Shown here in pieces: positions 1 to 64,000 of a DNA stretch of 64,000 nucleotides. This stretch comes from Oscillospiraceae bacterium (lineage in GTDB: Bacteria; Bacillota; Clostridia; UBA1381): assembly GCA_022509025.1 (NCBI GenBank), contig JAFLUB010000004.1, positions 1 through 64,000 on the forward strand. Reading direction: 5' to 3'. The notes beneath the pieces were generated by a model. It worked only from the letters and a program-made list of their open reading frames with translations, searched no databases and was not told the origin of the DNA. The translations under genes were made by a program, and so were the position numbers. Within the stretch, counting starts at the first letter, position 1. Each line of letters starts with the position of its first letter.

Positions 1-1
1 C

Positions 2-178
2 CTCTTTGAGCGTATAGATTTCCCTGTTGACGAATTCTTCCCGCCGGAGAGATGCGAGTTCTTAGATGCCGGTCAGGAAGACCCGTCAGTACCGCGTCCT
101 GACTGCGGCTGTGACTGTGATCACCACCATGACTGCGACCACCAGCATCACCACCATCATCACGATTGCGGATGCTGA
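2..178 (+). CDS. C-terminal end of a protein with a His/Cys-rich tail (5' end outside window)
   Basis: The frame is open from base 2 to the TGA at 176-178. It encodes about 58 residues and starts before the window. The last 25 residues are almost only Cys, His and Asp (CDCDHHHDCDHH, then HHHHHDCGC), which is a typical metal-binding composition (zinc, nickel, copper or a metal chaperone/storage role). The part before it, with FPPERCEFLDAG, is not recognised. A strong stem-loop follows 15 bases after the stop, which supports this frame as the true gene end. The function of the whole protein cannot be judged from this piece. Confidence 0.6.
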   Translation, partial: LFERIDFPVDEFFPPERCEFLDAGQEDPSVPRPDCGCDCDHHHDCDHQHHHHHHDCGC

Positions 179-192
179 TAATACTGTATATC

Positions 193-233
193 AAAAACAC
201 CGGTTCATTCATTTGATCCGGTGTTTTCGTTTG
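193..233 (+). terminator. Rho-independent terminator
   Basis: A perfect 10-bp stem (194-203 with 218-227; arm AAAACACCGG) is followed by a T-rich stretch directly downstream of the His/Cys-tail gene. Confidence 0.8.
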
Positions 234-341
234 GACTGTCTTAACTCATAACAGTCCCTTCGCAAAACGGTCGTATATTACAACGGAGCTGAGCTGAGTT
301 GTACGCATCAAGATTCACGTTATAAAAAGTATAAAATGAAC

Positions 342-779
342 TCATGCTTTTTTGTAATTTGTAATATATATTATAATCCATCCAATTACAACAGCAACAG
401 CAATAACTACTGCACATAAAGGATATAGCCATATGGCTTTTTTCAGTTGTGCTACATTGACAGCTGTATTGTCTGAACTGTTATAAAACACTTCAAATGA
501 AGTTCCCTTTAATATTGAGCTGAGACCGTCACCTGAAACTTGTTCTGAATATTCAGCAATTCTTTTCTGCCCTCCAATATTGATTTCTAAATTGTAAATA
601 TAGGTTTTTGATAATATTTTTATTTCTCTATTATCTTTATATTTATATTTTATATCCTTTAAATCAATAATTTTACCTGTCGTAAGAATTGAATTTTTTT
701 TAACCCTTAAATATTTAGGATAAGCCATAATACTCATAATTACAAAATAAACCAATTCTAAAAATCTCCAAATACCCAT
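342..779 (-). CDS. Small two-TM membrane protein, possibly DUF3592-like
   Basis: The protein has 145 residues when started at the ATG at 779, which has GGAG seven bases upstream; the longer frame starts with a TTG inside that SD region. A hydrophobic segment lies near residues 6-20, a polar beta-rich middle region contains YIYNLEINIGG and FEVFYNSSDN, and a strong second membrane helix lies near the C-terminus (WLYPLCAVVIAVAVVIGW). Helix, extracytoplasmic beta domain, helix is the plan of DUF3592 proteins, but the match is by layout only and the function is unknown. The gene is preceded by a leader (870-941, minus strand) carrying the same repeated element found upstream of the DUF4250 gene at 36.9 kb. 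Confidence 0.6.
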   Translation of the reverse strand: MGIWRFLELVYFVIMSIMAYPKYLRVKKNSILTTGKIIDLKDIKYKYKDNREIKILSKTYIYNLEINIGGQKRIAEYSEQVSGDGLSSILKGTSFEVFYNSSDNTAVNVAQLKKAIWLYPLCAVVIAVAVVIGWIIIYITNYKKA

Positions 780-869
780 AATAATCTCCAAACTAAGTTA
801 TTAATAAATTTTAATATGTATTATAACCTGTATCTATAAGATGTCAAACATCCAGCACCGCATCTTAAC

Positions 870-965
870 GCATAAAGCATGTTCCAATATTCTCTCAGGC
901 GTCAAAAGCTTTGCTTTTGGTAACTCCGTGAGATTATTATATCATAATTATTTATCAACTTTCAA
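870..965 (-). promoter_or_regulatory. Promoter plus repeated structured leader element (copy 4 of the CTCACGG-CTGAGAG family)
   Basis: Read on the minus strand there is TTGAAA, 18 bases, then TATAAT (941-936). CTCACGG follows (932-926), then a perfect 7-bp stem with a three-base loop (919-903), then CCTGAG (899-894) that can pair with the CTCA side, then AGAATATTG. The 133-bp repeats at 36475-36873 carry the same order of signals with different but still complementary stem sequence. It precedes the small membrane protein gene (start 779), so it may be a 5' leader; a free small RNA is also possible. Confidence 0.6.
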
Positions 966-986
966 TATAATTTTATTGTTTTATTA

Positions 987-3296
987 TTAATCTGAAATGG
1001 CACCTAACAAACCTTCCTGCATTATTTCCTTTAACGTATCCTCAATATAAAACTTTTTAAATGCCGTAATCTTCGCATCTAAGTCATCATAACCGCCTGC
1101 TTTCAGCCGCTTTATATATAGTTCATATTCGGATTTGTCGCTGTTTATAAACTCGTCAGCTACTACGCTTGCAATATTTGAGATACCTCCTTTTGTGCCA
1201 TCAATCCCCATTTTTTCCAAAAGTGTAAAAAGAACCTCATTTTTCTCAGATAACGGTGCATTTATAACTTCGAGCATATTGTCACGCGGGATTTTATTCA
1301 AAGCATATTCTATTCCTCCCTTTACAGTTCCCCATATGGCTGCTTTGTCGGCTCTTGTTTCTCCGTTCAGTCCTGAATTAACCGACGCGTTCCCTGCGGC
1401 AGACACTGCTTTTATAGGAGGTAATGCTGCATCTCCAAACAGTAATAGTGCCGCATTCTCTCCAACTCCCAAACCTACATCTGTAAAAGATTTACCAAGT
1501 TCTGACATATCCTGTTCAATGCCCTCTTTTGCCACTGTTTGTGTATGTACGGGCGCTGCAGCATTGGTATAAGGATTATAGGGCATGTATTCATCCGGAG
1601 TAGTAAATGTTTGTTGAAAAGTTTGTTTTAAATCATCAAAATACGCTGATCCCTGCTGCATTGAAGAGCCTATATCCATACCAATGCCGTATAGCTTGTT
1701 ATCGTGTGACGTCTGCTGTACATATGTGCTGTACGCCTGCATTCTTCTTTGGTCGAGCAGCATTTCTATGTCCTTAAAGTAGTTTTCAGCCTCTTCCACT
1801 CCGAACTTGTTAAGATAATAAGTGTATATCTGCTGTTCGGTATAGTCCATATATAGCAGCTTTACACGCTCTCTCATTTCTTCTTTAGTGTAGATTGAAA
1901 TTTCGTTTTGATTCTTAGGATTAATATGCACTAATTTTCTCTCACCTGTATCTGGATCATAATATACATTATCCTGTATATTAGCGTAAGATAATAATCC
2001 GCCTGTTTCTAGCATCTGATTACTGTAAGGACTTGATATACTATCGTCATATGGTATTAATTCCATTCTTGATAAGTTGTCTTTCACTCGATTGTACACT
2101 AATGGCGGTGTCTGATCCATTGAAGGCATCTGCGGTTTGGTATACTTATCAAAATCATCTGCAAAAACGACGTTATAGTGTTTTTCAAGTCTGTCGTAAT
2201 ACGAAGCGTCAAGTATATTCTGTCTTGCCTGCGCTATTTGAGGCTTGTATATATCTCCTATTTCACCTATATCAAATTTTCTTCCTGTTTGATTCTCATA
2301 TTCTGCAATCATATCGCTATTCTCTGATATAAGCTCAGATAAAGCTCTGTTGTAATCTTCACCCCGTGCTGTTTTAGTTATTTTATTGTATTTATCAATA
2401 AAATTTATAATCTCCGGATTAAGTTCATCTGATAATTCAGGGAGAAATACAGCCTCATTCCGCCACTTCTCTTCCGCCATTTTATCAATAATCTCGTTCT
2501 TATAGTTCTCATCATATATTCCCATAGCCACACGCTGATTTTGCAGTTCTTTTTTCACTGCCTCAGGTGCTTTGTCAAACATATCCAGAAGTCCCGGGAA
2601 CGTGAGTTGACTGCCATTTGTTTCTTTAGCATAATCGTCAAATATGTCCTTGTTATCTTCCATGAGCATCTTCACAGCATTGTTAAATTCAGCGCCACTT
2701 ATACCGGAATCTGCGATTTCTTCATAGGCCAGCGATAGCTTTCCCATCCGTCTGCTAAGGTCGTCCGTAAAATATGGAAGAATATTACCTCTCGGAGTTG
2801 TATCTGTAATTGGAGTTGGAACAAAATCAGAAAACGGTTCAGGGTCATTGCTTCCGCCTATGTTATTTTGATTTATCATCGTTGGATTATTGTTGACAGT
2901 CATGCCGTTCATTGCATTTCCAATAGATGATTTCATCGGCTTTACTGGAGTTGTCATTGCGTTTCCCATAGGGAATTGCATTGGTGTCATCATTCCATTT
3001 GCCCTATTGTTCATTAGTGTACTTCTTGTCTGATGATTATCGAAGAAGGCGCTGTTCTGTCTTGGCTTCATCGGTTGCACCATCGGCACCTGCGGTGTTA
3101 CATTAGTTTCAAATTCGCCGCCTGATGGTGCTTTTTGGGTTGCCGGCGCTGTCAGGGAAGGCGTATTGAATACGCTCTGACTCGCTTGTGCTTTTCTTGC
3201 CTGAAAATCATCGTAAAAGCTGCTGTTTTGTTGTTTTTTCTCTTCTTTCGGCTTAAGCCTGTCCAATGGATTGTTTAGTTTCTCACTCCATGGCAT
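987..3296 (-). CDS. Large hypothetical protein, phage or mobile-element type
   Basis: 769 residues. The first 150 residues are Gln/Asn/Pro/Met-rich and disordered-looking, with a repeated short motif (NSSFYDDFQARK near 25 and NSAFFDNHQTRS near 81). The middle is charged and helical. The end has a glycine/alanine-rich segment (GVGENAALLLFGDAALPP) followed by GNASVNSGLNGETRADK, the style of large virion-internal or polyvalent proteins of Clostridia phages and conjugative elements. No catalytic motif was recognised. It stands alone without capsid, integrase or lysis genes, so it is probably a remnant or cargo gene, and its C-terminus may be truncated. The start ATG at 3296 has AGGAGAG upstream; a tiny overlapping ATG frame of six codons begins between the SD and the chosen start. 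Confidence 0.55.
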   Translation of the reverse strand: MPWSEKLNNPLDRLKPKEEKKQQNSSFYDDFQARKAQASQSVFNTPSLTAPATQKAPSGGEFETNVTPQVPMVQPMKPRQNSAFFDNHQTRSTLMNNRANGMMTPMQFPMGNAMTTPVKPMKSSIGNAMNGMTVNNNPTMINQNNIGGSNDPEPFSDFVPTPITDTTPRGNILPYFTDDLSRRMGKLSLAYEEIADSGISGAEFNNAVKMLMEDNKDIFDDYAKETNGSQLTFPGLLDMFDKAPEAVKKELQNQRVAMGIYDENYKNEIIDKMAEEKWRNEAVFLPELSDELNPEIINFIDKYNKITKTARGEDYNRALSELISENSDMIAEYENQTGRKFDIGEIGDIYKPQIAQARQNILDASYYDRLEKHYNVVFADDFDKYTKPQMPSMDQTPPLVYNRVKDNLSRMELIPYDDSISSPYSNQMLETGGLLSYANIQDNVYYDPDTGERKLVHINPKNQNEISIYTKEEMRERVKLLYMDYTEQQIYTYYLNKFGVEEAENYFKDIEMLLDQRRMQAYSTYVQQTSHDNKLYGIGMDIGSSMQQGSAYFDDLKQTFQQTFTTPDEYMPYNPYTNAAAPVHTQTVAKEGIEQDMSELGKSFTDVGLGVGENAALLLFGDAALPPIKAVSAAGNASVNSGLNGETRADKAAIWGTVKGGIEYALNKIPRDNMLEVINAPLSEKNEVLFTLLEKMGIDGTKGGISNIASVVADEFINSDKSEYELYIKRLKAGGYDDLDAKITAFKKFYIEDTLKEIMQEGLLGAISD

Positions 3297-3441
3297 TAGC
3301 CATCACTCTCCTTTCTGTTTTTTTCAATTTCATCATTATACACTCCTTTCTTCCACTGTCTCATAGTGGCATTTCTATAATTTAAATATTAACACAAATT
3401 TTTCGTCATTTTCGTCAAATTTTAAAATAATTTCCGGCATA

Positions 3442-3486
3442 ACAAAAGCACGTCTGAAAGTGTGTTTAATTTAGACGTACTTTTGT
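3442..3486. terminator. Stem-loop, probable terminator
   Basis: A 14-bp stem with one mismatch (3442-3455 with 3473-3486; ACAAAAG outer arm) lies in the 750-bp gap between the phage-like gene and the ABC exporter. Runs of A and T on both sides would allow termination in either direction. Confidence 0.5.
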
Positions 3487-3808
3487 AATTTCTACCTTCC
3501 ATTTTGTAGTCTCCCGTAGAGGTGGTAGATCCGATTACGTTGGGCGCGAAGCTTGTAGACGCGCGTGATAAGAGATCCTGCTGCTGCGGCGATGATTTTG
3601 ATTTGGCGTCAGTGCCGGAATCGGTTTGCAGAGTATTTGACGACAGCTTTATCCTCTGTAACGAGTCAAAGAATGTGTTCGTATCATTGGGAGCGCTGGT
3701 GGGCAATGTCCGTAAACAGGAAAAATATCATTCAAACAGACAATATTATCCGCGCATTGTGGAAAAGGAAGGTTAATACTGTTGCAATTGAAAGTAAACT
3801 ATATTATA
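3487..3808. other. Gene-poor stretch, no supported gene
   Basis: Open frames of 84-94 codons exist on both strands, but none has a convincing ribosome binding site together with recognisable sequence. Together with the nuclease fragment just downstream, this looks like decayed DNA. Confidence 0.4.
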
Positions 3809-4003
3809 ATGAATGCTATAAAATACCAAATTGATTGGTCTGCGCCTTGTGTCATTTGTATTGCAAATGATTTTACAAAATATGATGTGTATGCGGTTAA
3901 TCAGATGCAGAGGAATATCAAATTGATAAGATATAAAAAATACGACGTGGATTTAATTCTTTTTGAACATCTGAATACTCCTGTTGTGAAACCAATTGTT
4001 TAA
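3809..4003 (+). pseudogene. Fragment of a DUF91/DUF5655-type nuclease-like protein
   Basis: The frame encodes IDWSAPCVICIANDFTKYD, then AVNQMQRNIKLIRYKKYDVD and LILFEHL. This matches from memory the conserved stretch (IEW..PR.ICIA.DFTKYDE.AVKQI.RNIELIRYK) near the end of the RecB-like nuclease domain in DUF91/DUF5655 proteins. The N-terminal catalytic part and the C-terminal DUF5655 part are both missing, and no start with a good SD is seen. I read it as a degraded leftover. The family call is from recall only. Confidence 0.5.
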
Positions 4004-4046
4004 CAGGAGTTTTATCAATGAATTTATAGTAGAGGAGGTTAATATC

Positions 4047-5882
4047 ATGAAAATCAAAAAAAATGAATCAGAGCAGCAATCTTATACAAAGGTTTCCCTG
4101 ATTCTGGATTTTTTGCGCGGAAGCATCCGGTATTTCATTATCAGTATTTTTTCCGCGCTATGCGTGGCGGGACTGGATATGCTGTCCCCGCAGTTGATAC
4201 GAACCACCGTTGACTGTATATTAGGCGACAATGAGCTGCCGGAATTTCTTATGAATTTAATTGGCAACATCGGCGGAGTGGACTATATACGAACTCATCT
4301 CTGGCTGATTGGCTGCGCAATCATCATTCTGGCGGTCTTTTCCGGAGTGTTCCGCTATTTGTTCATGCTCTTTAATACTAAGGGCGCGGAGAGTTTAGTG
4401 GAAACCATGCGTAACCGCTTGTTTTCCCATATTCAGCGGCTCCCATTTTCATGGCATATGCAAAATCAGACAGGGGACATCATTCAGCGCTGTACCTCTG
4501 ATGTGGATATGGTAAAGAATTTTGTATCCGAACAGCTGACATCAGTTTTCCGTATTGTAATTTTAATTGTATTGTCGCTGTTTTTCATGCTTTCCATGAA
4601 TCCTAAGCTGACATTGGTAGCACTCACTGCTATTCCTGTCATTATCGCGTATTCCGCTTACTTTCATTCTAAAATCAGCAGTCAGTTCACAAAATGCGAT
4701 GAGAATGAAGGTATTCTGTCTACCATTGCTCAGGAAAATCTGACCGGTGTGCGTGTGGTGCGTGCCTTCGGTCGCGAGAAGTACGAAAAAGACCGTTTTG
4801 AAAAGCAGAATAATATTTATACAAACCTGTGGATCAGACTGTGCAGATTTTTAGCTATGTTCTGGGGTGCAGGAGATTTGATTTCAGGCTTGCAGGTTAT
4901 GTTAATCGTCATTCTTGGAGCAGTATTCTGCGTCAGGGGTAGTATGACTGCCGGTGAATTTATCGCTTTTATATCATACAATGCCATGCTCACATGGCCG
5001 GTTCGTCATCTGGGACGAATGATTTCTGAAATGAGTAAAGCGGGCGTATCCATCGAGCGTATCCGATATATTATGAATTCTCCAGCAGAGCGCGATAAGC
5101 CTGATGCCATCACACCGGATATGCGCGGTGATATAGAATTTCAAAATGTTTCCTTCTCCTACGGAGATATACCGGTTCTTTCAAATGTCAGCTTTAAGAT
5201 TCCGCATGGAACTACATTTGGTATCTTGGGCAGTACTGGCTCCGGTAAATCTACACTGATGCACCTGATGAACCGGTTATACAATCTCCCGAAGGAAAAC
5301 GGACGCATCACTATCGGAGGCGTGGATATTGCCGATATGAAAGGAAGCTGGGTTCGCTCCAATATCGGTATGGTATTACAGGAGTCGTTTCTGTTTTCAC
5401 GCACTATTGCGGAGAATATCGGTATTACCCGCAAGGATATGAACCTGTCTGATATACGGCGCGCGGCTTCCATCGCATGTATAGATGATGCAATCTCTGA
5501 ATTTACCAACGGCTATGATACCATGGTTGGAGAGAGGGGCGTCACCCTGTCAGGCGGACAAAAGCAGCGTACGGCTATTGCGCGTATGCTGACTCAGCAT
5601 ACTCCAATCATGGTATTTGATGACTCCCTGTCCGCGGTAGATTCGGAAACAGACGCAAAAATCCGTCAGGCGCTCAGAAAGAATTCAGGTAACTCTACTG
5701 TAATCCTGATTTCCCACCGTGTCACCACACTGATGCAGGCAGAATGTATTATGGTACTGGATAAGGGACTGATTGCCGAAATGGGTTCCCATGACGAATT
5801 GATGAAAAAAGACGGCATTTACCGCCGTATTTACGATATGCAGATGACTTTGCCGGAGGAGGTGACAGGATATGGCGCATAA
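4047..5882 (+). CDS. ABC exporter half-transporter, subunit 1 (degenerate Walker B)
   Basis: 611 residues from the ATG at 4047, preceded by AGGAGG; the longer frame from 3996 lacks this signal. An N-terminal six-helix exporter membrane domain (about 25-330) is fused to a nucleotide-binding domain with Walker A GSTGSGKST (395-403), signature LSGGQKQR, and Walker B MVFDDSL, where the catalytic Glu is Asp (D526). With its partner this is the pattern of heterodimeric exporters such as BmrCD or TM287/288, in which one ATP site is degenerate. It overlaps the next gene by 11 bases, so they are translationally coupled. The substrate is unknown; drugs, peptides or lipids are usual. Confidence 0.92.
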   Translation: MKIKKNESEQQSYTKVSLILDFLRGSIRYFIISIFSALCVAGLDMLSPQLIRTTVDCILGDNELPEFLMNLIGNIGGVDYIRTHLWLIGCAIIILAVFSGVFRYLFMLFNTKGAESLVETMRNRLFSHIQRLPFSWHMQNQTGDIIQRCTSDVDMVKNFVSEQLTSVFRIVILIVLSLFFMLSMNPKLTLVALTAIPVIIAYSAYFHSKISSQFTKCDENEGILSTIAQENLTGVRVVRAFGREKYEKDRFEKQNNIYTNLWIRLCRFLAMFWGAGDLISGLQVMLIVILGAVFCVRGSMTAGEFIAFISYNAMLTWPVRHLGRMISEMSKAGVSIERIRYIMNSPAERDKPDAITPDMRGDIEFQNVSFSYGDIPVLSNVSFKIPHGTTFGILGSTGSGKSTLMHLMNRLYNLPKENGRITIGGVDIADMKGSWVRSNIGMVLQESFLFSRTIAENIGITRKDMNLSDIRRAASIACIDDAISEFTNGYDTMVGERGVTLSGGQKQRTAIARMLTQHTPIMVFDDSLSAVDSETDAKIRQALRKNSGNSTVILISHRVTTLMQAECIMVLDKGLIAEMGSHDELMKKDGIYRRIYDMQMTLPEEVTGYGA

Positions 5883-7710
5883 AAAAGACGAACAAAAAGA
5901 ATATGTATCCTTGCCGTACTTCGGTATTAACAAACTGCTGCCTTATCTGAAGCCATACTGCGGAACTATCATCCTTATGGTGACGCTTGGACTGGCAGGC
6001 GGATTTGTAGATATTATTCTGCCGCTCTTTCAGCGTTACGCGCTGAATCATTTTATCGCTCTTGGCACGTTAGACACGCTTGGGAGGTTTATTGCAGCAT
6101 ACATAGCAGTTCTGGCTTTTCAGGTAATTGCCAATACAATTTCGGCATATCAGGCGTGCCGGGTAGAGATGTATGTAGGCAGAGATATGAAGCGCGCCAG
6201 CTTTAATCACCTTCAGACACTGGCATTTTCGTATTATAATCAAAACAGCGTGGGCTATATCCACGCCCGTGTAATGAGCGATACAAATCGTATAGGCAGT
6301 CTGGTTTCGTGGGGACTGATGGACGGAATATGGAATATATCATACATTCTGGGCGCGGTGGCCGTAATGCTTACAGTTAATTTACGGTTGGCGCTGTGGG
6401 TACTGGCAATTGTGCCGCTGACTGCGCTTGCCGCCGCGTTCTTTCAGAAAAAGCTGGTGGTTTTAAACCGACGTATCCGTGAAATCAACTCACAGATTAC
6501 CGGCAACTTTAACGAAGGAATTACCGGAGCTAAAACTACGAAAACACTTGTAATTGAGGAAAAAATGGAACAGGATTTCAATGAAACGACTTCAGATATG
6601 AAGCATACCTCCATACATACCACACATTACCGTGCCATGTTTTCTTCAATGATTTCATTCTCCGCTTCTCTTGCGCTTGCACTGGTGTTATGGAGAGGAG
6701 GCATCATCACGATGCAGGGCGTGATTGAAATAGGTACGCTGTCCGTATTTATGTCCTACGCGCTGGGCATGATGGAACCGGTTCAATGGGTAGTTAAGGC
6801 TATTTCCGACCTGATTACCGTTCAGGTAAATGTGGAGCGTTTTACAAGGCTGATGGAAACCAAGTCAGATGTCAGAGATACGATGGAGGTAATTGAAAAA
6901 TACGGCGACTCCTTTGACCCTAAGAAAGAGAACTGGGAGCCGCTGAGAGGTGATATTATCTTTGAGGATATATCCTTCAAATATCCTGATGGTGATGAGT
7001 ATGTGCTGGAGCATTTCAATCTCCATGTTCCGCAGGGGACCACAGTGGCAATCGTCGGCGAGACCGGTGCAGGCAAATCCACACTGGTAAATCTTGTTTG
7101 CCGGTTTTTTGAACCGACTTCAGGGCGCATCCTGATTGACGGAAAAGATGCAAGAGAGCGTTCTCAGCTGTGGCTGCACAGTAATATTGGCTATGTGCTT
7201 CAGACACCGCATCTGTTCTCCGGTACGGTGCTTGAAAACCTGCGCTATGGTAATCCGGACGCGACTATGGAGCAAATCGAGGCAGCCGTCAAAAGCGTAT
7301 CCGCTGATTCCGTTATCGCCCGTATGGATAAGGGCTATGACAGTGATGTGGGAGAAGGCGGGGATTTACTCTCCACCGGTGAGAAACAGCTGCTTTCCTT
7401 TGCCAGAGCCATTTTAGCCGATCCGCGTATTTTCGTTCTGGACGAAGCTACTTCTTCCATTGATACCGTAACTGAAAAACTGATTCAGGACGCTATTGAG
7501 CATCTGATGAAAGGACGCACATCTTTTGTCATTGCTCACCGACTCTCCACCATCCGTCAGGCTGACGTGATTCTTGTGGTACACGACGGTAAAATCGTTG
7601 AGCAGGGCACACATACGGAGCTGATTTCAAAAAGAGGCGCTTACTACAATCTCTACACCAGACAATTCCGTGAGGAGGCTGTACAAGACGCTTTCGCAGA
7701 TAAAGCATAA
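5872..7710 (+). CDS. ABC exporter half-transporter, subunit 2 (degenerate signature)
   Basis: 612 residues, start ATG at 5872 with GGAGGTGA upstream inside the previous gene. A membrane domain (about 20-320) is followed by a nucleotide-binding domain with Walker A GETGAGKST (396-404), a non-canonical signature LSTGEKQ, and canonical Walker B FVLDEATSSID (D524, E525). The active ATP site of the heterodimer would therefore use this subunit's Walker motifs and the LSGGQ of subunit 1. The degenerate site would pair subunit 1's Asp with this subunit's LSTGE. The two degenerate residues are complementary, as expected for obligate partners. Confidence 0.93.
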   Translation: MAHKKDEQKEYVSLPYFGINKLLPYLKPYCGTIILMVTLGLAGGFVDIILPLFQRYALNHFIALGTLDTLGRFIAAYIAVLAFQVIANTISAYQACRVEMYVGRDMKRASFNHLQTLAFSYYNQNSVGYIHARVMSDTNRIGSLVSWGLMDGIWNISYILGAVAVMLTVNLRLALWVLAIVPLTALAAAFFQKKLVVLNRRIREINSQITGNFNEGITGAKTTKTLVIEEKMEQDFNETTSDMKHTSIHTTHYRAMFSSMISFSASLALALVLWRGGIITMQGVIEIGTLSVFMSYALGMMEPVQWVVKAISDLITVQVNVERFTRLMETKSDVRDTMEVIEKYGDSFDPKKENWEPLRGDIIFEDISFKYPDGDEYVLEHFNLHVPQGTTVAIVGETGAGKSTLVNLVCRFFEPTSGRILIDGKDARERSQLWLHSNIGYVLQTPHLFSGTVLENLRYGNPDATMEQIEAAVKSVSADSVIARMDKGYDSDVGEGGDLLSTGEKQLLSFARAILADPRIFVLDEATSSIDTVTEKLIQDAIEHLMKGRTSFVIAHRLSTIRQADVILVVHDGKIVEQGTHTELISKRGAYYNLYTRQFREEAVQDAFADKA

Positions 7711-7764
7711 AGACATTTTCGTAAAGTATTATGGTGCAATAAAAATTGAAGGAGTATTCTTATT

Positions 7765-8682
7765 ATGAGACGGATTAAAAGTTCTATGTCACGCGGCTAT
7801 ATTCTCATATTTATAGCCGGATTTTTATGGGGCTGCATCGGTTTGTTTGTAAAGGAACTGGAAAATTCGGGCGCTGCACCCGGACTGACAGCGTTTTTAC
7901 GAGTATTCTTTGCATTTATTATTATGCTGATTGCTTCGTGCGTAAAGGGCGGTTGGCGTTCTCTGATTGTTGACGGAAAGACTTTACTTTCCTGTGCGCT
8001 GCTCGGTCTCGTATGTCATGGCATATATAATATTTTTTACAGTCTTGCCGTTACTATGGCGGGAGTTTCAGTCAGCGCGGTTTTACTTAATATCGCGCCG
8101 GTATTTACGCTGTTCTTCTCTGCTATGCTGTTTCGTGAAAAAATTACGGCAATCAAACTTGTCGCTATTGTGATAAATATATTCGGATGTGTTCTTACGG
8201 CAACAAATGGCGTGTTTGATATTCAGGCACTTTCTGTTATAGGACTTTTATGCGGAGCGGGCGCGGGAATATGCTATGCGCTGACCTCTGTTATAGGCAA
8301 ATTGGCTGCCGACAAAACTGACCCGTTTGTTATGAGTATGTATAGTTATCTCTTTGCGGCCATGTTTCTGGGCTTCTGGATGAGACCGTGGCAGCAGGGA
8401 ATATACTGTGACGGAAGAATCCTGATTTGGGGCATTTTATACGCGCTTATACCAACAGCTATAGCCTATGTTATATACTATCACGGACTTCAAAATCTTA
8501 CGGAAAACAGCAAAGCGCCTGTTATTGCATCTATTGAAACAGTAGTGGCAGCTGTTATCGGAGTCGCGGTTTATCATGAGCAGCTTGGTGTCTGCAGTGT
8601 TATCGGTATTGTGCTTGTTCTGCTGTCTATTGTTATAATGAATATGCGATTGCAGCAAAAAAATAATTATAAAGCGGTATAG
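7765..8682 (+). CDS. EamA/DMT-family permease
   Basis: 305 residues, about ten hydrophobic helices in two EamA repeats (residues about 12-140 and 155-295). The first repeat has the characteristic FLWGCIGLFVK and an NIAPVFTLFFSA motif; the second has ENSKAPVIASIETVVAAVIG. Members export or import small metabolites; nothing here defines the substrate. It lies 54 bases after the ABC exporter and may share its transcript. SD GGAG is ten bases before the ATG; an internal ATG (codon 8) is an alternative start. Confidence 0.85.
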   Translation: MRRIKSSMSRGYILIFIAGFLWGCIGLFVKELENSGAAPGLTAFLRVFFAFIIMLIASCVKGGWRSLIVDGKTLLSCALLGLVCHGIYNIFYSLAVTMAGVSVSAVLLNIAPVFTLFFSAMLFREKITAIKLVAIVINIFGCVLTATNGVFDIQALSVIGLLCGAGAGICYALTSVIGKLAADKTDPFVMSMYSYLFAAMFLGFWMRPWQQGIYCDGRILIWGILYALIPTAIAYVIYYHGLQNLTENSKAPVIASIETVVAAVIGVAVYHEQLGVCSVIGIVLVLLSIVIMNMRLQQKNNYKAV

Positions 8683-8709
8683 TCTATATAAAAAATACGG
8701 TATTTTATA

Positions 8710-8738
8710 TTGCAATCAAACCAAAAAAGTAGTAAAAT
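8710..8738 (+). promoter_or_regulatory. Promoter of the EAL-domain gene
   Basis: TTGCAA (8710-8715), a 17-base spacer, then TAAAAT (8733-8738), about 30 bases before the TTG start at 8770. Confidence 0.55.
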
Positions 8739-8769
8739 ATATATGACTATATTTTTAGGAGCGAGAGAA

Positions 8770-11688
8770 TTGAGTAAACGGATTTTCAGGATTACACAGC
8801 GTGCCGTAGCGCTGTTTATTATTCTTTTGATTTTATTTTGCACTAATGTTGTTACCATTGCTGATACAAATCGGACTGTCAGAGTGGCTTTTTTTCCTAT
8901 GGAAGGATATCATATTGTAACATCAAACGGTAATTTCGGCGGTATGGATGTTGAATACATGAACGCTCTCGCTCAGTATGCGGGCTGGGATGTTGAGTTT
9001 GTTTCCTGTGTAAGCTGGGATGACGCGCTTAAAGAGTTAAGCGAAGAAAAGGTGGACTTTGTCGGAACGGCGCAGTATTCAGAAGAGCGCGCGAAGATTT
9101 ATGATTATGCAAATCTTGCAAGCGGCTATACCTACGGCGCGGTAATTGTAAACGGTTCAAGTCCGCTCGCCTATGAGGACTTTGAAGCGATGAAAACAGT
9201 GAAATTCGGTATGGTTAAGACATATATACGCCGAGGCGAATTCCTCAAATATATGGAAACAAACGGCGTAACCTCACCGCAGATTATCGAATATGACAGT
9301 ACGGCAGCTTTGCAGACAGCACTTGATAATGGAGAAATTGACGCGGCTGTTCATACGTTTATGGAAATCAAAGACGGACAGCGTATTATAGGACGTTTTG
9401 CGCACGCTGAGTATTATTACATAACGCATAAAAACAACGAAGAGGTTTTAGCCGAGCTTGACGCCGCTATCGCTGACCTCAAGCTGAATCAGCCGGAGCT
9501 TGAAAATCATCTGACGAATAAATATTATAATGATAAGCTCGGAAAGGAAATCGTATTTACTATAGACGAAAAAGAGTATCTTAAAAGCCGTGATTATATT
9601 TCAGTCGGATACATGAACGACCATTATCCGTTCTCGTACATTGAGAATGGCGAATATAAGGGTCTTGCAAGGTCATGGTTTGACAGAGTTCAGGAGATAG
9701 CCGGTATAGAGATAAGATATGAAAAGATTGACAACGCGGAGGAAGGGAAACAGAAACTCGAATCAGGCGAGATTGATGTGCTGAGCTATTATACAACCGG
9801 CAACGATTCGGATGATACTATTGAGAAATCAGATTATGCCGCTGTTTCGCTTGTAGTTGTCGCGAGAAGCAGTAAGAAATCCGAGGAGATAGAAAAATAC
9901 GCTCTCACTCCGGGACTTAAAAATGTTCTTGAAACATTCACGACTATCGACACTAAATCCATATTGGAGTTTGAGGATGAAAACGAAAGCGTGGACGCGC
10001 TCAGGAACGGAAGTGTGGACGCTGTAATCTGCAACAGCTATCTCGCAAGCGATATAGTAAACGACAATCCTGAGGCGTTCGATTTGCGCAGCGTCTTAAA
10101 CGGTGAGGAAGATATCGGCATTGCGACAAGCGTCGCGGCGGACAAGCGGCTCAGGGAGGTGCTTGAAAAAACGATAGACCCTGTTGATAACCGCGCAATA
10201 AACGAGTACATGGTGCAGAACCCGCGGGATCAGCAATTTACTTTTATAAACTGGATTACAAAGCATAAGTTTCAGATAGGCTGCATAATAATGCTGATTA
10301 TAATCGCGGTTCTTATGATTGTTCTCAAAATGCTCAGAGACAGCCGAAGAATACAGCGGCTTATGTACAAGGACGCCGAGCTTGATGTGTGGAATTTAAA
10401 CTACTTTGTTTATTGGACACAGAAGCATCTCGAGCCGCAGTCCAACTATGCTGTTATATATCTTAACACCTCGCAGTTCAGAATATACGGAATGCTGTAC
10501 GGCTGGAAGGCGAGCAACAAGATTTTAAGCTCTATATCGGACGTTTTGGAGCAGGAGCTGAACGCTAAACACGAGGTTTATGCGCGTAATAAAACGGCAG
10601 CGGGCGAGCTTTTTGCGCGTACTCAGAGCGACCGTTTTGTACTGATGCTTGAATATACGGAGAAAAATGAGCTTGAAACAAGACTTCACCATATTATAGA
10701 TAATCTTGAAAACAAGCTTCGTGAAATAACAGGCATACGTATAACGATTAACATGGGTGTTTACTATCTTGATGATATCAGGGAGAATACGCGTGACGCT
10801 ATACAGAAGGCAAATCAGGCTCTTGACTGTATGTGTGACAAGAACAGCAACATAAGCGGAATCCAGTATTACAACGAGGAACTCAGCAAGCAGATTAAAT
10901 CCCAGCACAACTTTGAGGAAAAAATGTCGAAAGCCGACATTCAGAAGGACTTTATAGTTTTATATCAGGCGAAGGTAGATATAGAAACGCTCAAGGTTGT
11001 CGGCGCGGAGGCGCTGGTTCGGTACAAGAATCACAAGGACCCGGATGATTTCGTCTCGCCAGGCTTCTTTATCCCGTATTACGAATCGACGGGAAAGGTT
11101 AAGGAGCTCGACTTCTTTGTATTTGAAACCGTCTGCAAAATGCTCAGTGAGCGTATACGCGAGGGTAAGGAGGTTGTCCCCGTATCGTGTAACTTCTCTC
11201 GCCGCCATTTCACGGATAGAAGCTTTATCGAGAAGCTGACCGGCATGTTTGACAAATATAACATCCCGCGTGATTTGATTGAAATAGAGATAACCGAAAC
11301 GGTTATTATGGATGAATTACAGCAGGAGAGTGCTTTTGCCATAATCAGAGAGCTTCACGAGTTGGGAATCCATATGAGTATTGACGATTTCGGCTCCGGC
11401 TACTCGTCGCTCGGCGTATTCGAGCAAATCCCGGCGTCTGTTTTAAAGCTTGACAGATCGTTCCTGATTAACCATATGGACAGAGACCGTCAGGCAGAGA
11501 TTATGAAACAGATTGTAAAGCTTGCGCATAATCTTGACGCGCGCGTTGTCTGCGAGGGCGTTGAAACGGATGACGATGTTGAGCTTATGAGAGAAATCGG
11601 AGCAAAAATAGCGCAGGGCTTCAAATACGCAAGACCCGAACCGCTCGAAGCATTTATTGATAAGCTTGAAAATGGAATAAAAGAATAA
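8770..11688 (+). CDS. Membrane c-di-GMP phosphodiesterase: two SBP domains, degenerate GGDEF, EAL
   Basis: 972 residues. I chose the TTG at 8770 because AGGAG lies eight bases upstream and a promoter overlaps the longer frame. Order: signal/anchor helix (10-32), two tandem family-3 solute-binding domains (about 40-260 and 270-490; VRVAFFPMEGY and ISVGYMNDHYPF start each), a membrane helix (501-523), a GGDEF domain whose signature is replaced by QSDRF and so is probably inactive as a cyclase, and an EAL domain with intact EALVR (from about 747), DDFGSGYSSL and CEGVE motifs. The likely role is degradation of c-di-GMP in response to an extracellular amino acid or similar ligand, lowering adhesion or matrix output. 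A strong terminator follows. Confidence 0.9.
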   Translation: MSKRIFRITQRAVALFIILLILFCTNVVTIADTNRTVRVAFFPMEGYHIVTSNGNFGGMDVEYMNALAQYAGWDVEFVSCVSWDDALKELSEEKVDFVGTAQYSEERAKIYDYANLASGYTYGAVIVNGSSPLAYEDFEAMKTVKFGMVKTYIRRGEFLKYMETNGVTSPQIIEYDSTAALQTALDNGEIDAAVHTFMEIKDGQRIIGRFAHAEYYYITHKNNEEVLAELDAAIADLKLNQPELENHLTNKYYNDKLGKEIVFTIDEKEYLKSRDYISVGYMNDHYPFSYIENGEYKGLARSWFDRVQEIAGIEIRYEKIDNAEEGKQKLESGEIDVLSYYTTGNDSDDTIEKSDYAAVSLVVVARSSKKSEEIEKYALTPGLKNVLETFTTIDTKSILEFEDENESVDALRNGSVDAVICNSYLASDIVNDNPEAFDLRSVLNGEEDIGIATSVAADKRLREVLEKTIDPVDNRAINEYMVQNPRDQQFTFINWITKHKFQIGCIIMLIIIAVLMIVLKMLRDSRRIQRLMYKDAELDVWNLNYFVYWTQKHLEPQSNYAVIYLNTSQFRIYGMLYGWKASNKILSSISDVLEQELNAKHEVYARNKTAAGELFARTQSDRFVLMLEYTEKNELETRLHHIIDNLENKLREITGIRITINMGVYYLDDIRENTRDAIQKANQALDCMCDKNSNISGIQYYNEELSKQIKSQHNFEEKMSKADIQKDFIVLYQAKVDIETLKVVGAEALVRYKNHKDPDDFVSPGFFIPYYESTGKVKELDFFVFETVCKMLSERIREGKEVVPVSCNFSRRHFTDRSFIEKLTGMFDKYNIPRDLIEIEITETVIMDELQQESAFAIIRELHELGIHMSIDDFGSGYSSLGVFEQIPASVLKLDRSFLINHMDRDRQAEIMKQIVKLAHNLDARVVCEGVETDDDVELMREIGAKIAQGFKYARPEPLEAFIDKLENGIKE

Positions 11689-11784
11689 AAACTTCCACAT
11701 GGGGCTGCCCAATTTAGTGCATACCATAGAAAGGCATTAAATCAGCATAAAACCTGAATTTTTAGATTATTTTAAATTGTTTAA

Positions 11785-11826
11785 ACGGAGAATTTCACAA
11801 TAATTTGTGAAATTCTCCGTTTTTAT
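11785..11826 (+). terminator. Strong terminator
   Basis: A perfect 16-bp stem with a 4-base loop (11785-11800 with 11805-11820) is followed by five T. It is itself enclosed by a 12-bp outer pairing (ATAGAAAGGCAT near 11727 with its complement near 11825), making an unusually long nested structure. Confidence 0.9.
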
Positions 11827-11845
11827 GCCTTTCTATTACGAACGA

Positions 11846-11922
11846 AACTCACCACTCGGCGTAGGCTGACGCTATCGGCTTACAGCCGATAGTCGCCACA
11901 GGCGAGTTTTGCTAAAAGCAAA
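11846..11922. repeat. Hairpin cluster with three-base loops
   Basis: A 9-bp perfect stem with loop TAC (11872-11880 with 11884-11892) lies within an outer AAACTC/GAGTTT pairing. An 8-bp stem with loop AAA (GTTTTGCT/AGCAAAAC) follows directly. The segment CTCGGCGTAG resembles the apical loop of the intercistronic hairpins at 37.7 and 56.7 kb. There is no coding potential in this part of the gap. Confidence 0.55.
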
Positions 11923-11954
11923 ACCCCCTTAAATTTTCAACCATTGTGAATTGC

Positions 11955-11983
11955 TTGACAAATTATACTTTTTATGGTATTGT
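11955..11983 (+). promoter_or_regulatory. Promoter of the cobalamin-responsive operon
   Basis: TTGACA (11955-11960), a 17-base spacer, TATTGT (11978-11983), about 25 bases before the riboswitch aptamer. Confidence 0.7.
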
Positions 11984-12009
11984 TTTTTGGAAAATTAAAT
12001 ATTCACACA

Positions 12010-12215
12010 GTGTGTCGGCTATGTCGTTCAGGCTTAGCCGGTGAAAAGGGAATCGGGTGAGAATCCCGGGCGGTACTGCCGCCGTATGCACCGAATGTTT
12101 TTATGCTCACAGGCGAAAGCCGGTCATTGGGAAACTGAGAAGGCGAGTGTAAAAATGCGAAGCGCTGCGCTTCATATGGTGTGAGCCGGAAGACCTGCAT
12201 TGATGTTATTCCGTA
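12010..12215 (+). promoter_or_regulatory. Cobalamin (B12) riboswitch
   Basis: Conserved core elements appear in the correct order: GCCGGTGAAAAGGGAATCGG, GTGAGAATCCCGGGCGGTAC, TGCCGCCGT, and the B12 box AGCCGGAAGACCTGC near 12184. A variable arm contains a 6-bp palindrome with a three-base loop (GAAGCG-CTG-CGCTTC, 12155-12169). In this riboswitch class, adenosyl- or other cobalamins bind and normally switch the downstream genes off. The aptamer is followed at 12307 by a terminator, which suggests transcriptional control of the giant SLH protein, the lipoprotein and the ECF S component. Confidence 0.93.
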
Positions 12216-12306
12216 CTTGCCTTGGGGCATAGGAATAATGGTTTTGTCTGCGTAAAAAGAATCTTTTTTGCGCGGATAATTTGTGGTGTGTTCGCAGGAA
12301 AAGACA

Positions 12307-12347
12307 GCTGCGGCGATTTTTAGTATAAAAATTGCCGTGGCTTTTTT
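12307..12347 (+). terminator. Regulated terminator of the B12 riboswitch
   Basis: A 16-bp stem (12307-12322 with 12326-12341) is completely paired if G-U pairs are allowed, with a three-base loop and then six T. It lies between the aptamer and the first gene, so it is the likely expression platform. Confidence 0.85.
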
Positions 12348-12427
12348 GTTTGCCCGGCGACGGGAGGTGTATGAAATAAAATAAAAATTTCAACTGCAAA
12401 CATTACACAATGAAAGGAATGGAAAAC

Positions 12428-15400
12428 ATGAACAGAAAAATTTGTAAAAGGAATTTATTATGCCTGCTGTTGTCTTTGGTTATGGTAGTCAGTCTGTTTC
12501 CGGCGGGAGTATTGGCTGACGGTCTGGCGGGCGAGGGAACGGAGGAAAGTCCGTATCTGATAAAGACCGCAGACGACCTTAAATCGTTTCGGGATATAGT
12601 TAACACGGCGGATTCAAGCTCAGCATGCGCCGTACTGACTGATGATATTGATTTAAAGAATGAGGAATGGATGCCGATTAATTCTCTTTCGGGATATCCG
12701 ACCACAGCATACGCGGGAGTTTTTGACGGCGATTTCCATACCATTACGGGCTTGTCCGTAAATGCGTCTGCGACAAATCAAGGCTTATTTGCGGTTATTA
12801 ACGGCGCGGAAATCAAAAATTTGAACGTTGAAGGCAGTGTTTATTCGGACAAAGCGTATGTAGGCGGAATTGTCGGCAAGGTTCAGCAGGGCAAGCTTAC
12901 AAACTGCAGCTTTTCGGGAACTGTAGAAACAGGCGCGACAAGTAGTTCCGCCTATGCGGGCGGTATAACCGGCTATGCGGGAAATACGGCGGCGCAAACC
13001 GCGGATATAAGCGGCTGTGTGAGCAATGCGGCAGTAAAGGGCGGCGTTGCGGGCGGTATAACCGGCTATGCCAAATACACAACAATTACCAACTGCTATA
13101 ACACGGGCGCAATCAGCGGCACAAGCCGTTCCGGTGGTATAGCGGGACAGTTACAGAACAATTGTATTGTTGAAAATTGCTATAATATCGGCGAGATAAG
13201 CGGAAGTGATACTGCTTCAGATATCTGTGACTTTTTATACAGCTCGGCAAAGCTTACGAATTGCTGGGGTAAAACACAGTTGTCCGGTGCCGGCGCAGGA
13301 ACAACCGAAGGCGGCGGAATAATTACTGCGTCTGATGCATTACTCGAAAGTCTTGGCAGTGCGTTCACCGCAGATGATAATGATATAAACGAAGGCTATC
13401 CTGTTCTTTTATGGCAGAAAAATAACGCTCCTGTACCGAAGGACCCGAAAATCTCTATAACCGGCGGCGCGGCGCTGTACATGACAAACAGCGGCGCAAT
13501 GCCACAGACCACTTTAAGTGTAAATTATACCGATATGGACGCTGTTCCGATAGAGTGGGCAACAGATAATGGCGACGTTATCACAATCGAACCGCCCGCT
13601 GAGCCGGACGAAAATAACACCAAGCTTATCGTTAAGGCTAAAAATCCGGGCACGGCTGTGGTCACAGCTTCAACGGAGGACGGTGCATATACAGCGGAGC
13701 AGGAAATAAAGGTAATGCCGTTTGTAACAACGGTTGAAATAGGCGGTCAGGCTGTTGTCGGTCAGACCGTTGCGGCAAAGGTGAATGTGCTTGGCGGTAG
13801 AGAGTATGACTATGAAAATTATCCGGAGCTCAACTATCAGTGGAAATATCTTACCGCTGATGACTACGATGAGGGAAACACCGGCGCTTCATCATATAAG
13901 AATATTGAAGGCGCGATAAACCGTGAGTTTACGATTCCGAATGAATTAAAGGGTGCGTATCTTTCATTTTCGGTTTGGTATAACGGGGAGGATAGAACGC
14001 CGTCAAGACCTGTGAAAATTGTTTCCGGGGATTATCCTGTGCTGCAAGCCGACAGGGACGCGCTTACGATTGATACGTCGGATATTAAAGAAAACAAGAC
14101 TATCGTATTGCCGCGGGAGAGCGAACACGGTTTTGAAATTATCTGGTCAAGCAGTCATACGGATATAATTAACACGATAACCGGAGAAGTTACGCTTTCC
14201 GCAGAGGACACAACAGATGTAACACTCACAGCAACATTGTCAACCAATGATAATGAGACGCTTTCAAAGAACTTTGTTATCAAAGTGTATTCCGTAAAAG
14301 CTATTGATGAAGAAAAATCAGTATTAGCGGCGGATAAGGATGCGCTCATGATTGATACATCGGATATAGAAGAAAACACAACTATTGAATTACCCGTGAG
14401 CGGTGAGCATTCGCAAATCACATGGGTAAGCAGCGACAGCGATATAATAAACCCGGAAACAGGAGTTGTCACATTGCCGCAAAGCGGCGGTATTGTATCT
14501 GTTACGCTTACCGCAATGCTTACATACAAAGAACATACAGACACAAAGGAATTTACAATACAGGTATATTCGCTCGGAAAAATTGAGCAGGAAAAGAGCG
14601 ATTTAGAATATGACCGGGCAACGCTTACAATAGATACGACCGATATAAAAGCAAGTAAAGTTATTGAATTGCCGGTAGTCGGCGCAAAGGGTTCGCAAAT
14701 CACATGGTCAAGCAGTAACAGTGATGTAATCAATTCCGAAACCGGAGTTGTCACGCTTCCCAAAACGGATATCGTGACTGTTACCCTTACCGCGACGATT
14801 ACCCTTAACGGACGCACTGCTGAACGTATCTTTGAAATAAATGTGTACTCTCAAAAGGCGCTTGATGATGAAGCGCGCGATAAAAAGCTTGCACAGCTTC
14901 AGGATATTGCCGCTAAACTCGGTGATTATTATAAAATGTACCCTGTATTCGGCACAGATACAAACGTACTTGATATTTTAGAGGAGGATTTTGCAGGAAA
15001 AGACGTAAACTGCGATGAATTTGACACAGCGATAAAGAACGTGGAAGAAATATACGGCGGCGCGGGAATTGACAGTGACGGAAATATTACATATTTCTAC
15101 GTTGATCCGAACGGTACTCCCGCTATCAGAATGGGAAGCTATACCGTTACGTTTACGATTAGCATTGACGATGCGGAGTATGACTTTGACGTTCCTGTTA
15201 TCATCTATTGGGATACGGATAAAGTGAAAGCGGTTATGAAGAACGAAATACTTGATAATGTTACGGACGCAAGTATTCTGGATGAAAATTCATCGCTTGA
15301 CAATGTCACAGGCAATCTGTCGCTTCCCAAGGTTGTTGACGATAAGAAATGGACGCTTATTTCATGGTCGTCCTCAGATGAAAATGTGCTCGCAATCAGT

Positions 15401-17503
15401 GCGGAAAGTCAGGGTACTGCCGACACTCTGTTTAATCCCTATACCGGTGTGGTAAAACGCGGCGCGGAGGATAAGACAGTAACGCTGACGGCGACATTTA
15501 CATTTATGCTCACAAACGATATAACGGGAAATGAACAGCCGGTTACGATGAATAAAGTGTTTGATGTTACCGTTAAAGCCATTGGCAGTGAACAAATCGA
15601 GGCTATAGAGCGTGAGCTTAACGCAAAGCTTGACTCGGGCTTTGAAAAGACGGGACTTACTGACAGCGTAACAGGGGAAAAGCTTTTCTTTGACGGCGAA
15701 AAATATACTGCACATAATGATATTCAGCTACCGACCACGCGTGATTTCGGTATTGACGGGAAATATTATCCTGTAACTCTTTCAAGCAGTAATGATGCGG
15801 TTATTAAAACTCCTGATGTAAATAACGCCGCAAGAGCCCAAGTATATCGTCCGGCTGTAGGTAAGGACAGTGCAGATGTTAAGCTCATTGTCACAATAAC
15901 GGACACAAATTCAAATATTTCGGTATCAAGAACCTTTGACATAGTTGTTCCTGCAATTACAAGCGATGAGGTTGAGAGTGAAAAAACTCTTATGGAAAAG
16001 GTAAAATCAGCGTACTTCGATGGTATCAAAGGCGAAAATGCTGAGCCTCAGAATATAAGCACCAATCTTAACCCGTTTATGGAGGTTTATGAAGAAAACG
16101 GTACGCTTGTCTGGGTGCGTGACAGTAAGAATAAGGTAAATCACGGTATTGTGCCGGTAGCTTTAGAGGGCTGGGAGGAGCTTGAAGCGTGGAGGCTGTT
16201 CAGGTCAAGCAACCCCGCCGCCATAACGCATGAAAACCTGCTTGTTACAATGCAGAAGAATGCAAAGGCGGTAACGGTGACGAGCGCGCTGTCAAGTGAA
16301 ACTCTCGGCAAATACGGAAAGCTGTATATTGATGATCCAAAAGCTTACGCCGATTATGCGTCTCTTGCTGAATTGTATTATCAGGAGGTGTCACAGCCTC
16401 TGGTCGTAAGAGGAAAAACAACGGAGACAGATAATTTCCGTCCTATGGCAGTTGAGGAAACGATAACGGTATACTTCCGTTTGCAAAGCAGCGACAGCAC
16501 ATTGATTGAAACAACGGCATACAAAAATCTTGACGAGACACTGACGGTATTTGATATATTTAAGAAAGCGCTCAGTGAGAACGGCTATACATATGAAAAC
16601 CGCGGCAGCTATGTATATTCTATAACGACACCTGAGGGAACAACCTTTGCCGAGCTTGACGAGGGCGCAAATTCGGGCTGGATGTATAAGGTCAACGGTG
16701 AAGCTCCTGAGGTTAACATGGGCGGATGCGGTCTCAGCAACGGCGATGAGATTTTGGTATACTTTACTAAGGACTATATGGAGGGAAAATATCCACAGGT
16801 GACAGACGAGCCGTCAAGCGGAAATACTCATACTTCTAAAGCATCATCGAAGAATAACGCAAACGAGGAAAATAAGATAAACGAAGAAGCAAACAAACCG
16901 GAAAAAACAGAATCGCCCGCACCGGAAAAAACGGGCAGCACAGAAAAAGACGCCGCCGTATCATACAAAGACACATCAGGTCATTGGGCGGAGAGTGCAA
17001 TTCAATATGTAACCGATTTGGGAATTATGCAGGGCATAGGAAATGACGAATTTGCTCCCGACAGTAGTATGACGCGCGCAATGTTTGTGACGATGCTGTA
17101 TCGTCTGGAGAATGAGCCGGAAACGGCATTGTCAGAGTTCATTGATATCGAAAGCGGCAGCTGGTATGAAAAGGCTGTTTCCTGGGCTGATAAAAACGGC
17201 ATCGTAGCGGGTATATCCGATACGGAATTTGCACCCGGCCTTAATATCAACCGTGAGCAGATAGCGGCTATTATGTATCGTTATGCAAAGTTCAAGGGTT
17301 ATGCGCCGGACGGAGCGGCTAATGTCAGCTATTCGGATGAAATGAGCATTTCCGGTTATGCAAAGGAAGCCGTATCATGGGCGGAAGCAAATTCAATCAT
17401 GGTCGGTATGGGCGACGGCTCTTTTGCTCCAAAAAGAATTGCAACGCGGGCGGAAAGCGCAGTTGTGTTTATGAGAATGATTGACTTTATTGATATTGTG
17501 TGA
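12428..17503 (+). CDS. Giant SLH-anchored surface protein with DUF4430 domain, B12-regulated
   Basis: 1691 residues from the ATG at 12428 (AAAGGA nine bases upstream; two in-frame ATGs lie further 5'). A signal peptide (about 1-30, ends SLFPAGVLA) is followed by GLUG-type repeats (about 85-280; YVGGIVGKV, GGITGYA), an Ig-like section, three repeated 'atrophied Ig' modules (about 535-815; each with LTIDTSDIKEN and ITW.SS.SD.I) and further Ig-like modules to about 1190. A DUF4430/transcobalamin C-terminal-like domain follows (about 1342-1452; SGWMYKVNGEAP is its hallmark), then a charged Thr/Glu/Lys linker and three SLH repeats (about 1512-1691). SLH domains bind cell-wall polymers, so the protein sits on the surface. 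Its position behind a B12 riboswitch suggests binding of cobalamin or B12-carrying material; that role is inferred. Confidence 0.9.
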   Translation: MNRKICKRNLLCLLLSLVMVVSLFPAGVLADGLAGEGTEESPYLIKTADDLKSFRDIVNTADSSSACAVLTDDIDLKNEEWMPINSLSGYPTTAYAGVFDGDFHTITGLSVNASATNQGLFAVINGAEIKNLNVEGSVYSDKAYVGGIVGKVQQGKLTNCSFSGTVETGATSSSAYAGGITGYAGNTAAQTADISGCVSNAAVKGGVAGGITGYAKYTTITNCYNTGAISGTSRSGGIAGQLQNNCIVENCYNIGEISGSDTASDICDFLYSSAKLTNCWGKTQLSGAGAGTTEGGGIITASDALLESLGSAFTADDNDINEGYPVLLWQKNNAPVPKDPKISITGGAALYMTNSGAMPQTTLSVNYTDMDAVPIEWATDNGDVITIEPPAEPDENNTKLIVKAKNPGTAVVTASTEDGAYTAEQEIKVMPFVTTVEIGGQAVVGQTVAAKVNVLGGREYDYENYPELNYQWKYLTADDYDEGNTGASSYKNIEGAINREFTIPNELKGAYLSFSVWYNGEDRTPSRPVKIVSGDYPVLQADRDALTIDTSDIKENKTIVLPRESEHGFEIIWSSSHTDIINTITGEVTLSAEDTTDVTLTATLSTNDNETLSKNFVIKVYSVKAIDEEKSVLAADKDALMIDTSDIEENTTIELPVSGEHSQITWVSSDSDIINPETGVVTLPQSGGIVSVTLTAMLTYKEHTDTKEFTIQVYSLGKIEQEKSDLEYDRATLTIDTTDIKASKVIELPVVGAKGSQITWSSSNSDVINSETGVVTLPKTDIVTVTLTATITLNGRTAERIFEINVYSQKALDDEARDKKLAQLQDIAAKLGDYYKMYPVFGTDTNVLDILEEDFAGKDVNCDEFDTAIKNVEEIYGGAGIDSDGNITYFYVDPNGTPAIRMGSYTVTFTISIDDAEYDFDVPVIIYWDTDKVKAVMKNEILDNVTDASILDENSSLDNVTGNLSLPKVVDDKKWTLISWSSSDENVLAISAESQGTADTLFNPYTGVVKRGAEDKTVTLTATFTFMLTNDITGNEQPVTMNKVFDVTVKAIGSEQIEAIERELNAKLDSGFEKTGLTDSVTGEKLFFDGEKYTAHNDIQLPTTRDFGIDGKYYPVTLSSSNDAVIKTPDVNNAARAQVYRPAVGKDSADVKLIVTITDTNSNISVSRTFDIVVPAITSDEVESEKTLMEKVKSAYFDGIKGENAEPQNISTNLNPFMEVYEENGTLVWVRDSKNKVNHGIVPVALEGWEELEAWRLFRSSNPAAITHENLLVTMQKNAKAVTVTSALSSETLGKYGKLYIDDPKAYADYASLAELYYQEVSQPLVVRGKTTETDNFRPMAVEETITVYFRLQSSDSTLIETTAYKNLDETLTVFDIFKKALSENGYTYENRGSYVYSITTPEGTTFAELDEGANSGWMYKVNGEAPEVNMGGCGLSNGDEILVYFTKDYMEGKYPQVTDEPSSGNTHTSKASSKNNANEENKINEEANKPEKTESPAPEKTGSTEKDAAVSYKDTSGHWAESAIQYVTDLGIMQGIGNDEFAPDSSMTRAMFVTMLYRLENEPETALSEFIDIESGSWYEKAVSWADKNGIVAGISDTEFAPGLNINREQIAAIMYRYAKFKGYAPDGAANVSYSDEMSISGYAKEAVSWAEANSIMVGMGDGSFAPKRIATRAESAVVFMRMIDFIDIV

Positions 17504-17542
17504 TAATATTGGGAATATAAAATAAGGGGGACTGACTGATAT

Positions 17543-17989
17543 ATGAAAACGCTATTTGAAAAAAATAAACGAATTATCCTTTGTATGACGCTCACCGTGA
17601 TAATGACACTGTTTTTGTCGGGTTGTAACGGCGGCAAAAGCAATGGCACACCTTCCACTCCGGCAGTAAACGCACGGACGGAAAGCACTTTAATGGGAGA
17701 GGGTAGTACACAATTCGATTTTACTGTAGTGGACAAGGAAGGAAATGAAACACCGTTTGAAATTCACACAGATAAGGAAACTGTCGGAGAGGCTTTATCT
17801 GAGCTTGGGTTGATTGACGGAGAAGAAGGTCAATACGGTCTTTATGTAAAAACAGTAAACGGTATCACTGCCGATTATGATAAGGACGGTGTTTACTGGG
17901 CATTTTACGTTAATGATGAATATGCGTCCGCCGGTATTGATTCCACGGCTATAAAAGAGGGAGACAGCTACTCCCTGAGGATTGAGTAA
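17543..17989 (+). CDS. DUF4430 lipoprotein, putative cobalamin-binding
   Basis: 148 residues. A lipoprotein signal peptide has the lipobox LSGC at about 24-27, followed by a short linker and one DUF4430 domain (about 55-148; features DGVYWAFYVNDEYAS and GDSYSLRIE). DUF4430 is related to the C-terminal domain of eukaryotic transcobalamin and intrinsic factor, which clamps one face of B12. It lies 39 bases after the SLH protein and 2 bases before the ECF S component, all behind the B12 riboswitch, so it is a good candidate for the membrane-tethered B12 receptor of that transporter. An SD-like AAGGGGG precedes the start. Confidence 0.85.
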   Translation: MKTLFEKNKRIILCMTLTVIMTLFLSGCNGGKSNGTPSTPAVNARTESTLMGEGSTQFDFTVVDKEGNETPFEIHTDKETVGEALSELGLIDGEEGQYGLYVKTVNGITADYDKDGVYWAFYVNDEYASAGIDSTAIKEGDSYSLRIE

Positions 17990-17991
17990 AT

Positions 17992-18510
17992 ATGAAGCTT
18001 ACAACAAAAGAGATTGCTGTATTCGGAGTGCTTGGAGCTATTATGTATGTTTCAAAGTTTATTATGGAAATCATACCTAATGTTCATCTGCTCGGCGTAT
18101 TCACAATCGCATTCACGGTTGTATACAGAAAAAAAGCATTATATCCAATCTATATTTTTGTTGTTTTAACCGGTATTTTCTGTGGTTTTGCAGCGTGGTG
18201 GATTCCATATTTATATTTGTGGACGGTTCTTTGGGGTGCAGTAATGCTTCTTCCCAAGAAAATGCCTAAAAAAGTGCAGCCTGTCATTTATATGACAGTG
18301 TGCGCGCTGCATGGCTTTTTGTACGGGACCCTATACGCTCCGACACAGGCGATACTGTACGGACTTAGCTTTAAAGGAATGATAGCATGGATTATCGCGG
18401 GACTGCCATGGGACTGTATTCATGGTATAAGCAATTTCTTCTGCGGAATGTTGATTATGCCGGTTGTTTTAACATTAAGACTTGTAGAGGGGAATACAAA
18501 TAAAAGCTGA
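17992..18510 (+). CDS. ECF transporter S component, probably cobalamin-specific
   Basis: 172 residues with about six membrane helices. It opens with KLTTKEIAVFGVLGAIMYVS, whose Ala-rich first helix is the usual docking surface for the EcfT module. The specificity-determining loops contain AAWWIPYLYLW and GLPWDCIHGISNF. No EcfA/EcfA'/EcfT genes lie nearby, so it would use a shared energising module (group II ECF). Cobalamin specificity (CbrT-like) is inferred from the riboswitch and from the adjacent DUF4430 lipoprotein; the protein alone would only support 'ECF S component'. It is the last gene of the operon; a terminator follows. Confidence 0.82.
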   Translation: MKLTTKEIAVFGVLGAIMYVSKFIMEIIPNVHLLGVFTIAFTVVYRKKALYPIYIFVVLTGIFCGFAAWWIPYLYLWTVLWGAVMLLPKKMPKKVQPVIYMTVCALHGFLYGTLYAPTQAILYGLSFKGMIAWIIAGLPWDCIHGISNFFCGMLIMPVVLTLRLVEGNTNKS

Positions 18511-18563
18511 TATTAATACACAATACAAGCAATTCAAATCGTAAACATTATATATTACACACT

Positions 18564-18603
18564 AAAAGGGTGTCAGGGGTGTTCGTTCCTCAGACACCCT
18601 TTT
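18564..18603 (+). terminator. Terminator of the B12 operon
   Basis: An 11-bp perfect stem (AAAAGGGTGTC, 18564-18574, with its complement ending at 18603) has an A-rich 5' flank and a TTTT 3' end. Confidence 0.75.
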
Positions 18604-18652
18604 GACAGCTTCGACGCATCTTTTGAAGAAAGGTAAAGTTAAATAATAAATA

Positions 18653-18681
18653 TTGAAAATTTTATGAAATTATGTTATTAT
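18653..18681 (+). promoter_or_regulatory. Promoter of the stalk-repeat protein
   Basis: TTGAAA (18653-18658), a 17-base spacer, TATTAT (18676-18681). The same TTGAAA -35 form precedes both PL11 genes (27148, 30884). Confidence 0.6.
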
Positions 18682-18719
18682 ATAGGAAATATATTTAATA
18701 ATACAGGAGTTGATAGTGA

Positions 18720-19844
18720 ATGAAAAAAGGACGTATCAGTTTTTTGCTTGTTTTAACAATGCTGTTTTCGCTTGTATCTGCTCATGCTGAGCGCGATATC
18801 AGTATTTATGTGGACAATGCACAGCTAAAATGTGATGTTCCCGCGTTTATTGACAACGGCAGAACCATGGTGCCTATGCGCAACATCTTTGAAAGTCTGG
18901 GCGCTCAGGTATCCTGGGATGGTGAAACAAAAACAATTACAGCCCAAAAGCCTGATGTTAAAATCACTTTGCAGATAGATTCCACTGTATTGACAAAAAA
19001 CGGAGCATCTGAAGAGTTAGATACAGTTCCGACTATTGTCAGTGATACAACATTCGTTCCTGTCAGAGCCGTTTCTCAGGCTTTAGGGGCAAATGTGAAA
19101 TGGAATAATGAAGCTTATGCGGTTTATATTACGTCTGATTCAACAAACACAGGCGGGAATGATGAACCAAATGTATTGACGTATACTGAGGATGGCTTAA
19201 CCATTTCGGTTGATCTGTCTGAGGCAGAAGCACACAAAGAAGTTGGCGGGGATACCGAACCTGTTGTAACGATGTATGCCCCGGACGGCAGAACACTTTC
19301 CGTTCCTCAGTCAGAGGTGGAAGCGTACAAGGGAGTCGGCTGGTATACCGAACCTGTTGTCATGATGTACGCTGCGGACGGCAGAACTCTTTATGTTGTT
19401 CAGTCAGAGGTAGAGGCATATAAAGGAGTTGGCTGGTACACCGAACCTGTTGTAACAATGTATGCTCCGGACGGCAGAACCCTCCCTGTTATTCGGTCAG
19501 AGGTAGAGGCATATAAAGGAGTTGGCTGGTACACCGAACCTGTTGTCATGATGTATGCCGCAGACGGCAGAACCACATATGCGCCTAAATCAGAGGTAGA
19601 AGCATATAAGCGTGTCGGTTGGTACACAGAGCCATACACACCTCCCAAGAGCAGTTCAGGCTCAGGCGGCTCAGGCTCAGCATCATACGGCGGCAGTACC
19701 CATGTGGGTTCTACCGTATATATCACACCTACAGGAGTACGCTATCATTACAGCGCATCCTGCGCAGGCAAGAATGCCAGAGCCACAACACTTTCCTCAG
19801 CTCAGGCAAGCGGATACACACCATGTAAAAAATGTGCGAGATAA
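18720..19844 (+). CDS. Secreted stalk-domain protein with 31-residue tandem repeats and a Cys C-terminal module
   Basis: 374 residues. After the signal peptide (1-23) comes a copper amine oxidase N-terminal-like stalk domain (about 25-140; NGRTMVPMRNIFESLGAQV and TTFVPVRAVSQALGANVKW are its two hallmark halves). About four and a half 31-residue repeats follow (about 176-305; core DGRTL, SEVEAYKGVGWYTEP), then a Gly/Ser linker. The last 40 residues (ITPTGVRYHYSASCAG ... ASGYTPCKKCAR) match the small Cys-rich module often attached to secreted nucleases and wall proteins, with a YHxxxC...CxxC pattern suited to zinc. Function is unknown; a surface structural or binding role is likely. It lies 24 bases before the CE8-PL1 gene and is probably co-transcribed. 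Confidence 0.82.
   Translation: MKKGRISFLLVLTMLFSLVSAHAERDISIYVDNAQLKCDVPAFIDNGRTMVPMRNIFESLGAQVSWDGETKTITAQKPDVKITLQIDSTVLTKNGASEELDTVPTIVSDTTFVPVRAVSQALGANVKWNNEAYAVYITSDSTNTGGNDEPNVLTYTEDGLTISVDLSEAEAHKEVGGDTEPVVTMYAPDGRTLSVPQSEVEAYKGVGWYTEPVVMMYAADGRTLYVVQSEVEAYKGVGWYTEPVVTMYAPDGRTLPVIRSEVEAYKGVGWYTEPVVMMYAADGRTTYAPKSEVEAYKRVGWYTEPYTPPKSSSGSGGSGSASYGGSTHVGSTVYITPTGVRYHYSASCAGKNARATTLSSAQASGYTPCKKCAR
19245..19634 (+). repeat. 93-bp in-frame tandem repeats
   Basis: Repeat starts are exactly 93 bp apart at 19245, 19338, 19431, 19524 and 19617 (the last partial). Copies 1 and 3 encode TMYAPDGRT and copies 2 and 4 encode MMYAADGRT, so the array probably grew by duplication of a two-unit 186-bp block. 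Confidence 0.9.
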
Positions 19845-19868
19845 AAGTTAATATAAGGAGGAGACAGA

Positions 19869-22800
19869 ATGAAACAAAAACTATTTGCGTTATTAACAGC
19901 GGTATGTATGGCATTCACATTCGTACCGGCAGCTATGCTGACAGTGTCGGCGGAGGGCGATCCCGCTATCGTCCGGGCATACACTGAGAACGGAAACACC
20001 GTAGCAGAGCTTGAGAATACGGCTGGCGGCGTGCTTATTGCGGCAAAGTACATAAACGGTAAGCTTGAGAGCGTCAAGTATAAGGATGCCACGAACGACA
20101 CGGTTATAATTGAAGGCATAGAAGCGAGCAGGGTATTCCTCTGGGATTCGCTTGAAGGAATGAAGCCTTTGTGTTCCGCATTCCCGATTGAGGCAGATAT
20201 AGATCCGGGTGAAACACAGATACCGGGTGAGACACAGACACCGGGTGAGACACAAAAACCGGACGAGACACAGACACCGGGTGAGACACAAAAACCGGAC
20301 GAGACACAAAAACCGGGCGAAACACAAACTCCGGTTGAGACACAGACACCTATACCTACACCTACAGCAACGCCTAAACCAAAGCCGACATTTGACCCGA
20401 GCCTTACGGCGGTAACGGGTGATATTGTTGTTCACAATGTGAAAAACGACGGTGAGTATCTTGATTTAAGCAAGGTTTCACTGACCTTTACGGCGAATGA
20501 TGATTCGGCATTAACATATACTGCAATAATAGATGGAAATAGTTACGACATAGGTCTTACTCCGGGTCATACATATACAATTACGGCATCAGACAATGAC
20601 GGCTACGCCCTATCGGAATTATCCGGCAGCTATACGCTTTCTGCTAACGGCACGGCTTCGTCCAAAAATATCCTGTTTACGGAAACAGTATCTGATATTC
20701 CGTTCAGCGCAACTGTCAAGGTAGGCGCGAAGAAGGAGTATGCGACCATAAGCGACGCTATCACGGCAATTAAGGCTATGAAAAACCGACCTGCGGGAGA
20801 AAACGGACGAGTAACTGTGGAAATTGACCAGGGCACATATCGTGAGCAGGTAATAGTTGACGCAAATTATGTTACGATGAAGGCGGCGGATGAAAATAAA
20901 AAGCCGACAATAACCTTCTATTACGGTATCGGTTACATCTATTATTCAGCGGGCGATAAAGGCTACTACAGCGAGGATTACGCGGTTGCGAAAATACGCA
21001 AGAGTAAGGTCGACAGATGGGGATGCGTTGTAAGAGTAACCGGCATGAACTTCATCGCGGAAAATATTATATTTGAAAATTCCTTTAACTGTAATATAGT
21101 ACCTGAAGAATTGGCAGACGGAGTCGAAGCGGCAGGAGAAGGTGTATACAGCGATGTCAAGAATAAGCCTGACAGAACGGTTTCAGGCTATGACCCGAGA
21201 ACAAAAGATTCCGCTACAGAAAGAGCGGCGGCATTTGCCGGTGACGGAAGAAATTATGAACTGTATCAGTGCGAGTTTATCTCCTCGCAGGATACTTTGT
21301 ACACAGGCTATAACGGTTACTTCAAAAACTGTTATATTGAGGGCGGCACGGACTACATCTTCGGCGGAAATTCCGTAGTGTTTGATGGATGTACGCTCGC
21401 ATGGCACGGCTATTCGGATAAGGCAACAGGCGGTTATATCACAGCCTGCAAGTCCGGCGGCGTTCCTACGGCGGGAGTGCCGGATCTTAACGCAAACGGA
21501 TATTTGTTAAGCAACTGCACGGTTGCAAATTCCAAGTATTATAAGGATAATAAGTTCGCGGCAGGCAGCTGGGGACGAAACTGGGGCGGCGCAAACTGTC
21601 AGGTTGTGTTTGACGATGTTACAATCGCTAACGGTGTTGAAGTCCCCGGGGCATGGAGCAAAATGGGCGGTGAGCTTAACACGTCAATACTTTATGTAAA
21701 TAACGTTCACCGCGCCGACGGAACCGTAATCGCAAGCACAAGCAACAGCTTTAATCCGAACGGTACAATGGCTGCTAAAGACTATACTGTAATGCATATG
21801 ACAGATTACTTCGGTCCGGACTGGATCCCGGTACACTATACAGGCGGTATTAAAGAAAAGACAGAGTATACGACAACATGGTATTTTGGTCACTCAAACG
21901 GCGCTCCGGATTATAACTATGAGGGCAGCGGCCAGACAGTGGACATAAAAGGAACGACAGATTCAGAAACAGAACAAATCCTGCACGTTGACGCAAGCAA
22001 TGGAAAATTTAATAACATAAATCGTGATGACGATTTATGTCAGGTAAATAACGGAACCACATTCACCATTCCGGTTGTAAACGGCTCGGTGATTACCTTT
22101 GACGGATATTACGAGACAGGAACTCTGACAATAAACGGAAAGGCGTTCAAAGACACTGAATCATATACATATGAGGGTGAAGCAGGCACGGTTGTAGCAA
22201 CAGCAAACGGCGTGGGATGGATGTCCTACATCAGAGTGGTATCACCGATTACCCCTGCCGAACCGGCAGTTCCTGCCGAAACTCTGTATAAGCTGGATTT
22301 AAGCGACACTCCGACAGGTAATATCGCTGACGGCGGTGATGTTGCGGGACTGACAGCATCGCTTAAAACCGGTGTGGAAGGCGATATATCTGTAGCCGAT
22401 ACCGATTACGGCAAGGCTATTGAGATAAAGGATACGGCAGCCAATCAAAATTCTCTGATATGGACAGCTGATAGTCCAATATCGGAAGGCAGAGTTTCTG
22501 CGACAGTTAAATTTGTATCTAAAAATAACAGTAAAAATGCGGATATCGGATTTAACAAGATTAACGGCGGAAACTTGTACTTCCAGACAAAAGTAGGCGG
22601 TAAAAAGACAAAATTCTATATTGACAAAGGAGTTAAGGATGAGCAATTAACATTATCCAAGGATATAGAATATACTCTCGTAACAGATATTAATTATGAT
22701 AAAAATACTGCTGACATGACGCTGTATAATGCAAGCGGCGCGGTAGTAACATCGGCGTCTATGTCTGATGTTGAGAATCACGGAATCACCAGTCTTGCGT

Positions 22801-25322
22801 CCGAATGGGCGGTTAAGAGCATAACGATTGCTCTGACTGCCGGCGGAAATACCAGCGGCACGGAAGACGATAATATTGACCTGCTGATAACAGATTACAA
22901 GGTGGAATACTGGTCCTCGGGCGGAGCGGAGGAGCCTAAGGCAACAGACGAACCAAAGGCAACGGAAGAACCCGCTCCAACAGATGATCCTAATGAGCTT
23001 CGCGCGTTCCCCGAAGCCGAGGGCGGCGGTAAGTATACCAAAGGCGCAAGAGGCGCAGACAATATAGAAGTGTATCACGTAACAAGTCTTGCAGACGACG
23101 GCACAGGCTCACTTCGTGACGCTGTTTCCAAAGGCGGACGTATTATTGTCTTTGACGTTGGTGGCATAATAGAACTTAAAAAGCAGTTAAATATAAAAGA
23201 CGTAGATAACCTTACAATACTCGGTCAGACTGCGCCCGGTGACGGCATCACAATAACCGGCAGCGATGTGCTGCTCAGCAACGCCAACAATATCATTATG
23301 CGATATCTCAGGATACGTCCGACAGATTCGCAGGGCGGCGAGCCGGACGGTCTTGGCGGACGCTGGGTACACGATATTGTCCTTGACCACTGCTCTGTAT
23401 CATGGGGTGTTGACGAGCTTCTGACGCTGTACGCAGGTTCTCTTGAGGATAAACTTAACGATCCGATAAAATATGCGAACAGAGACCCATCAAAGAATAT
23501 CACAGTACAGAACTGTATAAGCGCGGAGAGCCTGAGAATGTCAAACCACTTCAAAGGCGCGCACGGTTACGGCGGTATTATAGGCGCGACAAACGGCACA
23601 TATCACCACAACCTGTTCGCGCATCACGACAGCCGTAATCCTCGTGTGGACAGAAACATACAAGGAACGGATATGGTTAACAATGTCATATACGACTGGG
23701 GCAATAACAGCTGCTACGGCGCTGAACCGTATTCATATAACAGTAAAATCGCAACTCCGGAATACGTTTCCAGAATTAATATAAGAAATAACTACTATAA
23801 ATACGGTCCGTCCACAAAAGAAAGTATACGCTCCAAAATTTTTGAAGCGACAAATGATGACAAGAACCTCAAATCGGATATATACATAAACGGAAACTAT
23901 GTGTACGGCAATAACGCGGCGACCTCAAATAATACGTCGGACGAAAAGTATGTCAAAAACAGAGATAAGATGAATCTGCTTACATCGCCTATAGACATGG
24001 GTGTGTATGAAATTCCTACACAGACGGCTGAAGCGGCATTTAATGATGTTATGGCGAATGTCGGCGCGACGCTTCCGAAGCGCGACAGCATTGACGCGAG
24101 AATTGTTGCTGACGTTCAGAACGGAACAGGCAGAATTATAAACAGTATTGAAGAAGTCGGAGGATTTGAGGGAATAACAGAATCCAATCTCACATTTGAA
24201 ATCCCGTCCGAGTGGAAAACTGCAAACAACATGGGCAGTGCGAAGGAAACAGATATAGTTGCAGACGGCAAGTGGGCAGGATATACGTGGATAGAAGCGT
24301 ATGTAAACGACTGGACACAGGGGCAGAGCGCACCGACAAATCCCGACATCACGGTTACAGCGCCTGCCATTGCAAATACGGCAAGAGACTCGAAGTATGG
24401 TTCGGACGGTTTCTGGCAGGTAGCAAAGGAAGGTGAGAATGTAAAGTACACCGCCAAAGCAACGCCTAAGTCAGGAACAAGCATTACAAAGATAGAGCTT
24501 TATGACGGAACGACGCTTATTAAAACTGTGGAAGCTGCAGACATCAACGAAAATATCACTCTTGAAGCGGGCACGCATTATCTGACGTGTAAGGCATACA
24601 ACAACAAAGGCGAAATAACAACCTCGCCGACATCAATCGTGTATGTGATAAAGGACGCTAATCCTAACAGCTCTTTTACGCTCAAGGAAATAGGTAAAAC
24701 AGCGTTTCCGAATAATAGCGGTATATGGGAAAAGGACGGCATAACGTACATCGGCGGCAGCGGACTTATAGGCGGCACGTCCGACGCGTTCACCTACTGG
24801 TCGAACCCCGTAAATGGCAATTTCACATTCTCCGTGAAGGTTGAGAGCATTCCGAAATATGAAAACGGCGCTTATTGCGGCATTATGTTCCGTGAAAGTC
24901 TTGACGCGGATTCGAGAATGGTAATGCTTTCGGACGGCTGGAGAAAATACGGCGAAAATATCATGGCTCCGAGACGTACTGCGAAGGGTGGTACACTTAC
25001 GGACGGCTGGCTCAAGGACGCAAGCGGAAAGGAAGTTAAGAATGAGGGCAGCTATGATACGTCAGATGCAAGCAAAAATCTTGCGTTGCCGTCATATTTG
25101 AAAGTTGAACGTAAAGACGATAAGTTAATACTTTCTGTTTCAAATGATGGTGATAACTGGACAAATAACATACGTCAGCCGCTCGAAATAGATATAAGCG
25201 ATTGGAGCCAAGACGCGTATATCGGACTTGCAATAGACAGTATACACGGCTCATCCTCCGAAGCGGCGCCGATGCTTCCGTGGTACTCGATAGGCTCGTT
25301 CTCAGATATAAAACTGAACTGA
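19869..25322 (+). CDS. Secreted bifunctional pectin methylesterase (CE8) - pectate lyase (PL1)
   Basis: 1817 residues. Order: signal peptide (1-29), a short beta domain shared with the PL11 enzymes (about 30-110), a GETQ/KPDETQ Pro-Thr linker (about 112-175), a small Ig-like domain, and a CE8 pectin methylesterase (about 280-660; QDTLY at 474-478 and GGTDYIFG around Asp495 carry the catalytic residues). A beta-sandwich, probably carbohydrate-binding, follows (about 800-1015), then a linker, then a PL1 lyase domain (about 1042-1480; LDHCSVSWGVDE near 1172 and RNPR at 1256-1259). An Ig-like domain and a C-terminal DUF1349/LamG-like beta-sandwich (about 1600-1817) end the protein. The esterase would remove methyl groups from homogalacturonan so the lyase in the same chain can cut it. 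There is no SLH or sortase motif, so surface retention is unclear. Confidence 0.92.
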   Translation: MKQKLFALLTAVCMAFTFVPAAMLTVSAEGDPAIVRAYTENGNTVAELENTAGGVLIAAKYINGKLESVKYKDATNDTVIIEGIEASRVFLWDSLEGMKPLCSAFPIEADIDPGETQIPGETQTPGETQKPDETQTPGETQKPDETQKPGETQTPVETQTPIPTPTATPKPKPTFDPSLTAVTGDIVVHNVKNDGEYLDLSKVSLTFTANDDSALTYTAIIDGNSYDIGLTPGHTYTITASDNDGYALSELSGSYTLSANGTASSKNILFTETVSDIPFSATVKVGAKKEYATISDAITAIKAMKNRPAGENGRVTVEIDQGTYREQVIVDANYVTMKAADENKKPTITFYYGIGYIYYSAGDKGYYSEDYAVAKIRKSKVDRWGCVVRVTGMNFIAENIIFENSFNCNIVPEELADGVEAAGEGVYSDVKNKPDRTVSGYDPRTKDSATERAAAFAGDGRNYELYQCEFISSQDTLYTGYNGYFKNCYIEGGTDYIFGGNSVVFDGCTLAWHGYSDKATGGYITACKSGGVPTAGVPDLNANGYLLSNCTVANSKYYKDNKFAAGSWGRNWGGANCQVVFDDVTIANGVEVPGAWSKMGGELNTSILYVNNVHRADGTVIASTSNSFNPNGTMAAKDYTVMHMTDYFGPDWIPVHYTGGIKEKTEYTTTWYFGHSNGAPDYNYEGSGQTVDIKGTTDSETEQILHVDASNGKFNNINRDDDLCQVNNGTTFTIPVVNGSVITFDGYYETGTLTINGKAFKDTESYTYEGEAGTVVATANGVGWMSYIRVVSPITPAEPAVPAETLYKLDLSDTPTGNIADGGDVAGLTASLKTGVEGDISVADTDYGKAIEIKDTAANQNSLIWTADSPISEGRVSATVKFVSKNNSKNADIGFNKINGGNLYFQTKVGGKKTKFYIDKGVKDEQLTLSKDIEYTLVTDINYDKNTADMTLYNASGAVVTSASMSDVENHGITSLASEWAVKSITIALTAGGNTSGTEDDNIDLLITDYKVEYWSSGGAEEPKATDEPKATEEPAPTDDPNELRAFPEAEGGGKYTKGARGADNIEVYHVTSLADDGTGSLRDAVSKGGRIIVFDVGGIIELKKQLNIKDVDNLTILGQTAPGDGITITGSDVLLSNANNIIMRYLRIRPTDSQGGEPDGLGGRWVHDIVLDHCSVSWGVDELLTLYAGSLEDKLNDPIKYANRDPSKNITVQNCISAESLRMSNHFKGAHGYGGIIGATNGTYHHNLFAHHDSRNPRVDRNIQGTDMVNNVIYDWGNNSCYGAEPYSYNSKIATPEYVSRINIRNNYYKYGPSTKESIRSKIFEATNDDKNLKSDIYINGNYVYGNNAATSNNTSDEKYVKNRDKMNLLTSPIDMGVYEIPTQTAEAAFNDVMANVGATLPKRDSIDARIVADVQNGTGRIINSIEEVGGFEGITESNLTFEIPSEWKTANNMGSAKETDIVADGKWAGYTWIEAYVNDWTQGQSAPTNPDITVTAPAIANTARDSKYGSDGFWQVAKEGENVKYTAKATPKSGTSITKIELYDGTTLIKTVEAADINENITLEAGTHYLTCKAYNNKGEITTSPTSIVYVIKDANPNSSFTLKEIGKTAFPNNSGIWEKDGITYIGGSGLIGGTSDAFTYWSNPVNGNFTFSVKVESIPKYENGAYCGIMFRESLDADSRMVMLSDGWRKYGENIMAPRRTAKGGTLTDGWLKDASGKEVKNEGSYDTSDASKNLALPSYLKVERKDDKLILSVSNDGDNWTNNIRQPLEIDISDWSQDAYIGLAIDSIHGSSSEAAPMLPWYSIGSFSDIKLN
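20205..20350 (+). repeat. 18-bp tandem repeat coding a GETQ-type linker
   Basis: Repeated units encode (P/K)(G/D)ETQ(T/K)P, forming the flexible Pro/Thr linker between the N-terminal module and the esterase. Units alternate TPGETQ and KPDETQ, a sign of recent slippage or unequal exchange. Confidence 0.85.
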
Positions 25323-25383
25323 GTATCGCAATAAAACGGTTACGCTTAACGCAGACTGAAATAAAAACTAAATAAAAATTCCG

Positions 25384-25419
25384 AAAGACATCATTTTTGT
25401 AAATGGTGTCTTTTGTTTT
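25384..25419 (+). terminator. Terminator after the CE8-PL1 gene
   Basis: A 13-bp stem with one G-U pair (25384-25396 with 25401-25413) and a 4-base loop is followed by a T-rich tail. Confidence 0.85.
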
Positions 25420-25480
25420 ATATGACGGTATATATTTATAATATAAGTGAAAAGATAGATATGTCGAAAGGGGAGATAAT

Positions 25481-25648
25481 ATGTCGGAAATAAATGACTA
25501 TAATTTAACAGTGCAGGCGGCGATAAATGAACTTGCGCAGGTGACCGGTGTAACGGAGACAATGAAGAAGAAAGACCCTGAAAGGTATGAAATGCTTATG
25601 AACACATTCCGGGATATCGCGGAGAAAACGGTATCATCAAGTATGTAG
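25481..25648 (+). CDS. Small hypothetical protein, 55 residues
   Basis: The frame starts with ATG at 25481 with AAAGGGGAGA five bases upstream, an excellent ribosome binding site, and runs 55 codons. The product is soluble, mixed-charge and predicted helical (INDYNLTVQAAINELAQV ... DPERYEMLMNTFRDIAEK). No family was recognised. The SD, the codon use and the place between a terminator and dispersed repeats argue for a real gene. Confidence 0.6.
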   Translation: MSEINDYNLTVQAAINELAQVTGVTETMKKKDPERYEMLMNTFRDIAEKTVSSSM

Positions 25649-25689
25649 CAGATATGCCGTCCCCTACGAACGAGATTTTGCGGCTGCGG

Positions 25690-25738
25690 TTGTAGGGGCT
25701 GGCGCCCTCGACAGCCCGTGGGCGAACCATGTTCGCCC
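25690..25738. repeat. GC-rich dispersed-type repeat with an 8-bp triloop palindrome
   Basis: The sequence TGTAGGGGCTGGCG...CAGCCCG is followed by GGGCGAAC-CAT-GTTCGCCC (25720-25738), a perfect 8-bp stem with a 3-base loop. GC-rich 'GTAGGGGC..GCCCG' units are common intergenic repeats in Clostridia, recalled from general knowledge. Confidence 0.6.
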
Positions 25739-25764
25739 GAACAAATGTCCCGCAGATATGATTC

Positions 25765-25832
25765 GGGTTGACAGGGGGACAGTTCTCCTGTCATAAGTGT
25801 ATGACAGAGAGAACCGTCCCCGCAGTCAACCC
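25765..25832. repeat. Near-perfect long inverted repeat (MITE-like hairpin)
   Basis: Arms of about 31 bases (GGGTTGAC...CTGTCATA) pair with only a few mismatches across a short loop. The GGGACGGTTCTC core is a sequence seen scattered in many Clostridia genomes (general knowledge). It is non-coding. Confidence 0.7.
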
Positions 25833-25943
25833 TTGTGCATATAAATTTCAATTTTTTGCAACCTTTCAGTCCTTTAAAAAGTATTATATATGATATGAGG
25901 AAAATTACGGTGGTAAAAGAACTAAAAAAACCCCGATAAAATA

Positions 25944-25972
25944 TTGCTTAAAATCGAATAATATTGTATAAT
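25944..25972 (+). promoter_or_regulatory. Promoter of the RodA/FtsW gene
   Basis: TTGCTT (25944-25949), a 17-base spacer, TATAAT (25967-25972). Confidence 0.65.
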
Positions 25973-26001
25973 AAACTATATAGGATTAAGAGGTGATATT
26001 T

Positions 26002-27135
26002 TTGAAGATAAAAAGCGTAGCAAAAAAATCCGTCATGCTTATGGAGTTTGACTGGTTTCTGTTTATTATAACAATTCTTCTTTCAGTTTTCGGTATAGTG
26101 ATGATATATTCCGCGACTCGTTCGCTTCAGACAAATTTAAATGTATTTGTACAGTCGGGAGCGCTTATTCTCGGTTGTGCCATGATGCTTATAACATGTT
26201 TTTTCGATTATGAACAGCTTAAAAATCTTATTAAGCCTATATATATTTTCTCCGTGGCAATACTTATTCTTGTGCTGCTAATCGGTATAGGAACAAACGA
26301 ATGGGGCGCGAAAAGCTGGATACGATTCGGTCCGATTGGTATTCAGCCGTCGGAAATTGCGAAGGTTTGCTTTGTCATAACCTTTTCATATCACCTTTCG
26401 AAGGTGCATGACGATATCAATAAGCCGCTTGTGATACTGGGTCTGCTTCTTCATATAGGAGTATTACTCGGTCTTATTGCTCTTCAGCCGGACTTCGGTT
26501 CTGCGATGGTGTTTGTGTTTATATTCATATGTCTTATGTTCACGGCAAAACTGTCTTATAAATATATTATATCTGTCGGAGTTCTTGCTGCTGCCTCAGT
26601 GCCGCTTATTTATAAGTATGTGCTTGAGGATTATCAGAGAAATCGTATCTTAGCATTTTTCAATCCTGAAAGCGATCCGCGCGGAAGCGGTTTCCACGTT
26701 ATACAGTCGAAGATTGCCGTAGGTACCGGACAAGTCTGGGGCAAGGGCTATTTGCAGGGTATACAGAATCAGATGGGATATCTTCCCGAAAAGCATACAG
26801 ACTTTATTTTCAGCGTTATAAGCGAGGAATTGGGCTTTATCGGTGCGGTTGTTGTAGTTGGCGCGCTTTTCTTCCTGATATATAAATGCTTTAAAACAGC
26901 GCAAAAGGCGGACAACGCTTTCGGCAGATATATCTGTGTGGGCGTTGGCGCGATGATGCTGTTCCACGTTTTTGAGAATGTCGGAATGTGTATAGGTCTT
27001 ATGCCTGTTACCGGTATTCCTCTGCCGTTTCTGAGCTACGGCGGCACGTCATTGGTTGTTAATATGGTCGCCGTCGGGCTGGTGCTGAGCGTATCGTATC
27101 ATAATAAACCGCGAAGCGTGTTTGATGTGTATTAA
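26002..27135 (+). CDS. SEDS-family peptidoglycan polymerase, RodA/FtsW type
   Basis: 377 residues starting with TTG at 26002; AGAGGTG lies six bases upstream, while the GTG at 25993 sits inside that SD. About ten membrane helices. Family hallmarks: WIRFGPIGIQPSEIAK near 115, a long extracytoplasmic loop with NPESDPRGSGFHVIQSKIAVG, QMGYLPEKHTDFIFSVISEE near 265, and the C-terminal MPVTGIPLPFLSYGGTSL. SEDS proteins polymerise glycan strands from lipid II, in the elongasome (RodA), divisome (FtsW) or spore cortex synthesis (SpoVE). The close KHTDFIFS and SGFHVIQ motifs favour RodA, but no partner class B PBP or mre gene is adjacent to settle it. Confidence 0.88.
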   Translation: MKIKSVAKKSVMLMEFDWFLFIITILLSVFGIVMIYSATRSLQTNLNVFVQSGALILGCAMMLITCFFDYEQLKNLIKPIYIFSVAILILVLLIGIGTNEWGAKSWIRFGPIGIQPSEIAKVCFVITFSYHLSKVHDDINKPLVILGLLLHIGVLLGLIALQPDFGSAMVFVFIFICLMFTAKLSYKYIISVGVLAAASVPLIYKYVLEDYQRNRILAFFNPESDPRGSGFHVIQSKIAVGTGQVWGKGYLQGIQNQMGYLPEKHTDFIFSVISEELGFIGAVVVVGALFFLIYKCFKTAQKADNAFGRYICVGVGAMMLFHVFENVGMCIGLMPVTGIPLPFLSYGGTSLVVNMVAVGLVLSVSYHNKPRSVFDVY

Positions 27136-27147
27136 AGTGATTTTCAC

Positions 27148-27177
27148 TTGAAATTATATATGGATAAAGGATAACAT
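27148..27177 (+). promoter_or_regulatory. Promoter of the first PL11 gene
   Basis: TTGAAA (27148-27153), an 18-base spacer, TAACAT (27172-27177). A small palindrome AAGTGA-TTT-TCACTT overlaps the -35 side. Confidence 0.5.
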
Positions 27178-27209
27178 ATATTAAATATTTAAATTAAGGA
27201 GATTTTTAT

Positions 27210-30200
27210 ATGAAAAAAGTTATTTCAGTTTTACTGACTATATCAATGCTTTGCGCAGCCGTGTCTGTGGCAGGTGAAGTAAATAAAAAGATACCCGGTC
27301 AGAACGGAATTCTATACAGCCAGGATTCTACGACAAGACAGATGGAAACTCTCAATCGCGGACTATACATACAAAACACCGCAGGAGGAAACTACCTGTC
27401 ATGGCGTTTATTTGCTGAGGAGGATATGGTGTACGGTACTGCCCGGAGCAATGTAGCATTTAAGATTTACAAAAATGGAACACATATTGCAACCGAGGAG
27501 TTTTCCACGAACTACACCGATGAGAGCGGTAAAATTACGGACACTTATTCTGTTGCGCCGGTTGTAAACGGCGTTGAGGGCGATAAGTGCGCAGAGGTAA
27601 CGCCAAAATCAGGTACATATTTTGATATACCTGTTGAAAAACCGGCGGCGGTAAGCTTACCGAGAGTCATATCCTATAGAACATCAAGAGAAACAAAGGC
27701 AACAAATCATTTTACAAAGCTTGCAGCCGGTCAGCCGGATAGCGATAGTGATATAATAGACGATTGGAGAAATGAGGAGACGGCTTATACAGATTACAAT
27801 TATACAATAGGCGATACTTCCGTAGGCGACGTTGACGGCGACGGAGAGTACGAGCTTATTGTAAAATGGGACTGTAATGCCCAGGACAACTCGCTTTTGG
27901 GAGTTACCGGCAATGTCTATATTGACGCGTACAAAATGGATGGAACAGGTAAAAAGCTGTGGCGCATCGATTTAGGTACAAATATAAGAGCGGGCGCGCA
28001 TTACACGCAGTTTTTAGTATATGACTTTGACGGAGACGGCAAAGCTGAAGTAATGTGTAAAACAGCGCCCGGTTCAAAGGACAGTAATGGCGATTATGTA
28101 ACAAAGGCGAGCCATGTAAAAGAAATACAAAATGTTTCAGACGCGGATAATGAAGCGGATTTACGTAATGGCAGCGGATACATACTCGAGGGAGAAGAAT
28201 ATTTCACGGTATTTAACGGTTTGACGGGTGTGGCTATGGACACCATTTACTATCCCGTGCAGAGGGTAAGCGCGGCGGTATGGGGCGATACCTACGGAAA
28301 CCGCCTTGACAGATATATCGCAAGCGTTGCATATCTCGACGGAGAAAAGCCGTACGCGGTTTATATGCGCGGATATTATTTCGGACAGAGTAATAGGCAG
28401 CGCACAGGTATTTGCGCGATAGACTATACAGACGGCAAATTGAACTGCGATTATATCTTTGATACGGAAAAGGGTCAGCCGGGTTATTATGAAGGCGCAT
28501 ATCAGTATGTCGGACAGGGTAACCATAACTGTACTGTGGCAGACGTGGATAATGACGGTAAGGACGAATTTATCACAGGCGCGCTTTGTATGGAGGTTAA
28601 TGACAACAATGAGTTTAAGCCGCGCTGGTGTACATATTTGCAGCATGGTGACGCGCTACATATAGGTAACTATGACCCGACGAATAATTTTCTTGAATTC
28701 TTTACTGTACATGAGGATGGCAACTGGATAAATAATCTGAGCGGCAAAGACGTTACATTGGACTTCGGTATGTCTGTAATTAACGCTAATACAGGTGAAA
28801 TAGTATTCCATCAGCCGGCAAGCAATGATACGGGCAGAGGCATGATGGCAAATATCGGCGCCGGCGGATATTATCAGATAACCTCTTCTGCCGGAAACTA
28901 CCGCGCGGACGGCGGTGAAAGCTTTACTGAAGCCAGCTACGGAATGAGCCAGAACTTCCGTATATTCTGGGACGGTGACCTGTACGATGAGCTTCTTGAC
29001 GGAACAAGCATAACTGACTGGGATGGTTCAAGAATGAAGTCAATATTCAATGCTACAGGCTGTACGCGCGTAGTGGCGAATGATTCCAAAAACACTCCGG
29101 CGCTACAGGCGGACTTGTTCGGCGACTGGCGCGAGGAGGTTGTGTATCCTACATCGGACAATGAAAATCTACGTGTGTTCGCTACAGATATATCGACAGA
29201 ATATAAGCTGAAAACGCTTATGTCAGACGGTATATACAGAAGCGGAGTTGCAGCTGAGCAGACAGCATACAATCAGCCGCCGCATGTAAGTATGTACATG
29301 GACAAACAGGTTATTGAGGGTGAATTTAATAAGATTGAAATAGTACAGCCGCCGGTAAAAACTGAGTATGTAAAGGGTCAGCAGTTTGACATAACAGGAC
29401 TTGAAGTGCGCGGAGTTACAACGAGCGGAAAAATAGTAGACCTTGATAGTTTCACATTAAGCGGCTTTGATTCGAACACTGTAGGTTATCAGACTGTTAA
29501 GGTGAAGTCCGGAGATGTGGAAGGTGAATTTCAGGTTGTAGTTCGCGACGGAGAAACGTACTACAGTGATAATTTTGAAAGCTACACAAAAAGCAGCATT
29601 ACAATGACGAAGCAAAGCAGAATCGCTCAGGAACAGACGCTGGGGAATTTAAATCTTGCAATCGGTGCGCGTAGCAGTGGCGGCGATAACAAGAGCGGCT
29701 TTGATATAGAACAACGCGATAATAATGTAATCTTGAACGCTATAGCAGGAAACTATGCAAGCGTAAAGCGAGGCGCATCATTCACTTTTAATTCTGAATG
29801 TAACATTCCGGTCTTCACGAGTCTCGGAGCAAATGAAAAATTGATAATAGATTTTTCGGCTTACTATAACAGTGACAGATCCGGCATGCAGATATACGGG
29901 GTAACAAATTCGACCGAGGGCACATCAGATAAAATGCCGTATGACCCGTATTTGTCCGTAAATCAAAACAGCGAAATCCCGCTTAAGGAATGGATTGAGG
30001 TAAAAATTGAAATTGATAATTCCATGAATGCTGTTTTAACAATAACTGACGCAGACGGAAAGATAGTTTCAACGAAGAACTTTAAAACTGAAAAAACGGC
30101 GATTGATAAGTTTGCATTTTATGTGGCAAGCGCATCTGCAAACGATGCTGCGATTCAGACAGATATAGGCGCGCTATCTGTATCAAAGATAGACACTACT

Positions 30201-30857
30201 GTGCCTGTACCGACACTAACTCCAACAGCGACACCGACTATAATACCAACGGAAACACCAACGGCGGTGCCAACATCAAGTCCGAGCATAGATCCGACAG
30301 CGGTGCCAACGGATACACCAAGTCCAACGGAGACAGTAATACCGACGCCGGATACAACACCTACTGTAACACCAACAGAGAATCCTACATCAAGCCCGAG
30401 CGTGATTCCAACAGAGAGTCCATCACCGAGTCCGAGTGTGATACCGACAGAGAGTCCCTTACCAAGTCCGAGCATAGATCCGGAAGAGAGCCCGACACCG
30501 ACACCGGGTGAATCAACAACTCCGATTGAAACGCCAAATCCGAGCCGGACCCCGGTTCCGGATGCTCCGTATATCCACATTTCATCTCCCTCGTTTACAC
30601 ATAATGAGGGTATACTCAAAGGAGAGGTTAAGGCAAGACTCAGAAATTATGACGGTGACGCGGTTCTTATTCTTGCTCTATATGATAACGATAACAGACT
30701 GATTGGTGTTCAATCAGCAGACGCGGATGGCGAAGTGACTTTTAATGTAGAATCAGACGATGTTACGGAATTCAGCTATAAAGTTTTTGCATGGGAGAAT
30801 TTTGACGGACAAAAACCTGTGTGCGCATATGGGTCAAAAGCTACGAAAGCTGATTAA
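27210..30857 (+). CDS. Secreted rhamnogalacturonan lyase, PL11, modular
   Basis: 1215 residues. After the signal peptide (1-22), a PL11 catalytic module (about 45-705) has an N-terminal Fn3-like part (METLNRGLYIQN, GNYLSWRLF) and propeller motifs such as VGDVDGDGEYELIVKWD, NIRAGAHYTQFLVYDFDGDG and FGDWREEVVYP. A bacterial Ig-like domain follows (about 708-780; GLEVRG, YQTVKVKSGD), then a beta-sandwich (about 785-990), a Pro/Thr/Ser linker (about 993-1110) and a short C-terminal domain (about 1120-1215) also present in the next gene. PL11 enzymes cleave the rhamnose-galacturonic acid backbone of rhamnogalacturonan I by beta-elimination with Ca2+. Confidence 0.92.
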   Translation: MKKVISVLLTISMLCAAVSVAGEVNKKIPGQNGILYSQDSTTRQMETLNRGLYIQNTAGGNYLSWRLFAEEDMVYGTARSNVAFKIYKNGTHIATEEFSTNYTDESGKITDTYSVAPVVNGVEGDKCAEVTPKSGTYFDIPVEKPAAVSLPRVISYRTSRETKATNHFTKLAAGQPDSDSDIIDDWRNEETAYTDYNYTIGDTSVGDVDGDGEYELIVKWDCNAQDNSLLGVTGNVYIDAYKMDGTGKKLWRIDLGTNIRAGAHYTQFLVYDFDGDGKAEVMCKTAPGSKDSNGDYVTKASHVKEIQNVSDADNEADLRNGSGYILEGEEYFTVFNGLTGVAMDTIYYPVQRVSAAVWGDTYGNRLDRYIASVAYLDGEKPYAVYMRGYYFGQSNRQRTGICAIDYTDGKLNCDYIFDTEKGQPGYYEGAYQYVGQGNHNCTVADVDNDGKDEFITGALCMEVNDNNEFKPRWCTYLQHGDALHIGNYDPTNNFLEFFTVHEDGNWINNLSGKDVTLDFGMSVINANTGEIVFHQPASNDTGRGMMANIGAGGYYQITSSAGNYRADGGESFTEASYGMSQNFRIFWDGDLYDELLDGTSITDWDGSRMKSIFNATGCTRVVANDSKNTPALQADLFGDWREEVVYPTSDNENLRVFATDISTEYKLKTLMSDGIYRSGVAAEQTAYNQPPHVSMYMDKQVIEGEFNKIEIVQPPVKTEYVKGQQFDITGLEVRGVTTSGKIVDLDSFTLSGFDSNTVGYQTVKVKSGDVEGEFQVVVRDGETYYSDNFESYTKSSITMTKQSRIAQEQTLGNLNLAIGARSSGGDNKSGFDIEQRDNNVILNAIAGNYASVKRGASFTFNSECNIPVFTSLGANEKLIIDFSAYYNSDRSGMQIYGVTNSTEGTSDKMPYDPYLSVNQNSEIPLKEWIEVKIEIDNSMNAVLTITDADGKIVSTKNFKTEKTAIDKFAFYVASASANDAAIQTDIGALSVSKIDTTVPVPTLTPTATPTIIPTETPTAVPTSSPSIDPTAVPTDTPSPTETVIPTPDTTPTVTPTENPTSSPSVIPTESPSPSPSVIPTESPLPSPSIDPEESPTPTPGESTTPIETPNPSRTPVPDAPYIHISSPSFTHNEGILKGEVKARLRNYDGDAVLILALYDNDNRLIGVQSADADGEVTFNVESDDVTEFSYKVFAWENFDGQKPVCAYGSKATKAD
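30200..30545 (+). repeat. Low-complexity Pro/Thr/Ser linker repeats
   Basis: The DNA encodes repeated PTxTP, SPSVIPTES and SPSxDP units inside the first PL11 lyase. The same DNA gives a long Gly/Val-rich antisense frame that is an artefact of the repeats. Confidence 0.85.
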
Positions 30858-30883
30858 TTTTGTATATAATTCATAAAGATTAC

Positions 30884-30912
30884 TTGAAAACCTGAGGAAT
30901 ATATAGTAAAAT
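30884..30912 (+). promoter_or_regulatory. Promoter of the second PL11 gene
   Basis: TTGAAA (30884-30889), a 17-base spacer, TAAAAT (30907-30912). Confidence 0.65.
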
Positions 30913-30949
30913 ATAAGTAGTATTATATATTTTGAAGGGAGAGTAAATT

Positions 30950-33319
30950 ATGAAAAAACGATTAATCAGTATAATCGTGAGTACGGCGATGACAATGTCA
31001 GCATTTGCTGCCCTTGCTGTTCCGGTGGGAGTTTCAGCGGCGGATAATGACGGCGCGCGGCAGATGGAGAAGTTGAACCGCGGACTCGTGGCGGTCAAGA
31101 CCGGCAAAAGCGGCAATGGAGTTTATTTGTCATGGAGACTTTTAGGTGATGAAAGCCTTTCAAATCAGGCATTCGCTATTTATAAGAATAACAAAACAGA
31201 TCCTATATATACGACAGCAGCAGACGGCGCGACCAACTACACGGACCCGAACGGCACAGCGACAGACAAATACAAGGTTTTGCCGGTCGGAGCGTCGGAA
31301 GCGCAGATTGCGGCAGAGCCTGCGGTAACTCCATGGGATGGCAGTCACTATGCAAACTACGGTGACAGCACATATGCGTTAAATCAGACATCATATATAG
31401 ATATTCCCGTATCACCGCCGGGAACAATATACGAGCCTAACGATATGAGCGTAGGCGACCTTGACGGCGACGGTGAATATGAATATATTTTGAAATGGGA
31501 CCCGTCAGACTCTCAGGATAATTCCTATCCAGGAAAAACAAGCAATGTATATATAGACGCGTACGAACTTGACGGAACGCTTATGTGGAGATTGGATTTA
31601 GGCTGTAATATCCGCGCGGGCGCGCATTATACGCAGTTTATGGTATACGACTTTGACGGTGACGGTTGCGCTGAGATTGCGTTCAAAACTGCGCCCGGTT
31701 CAAAGGATGGAAACGGAAATTACGTTTCGGCTGTAGGAAACAATATTACAGCAGGAGATGATAGCAAGGATTACAGAACAATATCGGACTCAAACACTGA
31801 TGGTATGGTTTTGAGCGGTCCGGAGTGGCTCACGATATTCAACGGAAAGACCGGCGCGGCAATGCAGACAGTTGATTATGATCCGCCCAGAAGCATAAAA
31901 CCACAGTCGAGCAAAAGTAGCGGCTGGGGAGATGACTACGGTAACAGAAGTGAGAGATATCTTGCGGGTGTGGCATATCTTGACGGAAAAACTCCAAGTC
32001 TTATTGAGTGCCGCGGATATTATACATACGCGTATGTCACAGCATACACATGGGACGGAACAAACCTGACCGAGCAGTGGATAAGCAAGAATGAAAACGG
32101 AAACAGCTGGGTAGAGGACGGTAAAGGAAATAAAATCAGAACCTCGAAGAATAAATACTCTCTCTACGGACAGGGCGCGCACAGCATTTCAGTAGCAGAC
32201 GTGGATAACGACGGTTATGACGAAATCATATTCGGTTCGGCTGTGCTTGACCATGACGGTACAGTTCTCTATTCCGACGGACGCGGTCACGGTGACGCGC
32301 TTCATGTTTCAGACTTTGATAATGACGGTAACCAGGAAATTTTCATGGTGCACGAGGAAGGTAAAGGTACGAAAGGAACTATTCCGTACGCTATTGATAT
32401 AAAAAGATATACTAACGGAACTATGACAGATGTCATGAAACAGGGAGCTGAGGGAGACGTAGGCAGAGGAATTATTGGTAACTTTGTCGATCAATCCGAT
32501 GCAACGGCTGTGTTCTGGTCATCATCAGTTAACGGTGTGTTTAAACAGGACGGAACAACATATAACAATATGACTTCAAGACCTGCAAATGGCACTTCGT
32601 TTATCAATTTCGGTATTTACTGGGACGGTTCTCTTGACTGGGATTTGCTTGATTCTAACATGTTGGGCAAGCTTACACCTACAGGAATGAAGAGATTCCT
32701 ATGGGGAAGAAATAACGCGTCATATTTCCCGGGCGCGTCAGCGAATAATGATTCAAAGAATACTCCGTGTCTCTCGGCTGATATATTCGGTGACTGGAGA
32801 GAAGAAGTGATTTTCAAAACAGGTAATGATAATTTAAGAATATATATGTCATGCCTACCTACCGATTACCGTCTGACGACGCTTATGCATGACAGCCAGT
32901 ACCGCTGCGCGGTTGCATGGCAGAACGTAGGTTATAACCAGCCGCCGCACACAAGCTATTATATCGGTTCAGCATCACTGGCAAGCGGTAAGAATTATCT
33001 TGACCCGGCAGTTGAATTCACAAAGGTATATTATCCGGGAAGTGTTGCATTTATAAACAGAATTGCGGATACTCTTGAGATAAGTGACGGAATGCTCAAG
33101 GGAGATATTCAGGCAAAGCTTGAAAATTATGATGATAAAGCGAAGCTTATTCTTGCTGTATATGATGATAATAAACTGATTGATATTCAGTTAAAAGACG
33201 CGGACGGAGAAGTGACATTTAATGTGGAAATACCTGACGTAACAGTATACAATTATAAAATCATGGCATGGAATGATTTGAAAAACTGCGAACCTTTATG
33301 TGAGTATAAATCGAAATAA
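30950..33319 (+). CDS. Secreted rhamnogalacturonan lyase, PL11, compact form
   Basis: 789 residues. A signal peptide (1-27) is followed by a PL11 catalytic module (about 35-690) with ARQMEKLNRGLVAVKTG, VGDLDGDGEYEYILKWDPSD, NIRAGAHYTQFMVYDFDGDG, a VADVDNDGYDEIIFG calcium-type loop, and FGDWREEVIFKTGNDNLRIY. The last 90 residues are the same C-terminal module as in the larger PL11 (LKGDIQAKLENYDDKAKLIL, DADGEVTFNVE, YKIMAWNDL). It lacks the Ig-like domain and the long linker of its neighbour. Two PL11 enzymes of different architecture suggest division of labour, for example long chains against released oligomers. SD GGGAG is present. Confidence 0.92.
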   Translation: MKKRLISIIVSTAMTMSAFAALAVPVGVSAADNDGARQMEKLNRGLVAVKTGKSGNGVYLSWRLLGDESLSNQAFAIYKNNKTDPIYTTAADGATNYTDPNGTATDKYKVLPVGASEAQIAAEPAVTPWDGSHYANYGDSTYALNQTSYIDIPVSPPGTIYEPNDMSVGDLDGDGEYEYILKWDPSDSQDNSYPGKTSNVYIDAYELDGTLMWRLDLGCNIRAGAHYTQFMVYDFDGDGCAEIAFKTAPGSKDGNGNYVSAVGNNITAGDDSKDYRTISDSNTDGMVLSGPEWLTIFNGKTGAAMQTVDYDPPRSIKPQSSKSSGWGDDYGNRSERYLAGVAYLDGKTPSLIECRGYYTYAYVTAYTWDGTNLTEQWISKNENGNSWVEDGKGNKIRTSKNKYSLYGQGAHSISVADVDNDGYDEIIFGSAVLDHDGTVLYSDGRGHGDALHVSDFDNDGNQEIFMVHEEGKGTKGTIPYAIDIKRYTNGTMTDVMKQGAEGDVGRGIIGNFVDQSDATAVFWSSSVNGVFKQDGTTYNNMTSRPANGTSFINFGIYWDGSLDWDLLDSNMLGKLTPTGMKRFLWGRNNASYFPGASANNDSKNTPCLSADIFGDWREEVIFKTGNDNLRIYMSCLPTDYRLTTLMHDSQYRCAVAWQNVGYNQPPHTSYYIGSASLASGKNYLDPAVEFTKVYYPGSVAFINRIADTLEISDGMLKGDIQAKLENYDDKAKLILAVYDDNKLIDIQLKDADGEVTFNVEIPDVTVYNYKIMAWNDLKNCEPLCEYKSK

Positions 33320-33390
33320 ACATTAAAGTCCTGTTTATCGGACACCGTATTATATATAATATAATCATGATAACGGTAGCATGAGGATAA

Positions 33391-33490
33391 CGTGAAAAAT
33401 GAGCAGCGCATCTCACCCTTTTTCGGAACCCAACGTATCCGCATACGACTGCGTTCCTCAAAAGGGCAATCTGCTTGCTCCCCGGTTGCA
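33391..33490 (+). repeat. 100-bp intercistronic repeat, copy C
   Basis: Read on this strand it runs GAAAAATGAGCAGCGCATC, CACCC, CGGAACCC, a loop with GTATCCGCATACGAC, GTTCCTC and GGCAATCTGCTTGCTC. It is the reverse complement of copies A (61841) and B (39671). In all three cases the element follows a gene of the same orientation. The inner arms pair (GGAAC/GTTCC) around a conserved loop. Confidence 0.8.
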
Positions 33491-33577
33491 TGGGCGAGCA
33501 GCAAATGTAATTTGTGACCAGCCTTTCCCACGTTATAATCTGTGTCGCTGCAAGGCAGCGGAATGGAGGATAAAACA

Positions 33578-33649
33578 GTGATTATATTAGGTTCAATTTT
33601 ACTCAGTGCCGGCATGACAATGCTGTTGGTGCTAAAAATAAAAGAATAA
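33578..33649 (+). CDS. 23-residue membrane microprotein
   Basis: GTG start at 33578 with TGGAGGA seven bases upstream. The product, MIILGSILLSAGMTMLLVLK followed by IKE, is one hydrophobic helix with a short basic end. The stop codon runs directly into a perfect terminator stem. SD, single helix and terminator together fit a real micropeptide gene, perhaps a regulator of a membrane complex or a toxin-like peptide. No family was recognised. Confidence 0.5.
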   Translation: MIILGSILLSAGMTMLLVLKIKE

Positions 33650-33686
33650 AAATTGAGCGTATCAAATTTTGGTACGCTCAATTTTT
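33649..33686 (+). terminator. Terminator after the microprotein
   Basis: A perfect 13-bp stem (AAAATTGAGCGTA with its complement, 33649-33661 and 33673-33685) has an 11-base loop and a short T run. Confidence 0.9.
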
Positions 33687-33768
33687 GTCTGTTCATAATT
33701 TCCGTATTTCACACACATTTCCCAAGCGGCATATAATACATCATGAAATAATCAAGGAGGTCAGGAAA

Positions 33769-35619
33769 ATGTGCGGAATATGCGGATTTATAAATTTTAA
33801 GACAAACCTTGTAAAAGACGAGGCAAAAAACAAAGCAATCGCTCATAGTATGGCGGAAAGTATACGTCACCGCGGACCTGATTCATGGGGTGAATGGGCA
33901 GGGGAGCATATAGTTTTTGCTCACAGCCGTCTGGCGGTTATAGATGTTGAAAACGGACTTCAGCCGATGAAGCGTACCGTGGCAGGTCATGAATTTGTGA
34001 TTACATATAACGGTGAACTGTATAATACATCCGATTTGAGAGATAAACTCATTTCCTACGGCTATGAGTTCACTACCACTTCCGATACAGAGGTGCTTCT
34101 GTACGCATACATACATTACGGTGAAAAATGCGCCCAAATGCTTAATGGGATATACGCGTTTGTAATCTGGGATTCCATGCGTCAAAGAGTTTTTGCATGC
34201 CGTGACAGGTTCGGCGTAAAGCCGTTTTTTTATACAGTAAAAGACGATGTGACGGTATTCGCATCGGAGCTTAAAGCGCTGTTCAAATACCCAGGTATAG
34301 AGCCTGAGCTTGATAAAACGGGTCTGTGTGAGCTGTTTGCCCTGAGCCCTGCCAGAACTCAGGGTATCGGAGTGTTCAGGGACGTTCTGGAGCTGCGGCC
34401 GGCGCGCTATATGATTATAGACCGCGGCGGTACAAGAATAAAAAAATACTGGTCACTTAAAAGTCATGAGCATACCGATAACTATGAGGATACCATTGAT
34501 AATGTCCGTTCGCTTGTGTATGACACGGTAAAGCGTCAGCTTATTTCAGATGTGCCGATTGCAACATTTCTTTCAGGAGGTCTGGATTCAAGCGTGATAA
34601 CGGCAATCGGGGCAATGGAAAAGGCAAAAAAAGGAGAGCGTCTTTCTACCTATTCGTTCGATTATGAGGGGAATAATAAGTATTTCAAAGCGTCGCGCTT
34701 CCAGCCTGACAGCGACAGCCAATGGGTGCCGCGTATGGTGGAGGAATTTAACACAAACCATACATATCTTGTATGTCCGAACAGCGCCCTAACTGAGCTT
34801 TTAGAGGAGGCTTTAAAGGCTAAGGATTTACCGGGTATGGCGGATGTTGACGCGTCGCTTCTGTATTTCTGCCGTGAAGTGAAGAAAAACCACACGGTTG
34901 TTCTGTCAGGAGAATGTTCGGATGAAATTTTCGGCGGATACCCGTGGTTTCGTGAGAAGAAAGCGTTTGAAACTCCCGCGTTCCCGTGGTGTTATGACTT
35001 ATCGCTGCGTAATAATATCCTTCTTCCGTCTGTCCGCGAAACGCTTGACCTTGACGGATATTCACGTATGCGCTACGATGAAAGTATAGCAGAGGTTCCC
35101 GTGTTTGACGGTGACAGCGCAGAAGAAAAGCGCCGCCGTGAGATTTCATATCTGAATATAAACTGGTTCATGACAAATCTTCTGGATAGAAAGGACAGAA
35201 TGAGCATGGCGAGCGGGTTAGAGGTCAGAGTGCCGTTCTGCGACCACCGCCTTGTTGAATATGTATGGAACATTCCGTGGGAAATGAAGAATAAGGATAA
35301 CGTATCAAAAAATGTCCTGCGTGAGGCGGCAAAGGGAATTTTGCCGGAGGATGTCAGACTCAGGAAAAAGAGCCCGTATCCGAAAACTCATAATCCGCAT
35401 TATGAGGAAGCGGCAAAGGAATTGCTTGATGGAGTTATTTCCAACCCGAACGCGCCTATTCTGTCGCTTTGCGACAGGGAAAAGCTCCGGGCGCTGCTTA
35501 ACGGTTCGTCTGATTACGGAAAGCCGTTCTTCGGTCAGCTTATGGCAGGGCCGCAGTTTATCGGTTATATTCTGCAAATGAACTATCTGCTTAAGGATTA
35601 TAAAGTGAAAATAATGTAA
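33769..35619 (+). CDS. asnB: Asparagine synthase (glutamine-hydrolysing)
   Basis: 616 residues. The ATG at 33769 is preceded by AAGGAGG and encodes MCGICGF, giving the Cys2 N-terminal nucleophile needed for glutaminase activity after Met removal; the longer frame would bury it. The glutaminase domain (1-210) has RHRGPDSWG and AHSRLAVID. The synthetase domain (about 225-616) has the ATP-pyrophosphatase loop FLSGGLDSSV, YSFDYEG, and LSGECSDEIFGGYPWF. It converts aspartate, glutamine and ATP to asparagine. The gene stands alone; a long hairpin separates it from the convergent bioY gene. Confidence 0.95.
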   Translation: MCGICGFINFKTNLVKDEAKNKAIAHSMAESIRHRGPDSWGEWAGEHIVFAHSRLAVIDVENGLQPMKRTVAGHEFVITYNGELYNTSDLRDKLISYGYEFTTTSDTEVLLYAYIHYGEKCAQMLNGIYAFVIWDSMRQRVFACRDRFGVKPFFYTVKDDVTVFASELKALFKYPGIEPELDKTGLCELFALSPARTQGIGVFRDVLELRPARYMIIDRGGTRIKKYWSLKSHEHTDNYEDTIDNVRSLVYDTVKRQLISDVPIATFLSGGLDSSVITAIGAMEKAKKGERLSTYSFDYEGNNKYFKASRFQPDSDSQWVPRMVEEFNTNHTYLVCPNSALTELLEEALKAKDLPGMADVDASLLYFCREVKKNHTVVLSGECSDEIFGGYPWFREKKAFETPAFPWCYDLSLRNNILLPSVRETLDLDGYSRMRYDESIAEVPVFDGDSAEEKRRREISYLNINWFMTNLLDRKDRMSMASGLEVRVPFCDHRLVEYVWNIPWEMKNKDNVSKNVLREAAKGILPEDVRLRKKSPYPKTHNPHYEEAAKELLDGVISNPNAPILSLCDREKLRALLNGSSDYGKPFFGQLMAGPQFIGYILQMNYLLKDYKVKIM

Positions 35620-35627
35620 ATTATAGT

Positions 35628-35790
35628 ATTCGCAAAGCGAATACCGGTGTACGGCGTGCCGAAAAATGTAACAAGACACATTAATGCGGTAATAGCTCGT
35701 CCTGTTGCCGTGGGTAACATCCTCTCACACCCCGGAGAGCGAGGTGTTACGGGGTGTTCGAGGATATCACCCACAGCAACTCCGATGTTT
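35628..35790. terminator. Palindrome and long nested hairpin between convergent asnB and bioY
   Basis: GTATTCGC-AAA-GCGAATAC is a perfect 8-bp stem with a three-base loop near 35627-35645. Further on, a 21-base arm (GTTGCCGTGGGTAACATCCTC split by two or three mismatches) pairs across 35703-35783, enclosing a second stem ACACCCCG/CGGGGTGT. It probably acts as a two-way transcription barrier; no T-run is obvious. Confidence 0.5.
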
Positions 35791-35818
35791 ATCGCACACG
35801 CACAAACTACAATTTATC

Positions 35819-36358
35819 TCAGTTAATAATTTTTCCAAGCGCTTTTTTCAATGTGTATCCGAGATATGCTGCAATAAGCGATTTAGCTATGTCAAACGGT
35901 ATAAACGGTATTACGCATGAAAGAAGCGCTCCTGATAAATTCACTTTTTGGACAAGCATAAACTGTATCGTTCCGAGCGCGTAGCCTATAATTGCTCCGC
36001 CTGAACATACAAAGAACATTTTAAGCATAGCAAGCCATTTATTCTGTGGAACTTTTGTAGTCAGTATTCCGATAAAAAGCGCCATAAATATGTATGACCA
36101 GATATATCCGCCGGTGGGACCTAAAAGCACCTGAAACCCACCTCTGAAGTTTGAGAATACCGGCAGACCTACAGTACCGAGCAGAATAAATATTGCTACC
36201 GAAGCAGTACCCTTTTTCGGACCCAGTATTATAGCTACAAGGAAAACCCCGAGAAATCCAAGCGTTACGGGTACAATACCCGTCGGTATAGTTATCATCG
36301 AAAATACACATAAAATCGCCGCGAATACCGCGCAGACTGTTATTGTTTTTGTTTTCAT
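35819..36358 (-). CDS. bioY: Biotin ECF transporter S component
   Basis: 179 residues from the ATG at 36358, which has GGAGGAAG upstream; the track-length form adds five codons without support. Six helices; BioY hallmarks include GGFQVLLGPTGGYIWSYIFM in the middle and a C-terminal FIPFDIAKSLIAAYLG. It binds biotin outside the cell and works with a shared EcfA/A'/T module encoded elsewhere. A BirA operator overlaps the promoter, which agrees with the biotin assignment. Confidence 0.95.
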   Translation of the reverse strand: MKTKTITVCAVFAAILCVFSMITIPTGIVPVTLGFLGVFLVAIILGPKKGTASVAIFILLGTVGLPVFSNFRGGFQVLLGPTGGYIWSYIFMALFIGILTTKVPQNKWLAMLKMFFVCSGGAIIGYALGTIQFMLVQKVNLSGALLSCVIPFIPFDIAKSLIAAYLGYTLKKALGKIIN

Positions 36359-36387
36359 ATACTTCCTCCACAAGTAAGTTTTTTCTT

Positions 36388-36443
36388 AGTATAATATATA
36401 AAATGGAATTTGTCAACCATTAAAATAAAATTAAGGTTTACAA
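36388..36443 (-). promoter_or_regulatory. bioY promoter with BirA operator
   Basis: TTGTCAACC (36410-36418), 16 bases, GGTTTACAA (36435-36443) fits the Firmicutes BirA inverted repeat (TTGTTAACC-N14-16-GGTTAACAA). On the minus strand TTGACA (36416-36411), a 17-base spacer and TATACT (36393-36388) form the promoter, and the -35 lies inside one half-site. Biotinyl-AMP-bound BirA would block RNA polymerase when biotin is plentiful. Confidence 0.88.
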
Positions 36444-36451
36444 TTTAAATA

Positions 36452-36879
36452 TTTACTTTTTATTGATAAGATGGTATAATAACCTCACGGCATAAACCAA
36501 ATCAAAGATTTGGATGCCTGAGAGAACATTGTATCATACTTTGCATGCCACAATGCGAAGTTCCTTCGCAAGCGGCATCGACTGCTGCGCAGTCTGCAAA
36601 TATATGATATAATAACCTCACGGTGTTACCAAAGGCAGAGCCTTTGACACCTGAGAGAACATTGAATCATACTTTGCGTGCCACAATGCGAAGTTCCTTC
36701 GCAAGCGGCATCGACTGCTGCGCAGTCTGCAAATATATGGTATAATAACCTCACGGCATAAACCAAATCAAAGATTTGGATGCCTGAGAGAACATTGAAT
36801 CATACTTTGCATGCCACAATGCGAAGTTCCTTCGCAAGCGGCACCGACTGCTACGCAGTCTGCAAATATATGGTATAAT
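36452..36879 (+). repeat. Three tandem 133-bp repeats, each with a -10 box and three hairpins
   Basis: TATAAT occurs at 36475, 36608, 36741 and 36874, exactly 133 bp apart. Each unit reads TATAATAACCTCACGG, a triloop palindrome, CCTGAGAGAACATTG, then GCGAAG-TTC-CTTCGC and GACTGC-TGC-GCAGTC (TAC loop in the third). The first palindrome is CCAAATC/GATTTGG in units 1 and 3 but CAAAGGC/GCCTTTG in unit 2, so pairing is kept while sequence changes. TTTACT 17 bases upstream of the first TATAAT completes a promoter (36452-36480). The array precedes the DUF4250-CYTH pair. Confidence 0.9.
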
Positions 36880-36909
36880 TTACTATATGTGAGCGGAAAG
36901 GATACTAAT

Positions 36910-37086
36910 ATGAAAATACCACAGGACAGCGTAATTTTATTAAGCTTTGTTAACACGAAGCTCCGCGACTTTTATGAAAGCTTTGAAGAAATGTGCTCCG
37001 ATATGGAGCTTGATAAGGGCGAGATTGAAAGTAAACTCGCTCTGATTGGATACGAATATAAAAAAGAACGCAATCAGTTCGTTTAA
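36910..37086 (+). CDS. DUF4250 family small protein
   Basis: 58 residues; start ATG at 36910 with GAAAGGA seven bases upstream. The sequence IPQDSVILLSFVNTKLRDFY and EIESKLALIGYEYKKERNQF follows the whole-length DUF4250 pattern (P.DP.MLLS.VN.KLRD ... L..IGY.YD...NQF). It looks like a small helix-turn-helix-like fold; its function is unknown. It lies 19 bases before the CYTH gene and is likely co-transcribed. Confidence 0.85.
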   Translation: MKIPQDSVILLSFVNTKLRDFYESFEEMCSDMELDKGEIESKLALIGYEYKKERNQFV

Positions 37087-37105
37087 TATTTGAGAGGAAT
37101 AGGTT

Positions 37106-37651
37106 ATGAGGGAAACGGAAATCAAAAGTATTATAGATGAAAAAACGTATTTAAAAGCGGAAAAAGCATTTAAATGGGACAGCATAAGAGAGCAGGAAAA
37201 TCATTATTACACAGATGATAACGGGGTATTGAGAGAGCGCCGTGTTATGGTGCGCGTAAGAGTTGTTGAGGGAATTTCAAAAATACAGGTTAAGCTGCAT
37301 AAGAATAAAAACAGCCCTCTGCAGATTTGCGAAGAAACGGAATTTGATATTGATGAAGTTCCTGAAATAATAGACAAGGAAACCGCGAAGAAAATCACCG
37401 GCATGGACGTAGGACTACTGCGCCGCATGGGATGCTCTGTGACGCTGAGACACAGCATGGAGCATAACGGTTCTGAGCTTTGTTTAGATAAAACAACGTA
37501 TTTCGGCAAAACGGATTATGAGGTTGAAGTCGAATACGAAGAAAAAATGAGCGCGGATATTCTTATGAAGCTAACATCTCTGGGGATATTGTTTAATAAG
37601 AAATGCATAGGTAAATTTTCTCGTTTTCTTGACGAGTATTTAAAGCAGTAA
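37106..37651 (+). CDS. CYTH domain protein (triphosphate-binding tunnel metalloenzyme)
   Basis: 181 residues. The N-terminal ETEIKS fits the ExExK motif that opens CYTH domains. Further charged strands follow in tunnel order (VMVRVRVVEG, KIQVKLHKN, CEETEFDI, DYEVEVEYEE, KKCIGKFSRF). CYTH enzymes hydrolyse inorganic tripolyphosphate or thiamine triphosphate or act as class IV adenylyl cyclases; which activity applies cannot be read here. SD GAGAGGA is present. Confidence 0.85.
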   Translation: MRETEIKSIIDEKTYLKAEKAFKWDSIREQENHYYTDDNGVLRERRVMVRVRVVEGISKIQVKLHKNKNSPLQICEETEFDIDEVPEIIDKETAKKITGMDVGLLRRMGCSVTLRHSMEHNGSELCLDKTTYFGKTDYEVEVEYEEKMSADILMKLTSLGILFNKKCIGKFSRFLDEYLKQ

Positions 37652-37718
37652 ATAAGCTATCCGGAAAGAGACAGCCTCTTGATAGGCGGATTGAATTTGG
37701 ATACAGAACGGACAAAAC

Positions 37719-37774
37719 TCACCCGACGGCGTACGAGGGTACTCCGAGTGGTGAGTTTTGTTCGTAGTTAAACG
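37719..37774. terminator. Bidirectional hairpin E with GTACG apical loop
   Basis: A 14-bp stem (arm GGACAAAACTCAC, 37719-37732 with 37761-37774, one G-U) carries the loop GGCGTACGAGGGTAC. It lies between the convergent CYTH and FkbH-like genes and probably terminates both. The loop matches the hairpins at 43.5 and 56.7 kb although the stems differ. Confidence 0.7.
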
Positions 37775-37795
37775 GTCTGCGCTAAATGCAACCGC

Positions 37796-39625
37796 CTATC
37801 CATGCGGTTTTATAATCTTTTTAATTCGTTGTTTCAGTGTCAGATACGCAAGATTGAGTTTTGAAGTCTGCCGCGCAATGTCGGCGTTCGCTCTTGCATT
37901 TATCATTTCGGTAAAACGCTCTGCCATGAGGTAATAGACGCGCTTCTTATAGTGATTAATACTGTCGTTAAAGTCATCATCTGAGGTGATATATTCATTC
38001 ACGTCAAACAGCGTCACGTTTTCCAAGCCCTCAAATTCACGGCGTATAGCGCTGTTTAATTTCTTATGGTCGTTATGGCGGTCATTCCACGCTTCCAGGA
38101 TATTATCCTTGTATTCTTTTTCACAGCCCAGAAGAATAACAAGCTGAGTGCCTTTTTTTATATGCTCATAAATAAACCGCAAATTCTTTGCCGTTTCTTC
38201 AGGCGTGAGCCTGCCTATAAATTCATATTCATCGGCAATCTTCTCTAAATCCTGTCTTTTAAATGTGCAATTAGCGGTGTATACCTCTTTTTTAAGATAT
38301 TTATCCCACATTTTTGCATCCGTGAGCGGATACGTATATTCGCCGAACGCGAATATCTGACCGCCGTCCTTTTTCCTGTAAAGACCTAAATTGGCGTCTG
38401 TAAGAATGCTTATAAAAATCATGCCGTAATTATTTTTATAAATGTTATCAGGGAACATTTCACTGTCGCATACCGGCAGCGCGCAAAGCTCATTGATTTG
38501 TTCCTTTGTGATTGAGTACGATTCCACAATCTGCGTTGTGTGGTTCATGCCCTCAATAGTCACTCCGAATGACTGTTTTTCACGGCTGACATAGGTAAAT
38601 TCACAGTCGAACATATCCTCATTTTTGATAAATGAGAATATCTGGTTAAGGTCACACGGACCTTTCATAAGTACTTTAAAATCAGCGGTTTTTATATCCT
38701 CAAATTCGTTATCTGTAGTCCGTATATTTTGATTTATCCACGTTACTTTTGGCTCGTCTTTGCCTATTTTAACAGACACATCTCCGACTACATTAAGCTC
38801 AGGAAAACCGAGATATTCATATGTATACTGCTCCAGTCCCATACCGAGAGTACGGCAGGAAAACAGCAAATGAATAACTCTGTTATCCTTTACCGCGTAA
38901 AATCCGACAATACCGTAATCGCCGTATTTATCGCGCGCGGTAATATATCCGCAATCGGCACCGTTATCCTCAAAAAGAGATTTTAACTCCTCTTTTGAGG
39001 AACGCACCTTAGTGAAATTAAGCTGATTAGCGCGGAAAATAAGCTCATGCAGCCTGTCAAGATTTTGCATACAATCTGTATGAAATTCAACATGAATATC
39101 GGACTGACGCAAAAACTCTTCGTTTGAGCTCATAGATGAACGGATTTGATTCTTTTTCTGAAGCACCTTATAGCTTTCGAGGCGAGACAAATTTTCGTCG
39201 CTCTTGTCAAGCTTGGATATTTCTTCATATAGCGCGTCAAGCGAATCGGGGAGAGCGGTCATAATATCCGGACAATAATACTTTGCCTCCTCAAGATTTT
39301 GAATGTTATCATCAATGAAAAGCACATTCGCGCTGCGCAAATTCATGCTGTCAATTGTACCTTTAATTCGCTGCCCCTTAGGCTGCCAGTTTATCGAGTT
39401 AAAGACAAAATACTTGTCCATATCCCATTCTTTAAGCTTATCAATACACGGCTTTTCATCGTTCTTTGAACAGATGGAGTTCACAATTCCTTTTTTAGAC
39501 GACATCAAAACAAGGTCGCGCGCTTTAGGTATAGGCACGACCTTTTCTTCAGAAACAGTACCTTTCCAGAATGTTTCGTCAAGATCCCATATTATAAGTT
39601 TGATTTTCGATACATCCTCAACCAC
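37796..39625 (-). CDS. HAD-IIIC (FkbH-like) phosphatase/acyl-transfer protein
   Basis: About 609 residues from a GTG at 39625; the open frame continues 35 codons upstream, but that part is encoded by dispersed repeat B and is probably not translated. The HAD domain begins IKLIIWDLDETFWKGT (catalytic DxD) with FIDDNIQNLEEAK as motif IV. A GNAT-like part follows (FTKVRSSKEELKSLF, GDYGIVGFY, SCRTLGMGLEQ), as in FkbH proteins that load glyceryl or other acyl groups onto carrier proteins. The C-terminal 250 residues are unusual and resemble SGNH-type sequence (VILLGCEKEYKDNILEAWND). The start is uncertain (weak GGGG SD). No polyketide genes are near. Confidence 0.78.
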   Translation of the reverse strand: MVEDVSKIKLIIWDLDETFWKGTVSEEKVVPIPKARDLVLMSSKKGIVNSICSKNDEKPCIDKLKEWDMDKYFVFNSINWQPKGQRIKGTIDSMNLRSANVLFIDDNIQNLEEAKYYCPDIMTALPDSLDALYEEISKLDKSDENLSRLESYKVLQKKNQIRSSMSSNEEFLRQSDIHVEFHTDCMQNLDRLHELIFRANQLNFTKVRSSKEELKSLFEDNGADCGYITARDKYGDYGIVGFYAVKDNRVIHLLFSCRTLGMGLEQYTYEYLGFPELNVVGDVSVKIGKDEPKVTWINQNIRTTDNEFEDIKTADFKVLMKGPCDLNQIFSFIKNEDMFDCEFTYVSREKQSFGVTIEGMNHTTQIVESYSITKEQINELCALPVCDSEMFPDNIYKNNYGMIFISILTDANLGLYRKKDGGQIFAFGEYTYPLTDAKMWDKYLKKEVYTANCTFKRQDLEKIADEYEFIGRLTPEETAKNLRFIYEHIKKGTQLVILLGCEKEYKDNILEAWNDRHNDHKKLNSAIRREFEGLENVTLFDVNEYITSDDDFNDSINHYKKRVYYLMAERFTEMINARANADIARQTSKLNLAYLTLKQRIKKIIKPHG

Positions 39626-39670
39626 TGTAAATCCCCATTCATTCTCACAAATACTGGCACAAATTCCAAC

Positions 39671-39771
39671 GCGGAAAAGAAGCAAGCAGATTGCCATTTT
39701 GAGGAACGCCGACGTATGCTTATACTTCAAGTTCCGATAAAGGGTGATATGCGCCGCTTATTTTTCGCGTT
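39671..39771 (-). repeat. 100-bp intercistronic repeat, copy B
   Basis: About 90 percent alike by eye to copy A at 61841 (shared AAGCAAGCAGATTGC, TTTGAGGAACGC, GACGTAT, GTTCCGATAAAGGGTGATAT, GCGCCGCTTATT). It ends three bases before the purA stop codon (39776-39774), between purA and the FkbH-like gene. Inner stem GAGGAAC/GTTCC. Confidence 0.88.
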
Positions 39772-39773
39772 AA

Positions 39774-41051
39774 TCACGACTTGAAAATTATATCATCCCT
39801 ACTAGGTCCGTTTGATACTATCTTAATAGGAACTTCAAGCTCCTTTTCAATAAATTCTATATAGTTTCTGCAGTTTTCAGGCAAATCCTCGTATTTCTTT
39901 ATGCCTCTGATATCCTGCTTCCAGCCCGGTAACACTTTAAGTACAGGCTTAGCGCGGTTAAGCTTGCCGGTTGTGGGGAAGTCTCTTATGACCTTGCCGT
40001 CAACCTCATATCCGATGCATACAGGTATTTCATCAAGATAGCCCAATACGTCAAGCACGGTAAATGCAACCTGTGTTGTGCCCTGAACACGGCAGCCGTA
40101 GCGTGAAGCCACACAGTCGAACCAACCCATACGTCTCGGTCTGCCTGTAGTCGCGCCAAATTCGCCGCCGTCACCGCCGCGTCTTCTTAGCTCGTCCGCC
40201 TCTTCGCCGAATATCTCGGAAACGAACGCGCCCGCGCCTACAGCTGACGAGTACGCCTTAACAACCGTGATTATTTCCTTTATCTCATACGGAGGAATAC
40301 CTGCGCCCACAGCGCCGTAACCGGCAAGAGTGGATGATGATGTTGTCATCGGATAAATACCGAAATCAGGGTCTTTAAGTGAACCCAATTGTCCCTCCAA
40401 AAGAATATTCTTGCCGCTCTTTATAGCCTCATGCATAAAAGCAACTGAGTCGATAACATACGGCTCAATCATCTTCGCATAGTCTTTAAGAGTCGCATAT
40501 AATTTATCGGCATCAAGTAGCGGCTTGTGATAGATATGCTCTAATATGAGGTTCTTTACCTCAAGCACATTCTTAATCTTTTCTTTAAGCGCTTCCTCCT
40601 CAAACAGCTCCCATACCTGGAAACCTATCTTAGAAAACTTGTCCGAGAAGAACGGAGCGATACCTGATTTTGTCGAACCAAACTGCCTGTCACTAAGTCT
40701 TTCCTCCTCGTACTGGTCGAAAAGCTTATGATAGGGCATAAGAACCTGCGCTCTTTCCGAAACGACAATATTCGGCTTCGGAACACCGCGGCTTACCACC
40801 TCGTCTATTTCTTTTACAAGCTCCGGAATATCAAGCGCAACACCGTTGCCTATCATATTTGTAACATTCTGATTAAACGAGCCTGACGGAAGAAGATGCA
40901 GCGCAAATTTTCCGTAGTCATTTATGATGGTATGTCCCGCGTTTGCTCCGCCCTGAAAACGGATTACTATATCGCTGTCAGCGGCGAGCATATCGGTGAT
41001 TTTACCCTTTCCCTCGTCGCCCCAGTTTGCGCCTACTATTGCCTTTACCAT
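39774..41051 (-). CDS. purA: Adenylosuccinate synthetase
   Basis: 425 residues, full length for the family. N-terminal GTP-binding loop GANWGDEGKGKITD with the catalytic Asp and Lys, RFQGGANAGHT with the catalytic His, the central TTSSSTLAGYGAVGAGIPP region, and FGATTGRPRRMGWFD. It joins IMP and aspartate with GTP to form adenylosuccinate. It lies in a minus-strand cluster with purC and purB, so two AMP-branch steps and the SAICAR step are grouped. Confidence 0.96.
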   Translation of the reverse strand: MVKAIVGANWGDEGKGKITDMLAADSDIVIRFQGGANAGHTIINDYGKFALHLLPSGSFNQNVTNMIGNGVALDIPELVKEIDEVVSRGVPKPNIVVSERAQVLMPYHKLFDQYEEERLSDRQFGSTKSGIAPFFSDKFSKIGFQVWELFEEEALKEKIKNVLEVKNLILEHIYHKPLLDADKLYATLKDYAKMIEPYVIDSVAFMHEAIKSGKNILLEGQLGSLKDPDFGIYPMTTSSSTLAGYGAVGAGIPPYEIKEIITVVKAYSSAVGAGAFVSEIFGEEADELRRRGGDGGEFGATTGRPRRMGWFDCVASRYGCRVQGTTQVAFTVLDVLGYLDEIPVCIGYEVDGKVIRDFPTTGKLNRAKPVLKVLPGWKQDIRGIKKYEDLPENCRNYIEFIEKELEVPIKIVSNGPSRDDIIFKS

Positions 41052-41072
41052 AATTATTCCTCCTGTATACTG

Positions 41073-41864
41073 TTATTCTATTACAAGCTCTATTTTTGTC
41101 GTTTGCCCTGAAATTGTAACCGTGTCACTCTGCGGTGTATAGGTATAATCCACACTTGGATATGACCTTGACCATGAGTCAACTATATTTCCGTCCGCGT
41201 CGAGACAGTTAAAAGTTACGTTGACTGATCCTCTTCCCTCCATGAAAGTATTTAGTGTATACGCTACAACATAGTTACCGCTTGCGTCCTTATCGATTGA
41301 CTCGAACCTAAAATTTTTCATGAAATGCTCTTGTTGCTCACGCATATAGTCATATTCTATCGTGTATTTCAGTGGCGGTGCTTCTGTCACTGTCGGTTCA
41401 GCGGTTTCTTCAGATGCAGCTGAATTCCGTGAGGTGATTAAAACCGATCTCGAATCACTATCCCATTGAACATCGCATTTACTCAGTTCCGCAACTGCTC
41501 TTACCGGAACCATGGTACGTTCACCGATAATCATCGGAGGAACGTCAAGATCAACCGACGTGGCAACTATGCTCATGTTGTTATAGATAGCTGAACCGTT
41601 TCCAACCCACATCGTTATTATTACATCTTTTGTTGTTGCTGATATGGTCTGAGTTTCACCGTACCAGTCAACGTCATAGCCGAGCGCTTCAAATATCGCG
41701 CGGAACGGCACCAGTGTGCGTTCTTCGACAATTTGAGGCGGAACGTCAAACGCAATTTCCTGTCCGTCAAGCAGTACTTTCACATCCTCGCCTTCGCCGC
41801 TGACTGCACAAACCACCGTGAACAGCATTGTGAGTGTTAAAATTACGGATAATAGTTTTTTCAT
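41073..41864 (-). CDS. Secreted stalk-domain (copper amine oxidase N-terminal-like) protein
   Basis: 263 residues. A signal peptide (1-23) is followed by a stalk domain (about 27-150) with the two usual halves ERTLVPFRAIFEALGYDV and GERTMVPVRAVAELSKCDV, then a Thr/Glu linker and a C-terminal beta domain (about 165-263; MREQQEHFMKNFRFESIDKD). No enzyme residues are seen; a wall or surface-associated role is likely. It lies inside the purine gene cluster, 21 bases before purA, which is an odd place for an exported protein. Confidence 0.82.
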   Translation of the reverse strand: MKKLLSVILTLTMLFTVVCAVSGEGEDVKVLLDGQEIAFDVPPQIVEERTLVPFRAIFEALGYDVDWYGETQTISATTKDVIITMWVGNGSAIYNNMSIVATSVDLDVPPMIIGERTMVPVRAVAELSKCDVQWDSDSRSVLITSRNSAASEETAEPTVTEAPPLKYTIEYDYMREQQEHFMKNFRFESIDKDASGNYVVAYTLNTFMEGRGSVNVTFNCLDADGNIVDSWSRSYPSVDYTYTPQSDTVTISGQTTKIELVIE

Positions 41865-41887
41865 GGCTTACCTCCTTTTAAGTTCCA

Positions 41888-41990
41888 AACGCTCTCAGGA
41901 ATTCATCGAGACAAGTCAACAGGGCGCAGACGTATGCGGATACTTCAAGCCCTGTTTAACGAAGTGTTCAGCGGATTTATGAGAGCGATT
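41888..41990 (-). repeat. Two-tier intercistronic hairpin D between purB and the stalk gene
   Basis: Outer stem GCTCTCA/TGAGAGC (41891-41897 with 41980-41986); inner stem AACAGGGC/GCCCTGTT (41918-41925 with 41949-41956); apical loop GCAGACGTATGCGGATACTT, nearly identical to repeats A-C while the stem sequences are unrelated. Confidence 0.75.
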
Positions 41991-43424
41991 TTAAACGTTG
42001 ATTTCTACTTCTATGCCCAATAAATCTTTATTTTTCTCCAGAACAGGTTCCACGTAATCAGAAAGGAAGTCTTCAACCTGCTGCGGTGCGCGTCCCACGT
42101 AGTTTTCAGGCTTCATAACCGCGTTTATCTCATCAAGCGTCAGTCCGAATGACGGATCAGCCGCGATAAGCTCAGCTAAGTTATTTTCCTTACCTTCAAT
42201 CTTGACGGTTTTACCTGCCTCCATTGAGTATACGCGTATTTTCTCATGTAAATCCTGTCTGTCGCCGCCCTTTTTAACAGCGTCCATCATAATGTTTTCA
42301 GTAGCCATGAACGGTATCTCGCGCATAAACTGCTGATATATAACCTTGTCGTAAACAACTAAGCCGTCCACAACGTTGATGTACAAATTGAGTATAGCGT
42401 CAACCGCAAGGAATGCCTCAGGTACGGATATACGCTTATTCGCACTGTCGTCGAGCGTTCTCTCAAACCACTGAGTTGCCGCTGTGATTGCGGGGTTAAG
42501 AGCGTCCACTATAACGTAACGCGCCAGTGAGCCTATTCTCTCGCTTCGCATCGGATTACGTTTATAAGCCATTGCAGATGAGCCTATCTGTGATTTTTCG
42601 AACGGCTCCTCAATCTGCTTTAAGTGCTGTAAAAGACGTATGTCGTTAGAGAACTTATACGCGCTCTGCGCGATAAGACTCAGAGTGTTAAGCATCTGTG
42701 TGTCAAGCTTTCTCGGATATGTCTGACCGCTTACGGGGAAGGTATCGGTATAACCCATCTTCGCCGCGATTTTCTTATCAAGCTCTTTGCACTTTTCATG
42801 GTCGCCCTCGAAAAGCTCCATAAAGCTTGCCTGTGTACCCGTTGTACCCTTGCAGCCTAAAAGCTTTGCCTTTGAAAGCTGATATTCCACGTCCTCAAGG
42901 TCCATCATTAAATCTTCAAGCCATAATGTTGCGCGCTTTCCGACTGTTGTCGGCTGAGCGGGCTGGAAGTGGGTGAATGCGAGTGTTGGCAAGTCCTTGT
43001 TTGCCTTTGCGAATTTACTAAGCTCACCGATAAGGCATACAAGCTTTTTCTTAATAAGCTGCATTGCCTCGGTCATTATAATAATATCAGTATTGTCGCC
43101 GACGTAACAGCTTGTCGCGCCTAAATGAATTATCGGCTTCGCGTCAGGACATTGTACGCCGTACGCATAAACATGTGACATAACGTCATGGCGCACCTTC
43201 TTTTCCTGTTCCTTTGCAACGTCATAGTTTATGTCATATATATGCTCTTTCATCTGAGCAATCTGCTTGTCCGTTATGTCAAGTCCCAGTTCCTGTTCGC
43301 TTTCGGCAAGCGCAATCCAGAGCTTGCGCCATGTGGAAAACTTCTTGTCGGGTGAGAAGATGTATTGCATCTCCTTTGACGCGTAGCGGGAGTTTAACGG
43401 ACTTTCATATGTGTTTGTAGCCAT
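41991..43424 (-). CDS. purB: Adenylosuccinate lyase
   Basis: 477 residues. Fumarase/aspartase superfamily signature SSAMAYKRNPMRSERI (catalytic Ser loop near 290), HLGATSCYVGDNTD near 105 and THFQPAQPTTVGKR near 160. It catalyses both SAICAR to AICAR and adenylosuccinate to AMP, so it serves with the flanking purC and purA. The SD AGGAGAG precedes the ATG. Confidence 0.96.
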   Translation of the reverse strand: MATNTYESPLNSRYASKEMQYIFSPDKKFSTWRKLWIALAESEQELGLDITDKQIAQMKEHIYDINYDVAKEQEKKVRHDVMSHVYAYGVQCPDAKPIIHLGATSCYVGDNTDIIIMTEAMQLIKKKLVCLIGELSKFAKANKDLPTLAFTHFQPAQPTTVGKRATLWLEDLMMDLEDVEYQLSKAKLLGCKGTTGTQASFMELFEGDHEKCKELDKKIAAKMGYTDTFPVSGQTYPRKLDTQMLNTLSLIAQSAYKFSNDIRLLQHLKQIEEPFEKSQIGSSAMAYKRNPMRSERIGSLARYVIVDALNPAITAATQWFERTLDDSANKRISVPEAFLAVDAILNLYINVVDGLVVYDKVIYQQFMREIPFMATENIMMDAVKKGGDRQDLHEKIRVYSMEAGKTVKIEGKENNLAELIAADPSFGLTLDEINAVMKPENYVGRAPQQVEDFLSDYVEPVLEKNKDLLGIEVEINV

Positions 43425-43446
43425 AGTTTATTCTCTCCTTGCATAG

Positions 43447-43553
43447 ATAGGCTGAAAGAAATTTTTGTAGATTGCTGTCAAAGACGCAGGGCGCTGTACG
43501 TGTGTACCGCCCCTGCGGTTTTGGCAGTGAGATACGGAAATTTAACAGCCTAT
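43447..43553 (-). repeat. Two-tier intercistronic hairpin F between purC and purB
   Basis: Outer pairing ATAGGCTG/CAGCCTAT (43447-43454 with 43546-43553, touching the purC stop). Inner 17-bp stem with wobbles (43475-43491 with 43511-43527). Apical loop CGCTGTACGTGTGTACC, the same GTACG-GTAC theme as hairpins E and G. Confidence 0.72.
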
Positions 43554-44257
43554 AGACCTAATCTCTTGAATACCTCTGCATATGCCTCCTCAACATTGCC
43601 CATGTCGCGGCGGAAGCGGTCCTTGTCAAGCTTCTCATGAGTTGTCGCGTCCCAGAGACGGCATGTGTCAGGTGAAATTTCATCAGCAAGAATAATCTGA
43701 CCGTCAGGAGTTCTGCCGAACTCAATCTTGAAGTCAACAAGCTCTATGTTAATGCTCTCAAAATATGCCTTTAAAACATCGTTTACCTTAAATGTAAGGT
43801 CAGCGATTGTGTCAAGATCCTCTTTTGTTGCCGCGCCGATAGCGATAATCTGATAATCGTTAATCATTGGATCCCCTAAATCGTCATCCTTCAGGCAGTA
43901 TTCAAGAGTAGTGCAGTTAAGCTTTTTGCCCTCCTCAACGCCGAAACGCTTTGAGAATGAGCCTGCCGCGATGTTTCTTATGATAACCTCAAGAGGAACA
44001 ATCTCAACTCGCTTAACAACTGTTTCTCTGTCTGAAATCTCCTCAACAAAATGTGTCGGGATACCGTTCTTTTCCATTATCTGCATAAGGAAGTTTGACA
44101 TTTTGTTATTCACAACGCCTTTTCCTGAAATCTGTCCCTTTTTAAGACCGTTAAACGCGGTTGCGTCGTCCTTGTAGTCAACGATATAAAGATTTTCATC
44201 ATCGGTTTTGAAAACCTTCTTTGCTTTTCCTTCATAAAGCTGTTCTAATTTTTTCAT
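43550..44257 (-). CDS. purC: SAICAR synthetase
   Basis: 235 residues from the ATG at 44257 (GGAG is five to six bases upstream), the usual PurC start [16 protein letters not shown]. Conserved features: [49 protein letters not shown], and [20 protein letters not shown] with SPDTCRLWD. It ligates aspartate to CAIR with ATP. It is the first gene of a minus-strand purine cluster and has a long structured leader that hides its ribosome binding site. Confidence 0.96.
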
Positions 44258-44490
44258 GGTAATCTCCATAGCCTTTCTGCCCACAAAATCAAATAAAATT
44301 TTTAACATCCTTATTGTGGGCAGATAAGGCGTTAAATGGAGATTATGCCCATGTGCGTTTTCGAAGCTTGCGAGAAAAACCGCACGGGCAATTAAAATCT
44401 ACATAACGTGATTTTTCACGTTATGTCAGTTCCTTCCATGTAAACATAATTTTACGCATATATTTTACTATAAAACGTCGGTAAAATCAA
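44258..44490 (-). promoter_or_regulatory. purC promoter and structured leader that sequesters the SD
   Basis: On the minus strand TTGATT (44490-44485), a 17-base spacer and TAAAAT (44467-44462) form a promoter. The leader of about 190 bases holds hairpins at 44426-44401 (11-bp stem) and 44390-44346 (TGCCCGTGCG/CGCACATGGGCA). A last hairpin (44344-44261) closes AATCTCCAT with ATGGAGATT, the latter containing the purC SD, and continues with GCCTT/AAGGC and CTGCCCACAA/TTGTGGGCAG. No known purine or PRPP aptamer was recognised. Confidence 0.65.
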
Positions 44491-44510
44491 GCCCAACCAC
44501 TAAATTTCCA

Positions 44511-44713
44511 TTTACATTTTTTCAATTATATGATATAATTTTTTTTGCGACTAAGATTAATATATTGATTCAACTCATTTGGTGTGTATTTTTATTTTCT
44601 GATAAAAATACAGGCTCTGTTTCGAATACACACAAGTAGTTGAAATATTAATCTAAGTCGCATTAGTTAGAGCTATGTATTTTAGCGCATGGCTCCGGCT
44701 GTGCGCTTTTTTT
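44511..44713 (+). ncRNA. Candidate stand-alone small RNA with promoter and terminator
   Basis: TTTACA (44511-44516), 17 bases, TATAAT (44534-44539), then a predicted RNA from about 44547. The first 115 bases fold back: a GCGACTAAGATTAATAT arm (from 44547) pairs with its near-complement ending at 44661. TTCAACT/AGTTGAA and GTGTGTATT/AATACACAC follow, and an inner TATTTTTAT hairpin. A 10-bp terminator (44684-44707) with seven T ends it. GAGCTATG (44670) could also pair with CATGGCTC inside the terminator, a possible alternative fold. There is no ORF. The layout recalls 6S-type or other long-hairpin sRNAs; identity unknown. Confidence 0.72.
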
Positions 44714-44772
44714 GTTATAGTGAAACAAACAACGCGGCTTAGATTTTCAATGTTACTACAAATTTACAATAA

Positions 44773-44800
44773 TAAAAGGCTGCATTTGCAGCCTTTTATC
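44773..44800 (-). terminator. Terminator of the FIST-GGDEF gene
   Basis: A perfect 12-bp stem ATAAAAGGCTGC/GCAGCCTTTTAT with a 4-base loop, just after the minus-strand stop codon. Confidence 0.85.
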
Positions 44801-44811
44801 GGTTTTCTGAT

Positions 44812-46581
44812 TTATAACTTTACAGTCTGATTCTTACCGTTGTCTTTTGCCTTGTACAATGCTTCATCTACCCTGATGTACATCGCGTCAGCTCTCTCGC
44901 CGTCTTTAGCCTGAATAACTCCGACACTTATTGTCTGGCAGCCCGCATTTTCATATGAAACAGACGCGAACTTTACGCGTATCTTTTCCGCAATCTCTAC
45001 GGCTTTGTCTATCTCACTTTCCGGAAGCATTATCATAAATTCCTCGCCGCCCCAACGTCCTATGGATGCGGAAGGCACATCATTTTTTACATTTCTGAGA
45101 ATCTCTGACAGAGCTCTGATAACCTGGTCGCCTTCTCTATGACTGTAAGTATCATTAATTTTCTTGAAATTGTCAATGTCAAGCATGATGAGAGACAAAT
45201 TACCGAACGTCCCGTTCTGATTGCGCTCATCAACTATGCCGCGTATTCTTCTCGCTATTTCACCGCGGTTATACAAACCTGTCAGACCGTCTGTAACAGA
45301 AATAACAGCAAGCTTTCTATTAAGCGCCTCATACTCCGCAGTAGTAGCCTCGATAAAGGAAATAAAGCGTCTGATTACGGTGATTCTTTCGCTTTCGATT
45401 TTGTCAAGATTTGCGTCATAGAGCTTTACTATTTCATTGCTTTTCGGTTCGCCCTCTCTCATAGCGGCGAAAACAAGGGTACTGTTGAAAATGTGCACAA
45501 TATCGTTTACACGTAAGAACTCGCCGCTTGTATAAAAGCCGGATGTCGGAGCTACGCTGTTAAACTGGATTGTTTCCTTGCTGACATTTTCGCCCCAGAA
45601 CGCTTTCCTTGCAGCGCAGGAAAACGTTTGTATAACCTCCGGTCGGAATTCTGCTATTTTTTGTCCGTCATTCATGATGCTTGAGAGAATTGTTTCGGGG
45701 TCACCGAAAGAGAAACTAATCTCGCTGCCTTCCGGAACGTAGGATGTCATTACAATTGAGTCATCATCATTTACCCCAACAGCGCAGCGCAGAACATCTG
45801 TACCGTTATCATTCAATAAGAAAGGGAATTCAATTGAATTGAATACGAATTGGTCATTATTCTCTATATTCAGAAATTTCTGATAGATATTAAAAGCAGG
45901 CTCGCCGTTCAGCTCATACATGATTTCTTTATCTGCTTTTGTAACCTTGAACTTTCTCTTTATCGGCTGCCAGCCGCAGATAAATGTGCTGTACGTATGT
46001 AAATCGCTGCCTCCGAGAAGAAGGAAAACGATACCGCGCTCGGAGAAACCGTTGCCTTTGGAAAATACAACGTTATTTATAGGGGTAATATCGGGATTAC
46101 ATGCGCCGCCGCCGAACACCTGAATATCATTTCTTAAGGTACTCATCTCGTCGCAGAATTCCTTGAGCGACATACCAAGCATTGTGGCATGCATTTCCAC
46201 TGTGTTGACCCATGTATTGGTATCGCAGTACTTTTTCAGACGTCGCGCGTCTTCTTTTGCGTTCCCTTCCGAGAAAGGAAGCTGCATCAGCTCTACCCGT
46301 GTCGTTTCATATTCAAAAATGGTACAGGTCAGGATAATTTCTGACTCAGTAAACGCGCCGCCCAAAATATTAGCGTTTGAAGTACAGCCTAAATAAAGAG
46401 CGTCAGGCATTTTCTCGTCAAGTATATCACAGACATGCTTGATATGATTTAATTCAATATCATCTGAGTATATTCTGAATACAGTGGTATAAGACGGATT
46501 TGTATCACACCATTTAGTAATTTCTTCTAATTTTTTGTATAAGTCCCAATCATTTTTGTATTCAAATTGAAATTGCTTCAT
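44812..46581 (-). CDS. FIST-domain sensor diguanylate cyclase
   Basis: 589 residues, no signal peptide. FIST N domain (about 30-200; DALYLGCTSNANILGGAF, VFGGGACNPD), FIST C domain (about 220-370; YELNGEPAFNIYQKFL), a short helical linker (about 395-425) that can signal as a coiled coil, and a GGDEF domain (about 430-589) with intact GGEEF in SIGRWGGEEFMIMLPE and an SDGLTGLYNR-like VTDGLTGLYNRGEI start. It should make c-di-GMP in response to a cytoplasmic ligand; FIST domains are thought to bind small molecules such as amino acids. It would oppose the EAL enzyme at 8.8 kb. Confidence 0.92.
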   Translation of the reverse strand: MKQFQFEYKNDWDLYKKLEEITKWCDTNPSYTTVFRIYSDDIELNHIKHVCDILDEKMPDALYLGCTSNANILGGAFTESEIILTCTIFEYETTRVELMQLPFSEGNAKEDARRLKKYCDTNTWVNTVEMHATMLGMSLKEFCDEMSTLRNDIQVFGGGACNPDITPINNVVFSKGNGFSERGIVFLLLGGSDLHTYSTFICGWQPIKRKFKVTKADKEIMYELNGEPAFNIYQKFLNIENNDQFVFNSIEFPFLLNDNGTDVLRCAVGVNDDDSIVMTSYVPEGSEISFSFGDPETILSSIMNDGQKIAEFRPEVIQTFSCAARKAFWGENVSKETIQFNSVAPTSGFYTSGEFLRVNDIVHIFNSTLVFAAMREGEPKSNEIVKLYDANLDKIESERITVIRRFISFIEATTAEYEALNRKLAVISVTDGLTGLYNRGEIARRIRGIVDERNQNGTFGNLSLIMLDIDNFKKINDTYSHREGDQVIRALSEILRNVKNDVPSASIGRWGGEEFMIMLPESEIDKAVEIAEKIRVKFASVSYENAGCQTISVGVIQAKDGERADAMYIRVDEALYKAKDNGKNQTVKL

Positions 46582-46664
46582 AAATTTCCCCCTGTGAGTC
46601 AGTGCTTTTATGTTCCTTTAACTTCAAAGTATACACCAAAATCTTTTTTTAGTCAAGAATTTTA

Positions 46665-48002
46665 TTAAACTAATCTTTTTTCTTTCCATTTACCGGAATA
46701 ATATCTCACGACCGGAACCACAGCGCCGGCCGCCCATGCGAGAGGGGTAGCCATCCATATACCTGTAGAACCGAACGGGCGCACAAGTATATATGCGAAT
46801 ATAATTCTTGCAATAAGCTCTGTTATACCAGATACAGCCGAGGTGTTCACATCGCCCGCGCCGCGCAGGACGTTCAGATATGTCCGCATAATCGCCGCGA
46901 CAATGTATGCCGTGCAGACTATTGTGAGATATCTGCCGCCCACTTCAATGGCTCTTGCGGCAACGTTTATGTCAAGGAACATTCCAAGAAGCCTTGTGCG
47001 GAATATAACGATTACCGCAGCGAGCGTCGCGCATATGCCGATAAGCGCAAAAAGTGTATGATACAGTCCCTTTTTAATTCTGTCGATATTTCCCGCGCCC
47101 ATATTCTGCCCTGCGAATACCGATAGTGACATTCCTATTGAAATAACCGGCATTATCGCGATAGAGTCAATTCTCGTCGAAGCGGTGTATGCCGCTATTG
47201 TCATTGGACCAAAAGAATTAACAAGTCTCTGCACACTCATTGTGCCGAGAGCTATAAGGCAGCTTTCAAGCGCGGCAGGCAGACCTGTGCGGAATATTTT
47301 TATCACGGTTCTCTTATCGGCGCGGCGTGGAAGTCCATCAAGATTAAGCTGTTTACGGTATCTTATAATATGTGAGATACAGAATACCGCGCTTATTATC
47401 TGCGCTATTACAGTTGCCGCAGCAGCTCCCGCAACACCCATTTTGAAAAAGACAACGAACAGTAAGTCCAGAGCCACATTTAAAAGCGCTGAGATAATAA
47501 GCGCGTAAAGGGGTGTTCTGCTGTCGCCGAGACTTCTCAGCGCCGCGCCCGATGCGTTGTATGCCGCTGTGCCGGTCATAAATGTAAAAATAATCCTTAT
47601 ATATTTAACCGATTCGTCTATTATTCTCTCAGGAGTGTTTAAAATACGAAGCACAGGACGCGCTAAGATTATACCCGCCGCCGAGGTTAAAACAGAAAGA
47701 ATAATAACTATGTAAATAAGCGATGTCACTGTTTTCTTAAGCTCACCAAAGCTGCGTTTTCCGAAGCATTGTGAAATAATAATACCCGCGCCGTTCGTCA
47801 TACCCATCATAAAACATATGGCAAGCGTCATCATTGTTGAAGTTGCGCCGACAGCGGCGAGAGACTCCGCGCCGACGAATTTTCCTACAACGGCCGCATC
47901 CACAAAATTATAAATCTGCTGAAATATATTTCCTATCAGCATAGGCACTGAAAAAGACAGTATCATTTTAAGAGGACTGCCATTTGTCATATCATATATC
48001 AT
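46665..48002 (-). CDS. MATE family efflux transporter
   Basis: 445 residues with twelve membrane helices in two homologous halves. It begins MTNGSPLKMILSFSVPMLIG, the usual MATE opening, and has FVDAAVVGKFVGAESLAAVG near 30-50 and QNMGAGNIDRIKKGLYH in the second half. It exports cationic compounds using Na+ or H+. A second in-frame ATG (codon 5) could be the true start. It is divergent from the glycosyltransferase gene across a 338-bp palindromic spacer. Confidence 0.92.
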   Translation of the reverse strand: MIYDMTNGSPLKMILSFSVPMLIGNIFQQIYNFVDAAVVGKFVGAESLAAVGATSTMMTLAICFMMGMTNGAGIIISQCFGKRSFGELKKTVTSLIYIVIILSVLTSAAGIILARPVLRILNTPERIIDESVKYIRIIFTFMTGTAAYNASGAALRSLGDSRTPLYALIISALLNVALDLLFVVFFKMGVAGAAAATVIAQIISAVFCISHIIRYRKQLNLDGLPRRADKRTVIKIFRTGLPAALESCLIALGTMSVQRLVNSFGPMTIAAYTASTRIDSIAIMPVISIGMSLSVFAGQNMGAGNIDRIKKGLYHTLFALIGICATLAAVIVIFRTRLLGMFLDINVAARAIEVGGRYLTIVCTAYIVAAIMRTYLNVLRGAGDVNTSAVSGITELIARIIFAYILVRPFGSTGIWMATPLAWAAGAVVPVVRYYSGKWKEKRLV

Positions 48003-48030
48003 TTTATCACCGCCTTATATACTATTTCTA

Positions 48031-48220
48031 ACCCAACTAACTCTTGAATTTTTCTGCTTGTTCAAACTGTGAAATCCTTCGTCATAAAACCTTGGCTGGT
48101 CGTAAAACTACGTTTTACTGCTCGCCTATGCGACCGAGAAAAACGCGGGTTTTCCTGCGGTTTTCTTCCTTGGCTTTCGCAGTTTGTTCTTCGCATAAAT
48201 TATTCAGGATTTAATTGGGT
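48031..48220. repeat. 190-bp palindromic element between divergent MATE and glycosyltransferase genes
   Basis: The ends ACCCAACTAA (48031-48040) and TTAATTGGGT (48211-48220) pair. Further in, CAAACTGTGAAA pairs with TTTCGCAGTTTG. The centre holds GTAAAAC-TAC-GTTTTAC, an outer GGTCG/CGACC, and AAAACGCGGG-TTTT-CCTGCGGTTTT. The whole block can fold as one branched hairpin. It is non-coding and resembles a MITE or other non-autonomous element. Confidence 0.6.
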
Positions 48221-48277
48221 GAGCAATAAAATTAACAATACGCAATTATAGACCATTATATTACCCGTGTCAATAGG

Positions 48278-48306
48278 TTGAAAAATTTTTTGGAATTTGG
48301 TATACT
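48278..48306 (+). promoter_or_regulatory. Promoter of the glycosyltransferase gene
   Basis: TTGAAA (48278-48283), a 17-base spacer, TATACT (48301-48306), about 35 bases before the GTG start. Confidence 0.65.
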
Positions 48307-48340
48307 ATGAATAAATCAAAACAGGAAATGAGGGGTTAAA

Positions 48341-49465
48341 GTGAAGATACTACTTATGTCAGTGAAAGCCGGATACGGACATCATTCCACCGCGAAAGCT
48401 ATAATAGAATATTTTGAAAAAAACGGGCATGAATGTGAAATGCTTGATATTTTTGATTACATAAACCACCGTTTGGGTAATTCCATTCAGGACGGATATC
48501 TTGTTTCCACTAAATATCTGCCAAAGACATATGGTAAAGCTTACGGGAAGCTGTCGCAAAAAGATGAGCCTTATGATAAGCATTCGCTTATGTCTCTGTT
48601 TTCGCGGTTTGTGTCAAAACGACTTGAAAAATTTGTGAAGAAATACAGCCCGGATTTAATAATAGGCACGCACAGCTATGCGGGCGTTTGTATGAGCCTT
48701 TTAGAGAATAAGGGTGTTATAGACTGTCCAACAATAGGAATTGTGACTGATTTCACGGTACATCCGTTCTGGGAAAGCACATTTCTTGATTATTACGTCA
48801 TTCCTGACAAGCTTATATCGTCAGAAATGCGAAAAAAGGGTATAACACAGGAAAAGCTTCTGCCTATCGGAATACCGGTGCGCAGTCAGTTTTCGGTTAA
48901 AACAGACAAAAAAGAAGCAAGAAAGCTCCTTGGCATAAAGGACATTCCGACTGTGCTTATAATCATGGGTTCGATGGGTTACGGAAATATAAAAAGCCTG
49001 CTTGAGGAAATGGACGTTAACGAGCATGATTTTCAAATATTGTGCGTGTGCGGTTCAAATAAGAAGATAAAAAGCGCCGTTGACGAGTTTGAATGGACTA
49101 AAAAAGTGTATAGCTATGGTTTTGTTGACAATGTAGACGTTATGATGGACGCGGCGGATTTTATAATATCGAAACCGGGCGGCCTGACAACCTCTGAGGC
49201 TCTTGCAAAGGGACTGCCGATGGTTATTTTAAATCCCATACCGGGTCAGGAGGACAGAAACCTCAATTTTCTTGTAAACAGCGGCGCGGCAATAACAGTT
49301 AATGAGGACTACCGGATCGGTGACGCGCTCAATCTGATGTTTGGCTGTCCGTGGCGCACTGAGCTTATGCGCGAGAGTATAAAGCATTTAGGAAAGCCTG
49401 ACGCGGCAAAAAATCTTTATGAATTTTCTATGGAAAAAGTTGAAGCAAAATCAACCGTTATCTGA
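48341..49465 (+). CDS. MGDG-synthase/UgtP-like processive glycolipid glycosyltransferase
   Basis: 374 residues, GTG start with GAGGGG upstream. The N-terminal half opens MKILLMSVKAGYGHHSTAKA, the glycine-rich loop of MGDG synthase-type GT28 enzymes, with GIVTDFTVHPFW near 140. The C-terminal donor-binding half has IIMGSMGYGN, YGFVDNVDVMMDAADFIISK, and PGGLTTSEALAKGLPMV, the UDP-sugar site. It probably adds sugar to diacylglycerol to make membrane glycolipids and lipoteichoic acid anchors. Its last 49 bases overlap the convergent pseudouridine synthase gene. Confidence 0.9.
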   Translation: MKILLMSVKAGYGHHSTAKAIIEYFEKNGHECEMLDIFDYINHRLGNSIQDGYLVSTKYLPKTYGKAYGKLSQKDEPYDKHSLMSLFSRFVSKRLEKFVKKYSPDLIIGTHSYAGVCMSLLENKGVIDCPTIGIVTDFTVHPFWESTFLDYYVIPDKLISSEMRKKGITQEKLLPIGIPVRSQFSVKTDKKEARKLLGIKDIPTVLIIMGSMGYGNIKSLLEEMDVNEHDFQILCVCGSNKKIKSAVDEFEWTKKVYSYGFVDNVDVMMDAADFIISKPGGLTTSEALAKGLPMVILNPIPGQEDRNLNFLVNSGAAITVNEDYRIGDALNLMFGCPWRTELMRESIKHLGKPDAAKNLYEFSMEKVEAKSTVI

Positions 49466-50343
49466 AATTCTTTTCCGTTCAGATAATTTAAGATACCGGC
49501 GTCATCTATGAACTCAAACCTTAGCTTATAGCTTGCAAGCTTCATATTCCCGCCGCTTTTTGAGCCGTATTTTTTGTCTCCCGAGAGAGGATGCGAAATA
49601 TGCGCCATCTGGGCGCGTATCTGGTGAGTGCGTCCTGTTTCTATCTCGACTTCAAGAAGTGATTTGCCGTTCTTTGAAGCGAGTGTTGTGTAATTTGTTT
49701 TTATAAGCTTTGAATTTTCGCTTTGGGTGTCCGTAACGGACACCTTTTTTTCGCCGCGTTTAAGATATGCGCTTAAATGCCCGCTTTTTTCCGTATATCC
49801 GTCCACTATACAGAGATACAGCTTTTTTATCTCGCGGTTTTTGATTTTTTCGTTTATAATCCGTAGCGTCGTGGCATTTTTCGCGCCGATTATTATCCCT
49901 GAGGTATTCCGGTCAAGACGGTTACAGAAAGCGGGGGAGAAGCTGTGCTCCTCACGGGGATTGTATTCGCCGTTTCTATAAAGATAGCTCTGCATTCTTT
50001 TAAGCAGAGTATCCTCAGTACCCCTGTCGTCGGAATGTACGACAATACCCTGAGGCTTATTTATCAGAATTAAATTTTCGTCCTCATAGACTATGTCTAT
50101 GTCGCTTTCTCCAATCTCAAAATCATGCGCGGCGGGGAAGAATTCATCATTAAAATAAAGCTTCAAAGTATCTCCGCTTTGAAGCATATATTTTCCGTCC
50201 TTTATATGTTTACCGTTGACACGCACACAGTTTTTCCTGAGACTTTTATAGAGCATACTCTCCGGTATACCCGTAAGATATTTCATAAGGAATTTATCGA
50301 GCCTCTGAGACGCGTCATTATCGTTTATTATGACTTCTCTCAT
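49417..50343 (-). CDS. RluA-family pseudouridine synthase
   Basis: 308 residues. N-terminal S4-like RNA-binding part (about 12-80; SQRLDKFLMKYL, RVNGKHIKDG) followed by the RluA catalytic domain. Key motif NRLDRNTSGIIIGAK contains the catalytic Asp (HRLDRxTSG pattern with Asn for His). LEVEIETGRTHQIRAQMAHI and HPLSGDKKYGS follow. It makes pseudouridine in rRNA (RluC/RluD-type). The 3' ends of this gene and the glycosyltransferase gene overlap by 49 bases. It follows the CapA gene by 6 bases and is probably its operon partner. Confidence 0.92.
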   Translation of the reverse strand: MREVIINDNDASQRLDKFLMKYLTGIPESMLYKSLRKNCVRVNGKHIKDGKYMLQSGDTLKLYFNDEFFPAAHDFEIGESDIDIVYEDENLILINKPQGIVVHSDDRGTEDTLLKRMQSYLYRNGEYNPREEHSFSPAFCNRLDRNTSGIIIGAKNATTLRIINEKIKNREIKKLYLCIVDGYTEKSGHLSAYLKRGEKKVSVTDTQSENSKLIKTNYTTLASKNGKSLLEVEIETGRTHQIRAQMAHISHPLSGDKKYGSKSGGNMKLASYKLRFEFIDDAGILNYLNGKEFQITVDFASTFSIENS

Positions 50344-50349
50344 GTTTTA

Positions 50350-51396
50350 TTACCTAAAATTCAGACTTTGTATCCCAAACTGCATGGAATAGTCAAGCAG
50401 CTTATTCTGTATTTCAATTTTTCTTTCGCCTGTGGCAATAGCAGGCTGATAGTTATTATATTCGTCATAGCCCGAAATAGTCGCGGGTATGAGAACCATG
50501 TTATCATCCTCCTGCATTGTGCCTTCTATAAATGTGAACACCTGTCTGTATATAACAGTGTCCTTATCTGCGGGGTTGCTGTTGCCTCCGAAGCAGAAGT
50601 TACCGAGGCTGTATGCAATATACCGTCCGTTATATTTTTCAATACCCTGTAAAACGTGCGGATGAGTACCGATAACCAGATCTGCGCCTAAATCAACCGC
50701 CTTGTGCGCAAGCTCTATCTGCTCGTTGGTGGGTGATGTTTCTTTTTCGATACCCCAGTGAATACTTACTATAATAAGCTGAGCGCCGAGTTCTTTTACC
50801 GAACCGATTGCTCTTTCAAGCTTTTCCGCCTCTGTTTCCTCAAGAGCATTTATGCCGACAAGTCCTACAGAAATTCCGTTAACATCACGTATAGTCGTAT
50901 TTGTTCCGGCAAAGTTTGATATACCCACTTCGTTAAGGTACTTTATTGTATCAGAATGACTTACATCTCCATAATCAGCGCTGTGGTTGTTTGCAAGATT
51001 CGCTGCTTCAACGCTTGAAGAGGTGAGAACCTGAACATATTCCGGCTTGCCTCGGAATGCATACGTTTTATCCTCTCGCTCTCCCTGATTTGAAAGAGTT
51101 CCCTCAAAATTAACGATTGTGATGTCATCTTCGGCAAATATAGGCGCAACATTTCTCAGGAAGTATGAATAGTCGTCCTCCTCCTGATCGGCATATGCGA
51201 CAAAACCTTCATCCCATGATGCGTTAATATCAGTGGCAAGGGTACAGTCACCGACAGCGGTAATGGTAACTGTCTGAACCGACGGTGTATATTCCTCCTG
51301 TACCTGCTGTTTTTTGATTTCGCTCATGACACTTAATGCTATTGCTGCCACAAATAATACCATTGTGACGAATATTAAAAATTTTCTTATACTCAT
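50350..51396 (-). CDS. CapA-family (PgsA-like) metallophosphoesterase, membrane-anchored
   Basis: 348 residues. N-terminal signal anchor (about 7-24), then a CapA domain: VGDCTLATDINASWDEGF, IVNFEGTLSNQGERE, LANNHSADYGD, LIIVSIHWGIEKE and LVIGTHPHVLQGIEKY, which carry the metal-binding Asp, Asn and His residues of the calcineurin-like fold. CapA proteins take part in poly-gamma-glutamate capsule synthesis, but here no capB/capC genes are present, so a wall- or polymer-related hydrolase role is more likely. Confidence 0.9.
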   Translation of the reverse strand: MSIRKFLIFVTMVLFVAAIALSVMSEIKKQQVQEEYTPSVQTVTITAVGDCTLATDINASWDEGFVAYADQEEDDYSYFLRNVAPIFAEDDITIVNFEGTLSNQGEREDKTYAFRGKPEYVQVLTSSSVEAANLANNHSADYGDVSHSDTIKYLNEVGISNFAGTNTTIRDVNGISVGLVGINALEETEAEKLERAIGSVKELGAQLIIVSIHWGIEKETSPTNEQIELAHKAVDLGADLVIGTHPHVLQGIEKYNGRYIAYSLGNFCFGGNSNPADKDTVIYRQVFTFIEGTMQEDDNMVLIPATISGYDEYNNYQPAIATGERKIEIQNKLLDYSMQFGIQSLNFR

Positions 51397-51489
51397 TATT
51401 TTTAAACAACCTTTGAATTTTTGTGTTATGTTTATTTTATTCTAATGAGACAAATTTGTCAATATAATTTTAAATTTTCATGTCATAGC

Positions 51490-51518
51490 TTGACTAATTG
51501 CCAACATAGGTATAAAAT
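51490..51518 (+). promoter_or_regulatory. hppA promoter
   Basis: TTGACT (51490-51495), a 17-base spacer, TAAAAT (51513-51518). The SD AAGGAGGGA and ATG at 51553 follow. Confidence 0.65.
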
Positions 51519-51552
51519 GGGTGTAGATATTAAAAAAGGAGGGATTATTCGT

Positions 51553-53649
51553 ATGAATAATTTTGAAACAATCGCGCCATGGGCGGTACTTCTGTGCGCA
51601 ATAATCGCGTTGGTATTCTCTTTCATAAACTTCTACTCCGTAAAGAAGAAGCCTGAGGGAACAGACACGATGAAGAGCATAGGTGAAAAAATCCGTAAAG
51701 GCGCTATGGCGTATCTGAAGCGTCAGTATAAGACAGTCGGAGTTTTCTTCGCGGTAATGTTCGTTATACTGCTTATACTTTCATTCACAGGATTTTTAAC
51801 AAAGTTTGTGCCGTTCGCATTCCTTACGGGAGGATTTTTCTCAGGACTTTCAGGATTTATCGGCATGAAGATAGCTACCTACGCAAATACCAGAACAGCA
51901 AACGGAGCGCAGCAGGGACTTAATAAGGGTCTTAAAATTGCGTTCGCGTCAGGCTCGGTTATGGGTCTTACAGTTGTAGGCCTCGGACTTCTTGATATAA
52001 GCGTATGGTTCATTCTTCTGAAATTTGTTTTCAAACTTGATGTTGATGAAATTATGGCGGCTATGCTGACTTTCGGTATGGGCGCAAGCTCAATGGCGCT
52101 GTTTGCGCGTGTGGGCGGCGGAATATTCACAAAGGCTGCCGATGTCGGCGCTGACCTTGTTGGTAAGGTTGAAGCGGGTATTCCCGAGGATGACCCGAGA
52201 AACCCCGCTTGTATTGCGGACAACGTAGGTGATAACGTGGGCGACGTTGCCGGAATGGGCGCTGACCTTTATGAATCGTATGTCGGCTCAATCATTTCCT
52301 GCGGCGCTCTTGCAACAGCTGCCGGACTCGGCTTTAATGGCGTGCTTGTTCCGATGCTTATCGCGGCAATCGGTATAATCTCGTCTATTATAGGTACTTT
52401 CTTTGTATCAACTAAGGAGGGCGCTAACCAGAAGTCGCTTCTCGGCTCATTAAGACGCGGAACATACGCTTCGTCAATTCTGAGCGCAATAGGAGCGGCA
52501 GTGCTTATATTCACACTTCTTCCGGAAAACTCAAACGTGTTCTGGGCTGTTATTTCGGGACTTGTTGCCGGCGTATTAATAGGTTTCTTCACCGAGTATT
52601 ATACATCAGACTCATATAAGCCGACACAAAAGCTTTCTTCGTCATCACAAACAGGCTCGGCGACAATTATTATTGACGGTATCGCTCTCGGTATGTCGTC
52701 AACTGCTATACCGGTAATAATTATAGGTATCTCAATCATTGTCAGCTTCTTCACAGCCGGCGGAACAATCGGCGGAGACGGCTTCGCAAGCGGACTTTAC
52801 GGAGTCGGACTTTCAGCTGTTGGTATGCTTTCAACACTCGGTATCACTCTTGCAACAGACGCATATGGTCCTGTTGCGGATAATGCAGGCGGTATCGCGG
52901 AGATGTCGGGACTTCCCGAGGTTGTTCGTGAAAGAACAGACGCGCTTGACTCATTGGGTAACACAACAGCTGCAACAGGTAAGGGCTTCGCTATAGGCTC
53001 AGCAGCTCTGACAGCTCTCGCGCTTATCGTTTCATATACAGATAAGATTGAGGGTATGGGAATGGAACTTAACCTGTCGGTAACAAACCCGGCAGTGCTT
53101 ATCGGCTTGTTCGTGGGAGCAATGCTTCCGTTCCTCTTCAGCGCAATGACTATGCAGGCTGTAGGACGCGCTGCTCAGAAGATAGTTGTTGAGGTAAGAA
53201 GACAGTTCAGAGAAATAAAGGGTCTTATGGAAGGCAAGGCTGACGCTGATTACGAGACCTGCGTTGATATTTGTACAAAGTCATCTTTGAAGGAAATGAT
53301 TCTTCCTGCGGCGCTCGGTATTGTGGCTCCGATTGTGGTTGGATTTATACTCGGCGCTAACGGCGTTGTGGGTATGCTTGCCGGCGCGCTTATTTCAGGC
53401 TTCGTTCTCGCTATTATGATGGCTAACTCAGGCGGAGCATGGGATAACGCTAAGAAGTATATCGAAGCCGGTAACTTCGGCGGTAAGGGCAGCGATAACC
53501 ATAAGGCTGCCGTTGTCGGCGACACAGTCGGCGACCCGTTTAAGGATACTTCAGGTCCGTCGGTTAACATACTGATTAAGCTTCTATCAATGGTTTCAAT
53601 CGTTTTTGCGGCAATAGTTGTTGCTTACGGCGGTATGGGATTATTCTAA
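51553..53649 (+). CDS. hppA: Membrane-bound K+-dependent pyrophosphatase (Na+ or H+ pump)
   Basis: 698 residues from the ATG at 51553 (AAGGAGGGA upstream; the 44-codon longer frame crosses the promoter). About sixteen helices. Substrate motifs: [20 protein letters not shown] near 220, [35 protein letters not shown], and near the end [17 protein letters not shown]. The [10 protein letters not shown] segment has Ala where K+-independent enzymes carry Lys, so this is the K+-dependent subfamily, many of which pump Na+. It couples pyrophosphate hydrolysis to ion export, useful for an energy-limited fermenter. Confidence 0.95.
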
Positions 53650-53666
53650 GGTTTAATTTTAAAATG

Positions 53667-53699
53667 AAACACCGTTCCGAAAATCGGAACGGTGTTTTT
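53667..53699 (+). terminator. hppA terminator
   Basis: A perfect 14-bp stem AAACACCGTTCCGA-AAA-TCGGAACGGTGTTT with a three-base loop and then T residues. Confidence 0.93.
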
Positions 53700-53738
53700 G
53701 TATTATGTTAGAAAATCAGGCTCGGGGTGTAATTTTTC

Positions 53739-53768
53739 TTGACAATTTTACCAAAATAATGATATAAT
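53739..53768 (+). promoter_or_regulatory. Promoter of the TrpXYZ-type importer
   Basis: TTGACA (53739-53744), an 18-base spacer, TATAAT (53763-53768), both consensus. No T-box or tandem-Trp leader peptide was found between it and the gene. Confidence 0.8.
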
Positions 53769-53830
53769 ATATACACATTATGCGGGTAATAAAACCCATG
53801 CGAATAATTAAAAGAAAAGAGGAAAAGTTT

Positions 53831-54826
53831 ATGAAAATCAAAAAGATAGCAGTAATGGCTCTTGCGGGCGCAATGGCAGCAATGGCTCTTACAGGCTGCT
53901 CAGGAACAGGCACAGCAAAGAAGGACGCAAACACAGAGAAGTATAGCATAGGCTTGGTTCAGCTTGTACAGCATGAGGCGCTTGACGCGGCAACACAGGG
54001 CTTCCAGGATAAGCTTGTTGAGCTGCTCGGCGAGGAAAATGTTGAATTTGACCTCCAGAACGCTTCAGGCGACAGCGCAACATGCGCAACAATAGCAAAC
54101 CAGTTCGTTTCATCAGGAAAAGACCTGATTTTCGCTAACGCTACTCCTGCTCTGCAGGCTGCGGCTGCGGCTACATCTGATATTCCTATCTTGGGAACAT
54201 CTATCACAGACTATGCAACAGCGCTTGATATTGATAACTGGACAGGCGCAACAGGCAGAAACATCACAGGTACGGCAGACCTTGCTCCGCTTGCAGAGCA
54301 GGCAGCAATGTTCAAGGAGCTTCTTCCGGATGCTAAGAACATCGGTCTTATCTACTGCTCAAGCGAGGCTAACTCAAAGTATCAGGTTGATATCGTTAAA
54401 GAGGAATTAACAAAGCTTGGCTATACATGCACAGAGTATTCATTTGCTGATTCAAACGACGTTGCCGCTGTAGTAACAACAGCTGTAGGCGCAATGGACG
54501 CTCTCTATATCCCGACAGATAACACAGCCGCTGCTAACACAGAGATTATAGCTAACATCGCAAATCCTGCTAACATTCCTATCATTGCAAGTGAAGAGGG
54601 TATATGCAGAGGCTGCGGTATAGCAACACTTTCAATCTCATATTACGGTCTCGGTCAGGTTACAGGTGAGATGGCTTATGACGTTCTCGTAAACGGCGCT
54701 GACCCTGCAACAACAGAGGTTAAATATACAGATAAGCTTACAAAGATGTATATGAAGGATCGCGCAGAGGCGCTTGGTATCACAATTCCTGAAGGATACG
54801 AGGAGCTTGTGACTGAGGCTGAATAA
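53831..54826 (+). CDS. ABC importer substrate-binding lipoprotein (TrpX/BmpA-like, PF04392)
   Basis: 331 residues from the ATG at 53831 (AGAGGAAAAG upstream). A lipoprotein signal ends ALTGC (Cys about 20). The mature part opens YSIGLVQLVQHEALDAATQG, the signature of the ABC_sub_bind family, with ANATPALQAAAAATSDIPIL and LYIPTDNTAAANTEIIANIA. Relatives (TrpX) bind tryptophan or tyrosine. It is followed by a hairpin and then the permease and ATPase genes, the usual X-Y-Z order. Confidence 0.9.
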   Translation: MKIKKIAVMALAGAMAAMALTGCSGTGTAKKDANTEKYSIGLVQLVQHEALDAATQGFQDKLVELLGEENVEFDLQNASGDSATCATIANQFVSSGKDLIFANATPALQAAAAATSDIPILGTSITDYATALDIDNWTGATGRNITGTADLAPLAEQAAMFKELLPDAKNIGLIYCSSEANSKYQVDIVKEELTKLGYTCTEYSFADSNDVAAVVTTAVGAMDALYIPTDNTAAANTEIIANIANPANIPIIASEEGICRGCGIATLSISYYGLGQVTGEMAYDVLVNGADPATTEVKYTDKLTKMYMKDRAEALGITIPEGYEELVTEAE

Positions 54827-54852
54827 ACAGCCTATAAATAATAACTGAATTT

Positions 54853-54886
54853 AATTTGCAATGGAGTTTTTGCTCCATTGCAAATT
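54853..54886 (+). terminator. Intra-operon hairpin between binding protein and permease
   Basis: A 13-14-bp perfect stem (arm ATTTGCAATGGAG) with a 6-base loop and a weak T tail. Such hairpins let the binding protein be made in excess over the membrane parts by partial termination or by protecting the upstream mRNA. Confidence 0.7.
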
Positions 54887-54927
54887 TATCATTAAGGATA
54901 ATTTTGTAGCACGGAAGGAGAAAAACA

Positions 54928-55827
54928 ATGCTGAGCTTTTTTGCATCGATGCCCGGCGCGGTTGCCCAGGGTATAATCTGGGGTATTATGGCAATAGGCG
55001 TGTATATTACATTTCGTATACTTGACATTGCCGACCTCACGGTTGACGGTTCTATGGCAACCGGCGGCGCGACTATGGTCGTGTGTATGGCTGCCGGAAT
55101 GAATGCGGGAGTGGCTATGCTTATCGCGTTTGCCGCAGGTTGTGCCGCGGGATTAGTCACGGGAATTTTTCATACTAAATTCGGAATACCCGCAATATTA
55201 GCGGGAATACTTACACAGCTGATATTGTATTCGATAAACCTGCGTATTATGTCGCAAAAAGCGAATCTGCCGCTGTCTGTGGATAAGTATAATCTTCTGA
55301 TTTCGCTCCGTAATCTGCCGAATGCTATTTTAGTAAGCGTAATATTTGTGGTTGTGATAATCGCTGTCATGTACTGGTTCTTCGGAACTGAACTGGGTCA
55401 TTCACTCCGTGCAACAGGTTCCAACCAGAATATGGCGAGAGCAAACGGTATCAATACCGATACAAATAAAATAATCGGTCTTGTGCTTTCAAACGGAATG
55501 GTAGCGCTTTCAGGCGCGCTTTTAGCGCAGTATCAGGGCTTTGCCGATATTAACATGGGTCGCGGCGCGATTGTAATCGGACTTGCCGCCGTTATTATAG
55601 GCGAGGTGCTTCTGGGCAAGATATTCAAGAACTTTGCCTTAAGACTTTTAGCGGTAGTTATCGGCGGTATTATATACTATATTGTAATAACACTTGTACT
55701 TAAAGCAGGACTTAACGCTAACGACCTCAAGATGCTGTCAGCGCTTGTCGTTGCCGTATTCCTCGGTATTCCGTATTGGAAACGTAAAATTGCCGAACAA
55801 AGAACCGCAAAGGAGGTTGATGGCTGA
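54928..55827 (+). CDS. ABC importer permease (TrpY-like, BPD_transp_2)
   Basis: 299 residues, eight to nine membrane helices. Starts MLSFFASMPGAVAQGIIWGI with AAGGAG upstream. Family features: TFRILDIADLTVDGSMATGG, the conserved region just after the first helices, and SLRATGSNQNMARANGINTD, the cytoplasmic loop contacting the ATPase. It is the single permease type that works as a dimer. The stop overlaps the next start (TGATG). Confidence 0.92.
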   Translation: MLSFFASMPGAVAQGIIWGIMAIGVYITFRILDIADLTVDGSMATGGATMVVCMAAGMNAGVAMLIAFAAGCAAGLVTGIFHTKFGIPAILAGILTQLILYSINLRIMSQKANLPLSVDKYNLLISLRNLPNAILVSVIFVVVIIAVMYWFFGTELGHSLRATGSNQNMARANGINTDTNKIIGLVLSNGMVALSGALLAQYQGFADINMGRGAIVIGLAAVIIGEVLLGKIFKNFALRLLAVVIGGIIYYIVITLVLKAGLNANDLKMLSALVVAVFLGIPYWKRKIAEQRTAKEVDG

Positions 55828-56621
55828 TGTTAAAGATAAATAACATATATAAAACCTTCAATAAAGGTACTGTTAATGAAAAACGCGCTTTAAACGGTGT
55901 CAACCTTGAACTTCAGGAAGGCGATTTCGTTACTATAATCGGCGGTAACGGCGCAGGTAAATCAACGCTTCTTAACAGTATTTGCGGCGTGTTTCGCGTG
56001 GATAGCGGAAATATTGTTATAGACGGAGTTGACGTCACAAAGCTTCCTGAGCATAAAAGAGCAAAATATCTCGGACGCGTGTTCCAGGACCCTATGATGG
56101 GTACGGCGGCTGATATGTGGATTGAGGAAAATATGTCGCTGGCATACCGCCGCGGTAAGCCACGCGGACTCAAATGGGCGATTACCAATAAGGAGCGCGC
56201 TATATATAAGGAAATGCTGTCTCAGCTTGGATTAGGGCTTGAGGATAGACTTTCAACTAAGGTAAAACTTTTATCGGGCGGACAGCGTCAGGCTTTAACG
56301 CTTCTGATGGCTGTCATGCAGAAGCCTAAGCTCTTGCTTCTGGACGAGCACACAGCGGCTCTAGACCCGAAAACAGCGGAAACGGTGCTGAATTTGTCGG
56401 AGAAATTTATCGCTGAAAGTAACCTCACAGCGATGATGATTACGCATAATATGAAGGACGCGATAACTCACGGCAACAAGCTTATCATGATGCATGAGGG
56501 ACGCATTATTTACAGTGTGAGCGGTGAGGAAAAGAAATCGCTTACCGTTGATGATTTGCTTAAGAAGTTCGCTGACATAAGCGGCGAAGAATTTGCAAAC
56601 GACCGCGCTCTGCTTAATTAA
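55827..56621 (+). CDS. ABC importer ATP-binding protein (TrpZ-like)
   Basis: 264 residues. Walker A GGNGAGKSTL (about 39-48), Q-loop VFQDPMMGTA, signature LSGGQRQALTLLMA, Walker B LLLLDEHTAALDP, H-loop MITHNM. Complete and canonical. It starts inside the stop codon of the permease gene (one-base overlap), so the two are translationally coupled. Confidence 0.94.
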   Translation: MLKINNIYKTFNKGTVNEKRALNGVNLELQEGDFVTIIGGNGAGKSTLLNSICGVFRVDSGNIVIDGVDVTKLPEHKRAKYLGRVFQDPMMGTAADMWIEENMSLAYRRGKPRGLKWAITNKERAIYKEMLSQLGLGLEDRLSTKVKLLSGGQRQALTLLMAVMQKPKLLLLDEHTAALDPKTAETVLNLSEKFIAESNLTAMMITHNMKDAITHGNKLIMMHEGRIIYSVSGEEKKSLTVDDLLKKFADISGEEFANDRALLN

Positions 56622-56646
56622 GAATAATTTATATGAAATAAAAACG

Positions 56647-56941
56647 GTGCGGCAAAACAATGTGTTTTGCCGCACTCAGTGTGTAGACAAAGTCTACACA
56701 CTGAGCAGACGTTGACAAATTAGGTCAGATTTCACGAAAATGAGCCTGTCGGCGTACGTGGGTACGGTAAGGCTTATTTTCGTGAAAAGCGCATAACAGC
56801 GGTGTTTTTCGATAAAATACCGCTGTTAAATTTACTTAGTATAAAAAATACCTTGATATTGTAGATTGTGATATTGCGCGGTCTGGGCAATTTGTCGACA
56901 GTCTGGGTGCGGCAAAACAATGTGTTTTGCCGCACTTTTTT
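56647..56941. repeat. Palindrome-rich spacer flanked by two identical 29-bp palindromes
   Basis: GTGCGGCAAAACA-ATG-TGTTTTGCCGCAC occurs at 56647-56675 and again at 56907-56935, where a T-run makes it a terminator. Between them are CTCAGTGTGTAGAC-AAA-GTCTACACACTGAG (56675-56705), hairpin G (56731-56747 with 56770-56786, 17 bp, loop GGCGTACGTGGGTAC), and a 15-bp TAACAGCGGT stem (about 56794-56828). TTGACAAATT near 56712 and its reverse complement near 56890 are also paired. No gene is present in the gap. Confidence 0.85.
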
Positions 56942-57026
56942 AGTGTTTTTAAACCGTCACGTTGACACCATAATAAAAAGGAAACATCATACATAAGAAC
57001 GATACAGATAATTTTAGAAAAAAGTA

Positions 57027-57076
57027 TTGACAAATCATGTCTACCATGGTAGACTATATATGTCTACAAGCGTAGA
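57027..57076 (+). promoter_or_regulatory. blaI-blaR1 promoter with two BlaI-type operators
   Basis: TTGACA (57027-57032), a 17-base spacer, TAGACT (57050-57055). A perfect 16-bp palindrome GTCTACCATGGTAGAC (57039-57054) covers the spacer and -10; a second dyad TCTACAAGCGTAGA lies at 57063-57076. They resemble BlaI/MecI boxes (TACTACA...TGTAGTA), so the operon probably represses itself. Confidence 0.8.
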
Positions 57077-57101
57077 TAAACTATATATGGAGGTATTTTC
57101 A

Positions 57102-57479
57102 ATGTCGACAGAAAATATTAACATTGGTGAAGCGGAACTTGAAATAATGAAGGTTGTGTGGAAAGCAGACGAGCCGATAGGCTCAACGGCGATAGGTAAG
57201 GCTGTTGAGGATAAGGGCTGGAAACGTACTACGATTGCGACATTTCTTGCAAGACTTGTTGAAAAGGGTGCGTTATCTGCCGAAAGACAGGGTAAAGCGT
57301 GGTATTATACTCCGCTTATAACGGCAAAGGAATATAAAAAATCACAGGTCAAAAATCTTATCAAGAATTTGTTTGACGGCTCGGCGCAGAGTCTGGTTGC
57401 TTCTCTTTTCGAAGAGGAAGCATTTTCTGATAAGGATATAAAGGAATTGAGGGCAATTTTTGATAACAGGGAGGAATAA
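57102..57479 (+). CDS. blaI: BlaI/MecI/CopY-family repressor
   Basis: 125 residues from the ATG at 57102 (GGAGGT upstream; the longer frame crosses the operators). The winged helix (about 5-75) has the family opening INIGEAELEIMKVVWK and WKRTTIATFLARLVEKGALS, and the dimerisation and cleavage region follows (about 80-125). It pairs with the BlaR1-like protease 3 bases downstream, which would cleave or trigger cleavage of the repressor. Regulon members are not evident in the window; no beta-lactamase gene is adjacent. Confidence 0.92.
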   Translation: MSTENINIGEAELEIMKVVWKADEPIGSTAIGKAVEDKGWKRTTIATFLARLVEKGALSAERQGKAWYYTPLITAKEYKKSQVKNLIKNLFDGSAQSLVASLFEEEAFSDKDIKELRAIFDNREE

Positions 57480-57482
57480 ACT

Positions 57483-59402
57483 ATGCTTGGTGAAATATTA
57501 AAAGCATTGCTTATCACTTCTCTTGCCGGAACGTGCCTGACAGCAATTATTACTATTGCAAAACCGATTACAAAAAGGACTTTCGGTTATGCGTGGCATT
57601 ATTACATATGGCTTGCGGTACTTGCCGTAATGCTTTTGCCCGTTCGTTTTAATCTGCCGCAGAAGTCTGATACCGTACCTGTTGTGGCACAGCAAACAGT
57701 GCAGAATGTGCAGACGGTACAAACGGCGGATAATGTAATCCCAACTGTACAGACCGAGCCTGAAACGGATATTTGGCAAACTGGAACAGGTTTTGTGAAA
57801 GGAATAATTGACAACAGATTAAACATATTAGCGTATTTATGGCTTGTGGGAGCAATTACTCTGCTTCTGATTAACCTTATAGGCTATATAAGGCTGATAA
57901 TAAAAATGCGTAAAGATTCTGTTGTTGTTTCCTGTCCGCAAATTGCAGATTTCACACGCCGGAATGTCACTGCAAGGGTATGGGGAAATACAGCATCGCC
58001 GTTCATGACGGGAATATTCAGACCTACACTTGTAATGCCCGCAAGGGAGCTTACGGAGGAACAGCTAAATAATATTCTCCGCCACGAGATGACGCATTTT
58101 AAGCGCCACGATATTTTATATAAGTGGTTTGTAACGATTGTAAAGTGTCTGCATTGGTTTAACCCTGTTATATGGTATGTGTCAAAGCAGATTAATACAG
58201 AGTGCGAAATCTCGTGCGATATGGCGGTTACTCTTGCAATGAATAAGACGCAGGAAATGAGTTATATTGATACTGTTCTTGCCCTGCTGCCTACGGGAAA
58301 AACAAAACAAATTCCGCTCACTACACAAATGGCAAGCAGTAAAAGGGTATTGAAAAGGAGATTTGAAATGATTAGGAATAAAAGGAAAACAAGTAAATTT
58401 GTGTCGGTATTGTCGGTGGCAGTTGCGGTTGTAATGCTCGGTACAACAGTATTTGCAAGCGGTGTATTGTCCGACTTGGCTACGGAGGATTATACGATTG
58501 AAATTATAGACAATAACGGAAAAATTGATTTTGTCAATAAGCCGTTTATTGAAAACAGTGAGGTGTATGTTCCACTCAGGGAAACTTTGGAAAAGACAGG
58601 TACTATGGAGAACGAGGGCAGTAAAATTGAATGGAACGACGGAAAGCTAAATGTTTGCATTGTCGACAATACAGACAGTGATGCAACAATGTTTAATAGC
58701 TTCAATATGGAAATCGGTAAGTCCGAACTTGCTACAAACTACAATTCATATACTGTGCCGTACACTTTCAATAGTAAAGAAGATATAGCCGTATCAATTC
58801 GTGATTTTAATGATGTAGATACGGATAGTCTGAATTCAACGGATATTGATACGGATAATGTATCAGTATATGATGTAACAACCGCTGATGACGGTATCAC
58901 TTATAGCCTGAATCGGGCGGGTGTTTATGTGGGTATTGCAAAATACGATGTAACAACCGGCAGTATCACTCTTAGTCGAAAAGCTGACGTTGAGGGCAAT
59001 TATGTCAAATATACCATAAAAAATAAAGATGCGGATACGGACAGCCTGAATTCAACGGATAATGTATCAGTATATGATGTATCAATCGCTGATGATAGCA
59101 TCTCTTATAGTATAAATTCGGCGGCAGATATTGATACGGATAATGTATTAGTATATTATGATGTAGATATTGATAGCCAAAATTCAATAGATATTAATAC
59201 GGTAAATGTCGATATATCAAATCCACGCGCAATGGATAATGCTCCTGTTTTGATAAATTCGGTTACCTATATTCCTTATTCTTACCTCAATTCTATGTTA
59301 AACGGCGAAAAATACAGCATAAGCTACGATGTATATGATAAAAGCGGAAATTTGATTGATAAAAAAAGCACAGAAGCAATCATTGTAAATTTTGAAGAAT
59401 AA
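57483..59402 (+). CDS. BlaR1-like M56 metalloprotease with stalk-type extracellular sensor
   Basis: 639 residues. Membrane helices near 10-30, 38-55, 115-135 and 305-325. The cytoplasmic M56 protease has HEMTH (201-205) in RHEMTHFKRHD and a second helix with NTECEISCDMAVT. Outside, instead of the penicillin-binding domain of BlaR1/MecR1, there is a short stalk domain (about 345-400; EVYVPLRETLEKTGTM), then Asp/Ser/Asn-rich imperfect repeats (DTDSLNSTD, DTDNVSVYDV; about 440-585) and a last strand-rich module (LINSVTYIPYSYLNSML). The inducing signal is therefore unlikely to be a beta-lactam bound through an active-site serine; cell-wall stress or a surface polymer is possible. Confidence 0.85.
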   Translation: MLGEILKALLITSLAGTCLTAIITIAKPITKRTFGYAWHYYIWLAVLAVMLLPVRFNLPQKSDTVPVVAQQTVQNVQTVQTADNVIPTVQTEPETDIWQTGTGFVKGIIDNRLNILAYLWLVGAITLLLINLIGYIRLIIKMRKDSVVVSCPQIADFTRRNVTARVWGNTASPFMTGIFRPTLVMPARELTEEQLNNILRHEMTHFKRHDILYKWFVTIVKCLHWFNPVIWYVSKQINTECEISCDMAVTLAMNKTQEMSYIDTVLALLPTGKTKQIPLTTQMASSKRVLKRRFEMIRNKRKTSKFVSVLSVAVAVVMLGTTVFASGVLSDLATEDYTIEIIDNNGKIDFVNKPFIENSEVYVPLRETLEKTGTMENEGSKIEWNDGKLNVCIVDNTDSDATMFNSFNMEIGKSELATNYNSYTVPYTFNSKEDIAVSIRDFNDVDTDSLNSTDIDTDNVSVYDVTTADDGITYSLNRAGVYVGIAKYDVTTGSITLSRKADVEGNYVKYTIKNKDADTDSLNSTDNVSVYDVSIADDSISYSINSAADIDTDNVLVYYDVDIDSQNSIDINTVNVDISNPRAMDNAPVLINSVTYIPYSYLNSMLNGEKYSISYDVYDKSGNLIDKKSTEAIIVNFEE

Positions 59403-59424
59403 GGTAGTATTTACAAAGTAACGG

Positions 59425-59462
59425 ACAAGGCATAATGCGGGATTTCCCGCATTATGCCTTGT
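59425..59462. terminator. Terminator between convergent blaR1 and SASP genes
   Basis: A perfect 16-17-bp stem ACAAGGCATAATGCGGG-ATTT-CCCGCATTATGCCTTGT. Confidence 0.85.
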
Positions 59463-59526
59463 TTCGTCCGAGGGTATTGCGTTAAACAACACCCTATTTT
59501 CTGTATCGTTTGAATTTCTTATAATA

Positions 59527-59703
59527 TTACTTATGCTGATTTTCGTAGCTTTCAATCATTTTCTTTACCATCTGACCGCCGATTGAGCCAGCCTGCTTTG
59601 AGGTAAGTGAGCCGTTATAGCCCTGGTCGAGACTTACGCCGACTTCCTTTGCCGCTTCCATCTTGAATTGTTCCAATGCTGCTTTTCTAGTGTTCTTTGA
59701 CAT
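59527..59703 (-). CDS. Alpha/beta-type small acid-soluble spore protein
   Basis: 58 residues from the ATG at 59703 with AAAGGAGA upstream. The sequence holds the family core EVGVSLDQGYNGSLTSKQAG and SIGGQMVKKMIESYE, including the germination-protease site region near AAKEVGV. SASPs coat and protect spore DNA, so the organism very probably forms endospores. Expression is normally by sigma-G in the forespore. Confidence 0.95.
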   Translation of the reverse strand: MSKNTRKAALEQFKMEAAKEVGVSLDQGYNGSLTSKQAGSIGGQMVKKMIESYENQHK

Positions 59704-59792
59704 GATAATGTTCTCCTTTACATAAAGTTTTTTGAGTTGTTTACCCAAACATAATTTATGTAAATTTTCAAAATATAAACAGGTAATTTATG

Positions 59793-61823
59793 CTAATTCA
59801 TAACTATACCGGCATTTATAACCTTATCGGCGCGTTTTTTAAGTCCCTTGTATTTTTCGCTCGTAAGAAATGGGTCTTCCGAGAGAATTTCCTTTGCCGC
59901 CTGCTGCGAAACGGCAAGGATATCCCTGTCCTCAAACAGGTTTGCTATTTTCATTTCCGGCAGACCGTGCTGACGTGTTCCGAAAAAGTCACCGGGTCCG
60001 CGGAGCATTAAATCCTGTTCGCTTATATAAAATCCGTCGTTTGAAATACACATGGTTTCCATACGCTTTTTCGTAACCTCGTTATTGCCGTGAGCGAACA
60101 GTATGCAATATGCCTGGTCATTTCCTCTGCCGACGCGTCCGCGAAGCTGATGAAGCTGGGAAAGACCGAACCGCTCCGCGTTTTCAATCACCATGATATT
60201 CGCGTTCGGCACATTAACGCCCACCTCTATAACCGTTGTGGAAACAAGTATTTTAATATCGCCGCTGACAAATTCGTCCATGATACTTTCCTTGAGCTTC
60301 GGACGCATCTTGCCATGCATAAGACCTATCTTAAAATCAGGGAAAATTGTTTGCAGCTTTTGGGAGAGCATTTCGGCGTTCTGCAAATCGCTCTTTTCCG
60401 TTTCCTCAATAAGCGGACACACAATATACGCCTGCATACCGTTTCTTATATGCTTTTCAAGGAATGCAAAAATACGCTGTCTCATCTTTTCTCCCACGGC
60501 GTACGTTTTAACAGGCTTTCTGCCGGGCGGCAGCTCGTCTATTACCGAAATATCGAGGTCGCCGTAAAGAATAAGCGCGAGAGTTCTCGGTATCGGTGTA
60601 GCTGACATAATAAGTATATGCGGATTCGCGCCCTTTGCCGCAAGCTTCGCTCTTTGTTCCACTCCGAAACGGTGCTGCTCGTCTGCCACAACAAGAGCAA
60701 GATTATGAAACTCCACTTCCTTCTGAATTATCGCATGTGTGCCGACAACCACATCCGCCGCACCTGTGGAAATCATATCATATGCAAGACGCTTTTCCCG
60801 CACTTTCATGCTTCCCGTGAGCAGAACCACGTTTATGCCCATTCCTTTAAAAAATTCATCAAGCGTTTCCTTGTGCTGTGTGGCAAGAATTTCAGTCGGT
60901 GCCATCATTGCCGCCTGATGCCCGTTTTTCACAGCAGTATATATTGCCGCCGCCGCAACAGCCGTTTTACCGCTTCCGACGTCGCCCTGAACAAGACGGT
61001 TCATCATCTTTCCGCTTTTGCAGTCGGAAAGAATTTCATTGAGCGTTCGTTTCTGCGCGTTTGTGAGCGGGAACGGCAATGTTTTCACAAAATCACGTAC
61101 ACATAATATATCCTCAAATACCGCTCCGGAAAGCGCGGTGTTTTCCTCCCTGTGTCCGGAAAGAGCAAGCTGCAGAATGAGAAGCTCCTCAAAAACAAAT
61201 CTTTCCCGCGCTATATTATAGCTTTCAAAATCCTCGGGGAAATGTACATTTTTCATTGCGTAATTAAGCTCTGCAATGTTGTATTTACCGCGGATATCAG
61301 ACGGAATATATTCCTCCAGCCGACCCGCTTCCTTTATCGCAAGCTCCATTGACGATTGCAGAATTTTCTGCGTAAGACCCTCCGTAAGAGGGTACAGAGG
61401 AACAATCTTACCTGTAAATCGTTCATTACCCTTTTTTTCGTATACAGGGTTTATTATTTCCTTTTTACCCCTGTTTTTTGTAATCTTACCATAGAGGATA
61501 TACTCGTCACCTGTCATGAACTGACCTTTGACATAGCGGTTGTTGTACCAGACTACATTCAAAGCGCCCGTCTGGTCGCTTACTACCATTGTTGAGATAA
61601 GCATATTTTTCCTTACGCGCACATCCCTGACAGGCGAAAAAACGGTGACGCTAATGCACACCGTTTCTCCCTCAGCGCAGTCCGCGATTTCTTTCATTTC
61701 CGACCTGTCCTCATGTGAACGCGGGAAATAGTAAAGCAAATCCTCGACTGTGTTTATTCCTTTTTTACTGAATAGTTCGGCGCGTTTTTCACCCACGCCT
61801 TTTAAATAACGTATATCTTTCAT
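59793..61823 (-). CDS. recG: ATP-dependent DNA helicase RecG
   Basis: 676 residues, full length. N-terminal wedge/OB domain (about 1-210; YLKGVGEKRAELFSKKGI, DLLYYFPRSHEDRS), helicase motif I GDVGSGKTAVA, motif Ia APTEILATQH, motif II as DEQHRFGVEQR, motif III SATPIPRTLALILYGD, motif V ATTVIEVGVNVPNA, motif VI QLRGRVGRG. It regresses stalled replication forks and processes recombination intermediates. Gene order asp23-fakA-recG is typical of Firmicutes. Confidence 0.97.
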   Translation of the reverse strand: MKDIRYLKGVGEKRAELFSKKGINTVEDLLYYFPRSHEDRSEMKEIADCAEGETVCISVTVFSPVRDVRVRKNMLISTMVVSDQTGALNVVWYNNRYVKGQFMTGDEYILYGKITKNRGKKEIINPVYEKKGNERFTGKIVPLYPLTEGLTQKILQSSMELAIKEAGRLEEYIPSDIRGKYNIAELNYAMKNVHFPEDFESYNIARERFVFEELLILQLALSGHREENTALSGAVFEDILCVRDFVKTLPFPLTNAQKRTLNEILSDCKSGKMMNRLVQGDVGSGKTAVAAAAIYTAVKNGHQAAMMAPTEILATQHKETLDEFFKGMGINVVLLTGSMKVREKRLAYDMISTGAADVVVGTHAIIQKEVEFHNLALVVADEQHRFGVEQRAKLAAKGANPHILIMSATPIPRTLALILYGDLDISVIDELPPGRKPVKTYAVGEKMRQRIFAFLEKHIRNGMQAYIVCPLIEETEKSDLQNAEMLSQKLQTIFPDFKIGLMHGKMRPKLKESIMDEFVSGDIKILVSTTVIEVGVNVPNANIMVIENAERFGLSQLHQLRGRVGRGNDQAYCILFAHGNNEVTKKRMETMCISNDGFYISEQDLMLRGPGDFFGTRQHGLPEMKIANLFEDRDILAVSQQAAKEILSEDPFLTSEKYKGLKKRADKVINAGIVMN

Positions 61824-61840
61824 ATTACATCTTACCTGAC

Positions 61841-61941
61841 GCGGAGAATAAGCAAGCAGATTGCTCTTTTGAGGAACGCAGACGTATTGGTATACTTCAG
61901 GTTCCGATAAAGGGTGATATGCGCCGCTTATTGTTCGCGTT
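61841..61941 (-). repeat. 100-bp intercistronic repeat, copy A
   Basis: Nearly identical to copy B (39671-39771). The outer arms GCGGAGAATAAGC and GCTTATTGTTCGC can pair, the inner arms GAGGAAC/GTTCC pair, and the loop is GCAGACGTATTGGTATACTT. It fills the fakA-recG junction and overlaps the fakA stop codon. Confidence 0.88.
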
Positions 61942-63718
61942 ACTCTACAGATACTATATAGTAGTACAATGGCTGTCCGCCCCTCTTAAAGGATACCTCT
62001 ATTTCATCATTTTCATACTTGGCTTCAAGCGCTTTTTGCATACGGTCAGCCTGTGCTTTCTTTATATCCTTGCCGCAATAAACGGTTATAAATTCCGTAT
62101 CCTCAGTAACCATCTGTGATATGACTTCATTGAGGATATCGTCCATATCAGTACCTACTGCGGTTATTTCATCCTCCACGATACCGAGAATATCATTTTT
62201 CCTGATTTTTTTACCGTCTATCTCAGTATCGCGAACAGCGTATGTAAGCTGCGCGGACGTGACAGACGATATTGCGCTTCGCATTTTCTTTGCGTTTTCC
62301 TCCGCATTTTTTTGCGGATTGAAGTTCATCATTGCGCTGATACACTGCGGCACGCTTCTTGATTCAATAACGATTACTTCCTTGCCCTCCATAAGCTCAG
62401 CCGCCTGCTTAGCCGCCATGATTATATTCTTATTGTTCGGGAAAACATAAACAGTCTTTGCCTTGATACGCTTAACAGCCTTCAGAATATCCTCTGTGCT
62501 CGGGTTCATTGTCTGTCCGCCTTCAATCACCCTGTCAATTCCAAGGTCACTGAGTATTGCGGCAAGTCCTTTACCCATACACACAGCCGCAAATCCGAAA
62601 TCCTTAACCTCAACCGGGGCTTTTGTCTTTGCCGCCTTTTTTTCCTTCGCGCTGTTTTTCGGCTTGTCGGCTTTATTCGTCTTTTTCGGCTTGTCAGCTT
62701 TTTTCTGTTTTTCAGGCTTTGCCTTGACGCTGACCGCCGCTGCATTTTGGGGCGCGTTTTTGCTTCCCTCAATTATCGACTTATGCTGATGCTTCATGTT
62801 GTCTATTTTAAGGTTTATCATTTCACCCAGCTTAATAGCCTCTTCCAGTACAAAGCCGGGGTGGTTTGTGTGGATATGCACCTTTACTATTTCTTCATCG
62901 TCAATAACAAGCATACAGTCGCCTTTAGGCGCTATAGCGTTTCGGAACTCGTCAACAGACAGTCCCTTTGTTTTTTTCTCGACTATAAATTCCGTGCAGT
63001 AGCGGTATTTTATATCCTCTGTACTTATATTTTCCTGCGACGGCGCTTCGCTGTTATCCGCGGTCTGTTCACTTCCGTCTTCCTTTTTCGTAACAATCCC
63101 GCTCTTTAAATAAGACAGAGCGCCTTCAAGCACGAACATCCAGCCTTGTCCGCCGGCGTCAACCACGTCTGCCTGCTTAAGCGCGGGCAGCATCTGCGTT
63201 GTTTTTATAAGAGCCTTGTTGCCCTGTTCAACCGCCTTTTCGACTGTCGCAATTATATCGCTATCATTACTTGCAGCTGCCTGTGCGCCTGCGGCTGCTT
63301 CGCGTGAAACAGTGAGAATTGTTCCCTCTGTCGGTTTCATAACAGCCTTATACGCCGCATCAGAACCCGCCTTAAAGGCAAGAGCAAGCTGCATTGCGTC
63401 ACATTCATTCTGACCTTTAAGAGTCTTTGCAATGCCTCTGAAAAACTGTGATAATATAACTCCCGAATTACCGCGAGCGCCTCTTAATGCCGCAAAGGAC
63501 ATTATATCCGCCGCTTTCGTGACAGTGAGATTATCATTTTTCATAAGCTCCGCCGCCAAAGCCGACGTAGTAAGCGACATATTAGTTCCTGTGTCTCCGT
63601 CGGGGACGGGGAACACATTAAGGTTATCTACTATTTTCTTGTTATTATATAAGTTATTTGCGCCGCTTATTATCATCTGCGCAAATACGTTTCCGTTCAA
63701 GGTATCTATTTTAATCAC
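61940..63718 (-). CDS. fakA: Fatty acid kinase subunit A (DAK2-DegV fusion, YloV)
   Basis: 592 residues. N-terminal DhaL/DAK2 kinase domain (about 8-200) with the metal/ATP loop VFPVPDGDTGTNMSLT and RGARGNSGVILSQFFRG. A middle domain (about 235-320; EDIKYRYCTEFIVE, VKVHIHTNHPG) is followed by a Lys/Ala/Pro-rich linker (about 330-370), longer than usual, and a C-terminal domain (about 370-592; GGQTMNPSTEDILKAV, FPNNKNIIMAAKQAAE). FakA phosphorylates fatty acids presented by a FakB (DegV) protein for phospholipid synthesis. Confidence 0.94.
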   Translation of the reverse strand: MIKIDTLNGNVFAQMIISGANNLYNNKKIVDNLNVFPVPDGDTGTNMSLTTSALAAELMKNDNLTVTKAADIMSFAALRGARGNSGVILSQFFRGIAKTLKGQNECDAMQLALAFKAGSDAAYKAVMKPTEGTILTVSREAAAGAQAAASNDSDIIATVEKAVEQGNKALIKTTQMLPALKQADVVDAGGQGWMFVLEGALSYLKSGIVTKKEDGSEQTADNSEAPSQENISTEDIKYRYCTEFIVEKKTKGLSVDEFRNAIAPKGDCMLVIDDEEIVKVHIHTNHPGFVLEEAIKLGEMINLKIDNMKHQHKSIIEGSKNAPQNAAAVSVKAKPEKQKKADKPKKTNKADKPKNSAKEKKAAKTKAPVEVKDFGFAAVCMGKGLAAILSDLGIDRVIEGGQTMNPSTEDILKAVKRIKAKTVYVFPNNKNIIMAAKQAAELMEGKEVIVIESRSVPQCISAMMNFNPQKNAEENAKKMRSAISSVTSAQLTYAVRDTEIDGKKIRKNDILGIVEDEITAVGTDMDDILNEVISQMVTEDTEFITVYCGKDIKKAQADRMQKALEAKYENDEIEVSFKRGGQPLYYYIVSVE

Positions 63719-63728
63719 CCCTTAAAAT

Positions 63729-64000
63729 TTAGTCCACTCTTACGCCTTCCACCTTGACATTGACTCTGTTGACCTTTATTCCAACAGAATTTTCAATCGT
63801 GTATCTTACGCGGTTAACTATACTTTTGCATGCCGTGTTTATGTTTATGCCGTACTCGACAATAAGATGAATTTCCACGACAACTCCCTCGTCCTCGACA
63901 GTAACGCTTATTCCTCTTGACATACTGTCAGGCTTCAAAAGGTTTACTATACCGTCCTTTTTATTTCTTGACGCCATACCTACTACGCCGTAGCACTTTG
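63729..64000 (-). CDS. Asp23/Gls24 family envelope stress protein (5' end outside window)
   Basis: The frame stays open upstream of the internal Met at 63977 to the window edge, reading KCYGVVGMASRNKKDG, which matches the inner part of the family (GV.GMA) and shows that the true start is beyond base 64000. About 90 residues are visible, with IHLIVEYGININTACKSIVN and a final VNVKVEGVRVD, the usual end. Such proteins (YloU) sit next to fakA in many Firmicutes and are linked to envelope or membrane homeostasis. Confidence 0.92.
   Translation of the reverse strand, partial: KCYGVVGMASRNKKDGIVNLLKPDSMSRGISVTVEDEGVVVEIHLIVEYGININTACKSIVNRVRYTIENSVGIKVNRVNVKVEGVRVD

Follow-up and report, generated by a model that had tools for sequence, protein, structure and literature searches.

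Analysis of a 64,000-nucleotide stretch of DNA from an Oscillospiraceae bacterium of the gut Clostridia (GCA_022509025.1, contig JAFLUB010000004.1, positions 1 to 64,000; hereafter the window) revealed an operon that probably serves the acquisition of corrinoids (vitamin B12), with capture by DUF4430 domains at the cell wall and at the membrane and import by an S component through the shared ECF module. The operon carries, in this order, a cobalamin riboswitch (RF00174), a wall protein of 1691 aa, a lipoprotein of 148 aa and an S-component-like membrane protein of 172 aa, and the three genes most likely encode two proteins that catch B12, one bound to the wall and one to the membrane, together with a B12 importer. 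Comparison with known proteins and with relatives gives strong support to this reading as B12 uptake. A first-pass annotation of the same DNA had described a riboswitch, a terminator and three genes with these domains and had interpreted them as a B12-uptake system; the observation as a whole was confirmed and the interpretation was supported, every testable part having turned out as proposed.

If the B12-uptake reading is true, the operon and its relatives would be, to our knowledge, the first example of a relay that passes B12 from wall to membrane in bacteria with a single membrane. DUF4430, and with it the solved structure 3u7z, would gain a function, and the domains of animal transcobalamins would be connected to a bacterial uptake system that competes in the gut for the same vitamin. 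For many Clostridia and Lachnospiraceae the operon and its relatives offer an answer that is concrete and can be tested. The source assembly has a size of 2.49 Mb and a completeness of 87.6%, and absences in it are therefore provisional; genome-wide questions were answered by family searches with a capped number of matches, and 61 related genomes formed the comparison set.

Structure of the operon

All features of the operon lie on the forward strand. A consensus scan identified a sigma-70-type promoter-like site, TTGACA-N17-TATTGT with TG, at 11955..11983 (10/12 matches), followed by the cobalamin riboswitch aptamer at 11993..12216. The aptamer matched the full-length RF00174 model (positions 1-189) with an Infernal score of 64.7 bits and E=1e-13, the gathering cut-off being 31.5 bits, and no second RF00174 match was present in the assembly. 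The scan and folding further revealed a 17-pair intrinsic terminator-like hairpin with a T run at 12306..12342, upstream of the first gene, and between it and the aptamer a 16-pair hairpin at 12244..12279 (MFE fold), so that the proposed riboswitch and terminator ahead of the three genes were both recovered. The leader at 12217-12420 folded 5.6 sd below shuffled sequences (z -5.6). The hairpin at the end of the operon, AAAAGGGTGTC...GACACCCTTTT at 18564..18603, was read directly from the sequence; its loop exceeds the limit of the hairpin scan.

The first open reading frame extends from its first ATG over 12410-17503 (1697 aa); the ATG at 12428 has AAAGGA at a suitable distance upstream (12413-12418), and the start was assigned there, giving a protein of 1691 aa, the length counted in the annotation, at 12428..17503. 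Its hydrophobic N-terminus reads as a signal peptide, and Pfam identified three Glug, five aBig_2, one DUF4430 and three SLH domains, in agreement with the SLH-anchored surface protein described before. The SLH domains, which would anchor the protein to the cell wall, lie at 16961..17455 (PF00395, 102 bits, three stretches). The DUF4430 domain lies at 16544..16771 (PF14478, 47.1-51.8 bits, E=3e-12); the search against PF14478 thus matched the domain placed earlier at about residues 1342-1452, a generous span, since the match covers residues 1373-1448 in the numbering of the 1691-aa protein.

The lipoprotein gene follows after a gap of 39 bp at 17543..17989. The protein carries the lipobox LSGC with Cys28 (MTLFLSGC at residues 21-28, read from the sequence) and matches PF14478 with E=2e-11, as expected for the DUF4430 lipoprotein of 148 residues proposed in the annotation; the domain itself lies at 17777..17968 (44.4-45.6 bits). 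Both DUF4430 domains exceed the curated PF14478 cut-off of 23.8 bits, and the assembly has no further DUF4430 match.

After a further gap of 2 bp, the third gene (17992..18510) encodes a hydrophobic membrane protein of 172 aa that is predicted to be an ECF S component similar to CbrT. None of the families in Pfam and NCBIfam matched it, and a profile search gave one PDB match, the B12 S component ECF-CbrT (6fnp_A, E=0.0022), a weak match that would agree with the S component named in the annotation. The protein also shares homology with the S portion of an EcfA-A-S fusion in the related genome G054. ECF-CbrT imports Cbl and Cbi and binds both with high affinity (PMC5997447). The genome carries a shared ECF module, EcfA1-EcfA2-EcfT, adjoining truA, as well as MetH; in the assembly, no corrin pathway was seen (tetrapyrrole-methylase matches, 1) and BtuFCD was not found.

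The DUF4430 fold and the animal B12 carriers

The kinship of DUF4430 with the C-terminal domain of transcobalamin, which the annotation had put forward, was borne out at the level of the modelled fold. The AF2 model of the lipoprotein reached a pLDDT of ~95 over residues 51-148, and Foldseek comparison of this model with the PDB yielded 19 matches at E<=0.001. Two of these, including the top match, were 3u7z (RUMGNA_00854 from Ruminococcus gnavus), the closest solved structure, with 33% identity and a TM-score to the target of 0.91, which was deposited only as a 'putative metal binding protein'. The remaining 17 were all transcobalamin, haptocorrin or intrinsic factor, with E values from 4.5e-6 to 1.2e-4 and a probability of 1.00, while the next match was unrelated (E=0.015). 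The predicted structure of the lipoprotein DUF4430 domain is therefore that of the transcobalamin C-terminal beta domain. The link rests on fold, since neither phmmer (wall domain and lipoprotein) nor a profile search (lipoprotein) matched the solved transcobalamins; the wall-protein domain was assigned to the same class through its Pfam family alone. The designation DUF4430 has also been used for a transcobalamin-like protein of fish (PMC4350170), and the titles and abstracts of open-access papers mentioning DUF4430 contained no bacterial B12 role for it.

The animal carriers have, besides the beta domain whose fold they have in common with DUF4430, an N-terminal alpha6/alpha6 toroid. A domain search revealed no alpha/alpha-toroid in the window operon, whereas most related operons encode one. 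The window proteins, in contrast to the animal carriers, are bacterial putative binders with beta-like domains only, anchored to wall and membrane. In transcobalamin, both domains take part in high-affinity binding. Since human TC-beta on its own has been crystallised with cyanocobalamin and with cobinamide, both occupying one and the same site (PMC5599065), a lone DUF4430 domain could in principle hold a corrinoid.

Conservation in relatives and alternative readings

The 61 related genomes contain 52 cobalamin riboswitches, of which 27 are followed within 13 kb, on the same strand, by a DUF4430 gene, where 0.27 were expected; the arrangement is therefore far beyond chance. The annotation had called for a survey of co-occurrence, and SLH-DUF4430 proteins, membrane DUF4430 proteins and ECF genes were indeed found together behind cobalamin riboswitches in related Clostridia. 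The fuller, ordered cassette comprises the riboswitch, an SLH-DUF4430 giant, an alpha/alpha-toroid protein, a membrane-anchored DUF4430 protein and a complete ECF transporter, EcfT and EcfA-A-S; the earlier layout thus held for the co-occurring parts and missed the toroid partner of most relatives. Linkage statistics and conserved cassettes together rule out a chance assembly of the operon parts.

In six genomes (G044, G055, G049, G023, G030 and G054) the giant carries toroid and DUF4430 in one chain. Toroid and DUF4430 would be the counterparts of both transcobalamin domains, split or sometimes joined. Three toroid proteins of relatives match PF01122 (Cobalamin_bind) slightly below its curated cut-off, with E values of 4e-5 to 2e-4; these matches are more specific evidence for a transcobalamin alpha domain than the Foldseek results. 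In the latter, terpene cyclases, transcobalamins and prenyltransferases appeared at similar E values of about 1e-4, so that the general toroid family is only consistent with such a domain and the toroids cannot be taken as proven alpha domains. A C-terminally membrane-anchored toroid protein is encoded elsewhere in the source genome.

The lipoprotein-S pair has a distribution of its own. It sits alone behind cobalamin riboswitches in many Lachnospiraceae, where it stands without an SLH or toroid gene. A tblastn search with the S protein gave 317 relatives, and in the loci of the best 80 of these a specific aptamer motif was found in 48 copies, all of them immediately ahead of a lipoprotein-S pair and none in any other place (2.5 Mb, both strands counted); Rfam identified several further riboswitches upstream of the pair. 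The pair of the window shows 78-81% identity to Lachnospiraceae and has close matches in only 4 of the 61 related genomes. By these comparisons the window operon appears to be a hybrid of the order's wall protein and a lipoprotein-S pair of a type that many Lachnospiraceae carry. Acquisition of the pair by gene transfer from Lachnospiraceae is plausible, but the tree of S proteins is poorly supported.

These findings bear on an unlikely alternative in which the lipoprotein and S alone import B12, while the giant SLH protein, regulated by B12, has a surface or adhesion role and its DUF4430 domain passes no B12 on; binding of a host or microbial protein, or storage of corrinoid, may then be the task of the giant. 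The independent existence of the Lachnospiraceae pair is in its favour, as is the composition of the giant, mostly Ig-like and Glug domains typical of structural surface proteins. Moreover, G004 and G008 have the wall gene and the pair on opposite strands, as convergent and separate units, and co-transcription of the two is therefore not universal. However, in most loci of the order the giant stands directly behind the riboswitch, usually followed by a membrane DUF4430 gene and often by ECF genes, and the giants with both toroid and DUF4430 hold the complete transcobalamin domain set.

Returning to B12 uptake as the preferred reading, the same riboswitch type also precedes an unrelated importer. 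In the organism's own genus, of 16 species, five carry DUF4430 without BtuC, six show a strong FecCD (BtuC) match without DUF4430, and none has both; this mutual exclusion is only suggestive (chance of no overlap about 0.06, shared ancestry ignored). In five of the six BtuC species, the riboswitch is followed by BtuC at a distance of about 2 kb, and BtuF, BtuC and BtuD were confirmed for L170. In the BtuFCD locus of one sister species CbiK is next downstream.

Rather improbable is a substrate other than intact B12, taken up under its control, such as cobinamide, another cobamide, alpha-ribazole, a lower-ligand base or cobalt. Cobalamin riboswitches also control genes of cobalt and lower-ligand salvage, and this CbiK gene points the same way. 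CbrT and TC-beta bind cobinamide too (PMC5997447, PMC5599065), but cobinamide or other cobamides would still count as corrinoids. Against this reading, the DUF4430 fold match is specific to binders of whole corrinoids, the S relative of known substrate is a corrinoid importer, and no corrin pathway in which cobalt could be used was seen.

Solitary DUF4430 lipoproteins of relatives have no cobalamin riboswitch or S gene nearby, and the control genome of Lactococcus lactis contains DUF4430 in the absence of RF00174; DUF4430 may therefore serve other ligands, and the notion that it always means B12 is ruled out. A general role of DUF4430 in capture for ECF transporters, with another ligand in this operon and indirect regulation by the riboswitch, as these genes might suggest, is nevertheless very improbable, given that two distinct gene arrangements are both tightly linked to the riboswitch and given the swap with BtuFCD and the fold match to animal B12 carriers.

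Proposed mechanism and known systems

We infer corrinoid binding by each part, a corrinoid as substrate of S, the hand-over, the ECF partnership and the hybrid origin by gene transfer. With ample intracellular cobalamin the operon would be switched off, and when B12 is scarce the riboswitch would let transcription past the terminator. The cell would then display the wall-bound SLH protein and the membrane lipoprotein, each holding corrinoids by its transcobalamin-beta-like DUF4430 domain. The corrinoid would pass from wall protein to lipoprotein to S component, in this presumed order, and the solitary S component would import it through the housekeeping EcfA1-EcfA2-EcfT, its putative partner, to serve MetH.

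For the Clostridia of this order, the comparisons tilt somewhat towards a new class of surface B12 system, in which anchored 'bacterial transcobalamins' (toroid and DUF4430, split or in one SLH chain) would feed a dedicated ECF transporter (EcfT, EcfA-A-S) under one riboswitch, the window operon being a hybrid that feeds a CbrT-like S component; the animal carriers may descend from this system or share its origin. Searches of the open-access literature found no combination of a transcobalamin-like protein with a riboswitch, nor of a cobalamin riboswitch with an S-layer and an ECF system.

ECF-CbrT of Lactobacillus delbrueckii (PDB 6fnp) is likewise a solitary S component working with a housekeeping ECF module, as presumed here, and its sequence relation to the window protein is weak. 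CbrT lies in a nrdJ-cbrS-cbrT-pduO cluster, and the available text of PMC5997447 mentions no DUF4430 capture or wall protein. The comparison with BtuG of Bacteroides, which captures B12 at the surface before the transporter BtuB (PMC6143338), holds for function only; nothing is homologous. BtuG/BtuB acts at the outer membrane, whereas the window system would act at the wall and cytoplasmic membrane of a single-membrane cell, with no common fold or gene, and neither the BtuG lipoprotein nor the TonB-dependent BtuB is among the operon's domains. BtuFCD, which replaces the DUF4430 system in sister species, consists of unrelated proteins. In the Isd-type heme relay of Gram-positives, wall-anchored binders pass the cofactor to a membrane lipoprotein and then to an importer. 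The logic is alike, with NEAT domains and sortase anchors in Isd and DUF4430 and SLH domains in the window.

Products of the riboswitch-led operon

Analysis of the window indicated, all on the forward strand, a promoter-like site (11955-11983) ahead of a cobalamin riboswitch (RF00174, 64.7 bits, 11993-12216), terminator-like hairpins (12244-12279 and 12306-12342) between the riboswitch and gene 1, three genes and a closing hairpin read from the sequence (18564-18603), in agreement with the first-pass annotation, which had claimed a cobalamin riboswitch and terminator before three genes. Gene 1, with its start most likely at 12428, codes for a 1691-aa protein with Glug, five aBig_2, DUF4430 (PF14478) and three SLH domains, and gene 2 for a 148-aa lipoprotein with DUF4430, in line with the SLH-anchored DUF4430 surface protein and DUF4430 lipoprotein that had been ascribed to them; gene 3 codes for a membrane protein of 172 aa (S protein), which no Pfam or NCBIfam family matched. 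The riboswitch is the sole RF00174 match in the assembly and the two proteins account for both its DUF4430 matches.

The AlphaFold2 model of the lipoprotein, built on 38 aligned homologues, reached a pLDDT of about 95 over the DUF4430 domain. Its top Foldseek match in the PDB was 3u7z, a Ruminococcus gnavus protein, followed to E=1.2e-4 exclusively by transcobalamin, haptocorrin and intrinsic factor, the first unrelated match lying at E=0.015; the claimed relation of DUF4430 to the transcobalamin C-terminal domain was thus borne out in fold for the lipoprotein. The sub-picomolar affinity of transcobalamin depends on both its domains. The isolated human C-terminal beta domain crystallises with cyanocobalamin and with cobinamide (PMC5599065), so that a single such domain is able to hold a corrinoid.

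The sole PDB match of the S protein was weak, both as a single query (E=0.0025) and as a 44-row profile (E=0.0022): 6fnp_A, which PMC5997447 identifies as part of the L. delbrueckii B12 transporter ECF-CbrT. This chain is a membrane protein of 182 residues, a size fitting the S component CbrT, and the match is consistent with the ECF S component that had been claimed. The genome carries a housekeeping EcfA1-EcfA2-EcfT module adjoining truA, and a solitary S component requires such a shared module. It also encodes a MetH-like protein of 802 aa, which would use B12, and a single tetrapyrrole-methylase match at an assembly completeness of 87.6%, where a corrin pathway would require several; the natural reading is therefore a B12 auxotroph that would use B12 for methionine synthesis.

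Cassettes and pairs in related genomes

Among 61 genomes of the order, 27 of the 52 cobalamin riboswitches are followed within 13 kb on the same strand by a DUF4430 gene, versus 0.27 expected, and the linkage is present in 26 of the 33 genomes holding both. Layout was read in 24 of the linked loci: the riboswitch usually precedes an SLH-DUF4430 giant (745-2030 aa), an alpha/alpha-toroid protein, SLH-anchored or secreted (350-560 aa), a DUF4430 protein anchored to the membrane N-terminally (200-340 aa), EcfT (about 295 aa) and an EcfA-EcfA-S fusion (about 770-930 aa). Pfam matches in the cassette proteins scanned (SLH, DUF4430, CbiQ, two ABC_tran and the ECF S families PF07155 and PF12822) back these identifications. 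The proposed co-occurrence behind riboswitches was thus seen within the order, with ECF genes visible in 11/24 loci, several of the remainder ending at contig edges.

It was also recurrent in other Clostridia as a lipoprotein and S pair. A scan found 317 relatives of the S protein, and the best 80 of these (70-81% identity) are nearly all from Lachnospiraceae or Clostridia MAGs, a DUF4430 lipoprotein gene ending immediately 5' of the S gene in nearly all. Rfam placed cobalamin riboswitches directly upstream of the pair in many of the loci scanned, and a specific aptamer motif occurred 48 times in the best 80 loci, each time upstream of the pair, with no further copy in the 2.5 Mb of sequence (both strands counted), indicating that the pair is a recurrent riboswitch-controlled unit. 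SLH or toroid genes were absent beside the pair in these 80 loci, save SLH in two (L020 and L027).

The toroid, overlooked in the first-pass annotation, is encoded in 19 of the 24 cassette loci and shares its fold with the N-terminal domain of transcobalamin. The model of one (pLDDT 92.6) matched terpene cyclases and transcobalamin equally, so fold alone cannot decide its identity. Among the SLH proteins of 827-865 aa, three (L160:10564-13059, L179:7267-9861 and L180:2587-5097; 832-865 aa) matched PF01122 (Cobalamin_bind), the family of the transcobalamin alpha domain, with E-values of 4e-5 to 2e-4 that fall slightly short of the curated cut-off. The first 120 residues of these three resemble a diverged DUF4430 (GYQVNGG...V.DGD), although Pfam makes no such call. 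Toroid, DUF4430 and SLH lie on one polypeptide in six genomes (G044, G055, G049, G023, G030 and G054), behind a cobalamin riboswitch at L153:957-3731 (G044), L158:2015-4957 (G055) and L155:1889-5608 (G023, three DUF4430 copies); by their domains these would be, in effect, wall-anchored transcobalamin-like proteins. The window's operon holds no toroid. One toroid protein is encoded elsewhere in its genome (L187:898-2472 on contig C6; 524 aa, secreted, C-terminally membrane-anchored), with no riboswitch at the gene, and is a possible missing partner. This gene adjoins an AbrB/SpoVT-like regulator.

Possible alternative importers and proposed working

DUF4430 occurs in 5/16 species of the window's genus, its own genome (G000) being one of them. 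Two (G013 and G014) carry the ECF cassette, and two (G004 and G008) have the giant behind a riboswitch with the lipoprotein and S pair adjoining in convergent orientation; among the genomes examined the window alone unites the giant gene with those for lipoprotein and S in a single unit, seemingly a hybrid arrangement. The window's S protein is a recognisable relative of the S region in the G054 fusion (E=4.9e-7), connecting the fused and solitary arrangements. Six other species lack DUF4430 and have a strong FecCD (BtuC) match, about 2 kb behind a riboswitch in five; BtuFCD stands there in place of the DUF4430 operon in sister species G007, G015 and G001 (L170-L172), and Pfam confirmed BtuF, BtuC, BtuD and CbiK at L170. 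A lipoprotein-like CbiK comes after BtuFCD at this locus. None of the 16 species has both DUF4430 and BtuC, a count only suggestive by itself (chance of no overlap about 0.06), but such an exchange behind a single type of riboswitch is the pattern expected of alternative B12 importers.

From the leader anatomy, B12 shortage would let transcription read through the terminator. The SLH protein in the wall and the lipoprotein on the outward-facing side of the membrane most likely, judging by fold, both hold corrinoids in their DUF4430 domains, and the S component would take the corrinoid for import powered by the shared ECF module, as suggested by the CbrT match and by the genome having such a module. 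Given the anchoring positions, wall to lipoprotein to S would be the simplest hand-over order, parallel capture being equally allowed. At seven loci (L190-L194, L189 and L198) a DUF4430 lipoprotein of roughly 130-230 aa stands by itself, with neither cobalamin riboswitch nor S gene nearby, and Lactococcus lactis has DUF4430 with no RF00174 found; the B12 assignment therefore draws on riboswitch, fold, S component and linkage combined, and not on the presence of DUF4430 as such. Together these make B12 capture and import the best-supported hypothesis.

Of wider reach is a family of riboswitch-controlled, apparently wall-anchored transcobalamin-like systems in relatives, of which no earlier description was found in the open-access literature; a 2019 survey named the identification of B12 transporters in many gut genomes as an open problem (PMC6593275).

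Around the operon, a 992-aa protein with two SBP_bac_3, GGDEF and EAL domains (8710-11688), probably a nutrient-sensing c-di-GMP protein, lies just upstream. Downstream are a Cu_amine_oxidN1 protein (18720-19844) in which a repeat of about 30 residues (YKGVGWYTEPVV.MYA.DGRT) occurs as four nearly identical copies, and a secreted 1817-aa protein (19869-25322) resembling, from sequence only, a pectinesterase fused to a pectate lyase. The assembly has 81 SLH domain matches, indicating an SLH-rich cell surface.
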